Shown in pieces: positions 1 through 64,000 of a stretch of 64,000 nt of DNA; position 1 is the stretch's first letter; every line of letters starts with the position of its first letter. The position numbers and the translations under genes were made by a program. The stretch comes from an uncultured Pelagibacteraceae bacterium (GTDB taxonomy: Bacteria; Pseudomonadota; Alphaproteobacteria; Pelagibacterales; Pelagibacteraceae). The notes beneath the pieces were generated by a model. That model saw only the letters and a list, made by a program, of their open reading frames with translations, did not search any database and was not told where the DNA came from. The stretch lies in the NCBI GenBank assembly GCA_902570785.1, contig CACFZK010000001.1, positions 62,001 through 126,000 on the forward strand, written 5' to 3'.

Positions 1-464
1 TAAGCAGAAAAGTTGTCGCTTTATTAAAGAAAAAGCAAAAAAAAATAGCTATTGCAGAATCTTGTACTGGTGGCATGCTTTCAAGCGCTATCACATCAAT
101 AAGCGGATCTTCAAAAGTATTGTCTATGGGAATAGTTACTTACTCAAATAAATCAAAAAATCTACTTTTAAAAGTTCCTAAGCAAATAATTAAAAAACAC
201 GGTGCTGTCAGTAATCAATGCTGTTCGTATATGGTTAATAATTTATCAAAGATCGCTAAAACTAATATATCCATTTCAATAACAGGAATTGCCGGGCCAA
301 ATGGAGGAACCAAAGTAAAGCCTGTGGGATTAGTCTATATTGGGATCAAAAATAAAAATAAAGCTAAAATAATCAAATATTTATTTAAAAATAAGGGTCG
401 ATCTAATATTCAAAGATCTGCTGTTAAAAAGTCTCTAAATTTAATTTTAAGTGTTCTTAAATAA
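1..464 (+). CDS. cinA: CinA C-terminal domain protein (NMN amidohydrolase-type), 5' end outside window
   Basis: CinA/PncC-type domain, in characterised homologues a nicotinamide-nucleotide amidase that recycles NMN to nicotinate mononucleotide. The visible part (about 153 residues) carries the family signature IAESCTGG and, further on, SITGIAGPNGG followed by KPVGLVYIG. The reading frame is open to position 3 with no ATG, GTG or TTG before the internal Met at 75. That Met lies after the ESCTGG motif, so it cannot be the start and the true start lies before the window. The length suits a stand-alone C-terminal domain; a longer fused CinA cannot be ruled out because the left edge is missing. 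Its 3' end overlaps the convergent ratA-like gene by 18 bases. Confidence 0.9.
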   Translation, partial: SRKVVALLKKKQKKIAIAESCTGGMLSSAITSISGSSKVLSMGIVTYSNKSKNLLLKVPKQIIKKHGAVSNQCCSYMVNNLSKIAKTNISISITGIAGPNGGTKVKPVGLVYIGIKNKNKAKIIKYLFKNKGRSNIQRSAVKKSLNLILSVLK

Positions 465-896
465 ATTAATCGCTCTTTTTTCAAAAGCACTCGCGATTTC
501 ACCGAGTCCTTTATCAAAAGATTTTTTCATAATCATGTTATAAAACACGTTTTTGATTTCAAAATCTATTGAAAAGTCAACTTCGCTTTGATTGTTTATT
601 TCTCTAATTTGCCAAATATTCTTAAGATGTTTTAAAGGTCCGCCAATATTATTAACTAAAATTTTATCTTTTTGTTTGTAGTAAGTAACATGGCTTTTGT
701 ATGTCTGATTTAAAAACTTTTTGCCCACAGTTAAATCTGCTTCTATCTCTGTAATATCTTTCATATCATTAATTTTATGAACCTTGCCATTCAAACACCA
801 TGGAACAAACTCAGGATATTTTTCAATATCAAGTATCATTTTTATAAGATCTATTTTTTTACAAGGAATAATTTTTTTTATTGAAGCGTTTGGCAT
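447..896 (-). CDS. RatA/Coq10-like START-domain (polyketide cyclase family) protein
   Basis: A 149-residue small START-fold protein of the RatA/COQ10 family. Relatives bind a lipid such as a ubiquinone precursor, or act as toxin RatA on 50S subunits in E. coli; in alphaproteobacteria a lipid/ubiquinone role is usually assumed. The family pattern is visible at the N-terminus: [11 protein letters not shown] within the first 35 residues, then beta-rich sequence and a C-terminal amphipathic helix ([11 protein letters not shown]). Its start lies within the end of lipA (19-base overlap), so the two are probably cotranscribed. It follows lipA and precedes cinA in many alphaproteobacteria, which supports the assignment. 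The exact substrate is not deducible. Confidence 0.85.
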
Positions 897-1819
897 TCGA
901 TTTGTTCATCTCTTACTTTTTTTAGTTTTTTAAAATCTTCGTCAGCATGATAAGAAGATCTGGTTAAAGGAGATGAAGCAACTAATAAAAATCCCTTTGA
1001 TAAAGCAATATTTTTTAACTCAACAAATTCGTGAGGCTTGTAATATCTTTGAAGAGGATAATGTTTGGGTGACGGCTGAAGATATTGACCAATTGTTAAA
1101 AAATCAACGTTTGCAGTTCTTAGATCGTCCATAACTTGTAAAATTTCGTTTTTACTTTCACCCAATCCAACCATTAAACCGGATTTAGTAAATACATCTG
1201 GTTTAATTTTTTTTGCTGACTCTAATAATTTTATAGATGCAAAATATCTAGAACCTGGTCTTACGTTCAAATAGAGACTTGGTACGGTCTCAATGTTGTG
1301 ATTAAAAACATCGGGCGACGCCTCTAAAACTTTCTCAAACGCATTCCCTTTTCTTAAAAAATCAGGAGTTAAAACTTCTATAGTTGTTTTCGGATTATTT
1401 TTTTTTGTTTCAAAAACTACTTCTTTAAAATGATTTGCTCCTCCATCTTGTAAATCATCTCTATCTACTGAAGTAATAACAACATGGTTAAGTTTCAATT
1501 CCTTTACCGCTTTTGAAATTTTTTGTGGTTCAAGAGGATCTAGTTTATTTGGTTTTCCAGTTTTAACATCACAAAAAGCACAGCCTCTTGTACAAGTATC
1601 GCCCATTATCATAAACGTAGCATGCTTTTTGCTCCAACATTCAGTTATATTTGGACAATTAGCCTCCTGACAAACTGTATTCAAACCACTTTGATATACA
1701 ATCTCTTTGGTTTTAAAAAAAATTTTTGAGTCTAAAATTTTAGACCTTATCCAACTAGGTTTTTTTTTAATTGGATTAAAAGGTTTGTTAATTTTTTCTG
1801 GATGTCTACTTTTAGTCAT
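878..1819 (-). CDS. lipA: Lipoyl synthase
   Basis: Radical-SAM enzyme inserting two sulfurs into protein-bound octanoyl chains, making the lipoyl cofactor of 2-oxoacid dehydrogenases and the glycine cleavage system. All six cluster cysteines are visible: C50, C55, C61 (CX4CX5C, auxiliary cluster) and C76, C80, C83 (CX3CX2C, radical-SAM cluster). The C-terminal RSSYHAD motif is also present, and 313 residues is normal. Octanoyltransferase lipB lies in the same window at 54475. The start overlaps the ftsB-like stop by 8 bases. In many alphaproteobacteria pdhA/pdhB/pdhC/lpd lie between these two genes; here they do not. Confidence 0.97.
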
Positions 1820-2111
1820 TTATTTTAATAATAATTTCCTCTTTTTTTCCTAACATCAATTTATCTCTAATAAGAATATCAATAAAATCAAAATTAAGGT
1901 TTTCTGATAATAAAGAGTTTTTGTTCTCTAATACTTTAATTTCATTTGTTAACTTAATCTTTGTTTCTAACAAATGTTTTTCAAGTTTGTTTTTCTCAAA
2001 ATAACCCAACAAGCCTCTGTCACCAGATAGTAAGTTAAAAATTATATACAGAAACAAGAAGATATTTAAAAATAAAATTTTCCTTTTTTTTAAAACGTCT
2101 AAAAAGTTCAT
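1812..2111 (-). CDS. ftsB: FtsB/DivIC-like septum formation initiator
   Basis: A 99-residue bitopic membrane protein. There is a short cytoplasmic start, one transmembrane helix at about residues 11-29 ([17 protein letters not shown]), a Gly-rich turn (GDRGLLGYF) typical of the family, then a coiled coil (about 38-70) and a small C-terminal domain. FtsB bridges FtsL and FtsQ in the divisome. The position directly downstream of eno (2-base gap) is the standard alphaproteobacterial location. Sequence identity in this family is always low, so the call rests on topology, size and context. Confidence 0.8.
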
Positions 2112-2113
2112 AT

Positions 2114-3310
2114 TTAGATTTTAGCCATTTTTATAGAATTTCCAAGTGCGTCCTCTATTCGTAAGAGCCTATTATACTTCGATACCCTCTCAGATCGAGC
2201 TAATGAGCCTGATTTAATTTGTGATGATTTTGTCGCAACACACAGATCAGCAATAAAAGTATCCTCTGAGTCGCCAGATCTATGTGAAATAATAGTTTTA
2301 AAATCATTTTTTTGAGCATGATCTATTACATCTAATGTTTCACTAACAGTTCCGATTTGATTTAATTTTACTAAAATAGCATTAGCAGATTTTTCATTAA
2401 TACCTCTGTTTAGTCTTTTTTTATTTGTAGCAAATAAATCATCTCCAACGATTTGAATATTAGTATTTTTAGTTAAATTATTCCAAGAGTCCCATTCATC
2501 CTCTGCGAAAGGGTCTTCTATGGATTTAATAGGATATTTATCAATTAAATTTAGATAATACTCTATATTTTTTGGTTGTTTTAATTCATTTGCTGCAACA
2601 TCTAGACAAATAGATACATCCTTATCTGGCCTAAACCCTGATTTTTCAATTGATTTAATTATTATTTCGATTGCTTCATCGTTGCTCTTAAAATTTGGCG
2701 CAAAACCTCCTTCGTCTCCAACATTAGTATTGTCTAGCATTTTTTTTAAATTTTGAATAACAAGAAAGCTTCGCCTAATCGCTTCGGAAAAAGAATTTGT
2801 GTTTTCTGGTCGTATCATAAATTCTTGTATGTCTAGATTATTATTTGCGTGTACACCTCCATTAATAATATTTAATAATGGCACAGGTAATAAATAATCT
2901 TTATTTTTAGATAAATATTTAAATAAAGGTGTTTTGTTTTCTATTGCTGCAAGTTTGCAGCATGCAATTGAAACTGATAAAATAGCATTAGCGCCTAGTT
3001 TTTTCTTTTGTTCAGTTCCATCTAGTTCAATCAAAATTTTATCTATTTTTGATTGATCATTTAAATCAATATCTTTTAAAGCTTTTGATATTAAGTTATT
3101 TACATTTGCTACTGCTGTAAAAACACTTTTGCCTAAATAGTCATTATTGTTTTTATCTCTTAACTCAAATGCTTCATGAGTACCTGTGGATGCTCCTGAA
3201 GGCACTATCGCAAAAGCTGATCCATTATCTGAGTATACCTCAGCCTCTAATGTTGGATTACCTCTGCTATCAAAAACCTGTCTACCTTTAATGTTTTTAA
3301 TTTTTACCAT
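2114..3310 (-). CDS. eno: Enolase (shortened form)
   Basis: Interconverts 2-phosphoglycerate and phosphoenolpyruvate. Recognisable motifs run from GRQVFDSRGNPT at the N-terminus through PSGASTGTHEA, QEFMI, GDEGGFAPN, SIEDPF and VGDDLF to LVKLNQIGTVSET (catalytic Lys) and SHRSGDSEDTFIADL. The metal ligands in LDVAA, IEDPF and GDDLF are present. At 398 residues it is about 25-30 shorter than typical bacterial enolases (about 425). The missing material falls in loops: before NTNVGDEGG and between LDVAANE and YPIKSIEDPF, where the usual insert is absent. The start overlaps the end of kdsA by 14 bases, indicating cotranscription. Confidence 0.96.
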   Translation of the reverse strand: MVKIKNIKGRQVFDSRGNPTLEAEVYSDNGSAFAIVPSGASTGTHEAFELRDKNNNDYLGKSVFTAVANVNNLISKALKDIDLNDQSKIDKILIELDGTEQKKKLGANAILSVSIACCKLAAIENKTPLFKYLSKNKDYLLPVPLLNIINGGVHANNNLDIQEFMIRPENTNSFSEAIRRSFLVIQNLKKMLDNTNVGDEGGFAPNFKSNDEAIEIIIKSIEKSGFRPDKDVSICLDVAANELKQPKNIEYYLNLIDKYPIKSIEDPFAEDEWDSWNNLTKNTNIQIVGDDLFATNKKRLNRGINEKSANAILVKLNQIGTVSETLDVIDHAQKNDFKTIISHRSGDSEDTFIADLCVATKSSQIKSGSLARSERVSKYNRLLRIEDALGNSIKMAKI

Positions 3311-4130
3311 TCTTAATTAAATTATCTATCATTACTAATTTTTTTAAAAGACTTGGCATATTTGATAAGGGAACCATGTTAGGTCCATCAGATGGAGCAT
3401 TATCTGGATCAGGATGAGTTTCGATAAATATAGCAGCCACTCCTACAGCAATAGCGGCACGTGAAAGGTGATCTACAAATTCTCTTTGCCCACCACTTTT
3501 ATCTCCCATCCCACCAGGTTGTTGTACAGAATGTGTGGCATCAAAAACAACTGGATAACCATTCTTTGACATAATAGGTAATGATCTCATATCTGATACT
3601 AAAGTATTATAACCAAAGCTAGCTCCTCGTTCGGTAACCAAAATATTTTTATTTCCAGAGTCTTCTATTTTTTTTGTTACGTTGACCATATCCCAAGGTG
3701 CTAGGAACTGGCCTTTCTTAACATTCACAACTTTTCCAGTTTTAGCTGCAGCAACAAGTAAATCTGTTTGTCTGCACAAAAAAGCCGGTATTTGTAAAAC
3801 ATCAACGTGTTTAGAAACTATTTCACATTGTTCTACGGTATGAACATCTGTTAATAAAGGAACAGAAATCTTTTTTCTAATTTTATCAAAAATAGTTAAA
3901 GATTTTTCAAGACCCACTCCTCTTTTGGCCTTAAGGCTGGTTCTATTAGCTTTATCAAATGAAGTTTTATAAACAAATCCTATTCCAAGGTCATCAGTAA
4001 TTTTTTTTAATTCCGTGGCAACTTCAATGGCATGTTGCTCACTTTCTAACTGGCAGGGCCCTGCAATTAAAGTGAATGGATTATTATTGGAAATTGATAA
4101 ATTGCCACATTTAACTACTTTGTTTGCCAT
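3297..4130 (-). CDS. kdsA: 3-deoxy-8-phosphooctulonate synthase (KDO-8-P synthase)
   Basis: Condenses phosphoenolpyruvate with arabinose 5-phosphate to KDO 8-phosphate, the committed step to the inner-core sugar of lipopolysaccharide. Landmarks: IAGPCQLES near the N-terminus, YKTSFDKANRTS, LLTDVHT, QIPAFLCRQTDLL, KKGQFLAPWD, TERGASFGYN and FDATHSVQQPGG. At 277 residues the length is standard. ATG overlaps the pyrG stop by one base (TAATG type), implying coupling. With the lpx genes of this window it indicates a full LPS-bearing outer membrane. Confidence 0.97.
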   Translation of the reverse strand: MANKVVKCGNLSISNNNPFTLIAGPCQLESEQHAIEVATELKKITDDLGIGFVYKTSFDKANRTSLKAKRGVGLEKSLTIFDKIRKKISVPLLTDVHTVEQCEIVSKHVDVLQIPAFLCRQTDLLVAAAKTGKVVNVKKGQFLAPWDMVNVTKKIEDSGNKNILVTERGASFGYNTLVSDMRSLPIMSKNGYPVVFDATHSVQQPGGMGDKSGGQREFVDHLSRAAIAVGVAAIFIETHPDPDNAPSDGPNMVPLSNMPSLLKKLVMIDNLIKNGKN

Positions 4131-5755
4131 TAATTTTTACCTCCATTTGAACTTGCGGCTTTAATGAAAGATGAAAACAATGGATGAGGAGTAAAAGGTC
4201 TAGATTTAAACTCGGGATGAAATTGGACACCCACAAACCATGGATGATCTTTTAATTCAATAATCTCAGGAAGTGTTCCGTCTGGAGATAATGCTGAAAA
4301 AACCAAACCTTTCTTTTCAAAATCATTTTTGTATTTGATGTTAACCTCATATCTATGTCTGTGCCTTTCTTTTATTTTCTTTTCAGAGTAAATTTTAGAT
4401 ATAAGAGAATTATTTTTTAATATAGCATCATATAAACCTAGCCTCATTGTTCCGCCTAAATTAGTTTTAGTCCCTTTTATTTTTTTGTTTCCTTTTTGCC
4501 ATTCTTCAATCAACCCAACAACTGGAGTACAATTATTTCCAAACTCACTTGTAGAAGCATTCTTAATATTCAATAAATTTCTAGCCGCTTCAATAACAGC
4601 CATTTGCATACCAAAACATATCCCAAAGAATGGTATATTATTCAATCTTGCGTATTTTATGGCAGCAATTTTGCCTTCCGTGCCTCTTTTTCCAAATCCA
4701 CCAGGAATAAGAATACCTGTAACATCTTTTAGATAAGATTTAATTTTTTCAGGTTTCAAACTCTCTGAATCAATTCTTTTTAACTTAACTTTAACATTAT
4801 TTGATATACCGCCGTGTATTAAGGCTTCATCTAAAGATTTGTAGGCATCTTTAAGATCAACATATTTTCCTATAATTCCAATATTTACATCCTTATTAGG
4901 GTTTAGAACTCTAGATGTAATATTTTTCCATTTGCTAAGGTTGGGTGATTTTTTAGTTTTAATATTAAAATAAGAAAGAACTCTTGCATCAAGTTTTTCT
5001 TTATGAAAACTAATAGGTGCTTCATAAATAGTTTTAACATCGACTGTTTCAATAACATTGTCTATTGGCACATTACAAAATAAAGATATTTTCATTCTTT
5101 CAGACTTTGGGATCTCTCTTTCAGACCTACAAATTATAATATCTGGCTGAATCCCTAAACTTCTCAATTCTTTAACAGAATGTTGTGTTGGTTTAGTTTT
5201 TAATTCTCCCGAAGCTTTTAAATATGGAACTAAGGTGAGATGAATGAATAAACTATTTTTTTTACCTACATCATTTGAAAATTGTCTAATTGCTTCTAAA
5301 AAAGGCAAACTTTCAATATCTCCGACTGTTCCGCCTATTTCACAAATAACAAAATCTTCATTTTTTATGTCTTGAGAAATAAATTTCTTAATTTTATCTG
5401 TTACATGTGGAACAACTTGAACTGTACCTCCTAAATAATCTCCTCTTCTTTCTTTTTGAATAATATCGCTATAAATTCCCCCGGTAGTTATGTTGTCTGA
5501 TTGTGTAGCAGATATTCCTGTAAATCTTTCGTAGTGGCCAATGTCTAAGTCCGTTTCAGCTCCATCGTCAGTAACAAAAACTTCACCATGTTGAAATGGG
5601 TTCATTGTTCCAGGGTCAACGTTTAAATAAGGATCTAGTTTTCTAACTCTTACTTTAAAACCTCTTAATTGAAGCAATGAAGCTAGGGATGCTGATGAGA
5701 GACCTTTTCCTAATGAAGAAACCACGCCGCCAGTTACAAATACGTATCGCGCCAT
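4130..5755 (-). CDS. pyrG: CTP synthase
   Basis: Amidates UTP to CTP using glutamine and ATP. It has the N-terminal synthetase domain ([15 protein letters not shown]-loop start; [31 protein letters not shown]) and the C-terminal class I glutamine amidotransferase domain with the nucleophile in [11 protein letters not shown] and the His-Glu pair in VQFHPEF. The 541-residue length is typical. It heads the run kdsA-eno-ftsB-lipA, an order conserved in alphaproteobacteria. Confidence 0.98.
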
Positions 5756-5794
5756 GGAAGAATAATATAACTGGTTTTAGAAAAAAAACAAAGT

Positions 5795-6100
5795 TTATTT
5801 TGTGGACTCAGGAATTTTGGGCGTTTCTAAATCTTTTTCTTCTTCAATTTTCTCTAAAACTGATTGTGTTTCCTCTAAATCTCCCCTCGATAAGACAACT
5901 AGGGAAATACTTGAAATAATAAATAAAGTTGCAATAACGGCAGTTGTTTTGGTTAAAAAATTACCAACAGACCTTGTGGAGGCAAAATTGTCTTGTGACA
6001 AACCTAGTCCTAAAGCACCACCTTCTGACCTTTGTATTAAAACAATTATAATTAATATAATCGCTAGAACAATGTTTGCTACAATTAGAATAGTTTCCAT
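5795..6100 (-). CDS. secG: Preprotein translocase subunit SecG
   Basis: Small accessory subunit of the SecYEG channel. The 101 residues contain a first transmembrane segment at about 3-22, the family signature IQRSEGGALGLG just after it, and a second hydrophobic helix at about 50-70. The acidic C-terminal tail (EETQSVLEKIEEEKDLE) is poorly conserved, as usual. It sits between tpiA (5 bases away) and pyrG, the common tpiA-secG-pyrG order. SecY is encoded at 58933-60219. Confidence 0.93.
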   Translation of the reverse strand: METILIVANIVLAIILIIIVLIQRSEGGALGLGLSQDNFASTRSVGNFLTKTTAVIATLFIISSISLVVLSRGDLEETQSVLEKIEEEKDLETPKIPESTK

Positions 6101-6105
6101 AAACG

Positions 6106-6864
6106 TTATTTATAGAAATTTTTTATTATATCAATAAAATTTTTTGGAGATTTAGAGGCTCCTCCAATTAAAAAACCATCTATTACACTAATGTTTTTAA
6201 ATAAATATATGCTATTACTATCAACTGATCCACCATATAGCACAGGGGGAATACGTTTTTTAAAAATTTTAGACAAATTGCTTTTTATATAATTTATCGA
6301 ATGAGCTAATTCAGCACTTGTAGGTAATTTACCAGTACCAATTGACCAGACAGGTTCGTACGCAATAATTATATTTTTCTCATTTAATTTTTTGTTTAAA
6401 ACATTATGTAGTTGTTTTTTTAGAACATTAAGAGTTCTGTTTTTTCTCTTTTCTAATTTATTTTCACCTATACAAAAAATAACAACAAAATTATTTTTTA
6501 AAGCTAACTCAACTTTCTGTTTAATTATTGAATCAGTGTCGCCAGACGCTCTATTCTCTGAGTGTCCCAGAATAATATATTTGACCCCAAGTTTACTAAT
6601 CATATATGGGCTTATGTGTCCTGTATGTGCTCCAAAATTATCTTTGTAATGACAATTTTGTGCTGAGATACTTATTTTTTTATATTTAAATTTTTGAGAG
6701 AAATCCTGTAATAAAGTGTGAGGCGGTGCGATTATAATTTTATATTTCTTGTTGTTTTTTTTATCTTTTCTGAAATGACTTTCAAACTTTTCAATAATAC
6801 TATAAGAGCTTGGAACTCCAAACATTTTCCAATTTCCAACGAAATATCTTATAGAATTTGCCAT
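6106..6864 (-). CDS. tpiA: Triose-phosphate isomerase
   Basis: Interconverts dihydroxyacetone phosphate and glyceraldehyde 3-phosphate. Visible active-site elements: the N-terminal GNWKM (Asn-Lys), catalytic His in IILGHSENR (the usual GHSERR carries Asn here in place of the first Arg), catalytic Glu in IAYEPVWSIGTGK, and phosphate-binding LYGGSV and DGFLIGGAS. Its 252 residues are normal. It is the first gene of the minus-strand unit, divergent from the ppiD-like gene across 61 bases. Confidence 0.96.
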   Translation of the reverse strand: MANSIRYFVGNWKMFGVPSSYSIIEKFESHFRKDKKNNKKYKIIIAPPHTLLQDFSQKFKYKKISISAQNCHYKDNFGAHTGHISPYMISKLGVKYIILGHSENRASGDTDSIIKQKVELALKNNFVVIFCIGENKLEKRKNRTLNVLKKQLHNVLNKKLNEKNIIIAYEPVWSIGTGKLPTSAELAHSINYIKSNLSKIFKKRIPPVLYGGSVDSNSIYLFKNISVIDGFLIGGASKSPKNFIDIIKNFYK

Positions 6865-6887
6865 ATTTAAGACTTTCTTTATAGATT

Positions 6888-6893
6888 TATAAT
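6888..6893 (+). promoter_or_regulatory. Possible -10 box for the ppiD-trp unit
   Basis: A perfect TATAAT lies in the divergent tpiA/ppiD gap, 32 bases before the ppiD ATG. No good -35 hexamer is placed at the right distance, and the region is almost pure A/T, so a chance match is likely. Listed because it is the only candidate for the long plus-strand unit that follows. Confidence 0.25.
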
Positions 6894-6925
6894 ATTAATT
6901 AATTTAAATTTCATAAATTAAAATT

Positions 6926-8377
6926 ATGCTTGGATCAATAAGAAAATTCTCAAAAACATTTATGGCTAAAATTTTTATAGCCATTATTGCCCTACCATTC
7001 ATTCTTTGGGGTATGGGTGATATTTTTAGATCGGGCAAACAAAATGTTTTAGCAGAAATTAATGATGAAACAATTAGCTCAAAAGAATTTATAAATTATA
7101 TTCAAAAAATCGAGCTTTCTAAAGAACAGGTTGAAAATTTTGGTAAATCCCAAATTCTAGAAAATATATTAAGTAATTATTTAAGTGAAAAAATTATTGA
7201 AATTGAAAGTAGGAAGAAAGGAATTAAATTAACAGATAATGGTCTTAAAAATATAATAATTTCTGATAAAAGTTTTCAAAGAGATGATAAATTTTTAAGA
7301 GTCGAATATGAGAAGTTTTTATTAAAAAACGGTTATTCAGCACCTACGTATGAGAAATATATTAAAGGCCTTGAAATTAAAGCACAGCTTTTAAATTTTT
7401 ACAGTGGAGGGATTAAACTACCTGATTTTATAATTGAAGATTTTTTTTATAAAGACAACCACTCAAAAAAAATTAGTTATTTGAATCTAAGCAATATCTA
7501 TTCCAAAAAGATAATTTCAGAAAAGGAAATTAAAAAGTTCTATAATGAAAATAAAGACTTATTTAAAGAAAAATTTATTTCTTTTAAATATATGAAATTA
7601 ACACCGGAAATCTTAACAAAAAATAAAAACTACAGTGAAATATTTTATCAAAAAATAGATCAGCTCGAAAATCAGATATTAGATGGAAAAACTTTTGATG
7701 AAATAACTCTTGAAAATAAAAAAAACGTACAAAATATTGAAATGGTAAATATCAGAAAAATAAAGACAGATGGAAACTCGATCCAAGATTTAAATGATGA
7801 CTTATTCAATAAGATTTTTACAATATCTGAAAAAAACACGCCGCAATTTATTAATTTAAAAAATAATTTTTATATTGTTGAGGTTACTAATCAAAAAAAT
7901 ATGCTTTTAACATTAGAAGATAAAAACCTAAAAGACACTATAAAAGCACAAATTGATATTATGCACAAAATTACTGAAAATAAAAAAATTATAGACTCAA
8001 TTAAAAACAAAAAATTTACAAAATTAAACATGACTAATATGGCGACTGAAAATAATCTTGATATAAAGATTGATAGTATTAATGGTATTAATGATGACAA
8101 AATCTTAAGCAAAGATATGGTTCAAAAGATTTATAATCACTCTGAAAATGAGATATTTTTAATTACAGACAATATTTTTAAAAAAAATTATTTAGTTAAT
8201 ATAGAAAAAGATATTAAACCAAATAAAATTGGTAATAAAGATATTAAGAAATATATAAACAAAGCAAACTCAGATTATGTGTCGGGTGTTTATAAATCCT
8301 ATGATCAGTTTATTAATACTAAGTATAAAATTGATATTAATGAAAAAGTTTTAGAAAGGTTAAAAAACTCCTTTTAA
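6926..8377 (+). CDS. PpiD/SurA-like membrane-anchored periplasmic chaperone
   Basis: A 483-residue protein with one N-terminal membrane anchor (about residues 14-31, MAKIFIAIIALPFILWGMG) followed by a SurA N-terminal-like helical chaperone region with the typical phrase AEINDETISSKEFINYIQ. A PpiC-like middle region can be suspected (about 215-310), but the parvulin hallmarks are not clear, so it may be a chaperone without isomerase activity. PpiD is usually about 600 residues; this form is shorter. It is followed immediately by trpE (TAATG overlap). A peptidyl-prolyl isomerase gene just before trpE is common in alphaproteobacteria. Confidence 0.8.
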   Translation: MLGSIRKFSKTFMAKIFIAIIALPFILWGMGDIFRSGKQNVLAEINDETISSKEFINYIQKIELSKEQVENFGKSQILENILSNYLSEKIIEIESRKKGIKLTDNGLKNIIISDKSFQRDDKFLRVEYEKFLLKNGYSAPTYEKYIKGLEIKAQLLNFYSGGIKLPDFIIEDFFYKDNHSKKISYLNLSNIYSKKIISEKEIKKFYNENKDLFKEKFISFKYMKLTPEILTKNKNYSEIFYQKIDQLENQILDGKTFDEITLENKKNVQNIEMVNIRKIKTDGNSIQDLNDDLFNKIFTISEKNTPQFINLKNNFYIVEVTNQKNMLLTLEDKNLKDTIKAQIDIMHKITENKKIIDSIKNKKFTKLNMTNMATENNLDIKIDSINGINDDKILSKDMVQKIYNHSENEIFLITDNIFKKNYLVNIEKDIKPNKIGNKDIKKYINKANSDYVSGVYKSYDQFINTKYKIDINEKVLERLKNSF

Positions 8378-9834
8378 TGAAGCTAAGTACAAGTTTAAAT
8401 AATTTTAAAAAAATTCATAAAAAAAGAAATAACCAAACAATTTACTTCTCAGAAAATTGTAAGGATTATAAATTTATAGAAAATTTGTATAAATTTATAT
8501 TAGTGCAAAAAAACAGCTTTATATTTGAGTCTGTTGAAAAGGGAAAAATTAGAGGCAGATATACAATAATAGGTTTTAATCCTGATAAAATTTTTAATAT
8601 AGGTAAGAACAAAGTCATAATAGACAATTTTAATAAAAAAAAAATTATAAAAACTAATACACTTAATTATTTGAATGACTTAATCAAAAATTTTAGAGTA
8701 AAATCTTCGCCGCAATTACCTGGAATGTCATCAATGTTAGTAGGCTATTTCTCTTATGATGTTATTAGGTTAATTGAAAAAATTCCCGATAGTTGTAAAA
8801 AAGATATCAACATTCCTGATATCAGATTAATGAGGCCAAAAAATTTAATAATTTATGATAATTTGAAAAAAAAAATTTTTTATATTCAAAATATATTCAA
8901 GGATGAAATTATTAAAAATTATGAATTTAAATACACTTCGATATATCAAACCTTTAAGGAGTTAAAGAATTTTGGTAAAATAAAACTTCCTGAACATTTT
9001 CATAAGAATCGAAAACCTGTTATTATTAAATCTAATATATCAAAAAAAAAATTTAAAAGTAATGTTACAAAAGCAAAAAAGTATATAAATAAAGGTGACA
9101 TCTTTCAGGTTGTTTTAAGTCAAAGATTTGAGTCCAAAATAGAAAAGCCTCCTTTGGAAATTTATAACTCCTTGAGACTTCTGAACCCATCGCCTTTTAT
9201 GTTTTATTTTAATTATGATGATTTTCAAATTTTAGGTAGTAGTCCTGAAATTCTTGTGCGTTTATTAGACGGTCAAGTTACAATAAGACCAATTGCAGGT
9301 ACAAGACCGAGAGGAAAAAACAAGAATGATGACAAAAAGTTAGTTAGTGAATTATTAAATGATCCTAAAGAACTTGCAGAACACTTAATGCTTTTAGATT
9401 TAGGTAGAAATGACGTGGGGAAAGTATCAAAAGTGGATAGTGTCAAAGTTTCAGAGAAATTTAAAGTTGAGAAATATTCACATGTTATGCATATTGTTTC
9501 AAACGTAATTGGAAAACAAAAAAAAAATTTATCAATTTTTAATACTTTTCTATCCGGCTTTCCTGCTGGAACTGTTAGTGGGGCACCAAAAATAAGGGCG
9601 ATGGAAATTATTGATGAATTAGAGAGTTCAAAAAGAAAATTATATGCTGGGGGAATTGGATATTTTACTTCAAAACAGAATTTTGATACCTGTATTGCCT
9701 TAAGAACTGCCCTGATTAAAGACAAAAAAATTTATGTACAATCAGGCGCAGGTATAGTTGCTGATAGCGATCCTAATAATGAATATAATGAAACTGTTAA
9801 TAAAGCTAAAGCTTTATTGAAAGCTATTAATTAA
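8377..9834 (+). CDS. trpE: Anthranilate synthase component I
   Basis: Converts chorismate to anthranilate with ammonia supplied by TrpG. The chorismate-binding C-terminal domain is clear: GDIFQVVLSQRF, RPIAGTRPRG, AEHLMLLDLGRND, GTVSGAPKIRAMEIIDELE and QSGAGIVADSDP. The N-terminal domain contains the GRYTIIGF motif. Length 485 is normal. Its ATG shares a base with the ppiD-like stop (TAATG), and trpG starts directly after its stop, so translation of the trp genes is probably coupled. No leader peptide or attenuator precedes it. Confidence 0.97.
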   Translation: MKLSTSLNNFKKIHKKRNNQTIYFSENCKDYKFIENLYKFILVQKNSFIFESVEKGKIRGRYTIIGFNPDKIFNIGKNKVIIDNFNKKKIIKTNTLNYLNDLIKNFRVKSSPQLPGMSSMLVGYFSYDVIRLIEKIPDSCKKDINIPDIRLMRPKNLIIYDNLKKKIFYIQNIFKDEIIKNYEFKYTSIYQTFKELKNFGKIKLPEHFHKNRKPVIIKSNISKKKFKSNVTKAKKYINKGDIFQVVLSQRFESKIEKPPLEIYNSLRLLNPSPFMFYFNYDDFQILGSSPEILVRLLDGQVTIRPIAGTRPRGKNKNDDKKLVSELLNDPKELAEHLMLLDLGRNDVGKVSKVDSVKVSEKFKVEKYSHVMHIVSNVIGKQKKNLSIFNTFLSGFPAGTVSGAPKIRAMEIIDELESSKRKLYAGGIGYFTSKQNFDTCIALRTALIKDKKIYVQSGAGIVADSDPNNEYNETVNKAKALLKAIN

Positions 9835-10404
9835 ATGAAAACTTTATTAATAGATAACTACGATAGTTTTACTTATAATCTTTATCATTATCTTCAATCA
9901 TTAAATTGTAATGTAGAAGTCTTAAGAAATGATAAAATCACAACTCAAGAAATTATAAGAAAAAATTATAAAAAAATTGTTATTTCGCCTGGGCCAGGAA
10001 ATCCTAATCAAGCAGGTAACTGCTTAAAAATAGTTAAAGATTTATCAAAAGAGTTTCCCATCCTAGGTGTTTGCCTTGGGCATCAAGTTATAGGGCAAGC
10101 CTTTGGAGCAAAAATTATAAGTGCAAAAAAGCTTATGCATGGAAAAACCAGTAAAATTTTACATAATAACGAGGGAATTTTTAAAGGTGTTAAAAATAGT
10201 TTAGTTGGGACTAGATATCATAGTCTCATAATAGATCAAAAAACATTAAGTGAAGATTTTATTATTACAGCCAAAACTAAAGACAATGTGATAATGGGTA
10301 TTATGCATAAAAATTTTAATTTGCATGGAGTTCAATTTCATCCAGAGAGTATAAAAACAAATGAGGGAATGAAATTAATAAAAAACTTTATTAAATTTAA
10401 ATGA
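9835..10404 (+). CDS. trpG: Anthranilate synthase component II (glutamine amidotransferase)
   Basis: Supplies ammonia from glutamine to TrpE. Class I amidotransferase of 189 residues: IDNYDSFTYNL at the start, oxyanion-strand motif ISPGPGNP, nucleophile C80 in GVCLGHQVIGQAFG, and the His-Glu pair in GVQFHPESI. It is a separate gene, not fused to trpE as in rhizobia. The same subunit often also serves p-aminobenzoate synthesis; nothing here decides that. Confidence 0.96.
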   Translation: MKTLLIDNYDSFTYNLYHYLQSLNCNVEVLRNDKITTQEIIRKNYKKIVISPGPGNPNQAGNCLKIVKDLSKEFPILGVCLGHQVIGQAFGAKIISAKKLMHGKTSKILHNNEGIFKGVKNSLVGTRYHSLIIDQKTLSEDFIITAKTKDNVIMGIMHKNFNLHGVQFHPESIKTNEGMKLIKNFIKFK

Positions 10405-10405
10405 A

Positions 10406-11398
10406 ATGAACGAGATACTAAAAAAACTCAAAAATAAAAAAAATCTCACTTTTGAAGAGAGTAAAACTGCTTTTTCAGACATAATGTCGGGTAAAGTTAA
10501 CGAGGAAATAATTTATGATTTTTTAACTTTATCATCTGCCAAAGGTGAAACATCTGATGAAATAGCTGGTGGGGTTTATATTTTACGCGATAAAGCTACC
10601 AAAGTTAATGTTCCGGATGATACGGTTGATACTTGCGGCACTGGGGGTGACGGAAAAAATACTTTGAATATATCCACTGCAGCAGCGCTTTTATTATCGA
10701 GTTTCGGTGTGAAAGTTGCAAAACACGGTAATAAATCTGTTTCGTCAAAGTGTGGATCTGCTGATGTTTTAGAAAAATTAGGGATAAGTATATCTCTTGG
10801 TGCTAAAGAGGTAGAAGAGAGTATAAAGAATTACAATTTTGGATTTATGTTTGCTCCAGGTTATCACTCAGCAATGAAATTTGTAGGCCCAGTAAGAAAA
10901 AAAATTGGAAAAAGGACTATATTTAATTTAATTGGACCTTTAAGTAGCCCAGCTAAAGTAAAAAGGCAAGTAGTAGGTGTTTTTGATAAAAAGTTACTTA
11001 AAATTTTTGCTGAAGCTTTAAAAAATCTTAAATTAAAAAAAGCTTTAATAGTAAATAGTGAAGATGGACTAGATGAAATTTCTCCCTACGCAAAGACAAA
11101 TGTCGTTGAATTAGAGGGTGAAAATATAAAAGAATATATTTTGGATCCGAAAGAAATGGGAATAAATGCAAATAAATTTAAAAATATTATCGGCAAAGAA
11201 CCTGATTATAATTCCGAAAAAATAAAAGAAGTTTTTCAAGGAAAAGATAATGATTTTTCAATTGCTATATGTTTAAATGCTGCAGCAGGTTTAATTGTAT
11301 CAGATAAAATAAATTCTTTTAAGGAAGCTTATAGGCAATTAAGAAAGCATATACTTTCAGGAAAAGTGCAAAATCATCTATCAAAATTGGTTAAATGA
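10406..11398 (+). CDS. trpD: Anthranilate phosphoribosyltransferase
   Basis: Transfers phosphoribosyl from PRPP to anthranilate. PRPP/anthranilate motifs: VDTCGTGGDGKNTLNIST, AKHGNKSVSSKCGSADVLE, the loop FMFAPGYHSAMK and FNLIGPLSSPA. The 330-residue length is typical. The ATG follows the trpG stop by one base and its stop overlaps the trpC start by four bases (ATGA), consistent with a tightly coupled operon. Confidence 0.97.
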   Translation: MNEILKKLKNKKNLTFEESKTAFSDIMSGKVNEEIIYDFLTLSSAKGETSDEIAGGVYILRDKATKVNVPDDTVDTCGTGGDGKNTLNISTAAALLLSSFGVKVAKHGNKSVSSKCGSADVLEKLGISISLGAKEVEESIKNYNFGFMFAPGYHSAMKFVGPVRKKIGKRTIFNLIGPLSSPAKVKRQVVGVFDKKLLKIFAEALKNLKLKKALIVNSEDGLDEISPYAKTNVVELEGENIKEYILDPKEMGINANKFKNIIGKEPDYNSEKIKEVFQGKDNDFSIAICLNAAAGLIVSDKINSFKEAYRQLRKHILSGKVQNHLSKLVK

Positions 11399-12189
11399 GC
11401 AACATATTAAATAAAATAATTGCTGATAAGAAAAAAAGTGTAGAGAGTTATAAAAAATCTCTTCCTTTAGAGAAAATAAAAAAAAATATATCTGAATTTA
11501 ATAATTATATCGCGTTCAAAGATAAATTGACAAAAAATAAAATTAATGTAATTGCAGAAATAAAGAAAGCTAGTCCGTCTGCTGGTATTATAGTAGAAAA
11601 TTATAATCCCAAAGAAATAGCAAGAAAATACTTGAAATCTGGTGCCTCATGTCTTTCTGTATTAACAGAGGAAAATTATTTTAAGGGAAAATTAGAACAT
11701 ATTGAAGAAGTAAAAAAAGAGGTAAACTTACCTATTTTGTGTAAAGATTTTTTTGTTGACCCCTATCAAGTTTATCTTGCTAAAAGTTTTGGAGCAGATG
11801 CTATATTAATAATATTAGCTGCTATTGATCACAAAACCTCAAAAGATATTTTCAGTGTTGCTGAAGAATTAAATATTAGTACAATTATTGAGGTTCATAC
11901 TCAGGAAGAGGCAAAGAAAGCTCTTTACTTTAAGAATTCAATAATTGGCATAAACAACAGAAATCTTAAAACACTAGAAACAAATTTAAAAACTACTTAT
12001 GACCTGCATAAGGATTTAGCTAAACATGAGGGGCCTATAATTTGTGAAAGTGGTATTAAGTCAGAGAAAGAAGTCGAGGAAATAGTAAAAAAAACTAAAA
12101 TAAATAATTTTTTAATTGGTGAATCACTTTTGAAAAATATAAACGAAAATACTTCACTATTAGAAAAAATCGTTCAAATAAGCCCATAA
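11395..12189 (+). CDS. trpC: Indole-3-glycerol-phosphate synthase
   Basis: Closes the indole ring from carboxyphenylamino-deoxyribulose phosphate. Catalytic motifs: VIAEIKKASPSAGII (Glu and Lys), LSVLTEENYFKG, LPILCKDFFVDPYQ (Lys), IIEVHTQEEA, IGINNRNLKT and CESGIKS. A monofunctional 264-residue enzyme. trpF, trpB and trpA are not here, which matches the split trp arrangement of alphaproteobacteria. moaC/moeA, which often follow in rhizobia, are also absent. Confidence 0.97.
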   Translation: MSNILNKIIADKKKSVESYKKSLPLEKIKKNISEFNNYIAFKDKLTKNKINVIAEIKKASPSAGIIVENYNPKEIARKYLKSGASCLSVLTEENYFKGKLEHIEEVKKEVNLPILCKDFFVDPYQVYLAKSFGADAILIILAAIDHKTSKDIFSVAEELNISTIIEVHTQEEAKKALYFKNSIIGINNRNLKTLETNLKTTYDLHKDLAKHEGPIICESGIKSEKEVEEIVKKTKINNFLIGESLLKNINENTSLLEKIVQISP

Positions 12190-12213
12190 TATAGGGTTAA
12201 TTTGGCATTGATA

Positions 12214-12241
12214 TTGAAGTAGAACTTTTGTAGAACATAAA
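12214..12241 (+). promoter_or_regulatory. Candidate lexA promoter with LexA box in the spacer
   Basis: TTGAAG (12214-12219), a 16-base spacer and CATAAA (12236-12241) form a moderate sigma-70-type promoter. The direct repeat GAAC-N7-GAAC lies in the spacer and touches the -10, so a bound repressor would block polymerase. Transcription would then start near 12248, which rules out the ATG at 12241 and supports translation from 12259. Confidence 0.5.
12222..12236 (+). promoter_or_regulatory. LexA operator (SOS box) of lexA
   Basis: GAAC-TTTTGTA-GAAC, i.e. GAAC-N7-GAAC, is the reverse complement of the GTTC-N7-GTTC direct repeat that alphaproteobacterial LexA recognises. It lies 22 bases before the chosen lexA start, giving autoregulation. 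A second copy of the same pattern precedes umuD (14396-14410). Confidence 0.85.
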
Positions 12242-12258
12242 TGTACGGGATTTGTTCT

Positions 12259-12933
12259 ATGCTTACAAAAAAACAAAAAAACTTATTACTTTTTATTAAT
12301 AAGAAAATTAGATCGACTGGAGTTTCTCCTTCATATGAGGAGATGAAAAATTCACTCAACCTTAAGTCGAAATCAGGAATTCACCGACTAATATCAGCCT
12401 TAGAAGAAAGAGGATTTATAAAAAGATTAGCACATAAAGCTCGTGCACTTGAAGTTGTTAAGCTTCCCGAAAACGCTAGCGCACACGATTTATTCAACAG
12501 CTTTACTCCAAGCGTAATTAAAGGTGGTTTAGATAAAAATTCTGCAAAATCTAGCAAGATCTCAGTTTTAGGTTCAATTGCTGCAGGTACACCAATTGAA
12601 GCAATACAACAAGAAGTTGATAAAGTAAATTTGCCAGATGACTTCAATAAAAATGACGATCATTTCGGATTGAGGGTTAAAGGTGACTCGATGATTGAAG
12701 CAGGTATAAACGATGGAGACACCGTTATCATTAAGAAAAGTTCAAATGCAGATAATGGTCAAATTGCGGTTGTTTTGATTGACAACGAAGAAGCTACTTT
12801 AAAAAGAATTAGAAAAAAAGGTAATACTATAGCTTTAGAAAGTGCAAATAAGAAATACGACACGAAAATATACGCCGCTAAAAGAATTAAGATTCAAGGA
12901 AAATTAGTTTCTTTATATAGAAACTTCAATTAA
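12259..12933 (+). CDS. lexA: SOS repressor LexA
   Basis: Represses DNA-damage genes and self-cleaves when RecA filaments form. It has an N-terminal winged helix (MLTKKQ..., recognition region [18 protein letters not shown]) and a C-terminal S24 peptidase domain. Cleavage site is A109-G110 (GSIAAGTP), catalytic Ser144 in KGDSMIEAG, catalytic Lys182 in EATLKRI. An in-frame ATG exists at 12241, but LexA proteins of this group begin MLT(R/K)KQ and the operator/promoter would overlap the earlier start, so 12259 is chosen (224 residues). In many alphaproteobacteria comEC follows; here gltX comes next after 19 bases. Confidence 0.96.
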
Positions 12934-12952
12934 AATAGTTTAATTTCATTTA

Positions 12953-14344
12953 ATGTCTTTCATTTGCAGGTTTGCGCCCTCACCTACTGGTCCGTTACAC
13001 ATAGGAGGTGTGAGGACAGCTCTATTTAATTGGCTTTTAGCCAAAAAAAATAAAGGAAAATTTTATCTAAGAATAGAAGATACAGATAAAGAAAGATCTA
13101 AAGATGAGTTTAAAAAACAAATAATTGAATCTCTGTCATGGGTTGGGATAAAGCATGACGATAAAGAATTTATTCAATCCAAAAATATTAATAAACATAA
13201 AGAAATTGCTGAGGAACTCTTAAAAAAAGATTTTGCTTATAAATGTTATTGTTCTGAGGAAGAAATTAAAGAGCAAAAAGAAAAATGTAAAAAGCAAGGT
13301 ATCCCATATGTTTACAATAGGAAATGGAGAAACCCTAAAGATCTTCAAATCCCAAAAAATATAAAACCAGTTATCAGGTTTAAAAGTAAAGTTTCGGGAA
13401 ATACTGTAATCAAAGATTTAGTTCAGGGTGACATTAATATATCAAATTCGATTATTGAGGATTTTGTTATATTAAGACAAGACGGGTCTCCAACTTATCA
13501 GTTGTCTGCAACAGTTGATGATCATTCAATGAAAATTTCACATGTGATTAGAGGTGACGATCATAAGATTAATACATTTAAACAAAAACAAATTTATGAA
13601 GCCATGAAATGGGATATTCCTCTATTTGCGCATATACCTTTAATTCATAGTGAAAAAGGATCTAAGCTCTCGAAAAGGGATAAATCCTCGACTATTAATG
13701 ACTATGTTAAAATTGGAATTTTACCCGCTGCACTTAGAAATTACTTGTTGCGACTAGGTTGGGCATATAAAGATAAGGAAATCTTTTCTCTAGATGAAAG
13801 CATTAAACTTTTTGACCTGGAAGGTGTTGGAAAATCTCCATCAAAACTTGATATGTCTAGAATTCTTTCACTTAATGAACATTATATTAAAAATATAGAT
13901 GAAAAAATTCTTTTTGATTTTTTGAAGAGTTATGCTCAAAAGTATAAAAAAACTATCGATCCAACTAAGGAGGATGTTGTTATTAAGTCTTTAAATTTCC
14001 TTAAAAATAAGGCCAAAACTCTTGATGATATTTACCAGAATTCACATTACATACTGAGCAAAGAAATAACTATTTCCCCTGAAGATTTGAAGCTTTTAGA
14101 TGCTAATTCTAAGAAAATTATTGGTGATTTTCTAAATGAATTTAAAAATATCAAAAACCCAAATAAAGAAAATCTTGAAAAACTAGTTAATAGTCTAATC
14201 ACTAAGTACAAAACTAACTTTAAAGGTGTTGGTCAACCACTAAGAATAGCTTTGGTGGGTTCAAGATTTGGCCCTGGTATTTATAATATCATCCTATCAC
14301 TTACAAAAGATGAAATCGTAAAAAGAATTTCTAAAATTAATTAA
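12953..14344 (+). CDS. gltX: Glutamate-tRNA ligase
   Basis: Charges tRNA-Glu. Because GatCAB is encoded in this window, it may also mischarge tRNA-Gln; that is inference, as specificity cannot be read from the sequence. Class I motifs: RFAPSPTGPLHIGG (HIGH-type) at the N-terminus and GSKLSKRDKS (KMSKS-type). RIEDTDKERS and LRLGWAYKDKE are also typical. At 463 residues it is full length. In many alphaproteobacteria the next gene is citrate synthase gltA; here an SOS polymerase operon follows. Confidence 0.96.
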   Translation: MSFICRFAPSPTGPLHIGGVRTALFNWLLAKKNKGKFYLRIEDTDKERSKDEFKKQIIESLSWVGIKHDDKEFIQSKNINKHKEIAEELLKKDFAYKCYCSEEEIKEQKEKCKKQGIPYVYNRKWRNPKDLQIPKNIKPVIRFKSKVSGNTVIKDLVQGDINISNSIIEDFVILRQDGSPTYQLSATVDDHSMKISHVIRGDDHKINTFKQKQIYEAMKWDIPLFAHIPLIHSEKGSKLSKRDKSSTINDYVKIGILPAALRNYLLRLGWAYKDKEIFSLDESIKLFDLEGVGKSPSKLDMSRILSLNEHYIKNIDEKILFDFLKSYAQKYKKTIDPTKEDVVIKSLNFLKNKAKTLDDIYQNSHYILSKEITISPEDLKLLDANSKKIIGDFLNEFKNIKNPNKENLEKLVNSLITKYKTNFKGVGQPLRIALVGSRFGPGIYNIILSLTKDEIVKRISKIN

Positions 14345-14364
14345 ATTCTTTTCACTAATTAAAC

Positions 14365-14393
14365 TTGACGATTTTCTATTTTACCTTTATAAA
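14365..14393 (+). promoter_or_regulatory. Strong sigma-70-type promoter of umuDC
   Basis: TTGACG (14365-14370), exactly 17 bases, then TATAAA (14388-14393): ten of twelve consensus positions, the best-matching promoter noticed in the window. Expected start is near 14400, inside the LexA box, leaving a leader of about 15 bases before the umuD ATG. Confidence 0.75.
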
Positions 14394-14395
14394 AA

Positions 14396-14410
14396 GAACA
14401 AATCAAGAAC
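14396..14410 (+). promoter_or_regulatory. LexA operator (SOS box) of umuDC
   Basis: GAAC-AAATCAA-GAAC matches the alphaproteobacterial LexA direct repeat and is the same pattern as before lexA. It covers the predicted transcription start just downstream of the -10, a classic repression position. The pairing of a strong promoter with an operator is what a tightly switched mutagenic polymerase operon would need. Confidence 0.85.
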
Positions 14411-14414
14411 ATTT

Positions 14415-14798
14415 ATGAAGCTTAAATTACCTTTTTATATTCACAAAGTTGGCGCTGGTTTCCCCTCACCTGCAACAGATTACATTGAAGATGACGTAGA
14501 TTTAAACACACATCTAATAAAAAATGCACCAGCAACATTCATAATAAGAGTGCAAGGAAAGTCTATGACTAATGTTGGTATCTATGATGGGGATCTATTA
14601 ATTGTTGATAGAAGCATTAATCCAAAAAATTCATCAACAGTAATAGCAAACGTAAATGAAGAGCTAGTGGTAAAAACTTTCATAAGAGGAAAAAATAATA
14701 ATTATTTAGCTTCCGGTCCTAATAAAATTGAATTAAGTGAAAATCCTAACGTAATAATTTGGGGAGTAGTTACTTATGTCATCCATAAATTACAATAA
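14415..14798 (+). CDS. umuD: UmuD, self-cleaving subunit of DNA polymerase V
   Basis: S24 peptidase family, 127 residues. RecA-stimulated self-cleavage yields UmuD', which activates UmuC. GAGFPSPATDY corresponds to CGFPSPAADY of E. coli UmuD, placing the cleavage at A14-G15. Catalytic Ser50 is in QGKSMTNVGI and Lys87 in LVVKTF. The N-terminal arm before the cleavage site is about 10 residues shorter than in E. coli. The gene overlaps umuC by 23 bases. It lies under its own LexA box and promoter. Confidence 0.95.
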   Translation: MKLKLPFYIHKVGAGFPSPATDYIEDDVDLNTHLIKNAPATFIIRVQGKSMTNVGIYDGDLLIVDRSINPKNSSTVIANVNEELVVKTFIRGKNNNYLASGPNKIELSENPNVIIWGVVTYVIHKLQ

Positions 14799-16056
14799 AA
14801 AGAAAATTGCCCTTGTAGACTGTAATTCTTTCTATGTTTCTTGTGAAAGACTATTTAACCCAAAAATCCAAAATAAACCAGTTGTGGTCCTATCAAATAA
14901 TGATGGTTGTGTGATTTCAAGATCTAACGAAGCAAAAATCTTAGGAATTAAAATGGGTGAACCTTATTTCAAGGTTAAAGAATTAATTAAGAGAAATAGA
15001 GTTTATGTTTTTTCATCTAACTATGCATTGTATGGAGATCTATCCCGTAGAGTTATGAGGGTATTAAAAACTTTTTCACCTAACGTAGAGATCTATTCTA
15101 TTGATGAAGCATTTATTGATTTATCTTTTTTAGATGAAAAAAGTATAGAAAACTATGGGAAAGAAGTAAGAAAAAAAGTTTTAAAATGGACAGGAATACC
15201 AACAAGTGTTGGGATATCATCAACAAAAACTCTAAGTAAAGTAGCGAACCATATTGCTAAAAAAGAAAAAACAGGTGTTATGTATTTAAATGAAAATATA
15301 GATGAAAAACTTAAAAAATTTCCTATAGGAGACGTCTGGGGAGTTGGAAGACAATTGTCAAAATTATATATCAAGAATGGAATAGATAATGCATATAAAC
15401 TTAAATCAACATCGAATACCTGGGTAAAGAAGAGTACAAATGTTTTAGGGTCAAGAACTGCAATGGAACTTCGTGGTATAAATTGTATTGGTTTACAAAC
15501 ACACGAGGAAAAAAGAAAAAATTGTTGTGTATCTAGATCGTTTGGAAAAAAAGTAACTGACCTACAAAAACTAGAGGAAGCTGTAACTACATATTGTTTA
15601 AATGCAGCCGAAAAAATAAGGGGAGATAATCAAATATGCAGAGCTCTAACAGTTTTTATTAGAACTAGTCCTTTCAACAAAAACAGAAAATACTATTCGA
15701 ACGGACTAACAATAGATCTACCAATAGCAACGAGCAATAGCATAGAGCTAGTTAAAAGTGCAAGAAAAGCATTAAAGAACATATACAAACCCGGTTATCA
15801 TTATCAAAAAGCCGGAATAATTTTGTCAAAATTAAAAGATTCGGATGGTAAAGATATTAATTTATTAACACCTTTGCTTGAAAATAAATCAAAAGAACTG
15901 ATGAAAGCAATTGATTATACAAACATGAAATATGGTAGGCATGCAATTAGTATTGCAAATGCAGGGATAAGTAAGGGATGGAAAATGAGAAGAGAGCATT
16001 CATCAAAGATAGATACTGCCTCCTTTAATTATCTACCAAAAGTAAGTGCGTCATAA
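14776..16056 (+). CDS. umuC: UmuC, Y-family translesion DNA polymerase V catalytic subunit
   Basis: Error-prone polymerase that copies past lesions with UmuD' and RecA. Catalytic carboxylates: D15 in ALVDCNSFYVSCE, and D110-E111 in YSIDEAFIDLS. Helix-hairpin-helix region around WGVGRQLSKLYIKNGI. The little-finger domain follows, and the UmuC-specific C-terminal tail (LMKAIDYTN...GWKMRREHSS) separates it from DinB. At 426 residues it is full length. The start inside the end of umuD implies translational coupling. Confidence 0.96.
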   Translation: MSSINYNKKKIALVDCNSFYVSCERLFNPKIQNKPVVVLSNNDGCVISRSNEAKILGIKMGEPYFKVKELIKRNRVYVFSSNYALYGDLSRRVMRVLKTFSPNVEIYSIDEAFIDLSFLDEKSIENYGKEVRKKVLKWTGIPTSVGISSTKTLSKVANHIAKKEKTGVMYLNENIDEKLKKFPIGDVWGVGRQLSKLYIKNGIDNAYKLKSTSNTWVKKSTNVLGSRTAMELRGINCIGLQTHEEKRKNCCVSRSFGKKVTDLQKLEEAVTTYCLNAAEKIRGDNQICRALTVFIRTSPFNKNRKYYSNGLTIDLPIATSNSIELVKSARKALKNIYKPGYHYQKAGIILSKLKDSDGKDINLLTPLLENKSKELMKAIDYTNMKYGRHAISIANAGISKGWKMRREHSSKIDTASFNYLPKVSAS

Positions 16057-16072
16057 TTATTAAAAATCGATA

Positions 16073-16102
16073 TTGAAAGTAAGGTAAAAAATTGTCTATA
16101 AA
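16073..16102 (+). promoter_or_regulatory. Candidate promoter giving a leaderless transcript for the ATP-grasp gene
   Basis: TTGAAA (16073-16078), an 18-base spacer and TATAAA (16097-16102) match consensus well. The expected start falls on or next to the GTG at 16108, so the mRNA would be leaderless. No Shine-Dalgarno sequence sits close to the GTG; the nearest AAGG is over 20 bases away. Confidence 0.5.
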
Positions 16103-16107
16103 AACTC

Positions 16108-17028
16108 GTGGAAAAAAATATATATATAATTCACGAAAACGATGAATGGCTTATTCCATTAAGAGAGAGTTTTAAAAAAATCAAAGCTCCTTTTAAAGAA
16201 TGGCACATGGATAAAGAAAGTTTTGATTTTAAAAAATCTCCACCAAATGGTATTTTTTATAACAGAATGAGTGCTAGTGCACATTCACGGGGACATAGAT
16301 ATGCTCCAGAAAATACAAGAGATGTTCTTGATTGGTTGGAAAAAGATAAAAAAAGAGTTGTAAACAATTCAAGAGCCTTGGAATTAGAAATAAGTAAACA
16401 AAAACAATATGAACAATTAAAGAAATTCGATATAAATTTTCCAAAAACATATTATGCTAAAAATAAAGACGAGATCCTAGAAAAATCAAAAAATTTTAAA
16501 AAACCATTTATTACAAAACATAATAGAGGTGGACGAGGTCTCGGAGTAAAATATTTTACAAATTCAAATGAACTTAAAAAATATATTAATGGAAATTTTG
16601 AAAACTCTATTGATGGGATTACTTTATTACAGGAATATGTAGAATCTGATCCAAAAATAATCACAAGAGTGGAGTTTGTAAATGGAAAATTTTTATATGC
16701 AGTTCGAGTTGATGCTAGTGAAGGTTTTGAGTTGTGTCCCGCTGACGCTTGTAATGTTGAAGAAAAGTTTTGTCCAACAAATCCAGATGGTAATAAATTT
16801 ATGATTGTAAAAGATTATAGCAATCTTGAACTTAAAAAATATGAAGATTTACTTAAATCAAACAATATTGAAATTGCCGGTATTGAATATATTAAAGGTA
16901 AAGACGGAAAACATTATACTTATGATATCAATACAAATACAAATTATAATTCAATTGCAGAGAGAAAGAGTAATCTAAAAGGAATGGATTCTATAGCAAC
17001 ATTCCTTTACAATGAATTAAGGAAATAA
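16108..17028 (+). CDS. ATP-grasp (RimK/glutathione synthetase-like) ligase of unknown substrate
   Basis: A 306-residue ATP-grasp protein; the fold couples ATP hydrolysis to carboxylate-amine ligation. Residues 1-90 form the N-terminal part with no close motif. The glycine-rich ATP loop is at about 139-147 (NRGGRGLGV), the hinge LLQEYVES at 173-180, and the Mg-binding end is DINTNTNYN at 273-281. The latter has Asp-Ile-Asn where many relatives have Glu-Ile-Asn. Cysteines 210, 215 and 222 cluster after the hinge. Start is GTG at 16108, chosen because no in-frame alternative lies upstream and a promoter ends six bases before it. It sits between umuC and a TPP riboswitch. I do not recognise the substrate. 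Confidence 0.75.
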   Translation: MEKNIYIIHENDEWLIPLRESFKKIKAPFKEWHMDKESFDFKKSPPNGIFYNRMSASAHSRGHRYAPENTRDVLDWLEKDKKRVVNNSRALELEISKQKQYEQLKKFDINFPKTYYAKNKDEILEKSKNFKKPFITKHNRGGRGLGVKYFTNSNELKKYINGNFENSIDGITLLQEYVESDPKIITRVEFVNGKFLYAVRVDASEGFELCPADACNVEEKFCPTNPDGNKFMIVKDYSNLELKKYEDLLKSNNIEIAGIEYIKGKDGKHYTYDINTNTNYNSIAERKSNLKGMDSIATFLYNELRK

Positions 17029-17033
17029 ATTTT

Positions 17034-17097
17034 AAGGGGTGTCTACAAAGACTGAGATTATACCCTTTGAACCTGACCGGTAATTCAGTGAGGGAAT
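17034..17097 (+). promoter_or_regulatory. TPP riboswitch (THI element)
   Basis: A thiamine-pyrophosphate aptamer. P2 pairs GGGT (17037-17040) with ACCC (17062-17065). P3 is a minimal hairpin GTCT-ACAA-AGAC (17041-17052). The conserved CTGAGA is at 17052-17057 and TACCCTTTGAACCTGA at 17061-17076. P4/P5 pairs CTGA (17073-17076) with TCAG (17085-17088), followed by the conserved AGGGAA (17091-17096). That last motif doubles as the ribosome-binding site, two bases before the ATG, so ligand binding should directly hide it. There is no separate expression platform and no terminator. Confidence 0.93.
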
Positions 17098-17967
17098 ATG
17101 AAAATAAAATTAGCACTTGAGTGGTTTATAAATCCTGATCACCTACCCTTTATTGTGGGTCTGGATAAAGGTTTATATAAAAAAAATAATATCGATTTAC
17201 AAATTATTGAGCCTGAAGGACATTATGATGGTTTTAAAGAACTTGCGAAAAATAATATTCAATTAGCAACTAATGAGCCTCTACACTTAATTGAAAAATA
17301 TCAAAATAATATTTGCTCAATTGGAAACTTTTTTGAAACTAATGGAGGTATTATATTTACCGCTAAAGGATATGAAAATTTAGTTAATGGAAAAGAAACT
17401 AAAATTACTTCACCGGTAAGTAATCCTGTTACAGATAAAATAGCTAATGATATTATTCAAAGACATTTGAAAAAAATTAATAAAACCAACAATGAGATAA
17501 AGATTGTAGCTAATGATTTTTATCATATTAAACATCTAAAGGCTGGATTTGATGCTGCATGGTTATGTTTTGAAAACTTTGAGGGTGTTGAGTCAAAATT
17601 AGAAGGTTTGGATGTAAAAAAATTGTATTTAGAAGATGTTGAAATACCTAATTTTTGTGCACTAGACGTATTTGCTTCAAAATCTTTTGCTAGTGCTAAT
17701 AAGAATTTGGTAAATGACTTTAAATCTATGACACAGCAAAGTATCAAAATTTTAAGTTCAGACTTAGATTATTCTAAATCTTCTTATTATTCTTATACTA
17801 AAACAAAGCCTAGTCCATTAATGGATAATATTATTAAAGATACAATTCATAGATTTAAAAATCCTTTTGATAAATCTAAAAATAAGTGGAAAAATTTGCA
17901 TAATTACGTAGTTACACAAAAAATTTCAAATATATCTGATGATCAATACTCAGATATGTTTATTTAA
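17098..17967 (+). CDS. THI5/NMT1-like protein, thiamin-pyrimidine related, no signal peptide
   Basis: A 289-residue NMT1/THI5-like domain with periplasmic-binding-protein fold: ALEWFINPDHLPFIVGLDKGLYKKNNIDL resembles the W-N-P-H start of ThiY and yeast Thi5, given here only as family pattern. It begins MKIKLALEW with no signal peptide or lipobox, so it should be cytoplasmic, and no ABC transporter genes adjoin it. H63 aligns with the histidine that yeast Thi5 consumes to make HMP-P. The partner PLP lysine aligns with Asn59, and the Cys-rich iron motif is reduced to one Cys (NFCALDV). Control by the TPP riboswitch ties it to thiamin. It could be an HMP-forming enzyme, a pyrimidine-binding protein or a salvage factor. 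Confidence 0.8.
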   Translation: MKIKLALEWFINPDHLPFIVGLDKGLYKKNNIDLQIIEPEGHYDGFKELAKNNIQLATNEPLHLIEKYQNNICSIGNFFETNGGIIFTAKGYENLVNGKETKITSPVSNPVTDKIANDIIQRHLKKINKTNNEIKIVANDFYHIKHLKAGFDAAWLCFENFEGVESKLEGLDVKKLYLEDVEIPNFCALDVFASKSFASANKNLVNDFKSMTQQSIKILSSDLDYSKSSYYSYTKTKPSPLMDNIIKDTIHRFKNPFDKSKNKWKNLHNYVVTQKISNISDDQYSDMFI

Positions 17968-19108
17968 TTGGAGACTTGCCAATTAAATGAAGATTTACAA
18001 CTGATGCTGCTATATCAGTGGATCTATCAGTCCTAAATTTATTTATTACACTTTGAGTTTTGGTAATTTGGTTTTCTAAATGTTGTTTATTATTTAAAAG
18101 ATGATTAACTGTATTAAAAATATTGTTTGCATTACAATTTGATTGCAATAATTCCGGAATAATTTCTTCATTAGCTGCAATATTAATTAAATTTGCAAAT
18201 TTTACTTTTACGAGCATTTTAATAATAAAGAAATTAATAAAACCCATCTTATATATTATTATTGAAGGAATTTTTGCTTTACAAATCTCCAAAGAAATTG
18301 TGCCAGATTTAGCCACTGCAAACATCGAAGAGTCTAAAATATGAGATTTAATTTTTTCATCACCTATTGCCCCACAATTTTTTAGACCCTCTTTTAATAG
18401 CAAATTTTGGATTAACTGAACATGTTCTGTGGTAGAATGAAAAACAAAAAATAATTCTTTATATTTTTCATTCATCTTTTTGACAAAATCAATTAATATT
18501 GGTGTCAAAACATTAATCTCCGACAATCTACTTCCTGGAAAAATAGAAAAGATTTTCTTATTTTCTTTTATAATTTGGCTTATATCAATTTTATTTTTTT
18601 CTTCTTTTTCAAGCAAAGGATGGCCAGTCACAGTAGATGGAATTTCTTCTTTATCAAAATATTGTTTTTCAAAGGGAAATAATAATAAAACATGATCTAA
18701 AAAAGATTTAAGCTGCTTTACTCTATATTCTCTCCAAACCCAAACTTGTGGTGCTACAAAATGAATTGTTTTTATACTTGGAACTTTTTTTTTAACTTGT
18801 TTTGCTACACGTAACGTAAAATCGGGACTATCAACTGAAAAAAGAATATCTGGTTTAAATTTAATAATTTCTTTTACTGTTTCATTTATTTTGCTCTTTA
18901 ATTTGAAAATATTTAACAAAACTCTCGTAAATCCAAGATATGTAATCTCTTTTAAATCATAAAGTGATTTAATACCTAAAGCATTTAAATGTTCTCCACC
19001 AACAGATAAATATTCTATATCTGATCTTGAGTTTTTAAGTTTAGAAATAACCTTTGAGGCTAATTTATCTCCAGAAGGCTCACCAGTTAGTATAAATATT
19101 TTTTTCAT
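17960..19108 (-). CDS. lpxB: Lipid-A-disaccharide synthase
   Basis: GT19 glycosyltransferase joining UDP-2,3-diacylglucosamine and lipid X. Motifs: FILTGEPSGDKLASKVI at the start, FSVDSPDFTLRVAKQVK, HFVAPQVWVWREYRVK, LLFPFEKQYF, TGHPLLE, SIFPGSRLSEI and AVAKSGTISLEICKAKIPSIIIY. Length 382 is normal. It is the last gene of the long rpsB-lpxB unit; its start overlaps the msrA stop by four bases and its stop overlaps the convergent THI5-like gene. Confidence 0.97.
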   Translation of the reverse strand: MKKIFILTGEPSGDKLASKVISKLKNSRSDIEYLSVGGEHLNALGIKSLYDLKEITYLGFTRVLLNIFKLKSKINETVKEIIKFKPDILFSVDSPDFTLRVAKQVKKKVPSIKTIHFVAPQVWVWREYRVKQLKSFLDHVLLLFPFEKQYFDKEEIPSTVTGHPLLEKEEKNKIDISQIIKENKKIFSIFPGSRLSEINVLTPILIDFVKKMNEKYKELFFVFHSTTEHVQLIQNLLLKEGLKNCGAIGDEKIKSHILDSSMFAVAKSGTISLEICKAKIPSIIIYKMGFINFFIIKMLVKVKFANLINIAANEEIIPELLQSNCNANNIFNTVNHLLNNKQHLENQITKTQSVINKFRTDRSTDIAASVVNLHLIGKSPIK

Positions 19109-19677
19109 CCCCAGATTTTATTTAATGTTTTTTCTCTTTGGCAACCTTTTTTGTACATCAAGTATCTTATAAAATTTTTCTCATAATAGTCTTGATGGTA
19201 AGTCTCAGCTATATAAAATTCCTTGAATTTTTTTACATAAGTAACAACTTTTTTATTAAACTTATTTTCAATTTTTTTAATTGAACCTTCTACAATTTTT
19301 TTTTGATCACTGTCTTTAAAAAAAACTACAGACTTATAACTTTCACCTTTATCACAAAATTGTCCATCTGCATCAAAGGGGTCAACGTTAATCCAATAAA
19401 TTTCTAAAAGCTTTTTAAAGTTTGTAATTGATGAATCGTAAGTAATTTCTAAAGTTTCATAGTGGCCAGTAGTATTTTTAACAACATCTTCGTATTTAGG
19501 ATTTTTTACATGTCCACCAGAATATCCAGAGATAGTTTTTATCACACCATCAACCTTGTCAAATGACTCTTCCATACACCAAAAACAACCTCCAGCAAAA
19601 TAAACTTTTGATATATTTTCTGCATTTAAATTTGCCGGTAATAATAAAAAAAAAATTATTAATAAAGCTTTTTTCAT
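19105..19677 (-). CDS. msrA: Peptide-methionine (S)-S-oxide reductase, exported
   Basis: Repairs oxidised methionine; catalytic Cys in AGGCFWCMEESF, followed by GVIKTISGYSGGH and, later, FYIAETYHQDYYEKN. The start at 19677 (MKKALLII...) is preferred over the in-frame ATG at 19692. It overlaps the upstream stop as ATGA and exposes a clean signal peptide (about 19 residues, ending ANLNA before ENISK). Export implies a periplasmic role. It is inserted with the sugar-dehydrogenase gene between lpxB and lpxI. Confidence 0.94.
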   Translation of the reverse strand: MKKALLIIFFLLLPANLNAENISKVYFAGGCFWCMEESFDKVDGVIKTISGYSGGHVKNPKYEDVVKNTTGHYETLEITYDSSITNFKKLLEIYWINVDPFDADGQFCDKGESYKSVVFFKDSDQKKIVEGSIKKIENKFNKKVVTYVKKFKEFYIAETYHQDYYEKNFIRYLMYKKGCQREKTLNKIWG

Positions 19678-20735
19678 TTGTACATTTTCCAAAGTTCTCC
19701 ATAATCAGATAGCATATATAATTCACCTGTATCTTTATGTATTTTGATATCTCTTATTCTTCCAATATTCCCTTTAAAAATTATTTGTTCACTTATAAAT
19801 TCATTGTCTTTAAATTTGATTTTTCTTAATGACTGGTCTTTTAGCGAGGTAATTAAAGCATCTCCGTTCCACTCTTTGAATGCATCACCTTGATATATGG
19901 CCATCGCACTTACAGCTATCGATGGAACCCAATACTTTATTGCTTTTGTGAAACCTGGTTTCCATTTCGGCCCAATTTTGGTTCCTGTATAATTTGTTCC
20001 TCCCCAACCTAAAATTTTCCAACCATAATTTTCAGCATAATTTACTGTACCAAACCAATCACCACCTTTAGCACCATGATTTGTCATATAAATTTTATTA
20101 TCAAATGGGGATAATGACATTCCCTGAGGATTTCTTACTCCAATTTGAAAAATTTCAGGTAACCATTTTTTTTTATTTTTAAACTTAGGATTATCTTTAG
20201 GGATAGATCCATCTAAGTTTATTCTGATTATACTACCCGGGTGTTTTGTGAAATCTTGAGCAATCATTCCCTGTCCTCTTTCACCAGCAGAAATATATAA
20301 ATGATCATCTTTTTTTACTAGTCTTGAACCAAAATGATATCCAGAGTCGATCGCTGGTTCAGCTCTAAAAATATTATTAAATTTAATAGAGTTCTTATCA
20401 AATTCACCTTTTGCAACAGAGGTGCTTGTTTTACGACCCTTTCTTTTTTCAGAATAAGATACATAAACATTTTTATTATCATACAGAACATCGAGAAGAC
20501 CTCCCTGGCCATCCTCAAGAACAGATAAATTATGTTTAATTTCAGATATTATTTGATTTTTTAAATCTAAATGAAAAAGCTTACCTTTTTTTTCAGTATA
20601 AATAATACTGGTATCATTAATAAATGATAAACTCCAGGGCTTGTTCATGCCTTCAACAATCTTTTCCAATTTAACTTCTAACCCAAATAAATTTGAAAAC
20701 CAAAAAAAATATATAATTAATATTATTTTTTTCAT
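19674..20735 (-). CDS. PQQ-dependent aldose (glucose/sorbosone-type) sugar dehydrogenase, periplasmic
   Basis: Six-bladed beta-propeller dehydrogenase of the YliI/soluble glucose dehydrogenase family, 353 residues with an N-terminal signal peptide (MKKIILIIYFFWFSNLFG). Family features: IVEGMNKPWSLSFIND, GGLLDVLYDN, HFGSRLVKKDDHLYIS, GERGQGMIAQD, IIRINLDGSIPKDNP, GVRNPQGMSLSP and MTNHGAKGGDWFG. It probably oxidises an aldose at the outer face of the inner membrane. The cofactor PQQ cannot be confirmed from this window, and substrate is unknown. Overlaps of four bases on both sides place it in the lpx operon. Confidence 0.85.
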   Translation of the reverse strand: MKKIILIIYFFWFSNLFGLEVKLEKIVEGMNKPWSLSFINDTSIIYTEKKGKLFHLDLKNQIISEIKHNLSVLEDGQGGLLDVLYDNKNVYVSYSEKRKGRKTSTSVAKGEFDKNSIKFNNIFRAEPAIDSGYHFGSRLVKKDDHLYISAGERGQGMIAQDFTKHPGSIIRINLDGSIPKDNPKFKNKKKWLPEIFQIGVRNPQGMSLSPFDNKIYMTNHGAKGGDWFGTVNYAENYGWKILGWGGTNYTGTKIGPKWKPGFTKAIKYWVPSIAVSAMAIYQGDAFKEWNGDALITSLKDQSLRKIKFKDNEFISEQIIFKGNIGRIRDIKIHKDTGELYMLSDYGELWKMYK

Positions 20736-21526
20736 TTTGATATAAGAAACATTTTATTTTTATTTGCAAAATTAATACATTTTTTTTTCTCAAGTAAAAT
20801 GTTGTTTTTACTTTTAAGAACTATCCCTTTTAAACCAGCTACTTTACATTGAATAAAAGTTTTTAATCCAACAGTAGGTAAATCGATTCTTAAATCTTGT
20901 TTCTTTTTTGGGAATTTGACTAGTACACCTTCCTTTTTAAATATTTTACCTTTGCACTTACTAAGCATTTTTTGGGTTCCACCTTTACCCTCAATAGCTA
21001 TTACTTTGTCATTTCTTACTACAGTACCTTGGCTAAAATTATATTGATTTAATCTATTGAGTGTTTTGATGGCTTTACTAATATCTTTATTATCATCTTT
21101 GGTTGGCTTGGTTTTAGTATAGTTTCCTTTATTTAAAGAAAGTTCGGGGTTAAATGTTATTGAACTGATAGTTTTAATTTTTTCTTTATTCAATATTTTA
21201 ATTATTTCTTTTAATATTGACGCATCTCCATGTTTAGAACTTTTTATTATTCTGGGCATATAATAAATACCTTTTAGATCTAATCTTAACTTTGAAAAAT
21301 TCGGTTTTTTGACGCTACCAGCAAAAAGAACTTTCTTACAATAATTTTCTCTTAGGATATTAATAATCTTGCCAAACTGTCCTATTGATACCGGAAACGA
21401 ATTTTTCTCTTTCTTAAAAAATTTTTTTTTGGTTAAATCAATAATTAAATATTTTATTTTCTTTTTTTTAACTTTTTTTAAGATTTCTTTTGGAAGTGAT
21501 GTTTCTCCAAATATTAAACCAATCAT
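20732..21526 (-). CDS. lpxI: UDP-2,3-diacylglucosamine diphosphatase LpxI
   Basis: Cleaves UDP-2,3-diacylglucosamine to lipid X; the alphaproteobacterial replacement for LpxH. It has the DUF1009/LpxI pattern: VLFAGSVKKPNF, SSKHGDASILKEI, SQGTVVRNDKVIAIEGKGGT and the C-terminal QDLRIDLPTVGLKT, whose Asp is the expected metal/catalytic residue. Lysine-rich, 264 residues. It shares one base with the lpxA stop, the usual lpxA-lpxI neighbourhood. Confidence 0.93.
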   Translation of the reverse strand: MIGLIFGETSLPKEILKKVKKKKIKYLIIDLTKKKFFKKEKNSFPVSIGQFGKIINILRENYCKKVLFAGSVKKPNFSKLRLDLKGIYYMPRIIKSSKHGDASILKEIIKILNKEKIKTISSITFNPELSLNKGNYTKTKPTKDDNKDISKAIKTLNRLNQYNFSQGTVVRNDKVIAIEGKGGTQKMLSKCKGKIFKKEGVLVKFPKKKQDLRIDLPTVGLKTFIQCKVAGLKGIVLKSKNNILLEKKKCINFANKNKMFLISK

Positions 21527-22308
21527 TATTCAGATAATGGCGAGCAAATAGGTCTCTTTTTATCCTTTTCAATAAATTTAGTGACCTCTTGTACTAATTC
21601 ATTTTGTTTAAATTCACCATTAATTTTACTGAGATTATCATGAAGATTATTTGAAGAAAATATTTTTTTATATGCCCTATCTAATTCAATTATTTTTTTG
21701 TTATCATATTTTTTTCTTCGTAATCCTACTAAATTTATACCTTTTAAATAGTTTCTATTACCAAATGAAAGGCCAAAAGGAATGACGTCTTTTAAGACTC
21801 CAGTCATACCGCCGATCATGGCTAATCTTCCAATTCTGGTAAATTGTTGTACTGCTGAGTTGCCTCCTATAATAACAGAATCTTCTATTGTTACATGTCC
21901 TCCTAATGGAACATTGTTAGCAATAATCACATTATTTCCTATGTTACAATCATGAGCTATATGGGATGAAATCATAAACAAACAATTATTTCCTATAACT
22001 GTTTTGCCCCCACCACCTGCGGTGCCAGGATTAATTGTTACGTATTCTCTAATTGTATTATATTCGCCTATATCTAAACTGTTTTTTTCACCTTTAAATT
22101 TTAGATCTTGTGGAGATGTCCCAATACTTGAAAAGGGATAAAGTTTTGTAAACTTGCCTATTTTTGTATTACCTTCAATATGAACATTTGAAATTAGTTC
22201 AACCCCCTCTTTTAAATGAACATTTTCTCCAACAAAACAAAATGGACCAATTTTAACATTATTTTCTACTTTTGCTTTAGGGTCTATTACGCTTGATTTG
22301 TGTATCAT
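21526..22308 (-). CDS. lpxA: Acyl-ACP-UDP-N-acetylglucosamine O-acyltransferase
   Basis: First step of lipid A synthesis. Left-handed beta-helix hexapeptide repeats run from MIHKSSVIDPKAKV through NNVKIGPFCFVGENV to about residue 190. The active-site His is in ISSHIAHDCNIGNN, and RIGRLAMIGGMTGV and YLKGINLVGLRRK are typical. At 260 residues it is full length. ATG overlaps the fabZ stop as ATGA. Confidence 0.97.
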   Translation of the reverse strand: MIHKSSVIDPKAKVENNVKIGPFCFVGENVHLKEGVELISNVHIEGNTKIGKFTKLYPFSSIGTSPQDLKFKGEKNSLDIGEYNTIREYVTINPGTAGGGGKTVIGNNCLFMISSHIAHDCNIGNNVIIANNVPLGGHVTIEDSVIIGGNSAVQQFTRIGRLAMIGGMTGVLKDVIPFGLSFGNRNYLKGINLVGLRRKKYDNKKIIELDRAYKKIFSSNNLHDNLSKINGEFKQNELVQEVTKFIEKDKKRPICSPLSE

Positions 22309-22757
22309 TTGTTTCTATCAACTATTGTTGCTGACCATTCTGCATCAGCCATTTTTTTTCCATTAACCTTAGCAACACCTTTGTACTTCCAAACTCTTCC
22401 ATGAGACCTGACTGCTTCTATATCCAAATGTAATTCGCAATCAGGCATTACAGGGTTTCTGAAACGTGCTTTTTCAACACTCATTAGATAAACTAATTTA
22501 TCCTTATATTCTTTTGGATCAATACCGTGAGCTGTAAGCGCAGCAGCTGCTTGGCCGAAAGCTTCTACAATTAAAACACCAGGCATAACAGGTTGGCCTG
22601 GGAAGTGTCCATCAAAAAAAAATTTTCCTTTTTTAACTATAACTATTGCGGTTGCTGATTTTAATGGAACTATATCAATTAATCTATCAATTAAAAGCAT
22701 TGGTTCTCTGTGTGGTAAAAGCTTTTCGATTTGTTCTTTATTAATACTATTTGTCAT
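22305..22757 (-). CDS. fabZ: 3-hydroxyacyl-ACP dehydratase FabZ
   Basis: Dehydrates 3-hydroxyacyl-ACP in fatty-acid elongation and competes with LpxA/LpxD for hydroxyacyl-ACP. Hot-dog fold, 150 residues: LLPHREPMLLIDRL, the catalytic His and neighbours in FFDGHFPGQPVMPGVLIVEAFGQ (Glu near the end), and VEKARFRNPVMPDCEL. It sits between lpxD and lpxA as in most proteobacteria and overlaps lpxD by 11 bases. Confidence 0.97.
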   Translation of the reverse strand: MTNSINKEQIEKLLPHREPMLLIDRLIDIVPLKSATAIVIVKKGKFFFDGHFPGQPVMPGVLIVEAFGQAAAALTAHGIDPKEYKDKLVYLMSVEKARFRNPVMPDCELHLDIEAVRSHGRVWKYKGVAKVNGKKMADAEWSATIVDRNK

Positions 22758-23727
22758 TTTTCCTTTTTAAAAAATCTTTTAAAGGCATAGCGGGATAACC
22801 CATAACCGTTATCCCATTTGGTATATTTTTAACAACTCCGCTTCCACCACCAATTTTAACATTGTTTCCTATTTTTAAATGCCCAGAGATCCCAGCTTGT
22901 CCTCCTATTGAAACATTATTACCAATAGATGTGCTTCCAGCAAAACCAACTTGCCCTGCAATCATACAATTTTCACCTATTTTAACGTTGTGAGCCATAT
23001 GTACCTGGTTATCTAAAAACGAATTTGTACCAATTACTGTATCGCCAATAGATCCTCTATCTATCGTGCAGTTTGCGCCTATCTCAACATTGTCATTAAT
23101 AATAACTCTTCCTATATGTGGGAATCTAAAATTTTTACCTTTGAATGGTATAAAACCAAAACCTTTAATACCAATTTTTGAACCATCTTGAATCACTACA
23201 TCACTTCCAATTAAAGAATTTCTTAAAGTTACATTTGAACCAATTATACAATTTTTACCTATTTGAACATCGTGTTCAATTGTTGTGTTACTACTTATAA
23301 AGGTGTTAGAACCTATTTTAACATTTTTTCCAATAAAATTATTCTTACCAAATGTGACAGAGTCATATTCGTTTGATAATTTACTAGATTCTACCAAGGT
23401 TTTGTCAGGATAATCAATATCTGCATTTGGATAAAACATTTTAGATACTTGTGCAATAGTAAATAAAACATTTTTAACAACTATCGTAACACATTCTTTT
23501 GGTAAAAAACTTTTCAAATTGTTTGTTGTTAAACAGACAGAAGCTTTAGTTTTTTTTGCTAAATCAATATAATCAGGTGAATTCAAAAAAGTTATATTAT
23601 TTTTTTCAGCTTTATCTAAAGTTTTAACATCTGTTATTAAAATATCCTTTTTTTGCACACTGAGTTCCTTTGATAATTTACTTAAATTATAAGGACCTTT
23701 TGGAACGAAAAAAGATATATCTGACAT
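22747..23727 (-). CDS. lpxD: UDP-3-O-(3-hydroxyacyl)glucosamine N-acyltransferase
   Basis: Third lipid A step. An N-terminal uridine-binding domain (about 1-110) is followed by hexapeptide beta-helix repeats (about 125-300, e.g. IGKNVKIGSNTFISSN). Active-site His is in NQVHMAHNVKIGENC, with FAGSTSIGNNVSIGGQAGISG following and a C-terminal helix (GYPAMPLKDFLKRK). Length 326 is slightly short but complete. It follows skp/ompH by six bases. Confidence 0.96.
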   Translation of the reverse strand: MSDISFFVPKGPYNLSKLSKELSVQKKDILITDVKTLDKAEKNNITFLNSPDYIDLAKKTKASVCLTTNNLKSFLPKECVTIVVKNVLFTIAQVSKMFYPNADIDYPDKTLVESSKLSNEYDSVTFGKNNFIGKNVKIGSNTFISSNTTIEHDVQIGKNCIIGSNVTLRNSLIGSDVVIQDGSKIGIKGFGFIPFKGKNFRFPHIGRVIINDNVEIGANCTIDRGSIGDTVIGTNSFLDNQVHMAHNVKIGENCMIAGQVGFAGSTSIGNNVSIGGQAGISGHLKIGNNVKIGGGSGVVKNIPNGITVMGYPAMPLKDFLKRKNDK

Positions 23728-23733
23728 TAAAAC

Positions 23734-24255
23734 TTAGTTTAAATCAATTGATTTTAGTTCTTTATCTAATAATTTCAAAATTTTTTCAGTTAAATCAAAT
23801 TTGGAATTTGCTAAAAGAATATTTTTTTTATCTACTATCATTTCTATATTATTTTCATTCATATATTTTTGTAAAATTGGATTTAAGGTTTTAATAAGTT
23901 TGGCTCTAGCTTCATTCTTTTTGTTTAGCCACACGTTAGATGCATTACGTCTTTTTTTTTGATAATTAATATTTTTTTCTCTTAATAGATTAAGTTTTTT
24001 TTTGTAGTCCTCGTTGGAGATAAGTTTTTTTTTTGAAATTAAATCAGACTCTTCTTTTTTAAGAGAAACAGACTCTTTTTTTAACTTTTCATTTTCGTCA
24101 TCAAACTTTTTCTTCAAAAAAGTTTGTGCTTTTTTTCCTGCTTTGCTGTTATTTAATATGTGTTTTATATCAACAAAATATACATCTGATGCTACAGCTT
24201 GGTTAAAAAAACCAAAGGTGAATATAATAATAAATAATATTTTTATAACTTTCAT
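23734..24255 (-). CDS. skp: Skp/OmpH-like periplasmic chaperone
   Basis: A 173-residue Skp-family chaperone for unfolded outer-membrane proteins. Signal peptide at about 1-22 (MKVIKILFIIIFTFGFFNQAVA), then VYFVDIKHILNNSKAGKKAQ, the typical start of mature OmpH. A long lysine/glutamate-rich coiled coil (about 45-125) and a C-terminal beta segment with NENNIEMIVDKKNILLA follow. It is adjacent to bamA (one-base gap) and lpxD, the universal context of this family. Confidence 0.92.
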   Translation of the reverse strand: MKVIKILFIIIFTFGFFNQAVASDVYFVDIKHILNNSKAGKKAQTFLKKKFDDENEKLKKESVSLKKEESDLISKKKLISNEDYKKKLNLLREKNINYQKKRRNASNVWLNKKNEARAKLIKTLNPILQKYMNENNIEMIVDKKNILLANSKFDLTEKILKLLDKELKSIDLN

Positions 24256-24256
24256 A

Positions 24257-26506
24257 TTAAAATGATGTTCCTATTTGAAATTTAAATTGCTGGGTTTTAT
24301 CACTTTCTGCTGAGGATAGATCTTGAGCAAAAACAAAGTTTAATGGGCCGATTGGGGTATATATATTAGTTGCTACACCTACAGCTGACCTTATAGTGCT
24401 TGATTGTCCAATTTTAGAATCATAATCAACATGCCATAGGTTTCCTACATCTAAAAAAGCTGCTACATCTGTTTGTGTGGCATCAGGTAATAAATTTGGT
24501 AGTGCTGCCTCAAAATTCATTGCTAATGCATAATTACCACCTATATAGTCTCCAGAGTCTACTGGTCCAATTTTTCTATTTTCAAAACCTCTTAATCTTT
24601 TTGCAGGAATGTGTATTCGTTTACTTAATCTAACATCATCTTCGACAGCTACGATTCCAGCTGCATAAAATTTAAAAGCTCCTAAGACATTTTCATTAAA
24701 ACTATGATATTTGCTTAGAGTAAATCTATTAAATACAGATGAGTTTTCCTCAACATATAAGGGAAATTTTTGTGCAAATCCAATAATTGATCCACTTGTA
24801 GGCATAAATCTTCTATCCCTTGTGTCTTTTTCGACTCCATATCCAAAGGATAAGTCTGTAAACGTCCCGGCTTGTTTCTTAAGACGTTCAGAAGCTGTTC
24901 CATCAACCGTCATATCATCAAATGATAATTCAAGACTCGGTGATAAAAAAATATCATCGTACTGCTCAAATCTAGTCCCAATATTTAATTGTGTTAAGGT
25001 ATTTTCATATCCAGAATTTGGTCTATCTGTCTTTTTACTTGCGAGACCATACTCAAGAGAGTTTCCCGAAAAATTATAGTTTGGATTTATAATTGATATT
25101 CCTCCCCTTAAAGCACTTTCAGAAGCTTCTATAGAGGTATCAACAATAAGTCCTTTACCTAAGTAATTATTTTCTGTTAAAGAAAAAGACACTGTTGTTC
25201 CGTCTGTACCGGTTCCTGCACCAGCAGCAATTTCACCTGTTGGCATTTCCTCCACTATTATATCCATAACCTTTACATTATTTGATGAACCATCAGATAC
25301 TTTGTAATTTACTTTTTTAAAAATATTTTTTGATCTTAATTTTGATATAGATTTGTCAAGTTTAATTTTACTGAAGGGATCCCCCTCATCTAAAATTAAT
25401 TCTGATCTTATGACTGAGTCATTTGTTACAGTATTTCCCTGAATATTAATTCTTTCTACGATTACTTTAGGACCTTCGAAAATTTTGAATTCTAAGTCAA
25501 CAAAGTTTCCATCAATAGTTTCTGACACCGAATGAGTTACAAATTGAAGTTCATTATCATCTATCAGTTCATCAATACTTTCAAGTATTTTTGTTATCTT
25601 AAAGGGTGAATAATATGTTCCTGCAAACTTTTTAAAGTCTTTCTCTAAAATTTTGAAAATCTTTTTATCAAAAACAGGATCTATATCAGTTGAGATTTTT
25701 TTAATTCGGTATCTTTTGCCAGCATTTATATTGAATGTAAGTTCAATACCTTCTTTATCTTTAACAAACACATTACTTGATAAAATTTCAGCATCATAAT
25801 AACCTTTGCTTAAGTAATAATTTTTAAGAAGTCTTTTATCTAACTCAATTCTTTGATTATTTAAATAAATATTTCGCGAGATAAATTTCCAAAACTTGGC
25901 TTCTTCAGTTGCGATTACATCTCTGAGTCTTTTTGTTTTAATTTTTTTTTCTCCTATAAAGAAGATTTTAGTAATCTTTTCTCTTTTTCCTTTATCTATA
26001 ACAAATATTAAATCTAATAGATTATTACCGCCTTTTACTTCAGCAGTTCTAGCTTCTACGTTGGTGGAATAATAACCCAACTGATTATAAAACTCTTTGA
26101 TTATCTCAACATCTTTTTTAACATCATTTTTAATAAAAGAAGATTTTTCTTTTAATGTCATAAAATTTAAAAGAGCTTTTGTGAATTTTTTAGTCGGCTC
26201 ACCCTGTAATGTTATAGAATTAATAATGGGGTTTTCTTCAACATCTATACTTAAAATACCATTTGAAAAATTAATTGATATTTTTGAAAAAAATTTAGTG
26301 TCGTATAAATTCTTAATAATATTGTTAATTTCTTCTTGTGTGTAATCTTTATTTTTTTCAATTTCACCGTAAACAATTAGTGTTTCGTCTGAAATTCTTT
26401 CATTACCCGATATTACAATCTTATTAAGTTTTTCAGCTTTTAGTGTTGATGTGAAAAATGTGAAAATCAATAAAACTATATAAAAGATATTAAATATTTT
26501 TTTCAT
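24257..26506 (-). CDS. bamA: Outer-membrane protein assembly factor BamA
   Basis: Central Omp85 insertase of the outer membrane. Signal peptide of about 24 residues (ending STLKA before EKLNKI), several POTRA domains over about residues 25-400 (e.g. RINIQGNTVTNDSVIRSELIL in the last one), and a C-terminal beta-barrel. The conserved loop-6 motif appears as KRLRGF, and the chain ends in phenylalanine (QFKFQIGTSF), the barrel recognition signal. Its start lies 17 bases inside dxr, so rseP, which commonly separates them, is missing. Confidence 0.97.
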   Translation of the reverse strand: MKKIFNIFYIVLLIFTFFTSTLKAEKLNKIVISGNERISDETLIVYGEIEKNKDYTQEEINNIIKNLYDTKFFSKISINFSNGILSIDVEENPIINSITLQGEPTKKFTKALLNFMTLKEKSSFIKNDVKKDVEIIKEFYNQLGYYSTNVEARTAEVKGGNNLLDLIFVIDKGKREKITKIFFIGEKKIKTKRLRDVIATEEAKFWKFISRNIYLNNQRIELDKRLLKNYYLSKGYYDAEILSSNVFVKDKEGIELTFNINAGKRYRIKKISTDIDPVFDKKIFKILEKDFKKFAGTYYSPFKITKILESIDELIDDNELQFVTHSVSETIDGNFVDLEFKIFEGPKVIVERINIQGNTVTNDSVIRSELILDEGDPFSKIKLDKSISKLRSKNIFKKVNYKVSDGSSNNVKVMDIIVEEMPTGEIAAGAGTGTDGTTVSFSLTENNYLGKGLIVDTSIEASESALRGGISIINPNYNFSGNSLEYGLASKKTDRPNSGYENTLTQLNIGTRFEQYDDIFLSPSLELSFDDMTVDGTASERLKKQAGTFTDLSFGYGVEKDTRDRRFMPTSGSIIGFAQKFPLYVEENSSVFNRFTLSKYHSFNENVLGAFKFYAAGIVAVEDDVRLSKRIHIPAKRLRGFENRKIGPVDSGDYIGGNYALAMNFEAALPNLLPDATQTDVAAFLDVGNLWHVDYDSKIGQSSTIRSAVGVATNIYTPIGPLNFVFAQDLSSAESDKTQQFKFQIGTSF

Positions 26507-27674
26507 AATTTTTTGATATAATTTCTAGAGTTTTTTTTCGTGCCCAATTATCAATTTTATAAATTTCATTTATATTAGGTACCTTTTTTACAGCATATTT
26601 ATTGAAATCTCTATCCTTAAAAACTCTTTTTAAAGTCTCATAGATTCCATTATAGGGTATTTTATTTTTTACAAAACTATCAACTAAAATTTCATTGCTA
26701 GCATTGAGAATAATCGGACCTGATTTTGATAAATATTTATCCTTATTTAAGGTAACAATTGGAAATCTTTTTTTATCAACTTTTTCAAATTCAATATTTT
26801 TAAGTTTACCTAAAAAATTATTATTTTTTTTAATAATTTTATCAATATTAATTTTATTATTATATATAGCGTTTGATATTGGGATTTTCATATCTGTATC
26901 ATGATATAGAAATTTAATCTGTCCATTTTTAAAAATAACGATTGCATGTATTAAAGATTGTGGGTGAACAATAATTTCATATTTATTTGGATTAAATGAG
27001 AATAGCCTGTGAGCCTCAACTAGTTCTAATATTTTATTCATAAGATTAGATGAATCTACTGAGATTTTTTTTCCCATATTCCAGGTTGGGTGTTTATAGG
27101 CGTCTGTAGGTTTAATTTTTTTAAATGAACTAATAGGTTTTTTTAAAAAAGGGCCACCTGAAGCTGTTATATAAATTTTTTTAATATCTATGTCTCTATA
27201 ATCTTTCGTTAATTGTTTAATTGAAAAATGCTCAGAATCTATTGGGACCAATTTAGTTTTGCTTCTTTTAATTATTTTTGACAAAATATGCCAACCGCAA
27301 ATTATAGATTCTTTATTTGCTAAAAGTAGTTTTTTTGATTGTTTTGCAAATTGTATTGTAGGTTCTAGACCTGCTATTCCAACTATAGCAGCGATAGTAA
27401 TGTCAAACTTCAATTTGGATGGAACATTATCAAATTTGTTTAAAATTTTTGTCTTTGAGTTTTTAAATTTTCTTTTAACTTTATTATAAACAAAAAAATC
27501 TGTGACTATAAAGTACAATGGTCTATATAAGTTTATTTGATTGATAATTTCCCTAAAATTTGAGTTAGCTGAAAGTAGTATAATATTAAAACTTTTTTTA
27601 TCTAAATTAATAATTTGAAGAGAACTTTTGCCAATACTTCCTGTAGAACCTAAAATAGAAATTTTTTTTTTCAT
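26490..27674 (-). CDS. dxr: 1-deoxy-D-xylulose 5-phosphate reductoisomerase
   Basis: Makes 2-C-methyl-D-erythritol 4-phosphate in the MEP isoprenoid pathway. NADPH loop ILGSTGSIGKSSLQII at the N-terminus; LLANKESIICGW; metal-binding PIDSEHFSIKQ; TASGGPFLKKP; HPTWNMGKKISVDSSNLMNK; and EIIVHPQSLIHAIVIF. Length 394 is normal. The start overlaps the cdsA stop by four bases. Confidence 0.97.
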   Translation of the reverse strand: MKKKISILGSTGSIGKSSLQIINLDKKSFNIILLSANSNFREIINQINLYRPLYFIVTDFFVYNKVKRKFKNSKTKILNKFDNVPSKLKFDITIAAIVGIAGLEPTIQFAKQSKKLLLANKESIICGWHILSKIIKRSKTKLVPIDSEHFSIKQLTKDYRDIDIKKIYITASGGPFLKKPISSFKKIKPTDAYKHPTWNMGKKISVDSSNLMNKILELVEAHRLFSFNPNKYEIIVHPQSLIHAIVIFKNGQIKFLYHDTDMKIPISNAIYNNKINIDKIIKKNNNFLGKLKNIEFEKVDKKRFPIVTLNKDKYLSKSGPIILNASNEILVDSFVKNKIPYNGIYETLKRVFKDRDFNKYAVKKVPNINEIYKIDNWARKKTLEIISKNYEKNI

Positions 27675-28327
27675 GGAAATATTTTAAGAGTATACAAAAT
27701 GTAACCTAAAATAACTACAAACATTAAACCATCAATTCTATCAAAAATACCTCCGTGTCCAGGAAGTAACTTCCCAGTATCTTTAATTTTTTCTAATCTT
27801 TTAAAATAAGAAATAGTTAAGTCACCTAGTTGAGCTGCCACAGAAAAAATAATCGCTAATAAAAAGAATTTAGTTTTTAAGAAGAAATTATTATCAAAAC
27901 CAGTCATCAATTCCACAATTAAATCGATTACAAAAACAGAGAGTATAGAAAGTGTAAAAGACCCAACAACTCCTGCTATTGTCTTGTTGGGACTTATTTT
28001 TGATATTTTTTTTCCATTAAAAATCTTTCCAAAAACATACCCGCCAGTATCAGAAAATATTGTTAATATAATTATCCAAATTAATAAGAAAAAAGACGAA
28101 GCTGTATCATTTCTTAAAAATAAAAAAGCTAATAAAGATATAACTAAAATAACATCAATCAATATTATGGTTAGTTTTCTTTTAAAGACTGAAAAAACTT
28201 CGTAATTTCCTAATATTAAAATAGCATATAAGAATGACACAATATAATTGCCTCCTTTTAAAATAAAAAAAATTGATAAAGGAAATATTATTATAGATGT
28301 TAGTATTCTTTTTTTTAAATTATTCAT
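27671..28327 (-). CDS. cdsA: Phosphatidate cytidylyltransferase
   Basis: Forms CDP-diacylglycerol from phosphatidate and CTP. A polytopic membrane protein of 218 residues (shorter than the usual 260-285). The signature is near the C-terminus: LGDLTISYFKRLEKIKDTG followed by LLPGHGGIFDRIDGLMFV. Also present is the SDTGGYVFGKIFNGKK segment with the Asp pair region. N-terminal helices are fewer than in E. coli CdsA. Four-base overlaps on both sides show it is in the rpsB-lpxB unit. Confidence 0.95.
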   Translation of the reverse strand: MNNLKKRILTSIIIFPLSIFFILKGGNYIVSFLYAILILGNYEVFSVFKRKLTIILIDVILVISLLAFLFLRNDTASSFFLLIWIIILTIFSDTGGYVFGKIFNGKKISKISPNKTIAGVVGSFTLSILSVFVIDLIVELMTGFDNNFFLKTKFFLLAIIFSVAAQLGDLTISYFKRLEKIKDTGKLLPGHGGIFDRIDGLMFVVILGYILYTLKIFP

Positions 28328-29001
28328 ATTTTTCCAAAATTCCTTTTGACCTTTTTAAAACTATTTATAATTTTAATATAATCTGTGACTTTGAAGTCTG
28401 GCCATAACTTGTCAATAAAATATATTTCAGTATAAGCCATTTGCCAAAGTAAAAAATTACTTAATCTTTTTTTTCCACCTGTTCGTATTAAAATGTCAGG
28501 ATCTTTAGTATCTTTTGTATACAAATTGTTTTGAAGACTGTTAATACCTATTGGTAACTTCTTTTTCTGTACTTGTCTCACTGCATCAATAATTTCGTTT
28601 TTAGAACCGTAATTAATTGCCAAATTGACTAAAATTTTATTACATTTTTTTGTTTTTTTCATTGAGTTAATTAGTGTTAACCTAACATTTTTAGGAAGAT
28701 TTCTCATATTTCCAATTATATTAATTTTAATATTATTTTTGATTAGGTTATCAATTTCTTTATAAAAATAATAATTAATTAATTTAAAAAGGAAGGTAAT
28801 TTCTTTTTTAGGTCTTTTCCAATTTTCACTGGAAAAAGTGTAAAACGTTAAAGTAGGAACTTTAATTTTAATTGATGCTTTAACAATTTTTTCAATTATT
28901 TTAACTCCGTTTTGGTGACCAAAATTCCTATTTTTTCTTTTTTTTCTACCCCATCTACCATTACCATCCATGATAATAGCTATATGGTTAACTTTGTTCA
29001 T
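28324..29001 (-). CDS. uppS: Undecaprenyl diphosphate synthase
   Basis: cis-prenyltransferase supplying the C55 carrier for peptidoglycan and LPS. Motifs: AIIMDGNGRWGRKK with the catalytic Asp, GHQNGVKIIEKIV, FSSENWKRPKKE, NLAINYGSKNEI and the C-terminal DILIRTGGKKRLSNFLLWQ with AYTEIYFIDKLWPDF. A 225-residue enzyme. Coupled to frr and cdsA by four-base overlaps. Confidence 0.97.
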   Translation of the reverse strand: MNKVNHIAIIMDGNGRWGRKKRKNRNFGHQNGVKIIEKIVKASIKIKVPTLTFYTFSSENWKRPKKEITFLFKLINYYFYKEIDNLIKNNIKINIIGNMRNLPKNVRLTLINSMKKTKKCNKILVNLAINYGSKNEIIDAVRQVQKKKLPIGINSLQNNLYTKDTKDPDILIRTGGKKRLSNFLLWQMAYTEIYFIDKLWPDFKVTDYIKIINSFKKVKRNFGKI

Positions 29002-29555
29002 AAAGTTAAAATTTCTTTTTCTTTTTCTGACAAAATTTTTTCTATAAGAGAGATATTTTCATCGGTACTCTTTTGAACATCATTTTCAAAGTTTTTACTT
29101 TCGTCTTCCCCTATTTTTTTTTCTTTTAATAAATTTTTAATGTTATCGTTAGACTCTCTTCTTACGTTTCTTATCGAAACCTTAGCTTTTTCTCCCAAAT
29201 TTTTTAATACTTTTGTTAATTCTTTTCTCCTTTCCTCTGTAAGTTGGGGAATTCGAATTCTTAGAATTTGCCCATCAACTTGGGGATTGACTCCTAAATT
29301 TGATTTTTTAATTTCAGTGTCAACTAAATTGACATTATTTTTATCCCACACCTGTATTGAAATAGTTCTAGGCTCTGGGACAGTTACTGTAGCTAATTGG
29401 TTAATAGGCATCTTTTGTCCATAAACATCTATCCTTATTAAGTCCAACATGGCTGGATTTGCTCTACCGGTTCTTAATGTTGCAATATCTTTTTTATATG
29501 AAGAAATAGTTTTGCCCATTTTTATTGAAACCTCATTTTTATTAAATATTTCCAT
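28998..29555 (-). CDS. frr: Ribosome recycling factor
   Basis: Splits post-termination ribosomes together with EF-G. Length 185, with DIATLRTGRANPAMLDLI near the N-terminus, YGQKMPINQLATVTVPEPR in the beta domain, and the C-terminal helix with RRESNDNIKNLLKEKKIGEDE. It lies 4 bases after tsf; the UMP kinase gene pyrH, commonly between them, is not present. Confidence 0.98.
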   Translation of the reverse strand: MEIFNKNEVSIKMGKTISSYKKDIATLRTGRANPAMLDLIRIDVYGQKMPINQLATVTVPEPRTISIQVWDKNNVNLVDTEIKKSNLGVNPQVDGQILRIRIPQLTEERRKELTKVLKNLGEKAKVSIRNVRRESNDNIKNLLKEKKIGEDESKNFENDVQKSTDENISLIEKILSEKEKEILTL

Positions 29556-29559
29556 CTAT

Positions 29560-30423
29560 CTAAATTCCTTCTCCAACTTTAAATCTTACAAAATCAATAA
29601 CTTTGATTTCTCCATCATTTGAATATTGTTTCAAAAAACTACTAACTGTAATTTTAGTATCCATGATCCAGGTCTGATTAAGCAAAGTGTTTTCAGAAAT
29701 AAATTTTTTAATTTTACCATTAGCGATTTTTTCAATCATTTCAGATTTTTTACCACTATTTTTTAATTCTTCTTTAATAATTTCAAGTTCTTTCTTTAAA
29801 ATATCTTTATTAATTCCGTCATCGTTTATAGCAATTGGAGCTTGTGCTGCTATATGCATAGCAAGTTTATTTCCTACTTTATCTAGATTTTGATTATTAT
29901 CACTTGAAAGTTTTACTATAGAAATTACTTTTCCTATATTTTTTTCTGATGAATTGTGAACATAAAAAAAATTTTTACCATTATTATTAAAATATTTACT
30001 TCGCCTAATTGTTATTTTTTCACCAATTTTTGATATTAAGGTTATAAGATTTTCCTCTACTGTTTTATCATTATTCATTTTACTTTTATTTAATTTATCT
30101 AAATCAGCTTTATTAATAAAATTAATATTTGATATTTCTTTGCAAAAGGAGATAAAATCTTTGTTTTTTGCAACAAAGTCAGTTTCGCTATTAATTTCTA
30201 TTATTGAAATATTTCCATCTTTTTCGTTCACTAAAATAAGACCATCTGCAGCAACACGACTCATCTTTTTTGAAGCTTTTGCAATTCCCTTTTTTCTTAA
30301 ATATTCGATTGATTTTTCAATATCTCCATTTGTTTCTGTAATTGCTAATTTACAATCTGAAAATCCAACACCTGTAATCTCTCTTAGTTTTTTAATATTA
30401 TCTAAAATTTTTTTGTCTGACAT
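29560..30423 (-). CDS. tsf: Elongation factor Ts
   Basis: Nucleotide exchange factor for EF-Tu. N-terminal UBA-like domain (IKKLREITGVGFSDCKLAI), then KGIAKASKKMSRVAADG and INSETDFVAKNKDF, whose TDFVA motif contacts EF-Tu, and MHIAAQAPIAI in the core. Full length at 287. It follows rpsB after nine bases. Confidence 0.98.
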   Translation of the reverse strand: MSDKKILDNIKKLREITGVGFSDCKLAITETNGDIEKSIEYLRKKGIAKASKKMSRVAADGLILVNEKDGNISIIEINSETDFVAKNKDFISFCKEISNINFINKADLDKLNKSKMNNDKTVEENLITLISKIGEKITIRRSKYFNNNGKNFFYVHNSSEKNIGKVISIVKLSSDNNQNLDKVGNKLAMHIAAQAPIAINDDGINKDILKKELEIIKEELKNSGKKSEMIEKIANGKIKKFISENTLLNQTWIMDTKITVSSFLKQYSNDGEIKVIDFVRFKVGEGI

Positions 30424-30432
30424 TACTTTGGT

Positions 30433-31230
30433 TTATTTACCTAAAGTTTTTTTAGGTGTGTTACTATTTTTTTTGGATGGTTGTTCTTTTTTTTCTATTG
30501 TATTAGTTTTATTTTGAGCTTCATTGCTTATTTTATTTGTAACAATGTTTTTCTTTGCATCAATAATTGTTGATTTTAATAACTCACAGTAAAGATCAAT
30601 AGATCTTCTGGCATCATCGTTGCCTGGAATTGGATGGTTTATTCCTGTAGGATCAGAATTTGAGTCCAAAACTGCAACTATTGGTATTTTTAATTTAATC
30701 GCCTCTTTTATTGCTAAAGACTCCACATTAGTATCTATTACAAAAATCATTTCAGGAATTTTGTTCATATTTGAAATCCCCCCCAATGATCTATTTAATT
30801 TATCCTTCTCTTTTTCAAGTTTAAGTATTTCTTTTTTAGTAAATCCAATATCCTCTTTGGATAAATCTTTTTCTAGTTTTTTTAATCTTTTAATTGAATT
30901 TTGAATTGTTTGCCAATTAGTAAGCATGCCACCTAACCATCTATAATTAACATAAAACTGTTCAGTATCTTTTGCTAATTTAAGAACAGTTTCTGCAGCT
31001 TGTTTTTTAGTAGAGACAATTAAAAGCTTCCCACCTGTAGATATACATTTATGAACTTCTTTCATTGCATTTTTTATTAGAACAACAGTTTGGGTTAAAT
31101 CTATTATGTGAATTGAATTTTTCTCCCCATAAATGAACTGTTTCATTCTAGGATTCCATCTAAGGGTTTTGTGGCCGAGGTGAACACCAGCTTCTAATAA
31201 TTGTTTTATTGATACGTTAGGTATATTCAT
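30433..31230 (-). CDS. rpsB: 30S ribosomal protein S2
   Basis: The start is placed at 31230 (MNIPNVSIKQLLEAGVHLGH), the family's conserved beginning. The frame stays open a further 16 codons to 31278, but that stretch is the structured leader RNA and has no S2 similarity. Core motifs: RWNPRMKQFIYG, NYRWLGGMLTNWQTI and GNDDARRSIDLYC. The C-terminus carries a lysine/asparagine-rich extension of about 40 residues. First gene of the rpsB-lpxB unit. Confidence 0.97.
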   Translation of the reverse strand: MNIPNVSIKQLLEAGVHLGHKTLRWNPRMKQFIYGEKNSIHIIDLTQTVVLIKNAMKEVHKCISTGGKLLIVSTKKQAAETVLKLAKDTEQFYVNYRWLGGMLTNWQTIQNSIKRLKKLEKDLSKEDIGFTKKEILKLEKEKDKLNRSLGGISNMNKIPEMIFVIDTNVESLAIKEAIKLKIPIVAVLDSNSDPTGINHPIPGNDDARRSIDLYCELLKSTIIDAKKNIVTNKISNEAQNKTNTIEKKEQPSKKNSNTPKKTLGK

Positions 31231-31300
31231 AATTTTCCGGTTAAACCACCACAGCTTTCCTTTCGGACCGGTGGGCAATTGCCCTTTGCTGTGTGCGAAA
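31231..31300 (-). promoter_or_regulatory. Structured rpsB (S2) leader RNA
   Basis: A GC-richer island in a very AT-rich region. On the minus strand an outer stem pairs 31288-31293 (CACAGC) with 31250-31255 (GCUGUG). It encloses a hairpin GGGC-AAUU-GCCC (31284-31273) and a hairpin UCC-GAAA-GGA (31267-31258). CCGGU from the single-stranded segment at 31267-31271 can pair with ACCGG at 31237-31241, just before the rpsB ATG, making a pseudoknot over the ribosome-binding GGA. A structured leader before S2 was reported for Pelagibacter by comparative genomics (from memory). Autoregulation by S2 is the likely role. Confidence 0.75.
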
Positions 31301-31310
31301 TTAAATGTTT

Positions 31311-31337
31311 TTTATATTCTTTCTAATTGAAAATCAA
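31311..31337 (-). promoter_or_regulatory. Candidate promoter of the rpsB operon
   Basis: On the minus strand TTGATT (31337-31332) and TATAAA (31316-31311) are separated by 15 bases, a little short. Transcription would start near 31304, just upstream of the structured leader, which is the position expected for it. Confidence 0.4.
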
Positions 31338-31341
31338 GATG

Positions 31342-34300
31342 TTAAAAACTTATTTTTTTAATATATTCTTTATTTTTAAGAGCACTAAGCTTGCTTAAAT
31401 TAAATTTTCTACGATTTTTAAGTGAAAAAATATACATTTTTGAATTTCTATTAACTTTCAATTGAATTTTTGTTTCTCCATTATCGCTGAGTAAACTTTT
31501 TAGATCTTCCATATTGGTTTTTCCGTTTATTTCTATAGTTACATTGTCATACGATTTATTAATAAAGTCATTAATTGGTAATATATTTTTAATATTTATT
31601 CTTCTTGAATTTATAAGGTCTTTTGAACTGTCCTTTTGCAAAGTAATTAAAAATGAATTAGCGGTTTTTAATATTTCTCTATTAGCAATTAATAAATCAG
31701 AAAATAGAAATAACTCATATTCACTTTTTAAATCAGAAAATTTAATTATAGCAAATGGGGTTCCTTTCGCGCTTTTTTTCTCTTGAATAGACATGATAGT
31801 GCCAGCTACATATCCATTGGTTTCAGAGCTTTCAACATAATTTAAAAAAGATTTTATTTTAAATTCTCCAAAGTGATCTTTATAAACATTAAGTGGATGG
31901 TCAGACATATAAAATCCAATGGACTGAAATTCATTTAATAAAATATCTTTTTTTGAATCGTTTTCTTTATTTTCTATTTTAAATACAGTTTCATCGCTTT
32001 CTAGTTTATTAGAAAATAAACTAGTTTGATTACTGATTTTTTCTTCCCATAAAGTTTTGTTGAACTGAATAATTTTGGGTATAGCTTTTAATAATGACCC
32101 TCTATCACTAAACAACTCATCAAAAGCACCGGCTTTAACTAACCCTTCAAGTTGTAATTTATTGATATCTTTTGGATTAACCCTTTTTATAAAATCATTT
32201 ATTGTTTTAAATTTACCATTTTTTTTTCTTTCTTTTATAATATTTGAAACAGCCTCTTTGCCAACACTTTTTATAGCTGACAATGCATAATAGATTTTAC
32301 CTTTTTCTGATATAAAATCTGCATAAGATTTGTTTATTGATGGTCGAACTATTTCGATTTTAAGTCTTTTAAGTTCTTCTACAAATTCTCTTAATTTATC
32401 TGTATTTGATAATTCAGTAGACATAGTTGCTGCAATAAAATCTTCTGGATAATATTTTTTTAAATACGCAGTTTGGTAAGCTATTAAGGCATATGCGGCA
32501 GCGTGACTTTTGTTAAAACCGTATTCAGCAAATGGCTTAATTTTTTGAAATATAAATACCGCTATATCTTTACCTATACCATTTTTTGTAGCACCATTGA
32601 TAAATTTTTCTTCTTGTTTTTCTAATTCTTTCCTTTTTTTCTTTCCCATTGCTTTACGTAAAATATCAGCCTCTCCAGGAGAAAAATTTGCTAATTTTTG
32701 AGCTATTTGCATTACCTGCTCTTGATAAATAATTATACCATACGTTGGCTTTAAAATTTTTTCTAGACTCTCATGAATGTAATCAGGTTTTTTTAAACCA
32801 TTTTTACAATCATTGTAAATTGGAATATTATTCATAGGTCCTGGTCTATACAAGGCTACCAATGCTATTATATCTTCAAATTTATTTGGCCTCATTTGTT
32901 TTAAGGAAGATCTAACACCTGAGCTTTCAAGCTGAAAAAGTCCAGTGGTTTCTCCTGTTGAAAGCATTTCATAAACTTTACTATCTGTTAATGAAATTTT
33001 ACTTATATCTAAATCTATATTTTTACTTTTTAAAATTTTAATAGTTTTGCTAATCAGTGTTAATGTATTTAGTCCAAGTATGTCAAATTTAACTAAGCCA
33101 GCATTTTCTGAGGAGTGCATATCAAATTGTGTTGATGGTAAAAGTAGTTTTGAACTATTATCTCTGTACAGAGGAACTTCCTCAGATAGTTTCTCTCCTG
33201 TTATAACTACTCCTGCAGCATGAGTTGCAAGGTTTCTGTTGAGACCCTCAAGCTTTAATGAGAGTTCAATTAACTTTTTGACTTTAGGATTGTTTTTTTC
33301 TTCTTGTTTAAATCTTGGCTCTCGATCAATAGACTCCTGCAAACTTAATGGTCTGGATGGATCAAAAGGTATCATTTTACAAATTTTATCTACATGTCCA
33401 TAAGGTAAGCCTAATACCCTTCCAATATCTCTCAATGCCATTCTGGCTTTTAATTTACCAAATGTAATAATGTGAGCTACACCATTTTTGTACTTAGATT
33501 TTAGATAATTAAAAATTAAATCTCTTTTTTCTTCGCAAAAATCTATATCGAAGTCGGGCATTGATATCCTGTCTGGATTAAGGAATCTCTCAAAAATTAG
33601 ACCAAACTCTATTGGATCTAGGTCTGTGATATCTAAAGAATAAGCTACTAATGAACCAGCTCCAGATCCTCTTCCAGGACCTACGGGAATATCGTTTAAT
33701 TTTGCCCACTTAATATAGTCAGAAACAATTAAAAAATAACCTGAGTAATTCATTTTATGAATTATACTTAATTCATGTGATAACCTATCAAGATATTTTT
33801 TTTCGATTTTTTCTAAATTTGCTTGGTCTTTGTTTTTTAAAATAAAATTTTCTAATCTATTCTTTAAACCTTCGTTAGACAGAAATGTAAGTTCATCATT
33901 TTCGTTACGAGAGTTAGAAATTTTTATAGATGGTAGGATAGGTTTAGATTTTTTTACTTTAAAACTAAATCTGAAAGGAAAATTATAGTTATTTTCAAGG
34001 GCTTCTGGAATATCAGAATATAACTTGGTTATTTCCTCGTTGGGTCTGAAATAATGATTATCTGAATATTTTCTTCTATTGGTTTCATTGACATATGTCT
34101 TTTCACCAATACACAGTAATGCGTCATGAGCTTCGTACATATCTTTATTAATGTAAAAAACTTCTTGCGATGCAATAAGAGGGATATTTTCATTTTCAGA
34201 TAAATTTAAAAATATATCTTCTAACTTGGACTCGCCTTTGTCATTGTGTCTTTGAATTTCTAAATAAAAAGAGCTAGAAAAGTTTTTTTTTATAATTGAA

Positions 34301-34761
34301 GCAAGTTTATTTAAATCATTAATTTTATTTGTTTTGACTAAATTATTAAATAGTGAGTCTATGCCTCCGCTTAAAACTAATAAGTCGTTAGAGTTATCAA
34401 ATAAATCGTCTAATGAGCATGTTGGAACGAGATTCTCTTTGGTTTCCAAATAACTTTTAGATGACAATTTAACCAAATTATTATAGCCCTTTTCGGTTTT
34501 GGCAAAAATTGGCAATTTACCAATTGTCTCATTGAATTTAAAATTAATTTGCGTTCCAATAATAGGTTGGGTACCTGCTTTACTTATAGCTTCAGAAAAT
34601 TCTAAAGCCCCACAAAGATTTAAGCTATCACTTAAACCCAACGATTTTATTTTATTTTTTTTACAATACTCTGCTAAATCTTCTATTTTGATGGCACCTT
34701 CGCAAATTGAATATTGGGTATGTACTTTAAAATTATTAAATTTTATTTTTGCATCAGACAT
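31342..34761 (-). CDS. dnaE: DNA polymerase III subunit alpha
   Basis: Replicative polymerase, 1139 residues. N-terminal PHP domain (KFNNFKVHTQYSICEGAI...). The catalytic palm follows: PVGPGRGSGAGSLVAYSL and the Asp pair in MPDFDIDFCEEKRD, with further contacts in LVKFDILGLNTL. Helix-hairpin-helix and OB-fold regions (VAGTIMSIQEKKSAKGTPFAII) lie near the C-terminus. Length matches DnaE1 rather than the shorter error-prone DnaE2. It is the last gene of the gatC-dnaE chain, overlapping lolD by eight bases, an alphaproteobacterial arrangement (proS-lolC-lolD-dnaE). Confidence 0.98.
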   Translation of the reverse strand: MSDAKIKFNNFKVHTQYSICEGAIKIEDLAEYCKKNKIKSLGLSDSLNLCGALEFSEAISKAGTQPIIGTQINFKFNETIGKLPIFAKTEKGYNNLVKLSSKSYLETKENLVPTCSLDDLFDNSNDLLVLSGGIDSLFNNLVKTNKINDLNKLASIIKKNFSSSFYLEIQRHNDKGESKLEDIFLNLSENENIPLIASQEVFYINKDMYEAHDALLCIGEKTYVNETNRRKYSDNHYFRPNEEITKLYSDIPEALENNYNFPFRFSFKVKKSKPILPSIKISNSRNENDELTFLSNEGLKNRLENFILKNKDQANLEKIEKKYLDRLSHELSIIHKMNYSGYFLIVSDYIKWAKLNDIPVGPGRGSGAGSLVAYSLDITDLDPIEFGLIFERFLNPDRISMPDFDIDFCEEKRDLIFNYLKSKYKNGVAHIITFGKLKARMALRDIGRVLGLPYGHVDKICKMIPFDPSRPLSLQESIDREPRFKQEEKNNPKVKKLIELSLKLEGLNRNLATHAAGVVITGEKLSEEVPLYRDNSSKLLLPSTQFDMHSSENAGLVKFDILGLNTLTLISKTIKILKSKNIDLDISKISLTDSKVYEMLSTGETTGLFQLESSGVRSSLKQMRPNKFEDIIALVALYRPGPMNNIPIYNDCKNGLKKPDYIHESLEKILKPTYGIIIYQEQVMQIAQKLANFSPGEADILRKAMGKKKRKELEKQEEKFINGATKNGIGKDIAVFIFQKIKPFAEYGFNKSHAAAYALIAYQTAYLKKYYPEDFIAATMSTELSNTDKLREFVEELKRLKIEIVRPSINKSYADFISEKGKIYYALSAIKSVGKEAVSNIIKERKKNGKFKTINDFIKRVNPKDINKLQLEGLVKAGAFDELFSDRGSLLKAIPKIIQFNKTLWEEKISNQTSLFSNKLESDETVFKIENKENDSKKDILLNEFQSIGFYMSDHPLNVYKDHFGEFKIKSFLNYVESSETNGYVAGTIMSIQEKKSAKGTPFAIIKFSDLKSEYELFLFSDLLIANREILKTANSFLITLQKDSSKDLINSRRINIKNILPINDFINKSYDNVTIEINGKTNMEDLKSLLSDNGETKIQLKVNRNSKMYIFSLKNRRKFNLSKLSALKNKEYIKKISF

Positions 34762-35437
34762 TGGCTCTTTTTATATCACCATCACTAATGCTTAAAGCAT
34801 AATCAGCTTTTTTTGCTAATTCTCTATTATGAGTTGCAATTAATATTATTTTATTTTTTTCTCTTAACTTCAAAAAATAGGAGAATATATCTTTAGCATT
34901 TTTATTATCTAGATTGCCAGTAGGTTCATCGGCAAGGATTATTTTAGTTTCCGCAATAAGAGCTCTTGCAATTGCAACTCTTTGTTGTTCACCACCGGAC
35001 AAATCGGATGGAAAATGATTTAGCCTATGACCCAAATTTACTTTTTTTAAAAATTTTTCGGCAATTAGAATAGATTTTTTATATTTTTCATCTCGTATAA
35101 TTAATGGCATAGCTACATTCTCTAAGGCGGTAAAATCAGATAACAAATTATTATTTTGAAAAATTATTGAAATATCCTCTCTTATTAACTTATTTTTTTC
35201 TTCATCATTAATATCTGTGATTGATTTACCAAAAATAAAAATTTTACCATTTGTTGGCGCATCCAATAATGATATTAAATGCAAAAAAGTTGATTTACCT
35301 GAACCGGATGGGCCTAGTATAGCAATTACTTTTCCAGTTTCGATCTTAAGATTTATATTTCTTAAGACTGTTATTTTTGATCCATTATTTACAAAGTTTT
35401 TCGATAAATTCTTTATTTCAATGATTTTTTTAGTCAT
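34754..35437 (-). CDS. lolD: Lipoprotein-releasing system ATPase LolD
   Basis: ABC ATPase that powers lipoprotein extraction from the inner membrane. Walker [16 protein letters not shown]-loop region [18 protein letters not shown], signature [15 protein letters not shown], Walker [13 protein letters not shown] and switch His in IATHNRELA. Length 227. It overlaps the permease gene by eight bases. Confidence 0.96.
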
Positions 35438-36662
35438 ATTTTAATGCTTTTATAGGTTCTATTTTGGTCACAGCAAGTGAGGGAAATAATGATGCTATTA
35501 TAGAAGTAACTATTGAAAAACCTGAAATTAATAAGATAGAGCTAAGACTAATTTCGCTCGGCATTTCTGTTAAAAAATAAACATCCTCAGGAAATATTTG
35601 TAAGTTAAAAGTATTAGACAGAAATAATCTTATACTCTCAATATTAAAAGAAAATAATACACCAAATATAAGACCTGTTATTGTAGCTGTAAAACCAATT
35701 ATAAATCCTGTCAGAAAAAAAGATTTAATAATAGATTTTTTTGATAATCCTAATGATTTAAGAATAGCAATTTCTTTAGTTTTATTTTTAATTAAAATTG
35801 TTAATCCTGAAACAATATTGAAAGCAGCAACTATAATTATTAATGTTAGTATTAAAAACATTACATTTCTCTCAACTTTCAGAGCTGAAAAAAAAGACTT
35901 ATTTTGATCTGCCCAAGTACTTACATAATAATTGGGATTTATATTCTGTATTTCATTTTTATATTTATATGCATTTAATGGGTCTTTTAAAAATATTTCT
36001 AAACTAATTTTGTCCGAATCTTTTCCAAAAAAAGATAAGGAGTCATTTAAGTGTAGAAATGAAACACTTCGATCAAATTCATAAAGGCCACTGCTAAAAA
36101 CTGCAGCAATCTTAAAAGATGATTGTCTTGGTATTTTCCCTAAAGGAGTGGTCATTGAATTAGATGACATTATGTTTATGATATCGCCAACAACAACTCC
36201 TAATTCAATAGCGAGATATTTTCCAATTATAATACTGCCGTTTGTAAAATTAGTGATTTGACCATCTATTATATTTGTATTTAATAAATCAATATTACTA
36301 ATCTTTTTAGGATCAATACCTCTTATTAATACACCTTTGGCGCTATTGTTATTTAGAATTACTGCTTCTCCATTTAATGTTTTAATAATTTTAAAGTTTA
36401 TATAGTTATTTGAAATTTCATTATAATAATTCTCAGTAATATTTTTTGAATACGGTTTTATAGTTATATGTGAATTAAAACCTAATATCTTATTCGTAAG
36501 CTCTGTTCTAAAACCATTCATAACAGACATAACTATGATAAGTACTGCAACACCAAGCATTATGCCTAAAAAAGAAAAAATAGATATAATTTTTAAAAAA
36601 CCTTCTTTTTTTTTGGGTTTTAAATTTCTTGATGTAATTAATTTTTCAACGTCTGTAAACAA
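35430..36662 (-). CDS. lolC: Lipoprotein-releasing system permease LolC/LolE
   Basis: MacB-type permease of 410 residues: N-terminal transmembrane helix (about 22-47), a large periplasmic domain, and three C-terminal helices (about 270-300, 315-345, 370-400). LolC/E signatures are MSVMNGFRTELTNKILGF and the cytosolic coupling region NKTKEIAILKSLGLSKKSI. Only one permease gene is present, as in many alphaproteobacteria, so LolC and LolE functions probably reside in a homodimer. It lies one base after proS. Confidence 0.93.
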   Translation of the reverse strand: MFTDVEKLITSRNLKPKKKEGFLKIISIFSFLGIMLGVAVLIIVMSVMNGFRTELTNKILGFNSHITIKPYSKNITENYYNEISNNYINFKIIKTLNGEAVILNNNSAKGVLIRGIDPKKISNIDLLNTNIIDGQITNFTNGSIIIGKYLAIELGVVVGDIINIMSSNSMTTPLGKIPRQSSFKIAAVFSSGLYEFDRSVSFLHLNDSLSFFGKDSDKISLEIFLKDPLNAYKYKNEIQNINPNYYVSTWADQNKSFFSALKVERNVMFLILTLIIIVAAFNIVSGLTILIKNKTKEIAILKSLGLSKKSIIKSFFLTGFIIGFTATITGLIFGVLFSFNIESIRLFLSNTFNLQIFPEDVYFLTEMPSEISLSSILLISGFSIVTSIIASLFPSLAVTKIEPIKALKYD

Positions 36663-36663
36663 T

Positions 36664-37977
36664 TTATTTTTTTATTTTTTTTATAATTTGATTTAAATCT
36701 AACATTTGAGAATCTGAATTAATCTCCTTAAATTCAAATAGTTCATTGGACGATTTAGAGCCAATAATAATTTGAAAAGGGATTCCTAATAAATCATGTT
36801 TTTTAAATTTGTTAGAAATATTTTCATCAACGTCATCTAAGAGAGCATCTAAATTATTTTTTTTCAATTCGTTATAAAGTTTTTTAGCTTTTTCTAAATT
36901 AGATGTGTCATTTTTGTTAATTGAGGGAATAATAACAACATCAAATGGTGAAACGGACTTAGGCCATTTCATTTTATTGTCTATATATTTTGCTTCAATT
37001 ATTGCAGCTACCAATCTTGAAACACCAATTCCATATGAGCCCATTTTAACAAATATTTTTTTTCCTTCTTTTGTATCAACCGAACAGTTCATAGGTTTTG
37101 AGTATTTGTCTCCAAAATAAAATATATGTCCGACCTCGATGCCTTTGGTTTTTATTTGGTTTTCTTTTTTTACATTTTTATCAAATTCTGATGATTTATA
37201 TTTTTCGTCGGTAACGGCATAATATTTAGAAAAATCATTCCTCATTTTATCTAATGATAATTTTTCATTCTTGTATTTATCTATTGAAATATCAAAAACC
37301 ATTTTGTCAGCATATATATTACTCTCTCCAGTTTCGGCTAAAATTATAAATTCATGAGATAGGTCACCGCCTATTGGTCCGGTTTCAGCTTTCATTGGTA
37401 TTGATTTTAATCCTAACCGCTGGAATGTTTTTAAATATGCATAAAACATTTTATTATAAGTAAATGCCGCCTCATTTTCGTTTAAATCAAATGAATATGC
37501 ATCCTTCATATAAAACTCTCTACATCTCATAATGCCAAAACGTGGTCTAAGTTCGTCTCTGAACTTCCACTGTATATGATAAAAAATTTGCGGCAATAAT
37601 TTGTATGATTTAACACTTGATCTAAATATTTCTGTAATTTGTTCCTCATTTGTTGGTCCATAGAGCATTTCTCTTTTTTGACGATCAGATATTCTTAACA
37701 TTTCCTCTCCATAATCATCATATCTTCCACTTTCTTTCCATATGTCAGCTGATTGTATAGTTGGCATTAACATTTCTTGAGCACCAATTTTATTCTGTTC
37801 TTCTCTTACAATTTTTTCAATTTTTTTCATTACTTTAAACCCAAGTGGTAACCATGAATAAATACCAGTAGAAGATTGTTTTATCATACCCGTTCGAAGC
37901 ATCAGTTGATGAGATTTTATTTTAGCCTCAGCGGGCAAATCCTTTGTAATTGGTACAAATAGTTTTGATAATAACAT
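36664..37977 (-). CDS. proS: Proline-tRNA ligase (short form)
   Basis: Class II synthetase of 437 residues. Motifs: GIYSWLPLGFKVMKKIEKIV, the proline-binding loop GPTNEEQITEIF, WKFRDELRPRFGIMRCREF (motif 2), GPIGGDLSHEF, and GSYGIGVSRLVAAIIEA (motif 3). The C-terminal anticodon-binding domain follows. The roughly 180-residue editing insertion of E. coli-type ProS is absent, as is normal for alphaproteobacteria. It shares one base with the rnj stop. Confidence 0.96.
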   Translation of the reverse strand: MLLSKLFVPITKDLPAEAKIKSHQLMLRTGMIKQSSTGIYSWLPLGFKVMKKIEKIVREEQNKIGAQEMLMPTIQSADIWKESGRYDDYGEEMLRISDRQKREMLYGPTNEEQITEIFRSSVKSYKLLPQIFYHIQWKFRDELRPRFGIMRCREFYMKDAYSFDLNENEAAFTYNKMFYAYLKTFQRLGLKSIPMKAETGPIGGDLSHEFIILAETGESNIYADKMVFDISIDKYKNEKLSLDKMRNDFSKYYAVTDEKYKSSEFDKNVKKENQIKTKGIEVGHIFYFGDKYSKPMNCSVDTKEGKKIFVKMGSYGIGVSRLVAAIIEAKYIDNKMKWPKSVSPFDVVIIPSINKNDTSNLEKAKKLYNELKKNNLDALLDDVDENISNKFKKHDLLGIPFQIIIGSKSSNELFEFKEINSDSQMLDLNQIIKKIKK

Positions 37978-39638
37978 TATAATCGAGCAATATTAATATT
38001 AGTAAAAGGTTTTTTTCCTGTTTTTTCTTTAATTAATTTTCTACAATTTTGTTTAATTGTTTCAATGAGATTTTTCTCTTGATTTTTATTTTTCATTGAA
38101 AATGACCTACAGGTACTAAAAATATTATCTTCCATTTCAAATATAATTTTTTCATCAAAATTATTTTCTGGTATTCCCCTATAAGAAATTATAGGCTTAT
38201 TTAGTTTGCCGCTATTATTTAATATTAACGTTATTTCTAGATACCCATTTAAAGATAAATTTCTTCTCTCTTTGATTGACTGTGAGTTTTCGCCTACTGC
38301 AATATTGCCATCTAAATACATTTTTCCGGAAGGTGCTTTATCAATAACTTCAGGATTTTGTCCTGGAAAAATTCTCACAATATCTCCATCTTCAATTCTG
38401 AGAGCATGAGGGATCTGCATTTCTTTAGCAAACTTTATATGTTCATTCATGTGTCTATGTTCCCCGTGAACAGGAATTATAGAATCAGGTTTAACCCAGT
38501 TATACATATCCTTCAAATCTTCTCTATTAGGATGTCCAGAAACGTGAACAAAATCTGTTTCCTCAGTAATAAGTTCAATTTCTTGCCTCACTAAGTCGTT
38601 ATGAAGTGAATATAATTTTTTTTCGTTTCCTGGAATAATTTTTGATGAGAATATTACTGTATCGCCTTTTTCAATAAATACGTCTGGGTGAATACCTTTA
38701 ACAATTCTTTTCATGGCACCCATAGGTTCTCCTTGACTTCCAGTGCATAAATAAACTAATTTTTCTCTAGGAAAATTTTTACTTTCTCTAGGATCAATTG
38801 GATTTGTGATATTCTGTAAGTATCCACACTGTTTAGCTGCTTTAAATATTCGATTCATTGACCTTCCAACTAAACAAACTTGTCTATTGATTTTTTCGGC
38901 GCAATAAAAAATGGTTTCCATTCTTGCAACATTAGAAGCAAATGAAGTTACAATAATTCTTTTTGATTTAAGGGACATTATTTTCAGAAGACTTTCTCTA
39001 ACGTCAAGTTCAGAACCGGCTCTTCCAGGACTAAAAATATTTGTTGAGTCACAAATCATAGCTAAGACCTTATTATTTCCAATTTCTTTAAGTTTTTTTT
39101 CGTTTATTTTCTCCCCAATTAATGGGTTTGGGTCAATTTTCCAATCACCTGTATGCAAAATCATACCTGCTGGTGTTTTTATACTTAACCCATTAGGTTC
39201 CAAAATTGAATGAGTTAAACTAACGAATTCTATATTAAACGGGCCTAATTCTATTTGGCCATTTAATTTTACAATTTTTAAAAAATTTGAAATATCTATT
39301 TTTTTTTCTTTAAATTTTTCTTGAATAAGCACTGAAGTAAATGGAGTAGCATATATATTGCATTTTAAATCTGGCCATATGTGTGATATTGCACCTATAT
39401 GGTCTTCGTGTGCATGTGTTAAAACAATTCCTAACAAATCATTTTTTTTATCAATTATATAGGCAGGATCTGGATAGATTAAATCTATGCCTGGAACAGA
39501 GTCATCAGCAAAACTTACTCCAGTATCAACAATGATCCATTGTTGACTTTCTTCATTTCCATAAGCATATAAGTTCATGTTTCCACCGATTTGACCTGAT
39601 CCACCTAATGGACAAAAAATTAATTCATTTTTATTCAT
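37977..39638 (-). CDS. rnj: Ribonuclease J
   Basis: Metallo-beta-lactamase/beta-CASP exo- and endoribonuclease for mRNA decay and rRNA 5' maturation. Zinc motif LTHAHEDHIGAI (H75, H77, D79, H80), then LHTGDWKIDPNPL, CDSTN, beta-CASP TSFASNVARME and CTGSQGEPMGA, and VSGHPNREDL with IPVHGEHRHM. Length 553. The neighbours proS and coaX match alphaproteobacterial order; nuo genes and birA, often next to coaX, are replaced by gatB here. Confidence 0.95.
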   Translation of the reverse strand: MNKNELIFCPLGGSGQIGGNMNLYAYGNEESQQWIIVDTGVSFADDSVPGIDLIYPDPAYIIDKKNDLLGIVLTHAHEDHIGAISHIWPDLKCNIYATPFTSVLIQEKFKEKKIDISNFLKIVKLNGQIELGPFNIEFVSLTHSILEPNGLSIKTPAGMILHTGDWKIDPNPLIGEKINEKKLKEIGNNKVLAMICDSTNIFSPGRAGSELDVRESLLKIMSLKSKRIIVTSFASNVARMETIFYCAEKINRQVCLVGRSMNRIFKAAKQCGYLQNITNPIDPRESKNFPREKLVYLCTGSQGEPMGAMKRIVKGIHPDVFIEKGDTVIFSSKIIPGNEKKLYSLHNDLVRQEIELITEETDFVHVSGHPNREDLKDMYNWVKPDSIIPVHGEHRHMNEHIKFAKEMQIPHALRIEDGDIVRIFPGQNPEVIDKAPSGKMYLDGNIAVGENSQSIKERRNLSLNGYLEITLILNNSGKLNKPIISYRGIPENNFDEKIIFEMEDNIFSTCRSFSMKNKNQEKNLIETIKQNCRKLIKEKTGKKPFTNINIARL

Positions 39639-40393
39639 ATTAAAAATTTTTTATAAATTTCTATAATTCCTAAGATCGTAATATTTTTTTCTATTTTCAC
39701 TTTTTTAATTAGACGGTTTTTAAAAAAATTAGCATATCCCCCAGTTAATATTAGATTTGAACTTATACCATTTTTATTATGTATTTTTTTTAAAATATTG
39801 TTTATTAAACCTTCATAACCCCAATAAAAACCTGATGACAGTGCTTCGTTTGTGTTTTTGCCATAACTTTTTGGATATTTTTTAAATTTAAAAGGCGGTA
39901 ATAGTGCAGTTGAGGAATGTAAATTTTCAATAGAAAGTTTAATACCAGGGGCTATTACACCGCCATCATAAACGCCTTTTGACTTAATAATATCAAAAGT
40001 GGTGGCAGTACCGAAATCAATAACAATACAATTTGACTTAAATTTGAAATATGCACCAATTGAATTAGCTATACGATCTGAACCAAGTTGAGAATATTTT
40101 TTAATATTGAATTTCATTATATTTTTTAAATTAAAGTTTTTGATTTCATAAACTTGCATTTTTTTCTTTTTAAAAATAAACTTAATTTTTTTAAAAACTT
40201 GAGGAACTACACTTGAAAAAAGAACTTCCTTATTAAAATTTTTTTCACTTATATTTTTAATTTTTGAAGTCAATTCTTTTTTTAAATTTGAGCTTTTTGA
40301 GTTAAATAAATAAGTGTTTTTTATTCTAAATTTTTTATCTATTTTACAAATCTTTATATTGGTGTTTCCTATGTCTCCAACTAAATAGTTCAT
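39635..40393 (-). CDS. coaX: Type III pantothenate kinase
   Basis: Phosphorylates pantothenate, the first step of CoA synthesis. ASKHA-type motifs: [11 protein letters not shown] at the N-terminus, [38 protein letters not shown] and [11 protein letters not shown]. Length 252. Pantothenate synthetase panC is in the same window at 52225, so the cell can probably make CoA from beta-alanine and pantoate. Four-base overlaps link it to rnj and gatB. Confidence 0.94.
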
Positions 40394-41859
40394 TTTTTTA
40401 ATTCTGTTTTGAGGATTTCATTTACTAATTTTGGATTAGCCTTACCTGCTGAAATTTTCATTACTTCACCTATAAAGAAACCAAACAATTTCACTTTTCC
40501 TAACTTGTACTCTGAGACTTTTTCAGAGTTTTTATCTATGACTTTTTTTACAATTTTTTTAATTTCTTCAGGATTACTTTGTTGTTTTAGACCCTTTTCC
40601 TCAATAATCTTGTCTGCCGGAGAACCAGTTTTGACCATAATTTCAAAAACTTCTTTTGCTATCTTTCCTGAAATATTTCCGGAAGAGATTTGATTAATCA
40701 AAATGGCTAAATTCTTTGGTGAAACGGGTGACTCTTTTATTTCAATATTTTTTTCATTTAAAATAGCAAAAAGTTCCACAATAATCCAATTTTTTGCAAG
40801 TTTAATGTCTGCAGTTTTAATTACTTCTTCAAAGAATTTAGAAACATCAATTTCAGAAACAAGGACATTGGCTTCATAGGGTGAAAGATTGAATTTTTTT
40901 ATGTACCTATCTTTTTTTTGATCTGGGAGCTCTGGCAATTTCTTTTTTAAATTTTCTACAAAGGATTTCTCAATTTTTAAAGGAAGTAAATCGGGATCTG
41001 GAAAGTACCTATAATCATGGGCCTCTTCTTTTGATCTCATTGATCTGGTCTCTTTTTTTTTGGTATCAAAAAGCCTTGTTTCTTGGTCAATTGATCTACC
41101 TGACTCTAATAATTCAACTTGTCTTTTTGCTTCAGAATCAATTGCCATTTCCATAAATTTTATTGAGTTTACGTTTTTAATTTCACATCTGGTCCCAAAT
41201 TTAGTTTCACCTTTTTTTCGAACAGAAACATTAACATCCGCTCTTAAGGATCCTTCTTGCATGTTGCCATCACATGTACCTAAATATCGCATTATTGATC
41301 TGAGCTTTTTAACATAAGAATTTACTTCTTCGGGTGATCTAAGATCTGGCTTACTCACAATCTCCATTAAAGCAACACCTGATCTATTTAAATCAACATA
41401 AGTATTATCGGGACTTAAGTCATGAATACTTTTGCCCGCATCTTGTTCTAAGTGTAATCTTTCTATTCCAATTTTTTTACTTCCGTATGGCATATCAAGA
41501 TTTATCTCCCCTTCTCCAACAATGGGATTTTTATATTGTGAAATTTGATAACCAGCTGGTAGATCAGCATAGAAATAATTTTTTCTATCAAATATGGAGT
41601 CTAAGTTAATTTTTGCATTTAATCCTAAACCGGTTTTGACCGCTTGTTCTATACAATACTCATTTATTACAGGAAGCATCCCTGGAAAGGCTGAGTCTAC
41701 TAAACTTACTTGTGTGTTTGGTTTTCCGCCAAATTTCGTTGAAGAACCAGAAAACAGTTTAGAGTCTGAAACTACCTGAGCATGTACCTCTAAACCAATA
41801 ATTACTTCCCAATTATTTTTTTCAGTTTTTATAAAATAATTAAATTTGTCTTTCTCCAT
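40390..41859 (-). CDS. gatB: Asp/Glu-tRNA amidotransferase subunit B
   Basis: Converts Glu-tRNA-Gln (and often Asp-tRNA-Asn) to the amide form with GatA and GatC. Motifs: [78 protein letters not shown]; the C-terminal YqeY-like tail domain includes KAGKANPK-type residues ([14 protein letters not shown]). ATG at 41859 is preferred to the in-frame ATG at 41874, because it overlaps the gatA stop as TAATG. Confidence 0.96.
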
Positions 41860-43319
41860 TAATTTTCCCACCACCTATTTATTGAATTTTTAAAATTAAT
41901 AGCTTTTTCCATTGTTAAAGCGATATTTAAAATTGTTTGCTCATCCAAAGCTTTTGCGATTAATTGTAAACCCATTGGGTAACCCCTGCTATCTACTCCA
42001 CCAGGTATAGAAATTGCGGGTATACCTGCTAAATTAACAGGCACTGTAAATATATCATTTAAATACATTGAGATAGGATCATTAGTTTTTTCTCCAAATT
42101 TAAATGCAGAACTTGGTGTAGAAGGTGTAAGAATAGCATCCACTTTTTTAAAACTCTCGTCAAAATCATTTTTAATTAATTTTCTTACCTTTTGTGCCTT
42201 TAAGTAATAAGCATCGTAATAACCAGAGGATAAAACATATGTTCCAATTAAAACTCTTCGTTTTACCTCTCTACCAAATCCTTCACCTCGAGTATTTTCG
42301 TACATTTCTATAAGGTTTTTACCTTTTTTAGATCTATACCCATACTTTACTCCATCATATCTGGCTAAATTTGAAGACGCTTCTGCAGGCGCAACTATAT
42401 AATAAGTTGGTAATGCATAATTAGTGTGTGGTAGTGATATGTTAACTATGGTGGCACCTGATTTTTTTAAAATATCTATCCCTTTATTCCAAATATTATC
42501 AATTTCTTTTGGCATATTATCAATCCTGTATTCTTTAGGTATCCCAATTTTTAAACCTTTTACATTTTCTTTTAAATTTTTTGAATATTGTTCTTTTTTT
42601 TTATTAATAGAAGTTGAGTCTTTCGGGTCATATCCAGACATAGCTTCAAGTAATAAAGCACAATCCTCAACATTTTTTGTCATAGGACCTGCCTGATCTA
42701 AAGATGAAGCAAAAGCGACTATTCCCCATCGTGAACATAATCCGTAAGTAGGTTTTAAACCTACTGTGCCTGTAAAAGATGCTGGTTGTCTTATTGAACC
42801 ACCTGTATCAGTACCAATTGTAGCTGGTGTTAAATTTGCTGCTAAAGCACTTGCAGATCCACCGGACGATCCGCCAGGGACTAAACTTTTTCCTATTGGG
42901 TTTATTGTATTACCGAAATAGCTAGTTTCATTTGAAGACCCCATAGCAAACTCATCACAATTTAGTTTTCCTAAAATTATAGCGCCCTCCGACCATAAAT
43001 TATTTGTTACGCTAGACTCATATGCTGGTATAAAATTTTCGAGAATTTTACTTCCAGCAGTTGTTTTAATATTTTTTGTACAGAATAAATCTTTAACTGC
43101 AAGTGGAATGCCAGGAAGTAATCCTTTGTAATTTTTCTTTTTATCAAAGTTTTTAGCATCTTTAAGACTTTTTTCGAAACAAGTTGTAATAAAGGAATTT
43201 AATTTTTTTGCCTTTTCAATATTTTCAATAAAAAATTTTGTTACCTCTAATGAAGATATTTTTTTTGTTTTAATTAAATTTGCAATTTGGGTAAGGGTGT
43301 TTTGGTTTAGATCTGACAT
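41859..43319 (-). CDS. gatA: Asp/Glu-tRNA amidotransferase subunit A
   Basis: Amidase-signature glutaminase producing ammonia for GatB. Catalytic triad region: Lys in [13 protein letters not shown], then [18 protein letters not shown] with the cis-Ser and nucleophilic Ser, and [16 protein letters not shown]. Length 486. Gap to gatC is two bases. Presence of GatCAB suggests glutaminyl-tRNA formation by transamidation; whether glnS exists cannot be seen here. Confidence 0.97.
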
Positions 43320-43321
43320 AT

Positions 43322-43609
43322 TTATTCAACAACTTTTGGTACAATAAAAAAGTCTTCATTTTTATCAGGTGAGTTTTTTAGTATTTCATCTTTTATCTTA
43401 CCATCATTGACCTTGTCTTTTCGTGGTTCAAGTGATTTATTAACTATTGAGTTTAGTGGTTTTACATTATTAGTATCTAATTTATTCAGCTGCTCAACAA
43501 ATTTCAATATTGATGCTAAATCATTTGATAAAGACTCTAAATTTTTATCATCTAGTGAGATTCTCGATAGTTTGGCAACTTTTTTAACTTGGTTTTTATC
43601 AATAGACAT
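43322..43609 (-). CDS. gatC: Asp/Glu-tRNA amidotransferase subunit C
   Basis: A 95-residue belt subunit stabilising GatA-GatB. Typical N-terminal VKKVAKLSRISLDDKNLESLSNDLASIL helix pair (quoted in part: KVAKLSRISL) and the C-terminal NSPDKNEDFFIVPKVVE. It is the first gene of the gatC-dnaE chain. A candidate promoter on the minus strand is TTTACA (43649-43644), 17 bases, TAAAAC (43626-43621), leaving a leader of about five bases. Confidence 0.94.
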   Translation of the reverse strand: MSIDKNQVKKVAKLSRISLDDKNLESLSNDLASILKFVEQLNKLDTNNVKPLNSIVNKSLEPRKDKVNDGKIKDEILKNSPDKNEDFFIVPKVVE

Positions 43610-43628
43610 CTATAAACTATGTTTTAGT

Positions 43629-43656
43629 TTGTTTAGAAAGTGATGTAAAATATAAC
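43629..43656 (+). promoter_or_regulatory. Candidate leaderless promoter of ruvX
   Basis: TTGTTT (43629-43634), a 16-base spacer and TATAAC (43651-43656). With the usual six-to-seven-base distance the first transcribed base would be the A of the ATG at 43663. It overlaps the divergent gatC candidate promoter, so the two could compete. Confidence 0.4.
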
Positions 43657-43662
43657 ATATTC

Positions 43663-44118
43663 ATGGAAGATATAGAAGATTTTAAGAAATCTATAGGAAA
43701 GAAATCTCGATTATTAGGTATTGACCCAGGTAAAAAAAGGGTTGGAATAGCTATATCAGATGAAAATAAACTGGTGTCAACACCATTAAAAACAATCATA
43801 AAAAAAAATAACACTAATGTGATAAATGATATTTTAGAGATAATAAAAGAAAACAACATCAAAGGAATCGTCGTAGGTAATCCAATAAATATGGATGGTT
43901 CAAAAGGTCCGTCTTCTCAATCGGCAAAAGATTTTGCTAAAAATCTATCAAATAATATTTCGATACCCATCGTCATGTGGGATGAAAGATTGTCAAGCCA
44001 AGGAGCATTCAATTTATCGAGTAATTTAGGTATAAATACATCCAAAAAAGTTAAAAAACTAGACCAAAACGCTGCCTCATTTATATTACAAGGCGCAATT
44101 GATTATATAATCAGATAA
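43663..44118 (+). CDS. ruvX: YqgF/RuvX RNase H-fold protein (pre-16S rRNA processing)
   Basis: RNase H-like nuclease of 151 residues, implicated in 16S rRNA 5' maturation and proposed as a Holliday-junction resolvase. Motifs: LLGIDPGKKRVGIAISD with the first Asp, GIVVGNPINMDGSKG, VMWDERLSSQGA and the terminal LDQNAASFILQGAIDYI with the last Asp. A short N-terminal extension (MEDIEDFKKSIGKKS) precedes the domain. gatC on one side and pyrB on the other is the alphaproteobacterial order. Confidence 0.93.
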   Translation: MEDIEDFKKSIGKKSRLLGIDPGKKRVGIAISDENKLVSTPLKTIIKKNNTNVINDILEIIKENNIKGIVVGNPINMDGSKGPSSQSAKDFAKNLSNNISIPIVMWDERLSSQGAFNLSSNLGINTSKKVKKLDQNAASFILQGAIDYIIR

Positions 44119-44123
44119 ATAAC

Positions 44124-44152
44124 TTGCTAAGATAGCACAAAAGGCCTATAGA
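44124..44152 (+). promoter_or_regulatory. Candidate promoter of pyrB-pyrC-plsY
   Basis: TTGCTA (44124-44129), exactly 17 bases, then TATAGA (44147-44152). The start would be near 44159, leaving only about four bases before the ATG at 44163. No room remains for a pyrimidine-sensing attenuator. Confidence 0.45.
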
Positions 44153-44162
44153 GTTAATTTTA

Positions 44163-45107
44163 ATGGCTATTATAAAAAAGTTTTCAGCTGTTAAAAAAGT
44201 CCAAGAACATCTCTTAGGAATCCAAAATCTTTCCATTAAAGAAGCTAATCTCATATTAGATGAAGCAAAAAATTTCATAAAATTAAATAGAAGTGCTTCT
44301 AAAAAAATGGATTTACTAAGAGGAAAAACACAAATAAATTTATTTTTTGAACCGTCAACTAGAACACAAAGTTCGTTTGAATTAGCTGGTAAAAGATTAG
44401 GCGCTGATGTGATGACTATGAATGTAGGAAATTCATCTTTAAAAAAGGGAGAAACTATATTGGATACCGCAATGACTCTAAACGCCATGCATCCAGACAT
44501 TATCGTGGTAAGACATCAGGAATCTGGTGCACCAAATCTATTATCTCAAAAAGTTAATTGTGCTGTAATAAACGCTGGCGATGGATTAAGAGAGCACCCA
44601 ACTCAAGCACTTTTGGATGCATTAACTATAAAAAATAGAAAAGGAAAAATTGAGGGACTTAAAATTGCAATCTGTGGCGATATACTTCATTCTAGAGTAG
44701 CAAGATCAAATATCTACTTATTAAACATGTTGGGCGCAGAAGTAAATGTTATAGCTCCAAAAACTTTAATACCTGAATCTATCTCTAAGCTTGGAGTAAA
44801 AAGTTTTACAAACATGAAAGAAGGTTTGAAATCTTGCGATATCGTAATGATGCTGCGATTGCAGAATGAGAGAATGAGTGGATCATTTTTACCATCTAAA
44901 AGAGAGTATTATGAATATTTTGGACTAACACCAGATAAACTAAAACTTGCAAAAAAAGATGCCTTAATAATGCATCCAGGACCAATGAATAGAGGTGTAG
45001 AAATAGACACAAAATTAGCTGATGATATTAATGTAAGTTTAGTAAAAGAACAGGTGGAATTAGGAGTTGCTGTAAGAATGGCATGCTTGAAACTATTTTG
45101 TAAATAA
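44163..45107 (+). CDS. pyrB: Aspartate carbamoyltransferase catalytic subunit
   Basis: Condenses carbamoyl phosphate with aspartate. Carbamoyl-phosphate loop [20 protein letters not shown], then [56 protein letters not shown] and the C-terminal [13 protein letters not shown]. Length 314. Its partner here is a dihydroorotase-like protein lacking the N-terminal metal ligands, resembling the PyrB-PyrC' pairing known from Pseudomonas. A regulatory pyrI is not present. Confidence 0.97.
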
Positions 45108-45109
45108 TA

Positions 45110-46396
45110 ATGAAAGAAAAATATTTTATAAATGCAAGAATAATTGATCCCTCTCAAAATATAGATGAGATTGGCGGATTAGTTGTTGGATCAGATGGTA
45201 AAATTAAATCAGTAGGTAAAAATGTTAAAAAAGATAATATTTCTTCAAAAGCTGATAAAATTGATTTGAAAGGAAAAGTTTTGATACCTGGAATTGTAGA
45301 TATGAAAGTTTTTATTGGCGAACCTGGTTATGAATATAAAGAAAATTTTAGAAGTTTAAGTAGTGCTGCTTTATCAGGTGGTGTGACCTCTGTAGTATCA
45401 ATGCCAAATACAAGTCCAGTAATAGACAATGTCTCTATGGTTGATTTTATTCTAAGAAGAGGTAGGGATAAAGCTGGTATTAATATTTATCCATCAGCAA
45501 CACTTACAAGAAATATGGATGGAAAATTAATGACAGAATTTGGTTTGTTGTCAAAAAAAGGAATAGTTGGATTTACAGATGCAACTAAGACTATTCAAAA
45601 TCCTGAAATAATGTCTAGAATAATGAACTATGCTTCAGATCTTGATGTTTTAATAATGCAGCACCCTGAAGATCAAGAACTCTCAAAGGGTAGATGTATT
45701 AGTGAAGGCGAGGTTTCTACAAGACTGGGCTTGCAGGGAATACATCATATTGCAGAAAAAATTATTATAGAAAGAGATTTGTCTCTTTTGGAAGAGTATC
45801 CTTGCAGATATCATATATCTCAGTTGTCATCTGCAAAATCAGTTGAGGTTATAAAAAAATATAAAAAAAATGGTCTTAAGTTTACTGCTGGAGTTTCAAT
45901 AAATAATCTCTCTTTAAATGAAAATGATATTGGGGATTTTAAAACTTTTTTAAAAATTTCCCCTCCTTTAAGGAAAGAAAATGACAGAAAAGCATTAATT
46001 CAAGGTGTTAAGGATGGCGTGATAGATGTAATAGTCTCTGATCATAAGCCTGAGGACGAGGAGAGTAAAAGGCTTCCATTTGCACAAGCTGCTGAAGGAT
46101 CTATTGGGATTGAAACCCTTTTGTCTCTAGCTCTTGAACTATATCATAATGGATCTCTACCTTTAAAAAAGATAATAGAAACTATTACTTGTAACCCAGC
46201 AAAAATATTAAAAATCGATAAAGGGACACTAAAAAAAGGTTCTGATGCTGATTTATGTATTTTTGATCTTGATCTACCATGGAAAGTGGAAGTTTCAAAA
46301 TTAAAATCAAAATCTAAAAATGCTGCTATAGAAAATAGAAAACTTCAAGGAAAAGTTTTAATGACCTACCTTAAGGGAGAAAGTGTTTTTAATTAA
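45110..46396 (+). CDS. pyrC: Dihydroorotase-like protein (PyrC' type, HxH metal motif missing)
   Basis: Amidohydrolase-fold protein of 428 residues, two bases after pyrB. The canonical DxHxHxREPG motif reads DMKVFIGEPG (residues 64-73): both histidines are replaced (K66, F68) and Arg by G70. Later positions keep some ligands: MQHPED, YHISQLSSAKS and VIVSDHKPED. A Pseudomonas paralogue with similar losses is catalytically inactive and serves as a structural partner of PyrB. This protein may be the same, with a true dihydroorotase elsewhere, or may work with altered metal binding. The name follows gene order rather than demonstrated activity. Confidence 0.85.
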   Translation: MKEKYFINARIIDPSQNIDEIGGLVVGSDGKIKSVGKNVKKDNISSKADKIDLKGKVLIPGIVDMKVFIGEPGYEYKENFRSLSSAALSGGVTSVVSMPNTSPVIDNVSMVDFILRRGRDKAGINIYPSATLTRNMDGKLMTEFGLLSKKGIVGFTDATKTIQNPEIMSRIMNYASDLDVLIMQHPEDQELSKGRCISEGEVSTRLGLQGIHHIAEKIIIERDLSLLEEYPCRYHISQLSSAKSVEVIKKYKKNGLKFTAGVSINNLSLNENDIGDFKTFLKISPPLRKENDRKALIQGVKDGVIDVIVSDHKPEDEESKRLPFAQAAEGSIGIETLLSLALELYHNGSLPLKKIIETITCNPAKILKIDKGTLKKGSDADLCIFDLDLPWKVEVSKLKSKSKNAAIENRKLQGKVLMTYLKGESVFN

Positions 46397-46398
46397 TT

Positions 46399-46980
46399 GT
46401 GTCTACTGAAGTTTTAATTGTATTCATATCGTCTTACATACTAGGTTCAATTCCCTATGGACTAATTTTAACTCAAATTTTCATAAAGAAAGATATAAGA
46501 AAAATTGGATCAAAAAATATAGGGGCTACAAATGTTTTGAGGACGGGTAATAAATCTATTGCTATCTTAACTTTATTACTAGATATTTTAAAAGGTAGTG
46601 CAGCAGTGTTAATTACTAAGGTTTATTTTCCAAATTTAATTTTTTTGTCAGGTCTTGCAGCATTTCTTGGACATATATTTCCAGTTTGGTTAAAATTCAA
46701 TGGAGGCAAAGGTGTTGCAACCTATCTTGGTATACTGCTTATTTTGTCACTTAAGCTTGGATTGGTTTTTTGTTTGTCTTGGATACTTATAGCATTCATA
46801 ACTAAATATTCCTCTTTATCGTCTATCATTTCGTCATTAATTATATTTGTAATTTCATTTTTGGAGATTAATTTTGAACTAAATTCATATTTGTTTATTA
46901 CCTTTGTCATTATTTTATACACCCATAGACAGAATATAATTAGATTAAAAAATAAAGTCGAAGACAAAATTAAACTTTAA
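46399..46980 (+). CDS. plsY: Acyl-phosphate:glycerol-3-phosphate acyltransferase PlsY
   Basis: Membrane acyltransferase making lysophosphatidate from acyl phosphate. 193 residues with about five helices and the three signature loops: SYILGSIPYGLI, GSKNIGATNVLRTG and GHIFPVWLKFNGGKGVATYLG (last loop quoted at its core FNGGKGVATYLG). GTG start at 46399 follows the pyrC stop by two bases. dprA usually follows in alphaproteobacteria; here topA does. Confidence 0.95.
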   Translation: MSTEVLIVFISSYILGSIPYGLILTQIFIKKDIRKIGSKNIGATNVLRTGNKSIAILTLLLDILKGSAAVLITKVYFPNLIFLSGLAAFLGHIFPVWLKFNGGKGVATYLGILLILSLKLGLVFCLSWILIAFITKYSSLSSIISSLIIFVISFLEINFELNSYLFITFVIILYTHRQNIIRLKNKVEDKIKL

Positions 46981-47044
46981 AATCAACACTTATTATACTT
47001 TAGTTTGACAAAAGACTTTATTTTTGACACTAAGATTAATTATA

Positions 47045-49606
47045 ATGAATCTTGTCATAGTAGAAAGTCCTGCAAAAGCTAAAACCATAAATAAATATTT
47101 GGGTAAAGATTATAAAGTTTTGGCAAGCTATGGTCATGTCAGAGATCTTCCTTCTAAAAATGGTTCTGTTGATCCTGAAAATAATTTTAAAATGGAGTGG
47201 GAACTTGATACATTCTCAAAAAAATATGTAAAAGAAATCACTGATGCAGCAGCTGAGTCTGAAAAAATAATATTGGCAACTGACCCTGATAGAGAGGGAG
47301 AGGCTATTGCCTGGCATGTTCGTGAAATACTCGAAAGTAAAAAACTTTTGAAAGGTAAAAAAGTTGAACGAGTTGTTTTTAATGAAATTACAAAAAAAGC
47401 AGTTACAAATGGAATTAATAATCCACGGGAAATAGAGTCTCTGTTAGTTGATGCTTATATGGCTAGAAGAGCATTAGATTATCTTGTTGGTTTTAATATA
47501 TCGCCAATTTTATGGACAAAACTTCCAGGATCGAAATCTGCAGGGCGAGTACAATCAGTTGCTCTTAGATTGATAACTGAAAGGGAGCATGAAATTGAAC
47601 TTTTTAAACCAGAGGAGTTTTGGACTATTGCTAGTAACTTTCAGTATGATGACAAACTTATTCAATCCAAGCTGTTTGTATTTAACGAAAAAAAAATAGA
47701 AAAATTCTCTTTTAAGAAAAAAACAGACTCAGAAAAAGCTTTAAATGCAATAAAAGATCAATCATATAAAATAACTGATGTTTCCTCTAAAGTTTTTCGA
47801 AGAAATCCACTTGCACCGTTTACAACATCAACACTACAACAAACGGCATCTGGTAAATATGGTTTTGGAGCTTCTAGAACTATGCAAATTGCACAAAGAC
47901 TTTATCAAGGGATAGATTTAGAGGGAGATACTATTGGTTTAATCACTTATATGAGAACAGATGGAACTAATATTTCAAAAGAGGCCATAACTGATTTTAG
48001 AAATTTTATAAATAAAGAGCATGGCAAAGAATATATTCCAGAGGTTCCGAATAATTACTCAGGAAAAAAAGCAAAGAATGCTCAGGAAGCACATGAAGCG
48101 ATAAGACCGACGGATGTTAATAGAAAACCTTCTGATTTGAAAAAATATTTAAGCACAGATCAATCTAAACTTTATGAGTTAATCTGGAATAGAGCAGTAT
48201 CTTCTCAAATGAATCCAGCAGAATTTGATAGAAAAAGTATTACTATTGAGTCAGAAGATAAAAAAATTCATTTTAAAGCAAACGGTTCAACGATAAAATT
48301 TGAAGGATATTTAAAAGTATACAAATTTGAGGAAAAAGACGAAGATCTTAAAAATATTTTACCTGAAGTAAAAGTTGGTGATAAGGTCTCAATAAAAGAA
48401 TTAATAGATGATCAACATTTTACTGATCCTCCACCAAGATATTCTGAAGCAAGTTTAGTTAAAAAAATGGAAGAATTAGGAATTGGACGTCCTTCAACAT
48501 ATGCAAGCATAATATCAGTTTTATCAACAAGAAATTATGTTGAATTGTTAAATAAGAGATTTCACCCAACCGACCGAGGTAAATTATTATCTGCATTTCT
48601 CGAAAAATTATTTAGTAAATATGTGGATTATAATTTTACTGCAGATTTAGAAAATCAACTAGATGAAATTACTAGTGGCAAAATTGATTGGGTCAAAGTT
48701 TTAGGTGATTTTTGGAAAGATTTTTACTCAAACGTCGGGCAAGTTAAAGAAAAAAGGACCAGGGAAGTTCTAGATTTGCTGAATGAAAGTTTAGGTGACC
48801 TAGTTTTTGAAAGAGATGATAATGATACTATTGATAGGAAGTGCAAGCTTTGTAGTACTGGCGAACTTAGCCTTAAAAATAGTTTTAGAGGTGGAGCATT
48901 TATAGGTTGTTCTAATTATCCAGAATGTAAGTTTACAAGGCCATTATCTAAATCAAAAGCATCGCAACAAATCCATTTGGCAGAACCAAAATTAATTGGG
49001 AAAAATGATTTGGGAAAAGATATTTTTCTTAAAAATGGAAGATTTGGACCTTATTTACAATTTGAGATTGAGCCTACTGAGTTAATTAAAAATAAAACAA
49101 AAAAATCTAAAAAGAAAAAAGAAAACGAAAACTTAAAGAATGTTTCAATACCAAAGGGTTTACCAATTGAAAATGTAGATTTAGAAAAAGCCAAGTATTT
49201 ATGTTCTTTACCAAAAATAATTGGTAAGCATCCTGAGTTGAATGACGATATAACTGTTAATGTTGGAAGGTTTGGTCCTTATTTAAAATGTTCAAATAAA
49301 TCTGCAAGAATTGAAAACGTTGACGAATTATTTTCAATTGGTTTGAATAGGGCAATAACTTTAATTTCTGAGGCCAAACCAGGAAGAATGTCATCCTCGG
49401 AAATAAAAAATCTTGGTGATCATCCTGAAGATAAAAAACCTGTAAGAATAATGAAGGGTCAATACGGTCCATATATAAAGTACAAGTCTTTAAACGCTAC
49501 AATTCCTGAAGACAAAGACCCAACTGAACTTAGTATGGAAGAAGCTTTAATATTAATTGAAAAGAGAAAAGAATACGATAAGAATAAAAAAAAGAAAAAA
49601 AAATGA
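47045..49606 (+). CDS. topA: DNA topoisomerase I
   Basis: Type IA enzyme relaxing negative supercoils. The start at 47045 (MNLVIVESPAKAKTI) is the family's beginning; the frame extends seven codons to a TTG at 47024, which is rejected. Toprim domain with ATDPDREGEAIAWHV, active-site Tyr in GLITYMRTDGT, EAHEAIRPTDV, and GIGRPSTYASI. The C-terminus has one zinc finger (CKLC...GCSNYPEC) and three G-(R/Q)-(F/Y)-GPY repeats. About 853 residues. Ends with an ATGA overlap into the RidA-like gene. Confidence 0.97.
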   Translation: MNLVIVESPAKAKTINKYLGKDYKVLASYGHVRDLPSKNGSVDPENNFKMEWELDTFSKKYVKEITDAAAESEKIILATDPDREGEAIAWHVREILESKKLLKGKKVERVVFNEITKKAVTNGINNPREIESLLVDAYMARRALDYLVGFNISPILWTKLPGSKSAGRVQSVALRLITEREHEIELFKPEEFWTIASNFQYDDKLIQSKLFVFNEKKIEKFSFKKKTDSEKALNAIKDQSYKITDVSSKVFRRNPLAPFTTSTLQQTASGKYGFGASRTMQIAQRLYQGIDLEGDTIGLITYMRTDGTNISKEAITDFRNFINKEHGKEYIPEVPNNYSGKKAKNAQEAHEAIRPTDVNRKPSDLKKYLSTDQSKLYELIWNRAVSSQMNPAEFDRKSITIESEDKKIHFKANGSTIKFEGYLKVYKFEEKDEDLKNILPEVKVGDKVSIKELIDDQHFTDPPPRYSEASLVKKMEELGIGRPSTYASIISVLSTRNYVELLNKRFHPTDRGKLLSAFLEKLFSKYVDYNFTADLENQLDEITSGKIDWVKVLGDFWKDFYSNVGQVKEKRTREVLDLLNESLGDLVFERDDNDTIDRKCKLCSTGELSLKNSFRGGAFIGCSNYPECKFTRPLSKSKASQQIHLAEPKLIGKNDLGKDIFLKNGRFGPYLQFEIEPTELIKNKTKKSKKKKENENLKNVSIPKGLPIENVDLEKAKYLCSLPKIIGKHPELNDDITVNVGRFGPYLKCSNKSARIENVDELFSIGLNRAITLISEAKPGRMSSSEIKNLGDHPEDKKPVRIMKGQYGPYIKYKSLNATIPEDKDPTELSMEEALILIEKRKEYDKNKKKKKK

Positions 49607-50058
49607 GCGCTGAAAAGAATCTATCTAAACTTAATATTAATTTACCAAAAGCTCCAGATCCTGTTGGTTCTTATGTAGCTTCAAAAATTGTTGGAAACTT
49701 AATTTATATATCAGGTCAGGTGTCCTTCAATTCAAAAGGTGAGTTAACTAAAGGAAAAATTGGAAAAGAACTTAGTTTAGAACAGGGTCAAGATGCAGCA
49801 AAACTATGTGCATTAAATATTTTAGCGCAACTAAAAAAAAAGTGTGGTAATTTAGATAAAGTCAAAGGTTGTATTAAACTTACTGGATACGTAAATTCTA
49901 CAGATTCTTTTATAGACCAACCAAAAGTTTTAAATGGTGCATCAGATTTAATTTCAGAAATATTTGGGGATGGTGGTAAACATACGAGAGCTGCTATTAG
50001 TGTAAGTTCTTTGCCTTTAGGTGCTGCAGTTGAAGTTGATGGTATATTTGAATTATAA
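49603..50058 (+). CDS. RidA/YjgF-family protein
   Basis: A 151-residue trimeric-fold RidA-superfamily member of the longer (about 150 residue) subgroup. Motifs: YISGQVSFNSKGEL, CALNILAQLKKKCGNLDKV, KLTGYVNSTDSF, and KHTRAAISVSSLPLGAAVEVDG with the conserved Arg that, in RidA, binds 2-aminoacrylate. True RidA ends R...PxxxLVEI; this subgroup is less well characterised, so deaminase activity is uncertain. It is coupled to topA and overlaps the convergent ugd by six bases. Confidence 0.9.
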   Translation: MSAEKNLSKLNINLPKAPDPVGSYVASKIVGNLIYISGQVSFNSKGELTKGKIGKELSLEQGQDAAKLCALNILAQLKKKCGNLDKVKGCIKLTGYVNSTDSFIDQPKVLNGASDLISEIFGDGGKHTRAAISVSSLPLGAAVEVDGIFEL

Positions 50059-51360
50059 TTTTGGTCTTCCAACAGAATAATATTTGATATTCCTTTTTTT
50101 CAATTCAATAGGATTATATAAATTTCTCATATCGTAAATTTTAAAATTACTTTTTTTGACAATTTTTTTAAAATCAATGGATTTAAATTCGTCCCACTCA
50201 GTGTTTATTATAATTAAATCTGCTCCTAGACAAGCCTTATTTATTGAGCTAGCAAAATTTAGATTTTTCTTTTTACCAAATTCATTTTTTGGACCGGATG
50301 GATCATGGTAACTTATTTTTGCACCTTTCTTTAGTAAATAAGGTATTAAAACGAGGCTTGACGACTCCCTCATATCATCGGTGTTTGCTTTAAAAGTTAC
50401 TCCTAAAACAGCAATTTTTTTATTTTTAATTTTATTATTCATAATTTTTAATACTCTTTTTGTTAATAAAATCTTTCTATTTTGATTTGATTTTATTACA
50501 GATTTCACAATTGAAAGATTGGACTTAAATTTATCAGCAATTGAAACTAAGCCCTTCGTATCCTTTGGAAAACAAGAGCCACCATAAGCTGGACCTGCTC
50601 TCAAAAATCTGCTTCCAATTCTTGCATCTGATCCCATTCCAACTGAAATATCTTCAATATTTATACCCGCTGTTTCACATAAATTTGCAATTTCATTTAT
50701 AAATGTAATCTTAGTTGCTAAAAAAGCATTTGAAGCATATTTGATTAATTCTGCTCCTTTTCTTGATGTGCAAAAAAACTTTGCTCCTTTTTTAATAAGA
50801 GGTTCATATAAAAGTTCCATTTTTTTAAAGATTTTTTTATTGTTTGACCCAATAACAATTCTATCAGGATATTTAAAGTCTCTAATAGCTTCACCTTCCC
50901 TTAAAAATTCAGGATTAGATACAACATCAAATAAAGACTTCTTTACCTTTCGACTTATTATTTTTTCTATCTGATCACCAGTTGTAACTGGTACGGTTGA
51001 TTTAGTAATAATAACTTTGTAACTTTTTATGTATTTTGATATTGATTTTGCGACATTAAATACTTGTGAAAGATCGACTAAATTTGATCCTTTTTTTGTT
51101 GGCGTACCAACGCAAATAAAAATTAATTGAGAGTCTTTAACTGCTTTTTCTAGATCACTTGTGAAGTCCAATCTTTTTGCTTTAAAATTATTTCTTATTA
51201 AATCATCCAATCCGGGCTCATAAATTGGTGAAATAGCATTTTTTAATTTGTTTATTTTGCTTTGGTCTTTATCTACACAGTAAACTTTGTTTCCAAGATC
51301 AGCGAAACAAGTTCCACTAACCAAGCCAACATAACCAGTTCCTATCATGCACATTTTCAT
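50053..51360 (-). CDS. ugd: UDP-glucose 6-dehydrogenase
   Basis: Oxidises UDP-glucose to UDP-glucuronate for surface polysaccharide. Rossmann start MIGTGYVGLVSGTCFADLG, then CVGTPTKKGSNLVDL, TKSTVPVTTG, SNPEFLREGEAI, the UDP-binding core with KYASNAFLATKITFINEI, active-site Cys in AYGGSCFPKDTKGL, and the C-terminal VLGVTFKANTDDMRES. Length 435. The preceding gene galU would provide its substrate UDP-glucose but carries a frameshift. Confidence 0.96.
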   Translation of the reverse strand: MKMCMIGTGYVGLVSGTCFADLGNKVYCVDKDQSKINKLKNAISPIYEPGLDDLIRNNFKAKRLDFTSDLEKAVKDSQLIFICVGTPTKKGSNLVDLSQVFNVAKSISKYIKSYKVIITKSTVPVTTGDQIEKIISRKVKKSLFDVVSNPEFLREGEAIRDFKYPDRIVIGSNNKKIFKKMELLYEPLIKKGAKFFCTSRKGAELIKYASNAFLATKITFINEIANLCETAGINIEDISVGMGSDARIGSRFLRAGPAYGGSCFPKDTKGLVSIADKFKSNLSIVKSVIKSNQNRKILLTKRVLKIMNNKIKNKKIAVLGVTFKANTDDMRESSSLVLIPYLLKKGAKISYHDPSGPKNEFGKKKNLNFASSINKACLGADLIIINTEWDEFKSIDFKKIVKKSNFKIYDMRNLYNPIELKKRNIKYYSVGRPKL

Positions 51361-51369
51361 ATTAAATTT

Positions 51370-52189
51370 TTATAGATATTTTGAAATTGTAAGTCCTGAT
51401 TTAATAAATCCATCCAAAGTCCCACAATCTATATATTTTCCTTTAAATATATTTCCATAAAACTTTTCATCTTTTTTTACAAGAGTCTTAATCGCGTCTG
51501 TAATATGGATCTCTCCACCTTTGCCTCTGCCCTGCATTTTTAAAACAGAAAGTATTTTTCTAGGAAGAATATATCTTCCAATTATGGCATAATTAGATGG
51601 GGCTTCACTTAATTTAGGCTTTTCAATAACCTCGTTTATTAAAAAAGAATTTTTTGTTTTGTTTTTAAATCCAAGAATACCCCATCTTGAAACTGTCCTT
51701 CTTTCTACCTTTCTAGTAGCTATAACAGAACCTTTAGTTTTTCTGTGCAAAGAAATCATCTCTTTAGAGCAATTTTTTTTAACAATTAAATCGTCTGCTA
51801 AAAGCATTAAGAAATGAGTCCCTTTTAAATATTTTTTACATTGTAAAACTGCATGACCTGTTCCCTCAGGCTTATTTTGATATACAAATTTTATCATTTT
51901 TTGAAGCTTTTTTAATCTTTTAAAAACATTTTTTAAACGCTTATCATTTTTTTTCTTTTTTAATATTTTTTTATAAAAATTATCATTAAAGAAATATTTT
52001 TTGATGCTTGGTCTATTTTTTTGGTACTACGAAAATAAATTGTTTTATACCTGCCTCTATACATTCTTCCATGATATATTCTAAGTTTGGTTTGCCATTA
52101 ATTGGTAGCAATTCTTTTGGAATTACGCTTGACAGTGGCAGTAATCTTGTACCTAATCCTGCTAAGGGAATGATTGCTTGTGTAACCAT
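51370..52189 (-). pseudogene. galU: UTP-glucose-1-phosphate uridylyltransferase with a one-base frameshift
   Basis: Reads as GalU in two frames. The N-terminal part starts with ATG at 52189 and has 58 residues (LAGLGTRLLPLS, PKELLPINGKP, ending FVVPKK) and hits TAG at 52013-52015. Directly after a run of seven T on the plus strand (52016-52022; A on the mRNA) similarity continues in another frame (RPSIKKYFF...). It runs to 51370 with EGTGHAVLQCKK, LMLLADDLI, EKPKLSEAPSNYAIIGRYIL and KYIDCGTLDGF. One extra A in the homopolymer restores about 273 continuous residues. Possibilities are a sequencing or assembly error, a recent inactivation, or slippage on poly-A. The downstream part alone (51370-51897) lacks the nucleotide-binding loop. 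Confidence 0.88.
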
Positions 52190-52224
52190 AAAAACCTTTT
52201 ACAAGTTAAACGAATATTTTACAA

Positions 52225-53034
52225 ATGAAATTATTTACAAATAAAAAAAAATTGCGAGAAGAAATAGGAAAAATCAACAATATCAATTTTGTTCCTACAA
52301 TGGGTTTTTTGCATAAAGGTCATGAGAGTATAATAAAAAAATCTGTTAAAGGGTCGGGAAAAACCCTAGTAAGTATTTTTGTAAATCCAAAACAATTTAA
52401 TAGTAGAAAAGATTTAAAGAGTTACCCCAGAAATACAAAAAATGACATTAAAATATTAAAAAAACTTAAAATAGATTATTTATATAAACCGTCTTATGCT
52501 GACATATATAAATTCAAAACAAAAAATAAAATATATTTAGACAAGTTTGCAAAAGAGCTATGCGGTCAATTTAGAAAGGGTCATTTTAAAGGTGTAATTG
52601 ACGTCGTTAACAGACTCTTAGAGATAACAAATCCTAAAAGGATTTTGCTTGGTAATAAAGATTTTCAGCAACTCTATTTAATTAAAAAACATATAATGAA
52701 AAATAAAATTAAAACCCGAGTTTCTCCATGCAAAACTATTAGAGATAAATATTTTATAGCATATTCCTCAAGATTAAAGAAGTTAAACCATAATGAAAAG
52801 AACAAACTTATTAAGATTATAAAAGTTTTAAAAAAATATAAGAAGGATTTAATTTTAAAAAAACAAATACATAATTTTTCTAAAATTAAAAAAAAAATTA
52901 TTTCTATTGGTGCAAAAAATGTTGATTACATAAAACTTATCGATTTAAAAACCTTAAAGAAACCAAAAAAAAATAAATTTAATTTATTTTATGCATTTTA
53001 TATTGGAAATGTAAGATTAATTGATAATTTTTAA
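52225..53034 (+). CDS. panC: Pantothenate synthetase
   Basis: Ligates pantoate and beta-alanine with ATP. HIGH-like motif in FVPTMGFLHKGHESI, then VSIFVNPKQFNSRKDL, LCGQFRKGHFKGVIDVVNRL, and LGNKDFQQLYLIK (usually GEKDFQQ). The C-terminal AYSSRLKKL replaces the common SSRN motif with SSRL. Length 269 is slightly short. Lysine-rich even for this genome. Divergent from galU with only 35 bases between; its stop TAA and the mgtE stop share a TTAA. Confidence 0.92.
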   Translation: MKLFTNKKKLREEIGKINNINFVPTMGFLHKGHESIIKKSVKGSGKTLVSIFVNPKQFNSRKDLKSYPRNTKNDIKILKKLKIDYLYKPSYADIYKFKTKNKIYLDKFAKELCGQFRKGHFKGVIDVVNRLLEITNPKRILLGNKDFQQLYLIKKHIMKNKIKTRVSPCKTIRDKYFIAYSSRLKKLNHNEKNKLIKIIKVLKKYKKDLILKKQIHNFSKIKKKIISIGAKNVDYIKLIDLKTLKKPKKNKFNLFYAFYIGNVRLIDNF

Positions 53035-54410
53035 TTTAAAAAAAAGATAGATCCAATCCCAAGAAAAGATAAAAAACCTATTACATCAGTAATTGTAGTA
53101 ACAAAAACGCTGGAAGCTAATGCGGGATCAATATTAAATTTTTTTAACGAAACTGGAACTAAAATACCAAATAATCCTGCAACAATCATATTCAATATCA
53201 TTGCTACCGCTATCAAAATTGAAAGATCAAGTTCTTTGAACCAAAATTGTACAATAGCAGCAGATATAATAGCAAAAATTATTCCATTTAATATTCCAAT
53301 AACAAATTCTTTGGTAACTATTTTATAAAAGTTTCCAGATGAAATTTCTTGTTTTGCGATTGCTCTAATTGTTACAGCCAATGTTTGCATTCCGGCATTT
53401 CCTCCCATTGAGGCTACAATCGGCATCAATACTGCTAAGGCAACAACTTTTTCTATATCCTCTTGGAAAAAACCTATTACTATAGATGCTATAATAGCTG
53501 TTATCAAATTAAGCAGTAACCAGCTAAATCTTCTTTTGGTTTTTTTTAAAACACCATCGGTAATTTCTTCATCTCCAACACCGGCTAATCTTAGCACATC
53601 TTCCTCGGCTTCTTCTTGTACAACAGTAACTACGTCATCTGCTGTGATCATTCCAATTAATTTATTATCTTTATTAACTACTCCAGCTGAAACTAGATTG
53701 TAATTTTCGAAAGTTAGACCAACTTCTTCTTTGTCCATATTAACAGATATTAAAACTGGTATCTCTCTCATAATTGAATTCATCTTAGAATTTCTTGGTG
53801 TTCTTAAAACTCTAGAAGATGGAACTGTGCCAATAGGTTTGAAATTTTTATCAACTATAAATATTTCTAAAAATTCTTCAGGTAGTTCCTTATTTTCTCT
53901 TAAATAATCTATTGTTTGACCAACGGTCCAATCACTGGGAACAGCAGTAAATTCTCTCTGCATTATTCTTGCTGCCGAGTCTTCAGGATAGCTCAAACCC
54001 TCTTCTAATAAAAATCTGTCTTGAGGTGATAAATTTTCTAGTACCTTTTTCTTTTTTGTTTCTTCAATCTTTTCTAAAACTTGTAATGCATTATCAGATT
54101 CTAATTTACGTAAAATTTTAGCTATTGACTCTGGTGTTAAAAGTAAAAGAACTTCAGATTGTAATGACTCATTAAGCTCAATAAAGATTTCTGGTTCAAT
54201 CGCAAATGCTTCAATTTCAATTAATTTATTTCTAGTACTAGTATCAAGATTCTCAATTAAATCTGCAACATCTGCGGCATGTAAATCTTCTAAAGTTTGA
54301 TTGATAAAGGCAACATCATTACTTTTAATCTTTTGACTAAATAAATTGATAAAATCTTTATTGAAATCGACATTTACTTTTTGTTTTCCTATTGATTTAA
54401 CTAAACTCAT
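53031..54410 (-). CDS. mgtE: Magnesium transporter MgtE
   Basis: Mg2+ channel/transporter with cytosolic gating domains. The N-terminal superhelix (about 20-130, with LHAADVADLIENL and LSPQDRFLLEEGL), two CBS domains (about 135-260, with REFTAVPSDWTVGQTIDYLR and MITADDVVTVVQEEAEED), and five transmembrane helices (about 295-459). The pore signature is MPIVASMGGNAGMQTLAVTIRA. Length 459. Confidence 0.96.
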   Translation of the reverse strand: MSLVKSIGKQKVNVDFNKDFINLFSQKIKSNDVAFINQTLEDLHAADVADLIENLDTSTRNKLIEIEAFAIEPEIFIELNESLQSEVLLLLTPESIAKILRKLESDNALQVLEKIEETKKKKVLENLSPQDRFLLEEGLSYPEDSAARIMQREFTAVPSDWTVGQTIDYLRENKELPEEFLEIFIVDKNFKPIGTVPSSRVLRTPRNSKMNSIMREIPVLISVNMDKEEVGLTFENYNLVSAGVVNKDNKLIGMITADDVVTVVQEEAEEDVLRLAGVGDEEITDGVLKKTKRRFSWLLLNLITAIIASIVIGFFQEDIEKVVALAVLMPIVASMGGNAGMQTLAVTIRAIAKQEISSGNFYKIVTKEFVIGILNGIIFAIISAAIVQFWFKELDLSILIAVAMILNMIVAGLFGILVPVSLKKFNIDPALASSVFVTTITDVIGFLSFLGIGSIFFLN

Positions 54411-54433
54411 ATAACACCTGAATATTTTAATTT

Positions 54434-54462
54434 TTGAGACTTTTAGTTTATCTGATGATAAA
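54434..54462 (+). promoter_or_regulatory. Candidate promoter of lipB
   Basis: TTGAGA (54434-54439), a 17-base spacer and GATAAA (54457-54462) in the divergent mgtE/lipB gap. The start would be near 54469, about six bases before the ATG, so the leader is too short for a Shine-Dalgarno sequence. Confidence 0.4.
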
Positions 54463-54474
54463 ATTCAATTTAAA

Positions 54475-55080
54475 ATGAACATAGAATTTAAAATTAGTAA
54501 AAACCCAGTAAATTACAAAAAAGCTCTAGTGTTTCTAGAAAAAAGAGTCGAATTAGTCAAGCAAGGTGGTAAGGAATTAGTGTGGCTTTTAGAACATCCA
54601 TTAACTTACAGTGCGGGTATAAGGTCAAAAAAAGAAGAAATATTAGATAAATCAATTACTGTGATAAAAACAAATCGCGGGGGAAAAATCACCTTACATA
54701 ACCCGGGACAACAAATTGTTTATTTTGTTTTAAATCTAAACAATAGAAAAAAGGATATAAGAAACTTGGTAAGACAAATAGAAAATATAATTATAAAATT
54801 TCTTAGTATTTATAAAGTTAAATCTAATTCTGATAAAAAAAATATAGGTATTTGGATTAAAGATAAAAAAATTGCTGCTATAGGTATACGTGTTTCAGGT
54901 TGGATTGCTTATCATGGATTTTCTATAAATATTAAAAATAACTTAAATGACTACAAAAAAATTATACCATGTGGACTAGAAAACAAAAAAATAACTTCTT
55001 TAAAAAATGAAAAAAAAGAATTATTTGATGTTAAAAATAATCTTAAAAGAATTATACAGGAGAATTTATATAAGATTTAA
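54475..55080 (+). CDS. lipB: Octanoyltransferase LipB
   Basis: Moves octanoate from ACP to lipoyl domains; partner of lipA (878-1819). Motifs: VWLLEHPLTYSAGIRS, TNRGGKITLHNPGQQIVYF (the usual Tyr before His-x-Pro-Gly-Gln is Leu here), catalytic Lys in KKIAAIGIRV, AYHGFSINI, and catalytic Cys in IIPCGLENK. Length 201. It ends in a TTAA shared with the convergent pseudouridine synthase. Confidence 0.95.
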   Translation: MNIEFKISKNPVNYKKALVFLEKRVELVKQGGKELVWLLEHPLTYSAGIRSKKEEILDKSITVIKTNRGGKITLHNPGQQIVYFVLNLNNRKKDIRNLVRQIENIIIKFLSIYKVKSNSDKKNIGIWIKDKKIAAIGIRVSGWIAYHGFSINIKNNLNDYKKIIPCGLENKKITSLKNEKKELFDVKNNLKRIIQENLYKI

Positions 55081-55979
55081 AATCTGGCTTTTAATAATCT
55101 ATCAAAATCTTCACTATACTTTGCTTCGAAACTATATTTTGTATTTTTTATAATAAATTTAATTTTGTATGCGTGTAGCATAATATTTTTTAACTTTTGT
55201 TTTTTTTCAGTACTATTAAATGAATATTTGTTATCACCAATTATTGGGTGACCAATATTATAAAGTTGTTTTCTAAGCTGATGTTTTCTTCCTGTTATTG
55301 GCTTTAATTCTAAAAAAGAATTTTTGTCATTACTTCTTATTATTTTTAAATATGAAATAGCTTTCTGAACAACTTTTTTATTATTTTCATAAAAGGTCAA
55401 TTCATCTCGTAATATTTTAATATCTTTATTAACTCTACCTTGAGTTATAGCCAAATAAGTTTTGTGTATTTTTCTGATCCTAAAAAGTGATGTAAACAAC
55501 TGAGCATATTCTCTATTTTTAGCAACTATCATCACCCCGGAGGTTTCTTTATCAAGTCTGTGAACTATATAAGGTTTTGTGTCTAAAAAATATTTTGTAT
55601 CCCTAAGAATATCAATAATATTTTTAAAAGATTTAGTCCCAGATTGTACTGGTATACCACTAGGTTTATTTATGACTATAAAATTTTCATTATCTTCAAT
55701 TATAAAATCATCGTAATTTTTTTTTTCTTTATTTGAAGGTTTATACTTCTCTATTTTATTGTATTTGGAAGGTTTTAAATTATCTATTTCATAGATATCT
55801 ACTTTGTCATTTATTTTTACCCTATAAGATGTTTTTATCTTCTTTTTGTTAACTTTTATCTTTTTTTTTCTAATTAATCTTTCTATTAATGATTGTGGAT
55901 ATTGTCCAATATTATGTTTAAACCATCTATCAAAACGACAGTTGTTATAGTCTTTGCTGACTGTAAAAGTTTTTGGCAT
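55077..55979 (-). CDS. RluC/RluD-family 23S rRNA pseudouridine synthase
   Basis: A 300-residue protein with an N-terminal S4 RNA-binding domain (about 15-75, FKHNIGQYPQSLIERLIRKKKI) and a catalytic pseudouridine-synthase domain. The active-site Asp is in VHRLDKETSGVMIVAKN, followed by KTYLAITQGRV and KPITGRKHQLRKQL, GHPIIGDNKY. The S4 domain with the HRLDxxTSG motif is the RluC/RluD type; I cannot choose between RluC (955/2504/2580) and other targets. It precedes the ribosomal superoperon's end, 17 bases after rplQ. Confidence 0.92.
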   Translation of the reverse strand: MPKTFTVSKDYNNCRFDRWFKHNIGQYPQSLIERLIRKKKIKVNKKKIKTSYRVKINDKVDIYEIDNLKPSKYNKIEKYKPSNKEKKNYDDFIIEDNENFIVINKPSGIPVQSGTKSFKNIIDILRDTKYFLDTKPYIVHRLDKETSGVMIVAKNREYAQLFTSLFRIRKIHKTYLAITQGRVNKDIKILRDELTFYENNKKVVQKAISYLKIIRSNDKNSFLELKPITGRKHQLRKQLYNIGHPIIGDNKYSFNSTEKKQKLKNIMLHAYKIKFIIKNTKYSFEAKYSEDFDRLLKARF

Positions 55980-55996
55980 TAAAATTTAAATTAATA

Positions 55997-56443
55997 CTAT
56001 TTTGTAGCTACTTTGGGAGTAGTTTCTTTTTTGTCTTTAGTTGTTTTTTCAACTTTTTTTGGTTTATCAATTTTTTTGGCATTTACATCTCTATCAACTA
56101 ACTCGACAACTGCCATTGGAGCGTCATCACCTGTTCTAAAACCCGCCTTTAAAACTCTAGAGTAGCCACCTTTTCTGCCAGCATATCTTTTAGACAAAAT
56201 GTCAAAAACTTTCTTAACCGATTTTTGATCTTGCAATTTGGAGAAAAGATATTTTTTTTTACTTAATTTAATATCTTTACCAATTGTTATAACTTTATCA
56301 ATCTTTGGTTTTAATTCTTTTGCTTTTGGTAAAGTAGTAATTATTTGTTCGTACTTTATTAATGAGTTAAGCATATTTTTGAATAATGCTTTCCTGTGTT
56401 CAGAATTCTTATTAAGCTTTCTATAACCGAATTTGTGTCTCAT
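55997..56443 (-). CDS. rplQ: 50S ribosomal protein L17
   Basis: Core L17 sequence [24 protein letters not shown] at the N-terminus (quoted to its first motif [16 protein letters not shown]), then [42 protein letters not shown] (key part [11 protein letters not shown]). A lysine/threonine-rich tail of about 25 residues extends beyond the core. Last gene of the superoperon, four bases after rpoA. Confidence 0.97.
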
Positions 56444-56447
56444 TTAA

Positions 56448-57479
56448 TTAATAAGTGTTTTCCTCAAGTTTTTTTGAGAGTTCTGCAATATTGTCAGGGG
56501 GCCAATTTGGAATTTCCATTCCTAAGTAAAGTGACATTGAACTCAAAACCTCTTTAATTTCATTTAATGATTTTCTACCAAAGTTTGGTGTTCTTAACAT
56601 TTCAGGCTCAGTTTTTTGAACAAGATCACCAATATAAATTATATTATCGTTTTTTAAACAATTCATAGATCTCACTGAAAGTTCTAATTCCTCAACTCTT
56701 TTTAGTAAATTTTTATTAAATTCAGGTTCTGTTGAGGCTACTGGTTTAGGCGCCTCTTTAGGATCCTCAAAATTTACGAACATTGATAATTGATCTTGAA
56801 ATATTCTTGCTGCAAAAGCTATAGCATCTTCTGCGGCCACTGTACCATTTGTTTCAACTTGCATTATAAGTTTATCATAATCAAGTGCTGAACCAGCTCT
56901 AGTACTGTCTATTTTAAAAGATACCTTTTTGACAGGACTAAACAAGGAGTCAATAGCAATCATGCCTAACGGTGTATCTTCTGATTTATTTTGTTGTGCA
57001 AGCACATAGCCTCTTCCATTGTTTACTATCAATTCCATATGAAATTTAGTTTTTTCATCTAAATTGCATATTATTTGTTCAGGATTTAATATCTCAACAT
57101 CTGAAATTTGAGCTATATCTTTAGCCTTTACTTCTTTGGGGCCAACAGCGTCTAAAATTAATTTTTTTGAACCATCCGAGTTTAATTTCAATGCTAAATT
57201 TTTAACATTTAAAACTATATCTGTTACATCTTCTCTTACACCTTTTATAGATGAAAACTCGTGTAATACACCATCTATTTGAATTGCTGTGACTGCTGCA
57301 CCCTGAATTGAAGATAACAAAATTCTTCTAAGTGAATTACCAATAGTTTGTCCAAATCCTTTTTCTAAAGGTTCAGCAGTAACTGTTGCGAAAGATTTGT
57401 CTTCACTACTTTCTATTTCTAGCTTTTTTGGTTTAGTTAAAGATTTCCAGTTTTTATCAATTATATTAATATTTTCCAT
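56448..57479 (-). CDS. rpoA: DNA-directed RNA polymerase subunit alpha
   Basis: Scaffold of RNA polymerase. N-terminal assembly domain with [20 protein letters not shown] and [18 protein letters not shown]-terminal domain with [16 protein letters not shown] and [18 protein letters not shown], the UP-element/activator-binding surface. Length 343. Start and the rpsK stop share one base. Confidence 0.98.
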
Positions 57480-57928
57480 TACACTCTCCTTTTTTTTGGT
57501 GGTCTTGTACCATTATGTGGCATTGGTGTTGTATCTTTTATTGAAAGAATTTTAAATCCTCTTGATTGTAATGCTCTTAAAGCTGTTTCCCTTCCTGATC
57601 CCGGACCTTTTACTTGAACAGATAAAGTTCTTAAACCCATATCATATGCTTTACCTCCAGCGTCGTCTGCTGCTACTTGTGCCGCATATGGTGTTGACTT
57701 TCGAGATCCCTTAAACCCTTTTGAGCCTGCTGAAGACCAAGAAACTACATTGCCATTTTCGTCTGCTATAGAAATTATAGTATTATTAAAAGTCGAATTT
57801 ACAAAAGCAATTCCCGAAGATATACTCTTTTTATCTTTCTTTTTTTTCTTAAACTTTGCTTTTGAAACTTTAGTCTCTACATTATTTTCAACTTTTTTTT
57901 CAGTCTTTTTTTCTATTTTTTTATTCAT
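57479..57928 (-). CDS. rpsK: 30S ribosomal protein S11
   Basis: S11 core [63 protein letters not shown] and the C-terminal [18 protein letters not shown]. Length 149 against about 129 usually. The excess is an N-terminal lysine-rich extension of about 35 residues ([16 protein letters not shown]...). A start closer to the core is possible but no obvious internal Met precedes the conserved region. Confidence 0.97.
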
Positions 57929-58312
57929 TTATTTTTTCATAGGAGTAAGTTTTTTACCTGCAATAGCAATTGCTTTACCTTTTCTTGTTCTAGCGTTGCA
58001 GTGAGTTCTTTGTCCCCTTACCGGTAATTTTTTTTTATGTCGTGATCCTCTATATGAAGCTAAATCAACTAATCTCTTTATATTCATTGAAACTTCTCTT
58101 CTAAGGTCACCCTCAACTTTATAATTTTGATCTATATATTCTCTAATTTTTAGCACCTCGTCTTCACTAAGATTATTCACTCTTTTGTTAAGAGGAATGT
58201 TTAATTTTTCACATATTAATTTTGAATTGTGATCACCAATACCATGTATATATGTGAGGGCGATATGAACGATCTTGTCTTGCGGTATGTTTACGCCTGC
58301 GATTCTAGCCAT
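57929..58312 (-). CDS. rpsM: 30S ribosomal protein S13
   Basis: S13 motifs: [26 protein letters not shown]-type [18 protein letters not shown]-type [39 protein letters not shown]. Length 127. It heads the rpsM-rpsK-rpoA-rplQ segment, which has its own candidate promoter overlapping the adk stop codon. No Shine-Dalgarno sequence is evident before the ATG. Confidence 0.98.
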
Positions 58313-58333
58313 AGATAGATTTTTTAATTTGTA

Positions 58334-58361
58334 TTTATATGTTCATATTCCTTAAAGTCAA
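58334..58361 (-). promoter_or_regulatory. Internal promoter for rpsM-rpsK-rpoA-rplQ
   Basis: On the minus strand TTGACT (58361-58356) and TATAAA (58339-58334) are 16 bases apart, ten of twelve consensus positions. The -35 overlaps the adk stop codon. Expected start near 58327 leaves a leader of about 15 bases. The 45-base adk-rpsM gap is the only real intergenic space in this part of the superoperon. Confidence 0.6.
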
Positions 58362-58930
58362 CCCTTGATAGCGTTAATTAACCCGCTAATTTCGATACTA
58401 ATTTCAGATATTCCGGCCTCACCATTTACAACTTTGAGTAAATTTGATTGCTTGTAATAATTAATAACTGGCTCAGATGATTTCTCATAAGTTTTATATC
58501 TTTTAATTGCTACTTCTTCATTATCATCAGCTCTATTTTCTTGGTTTTGTCTTTCCAAAATTCTTTTTTTTACTGTATCTAAGCTAATAGACAATTTTAA
58601 AACAATATCTATTTTTTGATTATATCTTTTTAATAAGTCATCTAAGTTTTCTGCTTGAGTTAATGTTCTAGGATATCCATCAAAGATTATTTTATTCTTG
58701 TAAATATCATTAGAAACAAATTTTTCTATTAAATTGTTTACTATCTTGTCTGATACTAATTCACCAGAATTTATAATTGAAGAAATCTCGGCTCCTAATT
58801 TTGTTTTATTCTTAATTTCATCACGTAAAAGATCTCCTGTAGATAATTGATATAAATTAAACTTTTTAACAATAAATTTTGATTGCGTACCTTTACCAGC
58901 ACCTGGTGGTCCGAAAATAACTATATTCAT
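58358..58930 (-). CDS. adk: Adenylate kinase (short form)
   Basis: Interconverts ATP, AMP and ADP. P-loop IFGPPGAGKGTQSKFIV, LSTGDLLRDEI, GELVSDKIVNNLI, FDGYPRTLTQAENL and the short lid RILERQNQENRADDNEEVA. The 190-residue form lacks the long zinc-type lid, as usual in alphaproteobacteria. It lies two bases after secY. Confidence 0.97.
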   Translation of the reverse strand: MNIVIFGPPGAGKGTQSKFIVKKFNLYQLSTGDLLRDEIKNKTKLGAEISSIINSGELVSDKIVNNLIEKFVSNDIYKNKIIFDGYPRTLTQAENLDDLLKRYNQKIDIVLKLSISLDTVKKRILERQNQENRADDNEEVAIKRYKTYEKSSEPVINYYKQSNLLKVVNGEAGISEISIEISGLINAIKG

Positions 58931-58932
58931 AT

Positions 58933-60219
58933 TTATTTACCGAATTTTGCTTTTTTAATTAATGACTCGTATTGTGAACTCATTAATCTTGTCTGAACCT
59001 GTGTTACAGTATCCATAGCTACCACTACTACTATTAGTACAGATGTACCACCCAAATAAAAAGGGATTGGGTATTTTGCTATTAAAAACTCTGGCATCAA
59101 ACATACGAGGGTAAGATAACATGCGCCAATTGTTGTAAGTTTTGTTAATATATCCTCTATATAATCTGCGGTTCTGTCTCCAGGTCTTATTCCAGGAACA
59201 TAGCCACCATATTTTCTTAAATTTTCCGCAGTCTCTTTTGGATTGAAAACAATAGAAGTGTAAAAAAAACAAAAGAAAATTATTCCTGATGCATATAATA
59301 ACATATACAAAGGTTTGCCTTGTGAAAATAGGGAAGAAATATTTAAAAATAAATCTGACTCAGCTAAACCAAAATTTGAAAAGGTTATTGGTAACAATAA
59401 TAATGCCGATGCAAATATAGCAGGAATTACACCAGCTGTATTAATTTTTAATGGTAAATGTGAAGATTGCCCTCCATAAACTTTATTTCCCATTTGTCTT
59501 TTGGGATAATTAATTAAAATTTTTCTCATAGCTCTTTCCATAAAAACTATGAACATTACAGTAACGATTATTAATATGAAAATTCCAATAATCATTGTTG
59601 CCGATAAAGCTCCTGTTCGGCCAAGTTCAAATGTAGAAGCTAATGCACGAGGTATTTCTGCGACTATACCCGAAAAAATAATTAAAGATATACCGTTACC
59701 AATTCCTCTTGAAGTTATTTGTTCACCAAGCCACATCAAAAATGTTGTTCCGGCAACTAAAGAAATCATTGTCGTTATTTTAAAATTTAAACCTGGATTT
59801 AAAACTAAATTACCCGCATTTTCTAAACCAGCTGAAACACCATAGCCTTGTAAACAAGCGATAAAGACTGTTCCATATCTTGTAATTTGAGTAATTTTTT
59901 TTCTACCAATTTCACCCTGATCTTTTAAATTTTTAAAATAATCTGACACACCTGTTAGTAACTGAACAATAATTGATGCCGATATGTAAGGCATTATACC
60001 TAACGCAAAAATTGCCATTCTTTGAACGGCACCTCCTGAAAAAACGTTAAACATACCTAACAGACCTTTTTGACTTGTTGACATCATTTCTGAAAGAGCA
60101 ACCGGGTCAATTCCAGCAAGAGGAACATATGTTCCAAGTCTGTAAACTGACAAAATAAAAATAGTAAAAAAAATTCTATTTCTTAAGTCTGATGATTGAT
60201 TAATATCTCCGTTAGACAT
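58933..60219 (-). CDS. secY: Protein translocase subunit SecY
   Basis: Channel subunit of SecYEG, ten transmembrane helices in 428 residues. Motifs: YRLGTYVPLAGIDP, PYISASIIVQLLTGV, GEIGRKKITQITRYGTV, ITSRGIGNGISLIIFSGIV, SHLPLKINTAGVIPAIFAS and the C-terminal GGYVPGIRPGDRTADYIEDIL (key GGYVPGIRPG). It overlaps rplO by eight bases. secG is at 5795-6100. Confidence 0.98.
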   Translation of the reverse strand: MSNGDINQSSDLRNRIFFTIFILSVYRLGTYVPLAGIDPVALSEMMSTSQKGLLGMFNVFSGGAVQRMAIFALGIMPYISASIIVQLLTGVSDYFKNLKDQGEIGRKKITQITRYGTVFIACLQGYGVSAGLENAGNLVLNPGLNFKITTMISLVAGTTFLMWLGEQITSRGIGNGISLIIFSGIVAEIPRALASTFELGRTGALSATMIIGIFILIIVTVMFIVFMERAMRKILINYPKRQMGNKVYGGQSSHLPLKINTAGVIPAIFASALLLLPITFSNFGLAESDLFLNISSLFSQGKPLYMLLYASGIIFFCFFYTSIVFNPKETAENLRKYGGYVPGIRPGDRTADYIEDILTKLTTIGACYLTLVCLMPEFLIAKYPIPFYLGGTSVLIVVVVAMDTVTQVQTRLMSSQYESLIKKAKFGK

Positions 60220-60682
60220 TTTGTGAAGATTTATCTTTTAAAAGATTTATAGCACCGCCTGCTTTTTCTATTTTTGATTTTGCAGATTTAGATATAAAAT
60301 CGGTTTTGATTGTTAGTTTTTCTTTGATTTCGCCGTTTCCAAGAATTTTTAGTTTATTATATTTTTTATTAATAAGTTTTTTTTCAACCAAATTTTTTAG
60401 ATTGATTTCGTCTTGTATTTTAATTTTTTTATTTTTTATAAAATTTTCAATATCTGATATGTTAATGATGGCTATATTTTTCTTACCAATTGGTTTGAAA
60501 CCTCTTTTTGGAAGTCTTCTGTATAATGGCATTTGACCTCCTTCGAAACTCTTAATAGCAACACCAGATCTGGATTTCTGTCCCTTAACTCCACGTCCAG
60601 AAGTTTTTCCTTTTCCAGAGCCAATTCCGCGACCAACTCTCATTTTTGAATAATTTGTTTTTATCAATGAGTTAAGTTTCAT
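60212..60682 (-). CDS. rplO: 50S ribosomal protein L15
   Basis: Glycine/lysine-rich N-terminus RVGRGIGSGKGKTSGRGVKGQKSRSG (core GRGIGSGKGKTSGRG), FEGGQMPLYRRLPKRGF, and a C-terminal globular part with KILGNGEIKEKLTIK. Length 156. It follows rpsE with one base between; rpmD (L30), commonly between them, is missing. Confidence 0.97.
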   Translation of the reverse strand: MKLNSLIKTNYSKMRVGRGIGSGKGKTSGRGVKGQKSRSGVAIKSFEGGQMPLYRRLPKRGFKPIGKKNIAIINISDIENFIKNKKIKIQDEINLKNLVEKKLINKKYNKLKILGNGEIKEKLTIKTDFISKSAKSKIEKAGGAINLLKDKSSQNV

Positions 60683-60683
60683 T

Positions 60684-61184
60684 CTAGTTTTCTCTTTGTT
60701 TAATAATTTCTGAAATCTTTTTTCCTCTTATAGCAGATAAAAACTTTGGAGAACTTTGGCTTTTTAAACCCTGCATAAGAGCCTTTAATACGTTGTGTGG
60801 ATTTGCTGATCCTAAAGATTTCGCAACAACATCTTGAATTCCAAGCACTTCACAAACAGACCTCATGGCTCCTCCTGCTATAATACCTGTCCCAGTAGGT
60901 GCAGATCTCATTAATATTTTACCAGATCCACTTTTAGAAAAAATATCATGATGAAGAGTTCTGCCGTCTTTTAATGGTATTTGAAACATATTCCGCTTTG
61001 CTAATTCAGTGGCTTTTTTAATTGCATCTGGAACCTGCTTAGATTTACCTTTGCCTATTCCTATTGATCCTTTTTGATTTCCAACAACTACGAGTGCTGC
61101 AAATCCAAATCTTCTGCCACCTTTAACAACTTTTGTTATTCTGTTTATTGCGACTAACTTTTCTATAAATTCACTATCTCTCAT
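60684..61184 (-). CDS. rpsE: 30S ribosomal protein S5
   Basis: S5 motifs: [23 protein letters not shown] (core [15 protein letters not shown]), [57 protein letters not shown]. Length 166. Shares one base with the rplR stop. Confidence 0.98.
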
Positions 61185-61537
61185 TAAAAACTCATTCCAT
61201 TTTTTCTTAAAGAGTCAGCTAAAGCTTTTATTCTTCCATGGTATTTGTAGCCACCTCTGTCAAAATAAACTTTGCTGATTTTTTTTTCATTTGCTCTTTT
61301 TGCTAAAATTTCACCTATAGCTTCTGACATTTTTGTCTTATTAGTTTTGTTAGTTTTCATTTCTTTTTCTTTAGATGAAGCTGAAACAATAGTTTTGTTA
61401 TTGTTATCGTCAATAATTTGTGCTGAAATATTTTTTAGAGATTTAGAAACAGTGATTCTAAACCTACCTATATTAACTTTTTTCAATTTAGATCTGTTTC
61501 GCTTTAATCTTTTAATTTTCGAATTTTTCGATTTCAT
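61184..61537 (-). CDS. rplR: 50S ribosomal protein L18
   Basis: 5S rRNA-binding protein of 117 residues. N-terminal basic segment, then [20 protein letters not shown], the central variable loop, and the C-terminal [28 protein letters not shown] (core [17 protein letters not shown]). Confidence 0.97.
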
Positions 61538-61539
61538 AA

Positions 61540-62079
61540 CTATTTCTTTTTTCCTTCTTTTCTAATAACAAATTGGTTTTTTTCTTTAATTCCTTTTGCT
61601 TTATATGGCTCAACAGGTTTAATTGATTTTATTTCTGAAGCTGTTTTAGATACTAATTCTTTGTCCGTACCAAATATATTTACCTTAGTCTGTTTTTCAA
61701 TTTTAATTACTATACCTTTTGGAACTTTATATTTAACTTCATGACTGAAACCTAAGCTTAAAATTAATTCCTCTCCTTTTAAATTGGCTCTGAAGCCAAC
61801 ACCGTTTAGTTCAAGATCTTTATTGTGCCCTTTTGTAACGCCCGTAACAGCATTGTTAATTAGACTTCTATAAGTTCCCCACAAAATTGATGTATTTTTA
61901 GTTTTTTTGTTTGGCGTAATCTGAAATTCATTTTTATCATTTATTTTTGATGAAAATAATTTATCGTTAATACTGATTTTTTGTGATCCTTTGGGACCAG
62001 AAACCAATAGACCGCCACTTTCAACTTTGATATTAGAGTCTTTTGGTAATGATATAATTTTTTTTCCTAATTTTGACAT
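61540..62079 (-). CDS. rplF: 50S ribosomal protein L6
   Basis: L6 motifs: [52 protein letters not shown] (core [16 protein letters not shown]), and the C-terminal signature [16 protein letters not shown] (usually PPEPYKGKGIRY). Length 179. Shares one base with the rpsH stop. Confidence 0.97.
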
Positions 62080-62483
62080 TAAAATACCCTACAAATTACC
62101 TCTCCACCTAAATTATTTTTTATCGCTTCGCTATCGGACATGACGCCTTTGCTTGTTGATAATATTGCCAGTCCTAATCCACCATGAACTCTTGGGATAC
62201 TATCAGCACGTGAATAAACACGTCTACCTGGTTTTGATATTCTTTTTATTTCTCTTATAACCGGTTGGCCCTCATAATATTTAAGATCAACATTGATTGA
62301 CTTTTTACCATTATTTTCATTTTCCTTATCTATATTAAAATTTATTATATAACCCTCTTTTTTTAAAACCTCTAAAATTTTTAATCTAAAATTCGAAAAA
62401 GGTATGTCAATTTTATTGAGCGATCTCATTTGACCATTTCTTATTCGAGTTAACATATCTCCAATTGGATCTACTAATGTCAT
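62079..62483 (-). CDS. rpsH: 30S ribosomal protein S8
   Basis: S8 start MTLVDPIGDMLTRIRNGQ, then IPFSNFRLKILEVLKKEGYI, ISKPGRRVYS, and the C-terminal RVHGGLGLAILSTSKGVMSD with GGEVICRVF. Length 134, typical. It may also act as translational repressor of the spc-type segment, as S8 does in E. coli; no target site was identified here. Confidence 0.98.
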   Translation of the reverse strand: MTLVDPIGDMLTRIRNGQMRSLNKIDIPFSNFRLKILEVLKKEGYIINFNIDKENENNGKKSINVDLKYYEGQPVIREIKRISKPGRRVYSRADSIPRVHGGLGLAILSTSKGVMSDSEAIKNNLGGEVICRVF

Positions 62484-62494
62484 AATTACCTCCT

Positions 62495-62800
62495 TTACCA
62501 GCTAGACTTGGTCATGCCAGGTATTTTACCTGAGGATGCCATCCGTCTAAGTGCTATTCTTGAAATTCTTAATTTTCTGTAAACCCCGTGCGGTCTTCCT
62601 GTTATCTCACATCTATTTCTAATTCTTATTTTAGCGGAATTTTTCGGAAGTTTTGACAACTTCAGCTGAGCTGCAAATCTTTCATTTAAAGGTAGTTTTT
62701 TATTTTTGATTATATCCTTTAATTTTTTTCTTTTATTAGAAAATCTTTTAGACATTTTAATTCTCTTCAGATTTCTTTCAATTGCACTAGTTTTTGCCAT
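62495..62800 (-). CDS. rpsN: 30S ribosomal protein S14
   Basis: Zinc-free S14 of 101 residues: [56 protein letters not shown], and [21 protein letters not shown] at the end. Only one cysteine of the zinc-type motif is present, so this is the C-minus form. Confidence 0.98.
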
Positions 62801-62801
62801 A

Positions 62802-63410
62802 CTAATTATTCTCCTTTTTTTCTTCTTTGATAATTATTTTTTTATATTTTTTCTTTTTTTTGGTTTTGTCATTAACTATTGGAAAATTAAATTCCTTTAA
62901 AAGATATATTGTATCTTCAAATTTTTTACTTGTGGTTACGATTGTAATATCTAAACCTCTAATAGTTTCTACTTTATCAAAGTTAATTTCTGGAAAGATT
63001 ATATGTTCCTTAATACCAAAGCTAAAGTTTCCAAATTTATCACAACTTGAATCTTTTAAACCTTTAAAGTCTTTAATCCTTGGAAGAGCGATGTTAACGA
63101 GTCTATCAATAAATTCATACATTCTATCATTTCTCAATGTAACTTTAAGACCAGCATTTGAACCTTTTCTTGATTTAAAATTTGAAATCGACTTTTTAAA
63201 TTTAGTGACGACAGGTTGTTGACCAGCAATTGCAGCAACATCTTTGATACATGATTCTAACTTTTTTTTCTCTAAAGCCTCCGCACCCAATCCCATATTT
63301 AAAACTATTTTATCAATTCTTGGGACTGCATGTATATTGTTTAGGCTTAATTTGGCCATCAAATTTTTTATTATTTCGTTTTTATACTTTTCTCTTAATC
63401 TTGGTATCAT
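62802..63410 (-). CDS. rplE: 50S ribosomal protein L5
   Basis: L5 motifs: [57 protein letters not shown] (core [16 protein letters not shown]), [24 protein letters not shown] and the ITIVTTSK segment. At 202 residues it is about 20 longer than usual through a basic C-terminal tail ([21 protein letters not shown], quoted in part: [10 protein letters not shown]). Overlaps rplX by four bases. Confidence 0.97.
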
Positions 63411-63646
63411 TTTTTAGCCTTTGCCTTTACATCAACATTTTTCTTAAGATTCGACATGTGAATAAATCCCTCTTTTGTAATTATCCCGCCTTTATTTTCT
63501 TTGGTTGCCTTTTTGTGTTTTTTTTGCATATTAACTTCTTTTACTTTTGCCAAATTTCTTACCCTGTCAATTTCAATTATTTCACCGAGCTTGCCTCTGT
63601 CTTTACCCAAGATTACTTTTACCTTTTCTCCTTTTTTTAAGAACAT
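63407..63646 (-). CDS. rplX: 50S ribosomal protein L24 (short)
   Basis: KOW-type L24: [21 protein letters not shown] at the start (KOW core [10 protein letters not shown]), then [19 protein letters not shown] and [11 protein letters not shown]. At 79 residues it is about 20-25 shorter than typical bacterial L24; the C-terminal part after the SNL motif is mostly replaced by a short basic tail. Starts two bases after the rplN stop. Confidence 0.95.
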
Positions 63647-63648
63647 GT

Positions 63649-64000
63649 TTAAATTACCTCCGGAGCTAGTGAAATTATTTTAGTTTGTCCCTTGGTTCTT
63701 AATTCCCTTGTTACCGGACCAAAAATTCTTGTTCCAATTGGTTCTCCTTTTTCATCTGTTAAAACTACTGAGTTACTATCAAATTGAACTTTTGATCCAT
63801 CTTTTCTAAATATCTCTTTTTTAGTTCTTACAACAACAGCTCTATGAACAGAACCTTTTTTTACTTTTCCTTTTGGAAGGGCGTCTTTAACACTAACAAC
63901 GATAAGGTCACCAATACCTGCGTATCTTCTTTTGGATCCGCCGAGTACTTTTATACACTCAACTCTTTTTGCTCCTGTATTATCTGCAACTAATAATTCT
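63649..64000 (-). CDS. rplN: 50S ribosomal protein L14, N-terminus outside window
   Basis: The minus-strand reading frame from the right window edge to the stop at 63649-63651 gives about 116 residues of L14: [57 protein letters not shown], and the C-terminal [17 protein letters not shown] with SLAPEVI. Only about five N-terminal residues lie beyond the window. It continues the superoperon toward rplX. Confidence 0.95.

Follow-up and report, generated by a model that had tools for sequence, protein, structure and literature searches.

Our analysis points to a cytoplasmic, non-canonical enzyme of the THI5 fold, encoded behind a TPP riboswitch in a group of SAR11 bacteria, which would supply HMP or HMP-P and thereby replace the import of HMP by ThiV. 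The gene lies in the window, by which we mean the whole 64,000-nucleotide stretch that was analysed from an uncultured Pelagibacteraceae bacterium (assembly GCA_902570785.1, contig CACFZK010000001.1, positions 62,001 to 126,000). That the protein provides HMP or HMP-P is argued from three observations: it and the HMP importer replace each other downstream of the same switch, searches of these genomes found no ThiC, and members of the ThiD and ThiE families are present. The catalysis itself is the conjectural part, and we give the whole reading a probability of about one half.

Results

The riboswitch and the gene

The earlier note on this DNA, made from its letters alone, described a TPP aptamer ahead of a 289-residue THI5/NMT1-like protein, and both parts of that description are borne out (Table 1). 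The PF09084 (NMT1/THI5-like) profile matches the open reading frame at 2.3e-26, and an NCBIfam search of the protein returned one weak match, far under its cut-off. The aptamer matches RF00059 with 49.2 bits (E 4e-8 in a 2-kb search and 4.6e-9 in a search of the whole genome), though this is below the Rfam gathering score of 54.3, and it is the sole RF00059 match in its own genome. Because the score lies under the gathering score, the default Rfam scan of the window gave no match at all, and it was a permissive scan that found the aptamer. Scores below the cut-off are usual among these SAR11 relatives: matches at E <= 0.001 occur in 84 of 101 genomes (the own genome and 100 relatives), only 11 of them over the cut-off, and the thiV-linked TPP elements of the SAR11 genus likewise fall under it.

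Table 1. Features of the window at the THI5-like gene, with positions in the window.
Feature	Position	Strand	Basis or remark
RimK-like ATP-grasp gene	16108..17028	+	Upstream neighbour, before the riboswitch; slot marker
TPP riboswitch aptamer (RF00059)	17025..17113	+	Covariance-model match; conserved core about 17034-17095
GAGGGA	17090..17095	+	3' conserved segment of the aptamer and Shine-Dalgarno-like; two bases before the ATG at 17098
THI5-like protein, 289 aa, no export signal seen	17098..17967	+	ORF, PF09084, N-terminus by eye, AlphaFold2 model
Codons N59-E60-P61-L62-H63	17272..17286	+	N59 at the Thi5 Lys62 position, H63 at the Thi5 His66 position
C187 codon	17656..17658	+	Single Cys where Thi5 has CCCFC; Ser in 33/35 representatives (window included)
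lpxB	17960..19108	-	Convergent neighbour, right border of the slot; in 25/31 genus genomes

That the aptamer is more than a chance match follows from its placement, since a TPP match directly precedes the THI5-like gene in all 16 genus genomes that hold the gene, and from the invariance of the CUGAGA and ACCUG cores across 28 aligned SAR11 elements. The folding energy of the window aptamer lends weak support (z -2.4; 3 of 200 shuffled sequences reach so low an energy), and the closing helix P1 is absent from its lowest-energy single-sequence fold.

The ribosome-binding site of the THI5-like gene appears to be part of the aptamer. The ATG falls within the modelled 3' end of the aptamer, and the GAGGGA segment is kept in 14 of the 16 gene-linked elements, with AAGGGA in L010 and GAGGAA in L015. 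Judging from this anatomy, bound TPP would hide the ribosome-binding site; at low TPP the aptamer would open, the site would be exposed and translation would be switched on. The gene itself is under purifying selection, with a median dN/dS of 0.066 over 120 pairs from 16 orthologues. Further upstream, between 12241 and 16056, lie genes that by eye resemble LexA, gltX, a peptidase like UmuD and a polymerase like UmuC; in this streamlined genome the last two may be an SOS polymerase pair.

Exchange with thiV in the SAR11 genus

The THI5-like gene was found in 16 of the 31 genus genomes searched. In the 25 of these 31 in which lpxB is assembled, the slot next to lpxB is occupied by the THI5-like gene in 16, by thiV in 7 and by tenA in 2; the remaining genomes (G008, G009, G018, G022, G027 and G030) have neither the THI5-like gene nor thiV, lack an assembled lpxB and are excluded from the 25. 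Eight genus genomes show a TPP match without the THI5-like gene, and the gene behind that match is thiV in all of them except G003, where it is TenA. The riboswitches before the THI5-like gene and before thiV are near-identical. The ATP-grasp gene serves as a marker of the slot because six of the seven genomes with thiV also have it upstream, directly before the aptamer; in every one of the seven, lpxB comes after thiV. In G029 a TenA gene identified by Pfam adjoins lpxB (L216 2619-3284) and no TPP match was found before it; the TenA of G003 (L161 2087 onward) is named by its likeness to that of G029. TenA beside thiV has already been reported in Pelagibacterales (PMC10881298). One holder, G006, has an extra gene of 188 aa in the interval from the THI5-like gene to lpxB (L013 2373-2939); it is encoded on the lpxB strand, and its product has a signal-like N-terminus.

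Genome-wide, ThiV was found in none of the 16 holders of the THI5-like gene, in 7 of the 31 genus genomes and in 29 of 30 genomes from other genera of the family; in the one exception, G031, the TPP match runs off the contig. This mutual exclusion has a P of 0.0024 if the genomes are taken as independent. It rests on few events, because on the lpxB tree (24 of the 25 loci, the partial L232 being left out and one row cut to 194 aa) two changes suffice to explain the three slot states. A single replacement, or a small number of them, may thus account for the exchange, with the outcome maintained by selection. In two genomes of a sister family (G062 and G063, loci L177 and L178), the TPP aptamer stands before genes that by eye look like an ABC binding protein and permease, not before thiV.

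The earlier note takes it as established that cultivated SAR11 has no thiC and depends on HMP or a related pyrimidine. ThiC was found in 0 of 101 genomes, 28 of which are at least 90% complete, and the same search was positive in 13 of 14 control genomes; the genomes are incomplete (86.4% for the own genome), and absence from any single one is weak evidence. The own genome holds a ThiE family member (PF02581, 155 bits) and a member of the ThiD family (PF08543). Across the 16 holders PF02581 exceeds 100 bits in 12, and PF08543 is likewise found in 12.

The slot also bears on the main rival of our reading, a cytoplasmic salvage enzyme that would turn another pyrimidine (a product of thiamin breakdown, for example AmMP or FAMP, or a nucleoside-like form), brought in by a general transporter, into HMP, much as TenA does for AmMP. 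The presence of TenA in the slot of two genus genomes fits such a role, whereas in SAR11 it is the importer itself that is replaced. On balance we consider salvage unlikely, with the relatives outside the genus contributing to both sides.

Relatives outside the genus

A scan of named genomes, in which loci were retrieved by the query peptides ALEWF[ITL]NP or P[EKD][GD]HYDGF, gave 140 stretches and 116 confirmed relatives. The best 80 of these 116 were taken; 16 of them carry the SAR11 gene, and the remaining 64 include Psychrobacter, Campylobacterota, xanthomonads, Elioraea, Flavobacteriaceae and more. Apart from the own genome, G124 alone gave a match better than E 1e-20 in a 398-genome sample of the phylum. 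One locus labelled Neomarinimicrobiota MED589 (L055) carries the SAR11 gene at 90% identity together with the same riboswitch motif, and is probably misbinned.

Several of these relatives sit among thiamin genes. In 16 of 23 Campylobacterota loci and in both Flavobacteriaceae loci, thiE or thiD is encoded on the same strand at a distance of no more than 40 bp; this applies to 0 of the 39 remaining non-SAR11 loci, where a distant ThiE may be missed with Campylobacterota references. Three loci (L109, L121 and L126) contain in-frame fusion ORFs of ThiE and the THI5-like protein, of which only that of L126 is confirmed by Pfam; they come from metagenome bins and have unfused near relatives (L111, L083, L119), and sequencing errors are a possible cause. 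In a Flavobacteriaceae bin (L108) the order is TPP aptamer, thiE, THI5-like gene, thiM, tenA and thiD, and ThiC was not found in that bin.

The earlier note had also proposed riboswitch co-occurrence among relatives as a check; it is seen in all 16 holders of the SAR11 genus and in part beyond the genus. Of 12 loci scanned with cmscan, six (L063, L085, L093, L116, L108 and L124) have a TPP aptamer upstream of the gene or of its operon, and all three Psychrobacter genomes searched (G505, G507, G536) have one before the THI5-like gene, at 48.8 to 52.9 bits and thus under the cut-off, the sole other TPP match in each preceding thiC. No TPP match was found in 18 of the 40 holder genomes searched outside the genus.

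Outside the genus, ThiC turned up in 32 of the 46 holder genomes searched, with a fragment only in G540; the 46 are 45 genomes from the 64 non-SAR11 loci and G124, and the TPP search covered 40 of them. A TPP aptamer stands at the gene or operon in 6 of the 14 holders without ThiC and not in the other 8. Since 32 of the 46 encode ThiC, most holders outside the genus need no second source of HMP-P, and a strict replacement of ThiC by the family everywhere was rejected. ThiV was found in none of the 64 non-SAR11 loci.

A salvage enzyme would account for the co-occurrence with ThiC, it matches the operon of L108, where the thiM-tenA-thiD neighbourhood is typical of salvage and speaks against supply by synthesis, and its fold is shared with the FAMP-binding ThiY. 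It has to be set against the lack of an ABC ATPase motif within 4 kb in 76 of the 80 loci, the lack of ThiV in the 64 non-SAR11 loci, and the ThiE fusion in Campylobacterota, whose genomes mostly have ThiC and which in our judgement looks like a context of synthesis.

Export, transporter partners and phylogeny

The absence of a signal peptide and of a neighbouring ABC transporter, both read from the window by the earlier note, largely recurs among the relatives. No ABC transporter, and no ThiXZ partner, stands beside the window gene, and no export extension or hydrophobic N-terminus was seen by eye in any of the 80 loci (the best 80 of 116, with start codons uncertain in GC-rich loci). Exported PF09084 proteins among L019-L046, which we label ThiY-like and whose function is putative, generally show an N-terminal extension. 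Four of the 80 loci have an ABC ATPase motif within 4 kb, or within the flank where that is shorter, and in one of the four it lies on the opposite strand. When the criterion was loosened and the distance set at 1.5 kb, ABC motifs were seen in 4 of 80 loci, compared to 19 of 25 ThiY-like control loci, a set that leaves out L018, L024, L025 and L030. The ABC-bearing loci that were read gave no sign of ThiXZ, their transporter genes having binding proteins of their own or lying on the opposite strand.

An unrooted tree places the 45 family rows in a clade apart from four ThiY-like rows and one Thi5 (L025), with support of 100/99; the rows comprise 35 representatives under 80% identity and 10 more, plus the five others, and L063 contains 8 unknown residues. 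The Thi5 of L025 (1492-3264), from the 1.3-Mb alphaproteobacterial genome G437, has the canonical GLKAMIH and GCCCFC motifs, and directly after it comes a gene that by eye encodes a Thi4-like thiazole synthase. Membership in ThiY was rejected, with no export signal seen, no ThiXZ partners and a separate clade.

These results bear on the possibility, raised in the earlier note as the outcome that would diminish its proposal, that the protein serves an ABC transporter as a binding component of the ThiY type, having lost its signal or being exported by another route. A predicted structure as close to ThiY as to Thi5 (described below) would suit such a component, as would the Elioraea loci L093 and L116, in which genes for an ABC ATPase and a permease come after the riboswitch and the THI5-like gene; neither of the corresponding genomes, G516 and G530, yielded ThiC. 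The Elioraea transporter, however, comes with its own exported binding protein, and the ABC genes of L085 follow a gene that by eye resembles a metal-binding protein. The missing export extension, the contrast in ABC motifs with the control loci and the fusion to ThiE, a cytoplasmic enzyme, make a transporter component very improbable. Given that neither an export signal nor an evident partner transporter accompanies the protein, the simplest explanation is an enzyme whose substrate arises inside the cell or enters freely.

Residues and predicted structure

In yeast Thi5, PLP forms an imine with Lys62 and His66 is consumed together with Fe(II) and O2, according to PMC10848271. From an alignment by eye, the earlier note had put Asn59 at the position of the PLP lysine, H63 at that of the sacrificed His and a single Cys where the Cys-rich motif stands. 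The ungapped HMMER alignments agree, pairing Lys62 with N59 and His66 with H63; a MAFFT alignment that includes ThiY-like rows agrees on the Lys62 position and puts the canonical His two columns earlier than H63. Both N59, an Asn in place of the PLP-binding lysine, and H63 are invariant in all 37 family sequences. Where Thi5 has CCCFC the family alignment has NFSAL or NFCAL, and C187 is not a kept remnant of that motif because nearly all representatives have Ser there (Table 1). With the PLP lysine and CCCFC missing, the chemistry of yeast Thi5 cannot run unchanged, and a canonical Thi5 identity was rejected.

Thirty-five residues are invariant across the 37 sequences, the polar ones being E8, W9, N12, D14, H15, H42, Y43, D44, N59, E60, H63, N160 and E162. 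Part of this invariance is built in by the retrieval peptides and by the selection of the best 80 of 116 relatives; N59, E60 and H63 lie outside both peptides. A His in the H63 column is also found in 14 of the 25 exported ThiY-like proteins, so that H63 alone is no proof of Thi5 chemistry, and N160 and E162 are common to all 25. If the protein is an enzyme, H63 may stand in for the sacrificed His66, the invariant polar residues would form an active site different from that of Thi5, and the HMP or HMP-P produced would pass to ThiD and ThiE.

The AlphaFold2 model, built with the 37 family sequences, has a pLDDT of 95.9. Structure comparison gave Z 27.4 for Thi5 (rmsd 3.0, 279 aligned) and Z 26.7 for ThiY (rmsd 3.3, 280 aligned), and Foldseek puts ThiY first. 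In the comparison with Thi5 and ThiY that the earlier note had proposed, the two matches tie, and the predicted structure does not separate Thi5 from ThiY.

A further possibility is a soluble, non-catalytic protein that would bind HMP or HMP-P, concentrating the pyrimidine or handing it to ThiD or ThiE. Its fold is that of a binding protein, it shares N160 and E162 with the ThiY-like proteins, it has lost the Thi5 residues, and adjacency or fusion to ThiE would be natural for it. By itself, however, a binding protein would not furnish HMP where, as in these SAR11 cells, the searches found neither thiC nor thiV, and the residues invariant across the 37 sequences, in part a product of the retrieval peptides, exceed in our judgement what a binding site usually needs. 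We regard this role as distinctly less probable than salvage.

Discussion

Our data strengthen the suggestion of the earlier note that the protein is cytoplasmic, linked to thiamin and perhaps an enzyme that forms HMP or salvages a pyrimidine, through the exchange with thiV, the thiE and thiD neighbours, the thiE fusions and a clade apart from the ThiY-like proteins. Among making, salvaging and binding the pyrimidine, the roles that the earlier note had also considered, supply of HMP or HMP-P by a THI5-fold enzyme is our preferred reading, and the holders would then be independent of HMP. It is weighed against the ThiC encoded by most holders outside the genus, the absence of Lys62 and CCCFC, and a precedent from algae; salvage of another pyrimidine is the main rival, followed by a binding or delivery protein.

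The protein resembles several known systems without coinciding with any. The Thi5 of Legionella is Lpg1565. With the Thi5/NMT1 HMP-P synthase of yeast (PDB 4h65, 4esx) the window protein shares the fold, the lack of an export signal, the link to thiamin and a His at the His66 position; unlike it, it has Asn for Lys62, no CCCFC and a clade of its own, outside of which the canonical bacterial Thi5 of L025 falls. It resembles ThiY, the FAMP/HMP-binding protein of ThiXYZ (PDB 3ix1), and 4nmy in fold, in PF09084 and in the WFxNPDH and NxE motifs, whereas its family differs from ThiY in having no export signal seen, no ThiXZ seen, a linkage to ThiE and ThiD, and HYDG, NEPxH and FxTxGG signatures of its own. 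ThiV, the SSSP-type HMP symporter of SAR11, occupies the same slot behind the same riboswitch in sister species and presumably serves the same purpose, HMP supply, yet it is an unrelated membrane transporter (PF00474) and the THI5-like protein is soluble.

The algal SSUA/THI5-like proteins (PMC4260697, PMC9544697) likewise combine PF09084 with a TPP aptamer and have no assigned function, but they are eukaryotic and mostly have signal peptides; the comparison is with their description, not their sequence. According to these two papers, thiamin synthesis in diatoms can do without the TPP-linked PF09084 proteins, which also do not suffice for it; E. huxleyi, with such a PF09084 gene and without THIC, does not grow without thiamin or a pyrimidine. 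In these algae the TPP-linked PF09084 proteins do not support HMP synthesis, a precedent that urges caution.

SAR11 is regarded as HMP-auxotrophic, and a 2024 paper (PMC11452348) calls ThiV conserved across SAR11; neither Thi5 nor NMT1 occurs in the main text of that paper. Among the matches listed from open-licence PMC, titles and abstract openings mention neither a THI5-like gene in SAR11 nor a ThiE fusion. More tentatively than the supply of HMP or HMP-P itself, the family may represent a third route to HMP-P, a cross-phylum clade of the THI5 fold that dispenses with ThiC and with the Lys-PLP/CCCFC chemistry, possibly works over multiple turnovers and would make this SAR11 group pyrimidine-prototrophic; this wider claim is possible but doubtful.

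Through this clade, a protein so far uncharacterised becomes linked to the metabolism of the thiamin pyrimidine in Campylobacterota, Psychrobacter, Acetobacterales and Flavobacteriaceae. Within SAR11, one group may make a building block of vitamin B1 that other SAR11 must take up and, with the THI5-like gene in the thiV slot of 16 of the 25 resolved genomes, this would shift which organisms count as suppliers and which as consumers of HMP in the ocean.

Follow-up and report, generated by a model that had tools for sequence, protein, structure and literature searches.

A conserved rpsB leader of Pelagibacterales with a pseudoknot strand next to the translation start site

The stretch of Pelagibacteraceae DNA analysed here (64,000 nt; hereafter the window) carries on its minus strand the gene for ribosomal protein S2, rpsB, at the head of 15 co-oriented genes that extend to lpxB with gaps of -19 to +9 nt (Table 1). 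Such a run of some 15 genes had been proposed in an initial annotation made from the letters of the window, and it is borne out as a gene layout, all genes being co-oriented and no gap exceeding 9 nt. The gene order is largely kept in four complete genomes from three other genera, in which the run is devoid of the dehydrogenase and msrA genes, skp is undetectable in places and, in two genomes, fabZ precedes lpxD. Terminator- or promoter-like sites inside the run (17800-31500) are no more abundant than in shuffled sequences and so speak neither for nor against a long transcript; a single rpsB-lpxB transcript is plausible. The pyrH gene (UMP kinase), which usually lies between tsf and frr, is missing at the tsf-frr junction (29555-29560); the corresponding model, TIGR02075, scores above its cut-off in none of 78 genomes of the family, including single-contig genomes that are 99-100% complete, and its weak matches fall within ORFs (about 400 and 370 aa long) that probably encode aspartokinase and glutamate 5-kinase. 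A literature search on SAR11 pyrH returned nothing relevant. Similarly, rseP, usually found just before bamA, is absent from the run (dxr-bamA junction, 26490-26506) and in four relatives.

Table 1. Features of the rpsB leader and of the downstream gene run, in window coordinates
Feature	Position	Strand	Basis or remark
Promoter-like TTGATT (31337-31332), 15-nt spacer, TATAAA (31316-31311)	31311..31337	-	consensus match only
P1 5' strand, CGC-A(bulge)-CACAGC	31297-31288	-	RF01815 alignment; six core pairs in 77/77 unique leaders, compensatory changes
Conserved bulged A in P1 5' strand	31294	-	
P2 hairpin, GGGC-AAUU-GCCC	31284-31273	-	fold; stem sequence changes among relatives
Pseudoknot 5' strand, CCGGU (J2-3)	31271-31267	-	compensatory partners in other Alphaproteobacteria and enterics
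P3 hairpin, UCC-GAAA-GGA	31267-31258	-	fold; CC/GG core is the commonest P3 form
P1 3' strand, GCUGUG-GUG	31255-31247	-	parsed leaders of the order
Pseudoknot 3' strand, ACCGG	31241-31237	-	6 nt before AUG at 31230
rpsB, ribosomal protein S2, 265 aa, ATG start	30433..31230	-	TIGR01011, 309 bits (cut-off 76)
tsf, frr, uppS, cdsA, dxr, bamA, skp/ompH, lpxD, fabZ, lpxA, lpxI	17960..30423 (with the next three genes)	-	
Glucose/sorbosone dehydrogenase, msrA, lpxB, closing the run	within 17960..30423	-	

The minus-strand sequence upstream of rpsB reads ...UUUCGCACACAGCAAAGGGCAAUUGCCCACCGGUCCGAAAGGAAAGCUGUGGUGGUUUAACCGGAAAAUU-AUG, and all the structural elements initially proposed for it were found there, namely an outer stem (P1), the two hairpins P2 and P3, and the CCGGU and ACCGG strands, which are exact complements. 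U31267 is common to the UCC hairpin and to CCGGU, so that with the pseudoknot closed P3 would consist of the CC/GG pairs and the GAAA loop. The interval originally regarded as structured (31231-31341) has to be shortened to 31231-31297; its remaining part, 31298-31341, is AU-rich and promoter-like, and the promoter-like stretch begins just past the dnaE stop codon. A TTG is placed 41-42 nt before P1 in 11 of the 13 unique leaders of the window's genus and 40-41 nt before it in 10 of 17 leaders from another genus of the family, often followed in these leaders by a TATA-like hexamer 14-17 nt after the TTG. In most leaders of the genus this -35/-10 pair keeps a near-fixed distance of about 41 nt from P1, which suggests that the leader is probably transcribed from a promoter of its own just past dnaE, starting shortly before P1. 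A PyrG_leader hit at 31330-31385, with 18 bits and an E-value of 5.6, is regarded as chance.

The leader is an instance of the rpsB motif described from the dnaE-rpsB spacer of Candidatus Pelagibacter ubique, a motif which consists of P1, short P2 and P3 stems and a pseudoknot of J2-3 with the extension after P1 (Meyer et al. 2009, PMC2704228). The genes flanking the leader in the window, dnaE upstream and rpsB downstream, match that published setting, and the two RNAs share P1 with its three-stem junction, the short P2/P3 and the pseudoknot. The motif lies directly upstream of rpsB, which starts at 31230, as do all 90 leaders of the order; its P1 covaries and is capped by the P2/P3 junction, and J2-3 pairs with the 3' extension in the window as well as in 76 of the 77 unique leaders of the order. 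A leader motif before S2 in Pelagibacter had been correctly mentioned in the initial annotation, and the pseudoknot, offered there as the annotator's own reading, is not new, since it had already been reported together with P1, P2 and P3 (PMC2704228). On the other hand, P2 has four pairs in the window instead of the three reported for P. ubique, and the rpsB section of that paper is silent on the replacement of the Shine-Dalgarno sequence by the 3' strand in this order (PMC2704228). At permissive thresholds the Rfam model RF01815 ('rpsB') matches the leader with 30.9 bits (E 1.6e-4 for 301 bases) in an alignment that runs end to end (model 1-132, window 31297-31222). The gathering score of 40 bits is not reached in the window, and Rfam at that score gives zero matches there; t44 (RF00127) does not match the region up to E 10. 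In the RF01815 model P2 and P3 are longer than in the window leader, and the pseudoknot strand is followed by a separate AGGAG-like stretch that the window leader lacks. At E<=0.001 RF01815 matches 112 of 148 genomes of the window's family, 0 of the 148 reaching the gathering score, and 230 of 386 alphaproteobacterial genomes, 98 of them above the cut-off. The cut-off thereby excludes the whole family, and annotation pipelines relying on it will miss the leader. Relative to the published motif, three points are added here: the pseudoknot covaries among leaders collected independently of the Rfam model, the knot has shifted onto the start site across the order, and the Rfam cut-off hides the leader throughout the family.

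Seventeen genomes of the window's genus, among them that of the window itself, a further 58 genomes of the family and 15 of a sister family supplied the rpsB leaders on which conservation within the order was assessed; every leader carries the motif (75/75 in the window's family, 15/15 in the sister family). Leaders were parsed by choosing the best-pairing register among a few, which biases the P1 counts towards pairing; with this parse, 77/77 unique leaders have standard pairs at the six core positions of P1. All six positions show pair types changed on both sides, i.e. compensatory changes (for example A-U/G-C; C-G/G-C/A-U/U-A; G-C/A-U; U-A/C-G/A-U), the outermost and fourth core pairs varying in just one to three leaders, and the outer CGC/GUG pairing becomes AUC/GAU in the sister family. 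The bulged A is an A in all 77, the parse having required it. All five CCGGU/ACCGG pairs are kept in the 76 leaders mentioned above, and no covariation of the pseudoknot was detected among the 77 unique leaders. Strands so nearly invariant are uninformative on covariation within the order, where their conservation could reflect a sequence requirement.

Outside the order, the RF01815 model is biased towards CCGGU/ACCGG, and leaders were therefore gathered through the S2 protein instead: 40 alphaproteobacterial leaders were located by S2 protein search in genomes not listed among the RF01815 matches, and 38 of them carry the motif. The pseudoknot strands, picked by eye from the motif position and then checked for presence, are fully paired in 37 of these 38, as compared with a mean of 26.5 and a maximum of 32 when partners are shuffled. 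Variant pseudoknots occur in 16 leaders and are fully paired in 15 (shuffled mean 7.9, maximum 12); the shuffle test leaves relatedness in, and several variants recur across different families. Compensated forms in other Alphaproteobacteria include CUGGU/ACCAG, CCAGU/ACUGG, UCGGU/ACCGA and CCGAU/AUCGG, and the pseudoknot of E. coli and the sampled enterics is GGGGU/ACCCC. Both-side changes thus affect four of the five pairs, the U-A pair being invariant. It had been proposed that leaders of related genomes be aligned and that the pseudoknot be abandoned if its pairing were uncompensated or lost in close relatives; the alignments revealed compensatory changes of P1 inside the order and of the CCGGU/ACCGG pair outside it, and the pseudoknot survives with its pairing retained inside the order.

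The placement of the 3' pseudoknot strand relative to the start codon distinguishes the order from other bearers of the motif. Across the order, 5-10 nt separate this strand from the AUG in most leaders, which puts it in Shine-Dalgarno position; in the window's family the gap between ACCGG and the start is mostly 6-9 nt (range 5-12), and in the sister family ACCGGAG is found in 15/15 leaders with a similarly short gap. A separate Shine-Dalgarno core within the gap occurs in none of 70 family leaders outside one genus, which keeps AAAGGA. For comparison, 89 leaders outside the order, nearly all alphaproteobacterial with one from elsewhere in the phylum, were collected with RF01815; their median gap is 17 nt, and a Shine-Dalgarno core is found within it in 85 of the 89. 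The initial view of a pseudoknot on the ribosome-binding site fits this order but not the motif in general. In the window, the GG(A) of the ACCGG strand is the sole Shine-Dalgarno-like purine run near the rpsB start. Measured on the genes of the 64,000-nt window, Shine-Dalgarno use is weak, with a mean pairing energy of -1.2 against -0.6 in shuffled sequences and AGGA, GGAG or GAGG at -16 to -4 in 6 of 56 ORFs of at least 150 aa. Given the short spacing and the lack of a separate Shine-Dalgarno sequence, a closed pseudoknot would fall inside the 30S footprint; given the weak Shine-Dalgarno use, its likely effect would be to block that footprint rather than to hide a strong Shine-Dalgarno sequence.

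Repression of rpsB-tsf by S2 in E. coli acts through the 5' UTR, is assisted by S1 and has a mechanism reported as unclear; it lowers the expression of the downstream tsf via loss of coupling (reviewed in PMC10931766). The E. coli leader scores 83.5 bits with the t44 model (RF00127), which is filed apart from RF01815 in Rfam, and is annotated as 'putative small RNA T44'. It shares with the window leader a P1 with CAC-A at its base, a GGAGG junction after P1 and a five-pair pseudoknot, but differs in the pseudoknot sequence (GGGGU/ACCCC), in having a separate Shine-Dalgarno sequence and in its start codon, which follows the pseudoknot strand at a distance of more than 20 nt. By analogy with this system we infer feedback by S2 on rpsB also in the window, and we favour, with a probability of about 0.72, a cis-acting S2 autorepression leader that is ordinary in kind and has an order-specific start-site geometry. 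The RNA would probably start a few nucleotides before P1 and fold into P1, with its bulged A, P2 and P3, and the CCGGU of the P2-P3 junction could pair with the ACCGG that immediately precedes the AUG. S2 in excess, perhaps acting with S1, would bind to the pseudoknotted form and stabilise it; closed in this way, with its 3' strand in Shine-Dalgarno position, the RNA would directly bar 30S subunits from the start site, and rpsB would be repressed whenever S2 is in excess.

It is unlikely, though worth weighing, that S2 binds the leader without start-site occlusion, recruiting or trapping S1 or the 30S subunit while the pseudoknot merely builds the binding site. This would fit E. coli, in which the operator is reported to include neither the Shine-Dalgarno sequence nor the start codon and to require a conserved bulge far upstream (PMC10931766), as well as the 85/89 leaders outside the order with a separate Shine-Dalgarno sequence after the pseudoknot (median gap, 17 nt) and the bulged A, conserved here too in 77/77 leaders under a parse that required it. 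However, with a gap mostly of 5-10 nt and without a separate Shine-Dalgarno sequence, a closed knot would be inside the 30S footprint regardless of how S2 acts in the order of the window.

The remaining alternatives are far less probable. A constitutive structure, protecting the 5' end of a long mRNA or fixing its translation level without any S2 feedback, would suit an element that adjoins a promoter-like sequence where a long gene run begins, but a specific ligand is indicated by the invariant nucleotides, by the near-exclusive association of the motif with rpsB and by the way in which the E. coli counterpart responds to S2 (PMC2704228, PMC10931766), and we consider such a constitutive structure improbable. 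Transcription attenuation, by which the leader would halt RNA polymerase before rpsB under excess S2, has a precedent in the short rpsB-linked leader transcript of Bordetella pertussis, which was read as a sign that full-length transcription is inhibited (PMC3110155); a search for terminator-like sites in the leader of the window found none, none of its hairpins is followed by a U run, and we rate this explanation slightly lower still. Finally, single-sequence folding energies are just modestly better than those of shuffles (z of -1.7 and -2.1; 9 and 6 of 200 shuffles equally stable), so that folding alone is weak evidence for the leader structure and could be accommodated by a chance fold in AU-rich sequence. 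Nonetheless, the structure is more than chance, as indicated by the RF01815 match at the site and by the motif in every rpsB leader of the family, and the extensive covariation refutes a chance fold, whose probability we regard as negligible.

Returning to S2 autorepression, it is tempting to speculate, tentatively and with more doubt than for the autorepression itself, that an upstream operator accompanied by a separate Shine-Dalgarno sequence has given way in this order to a knot whose own strand is the start-site region, so that translation of rpsB would need the pseudoknot to be open and S2 would occlude the start site directly at the head of a transcript of 13-15 genes, among them isoprenoid, BamA and lipid A genes. 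As suggested in the initial annotation, S2 feedback might conceivably also reach these distal envelope genes, if an effect like that on tsf extended to bamA or lpxB, 5-13 kb downstream. With S2 repression unsettled in E. coli, the pseudoknot strand on the start site could provide here a simpler natural version in which to test occlusion.

The P1-pseudoknot junction contains a GGUGG/GGAGG run (31246-31250), shared by most family leaders and by the enterics, which resembles a Shine-Dalgarno sequence and lies about 16-20 nt from the AUG in the window, too distant for a normal one. The E. coli 'small RNA T44/tff', for its part, is located in the 5' UTR of rpsB and represents this S2 leader in its gammaproteobacterial form.
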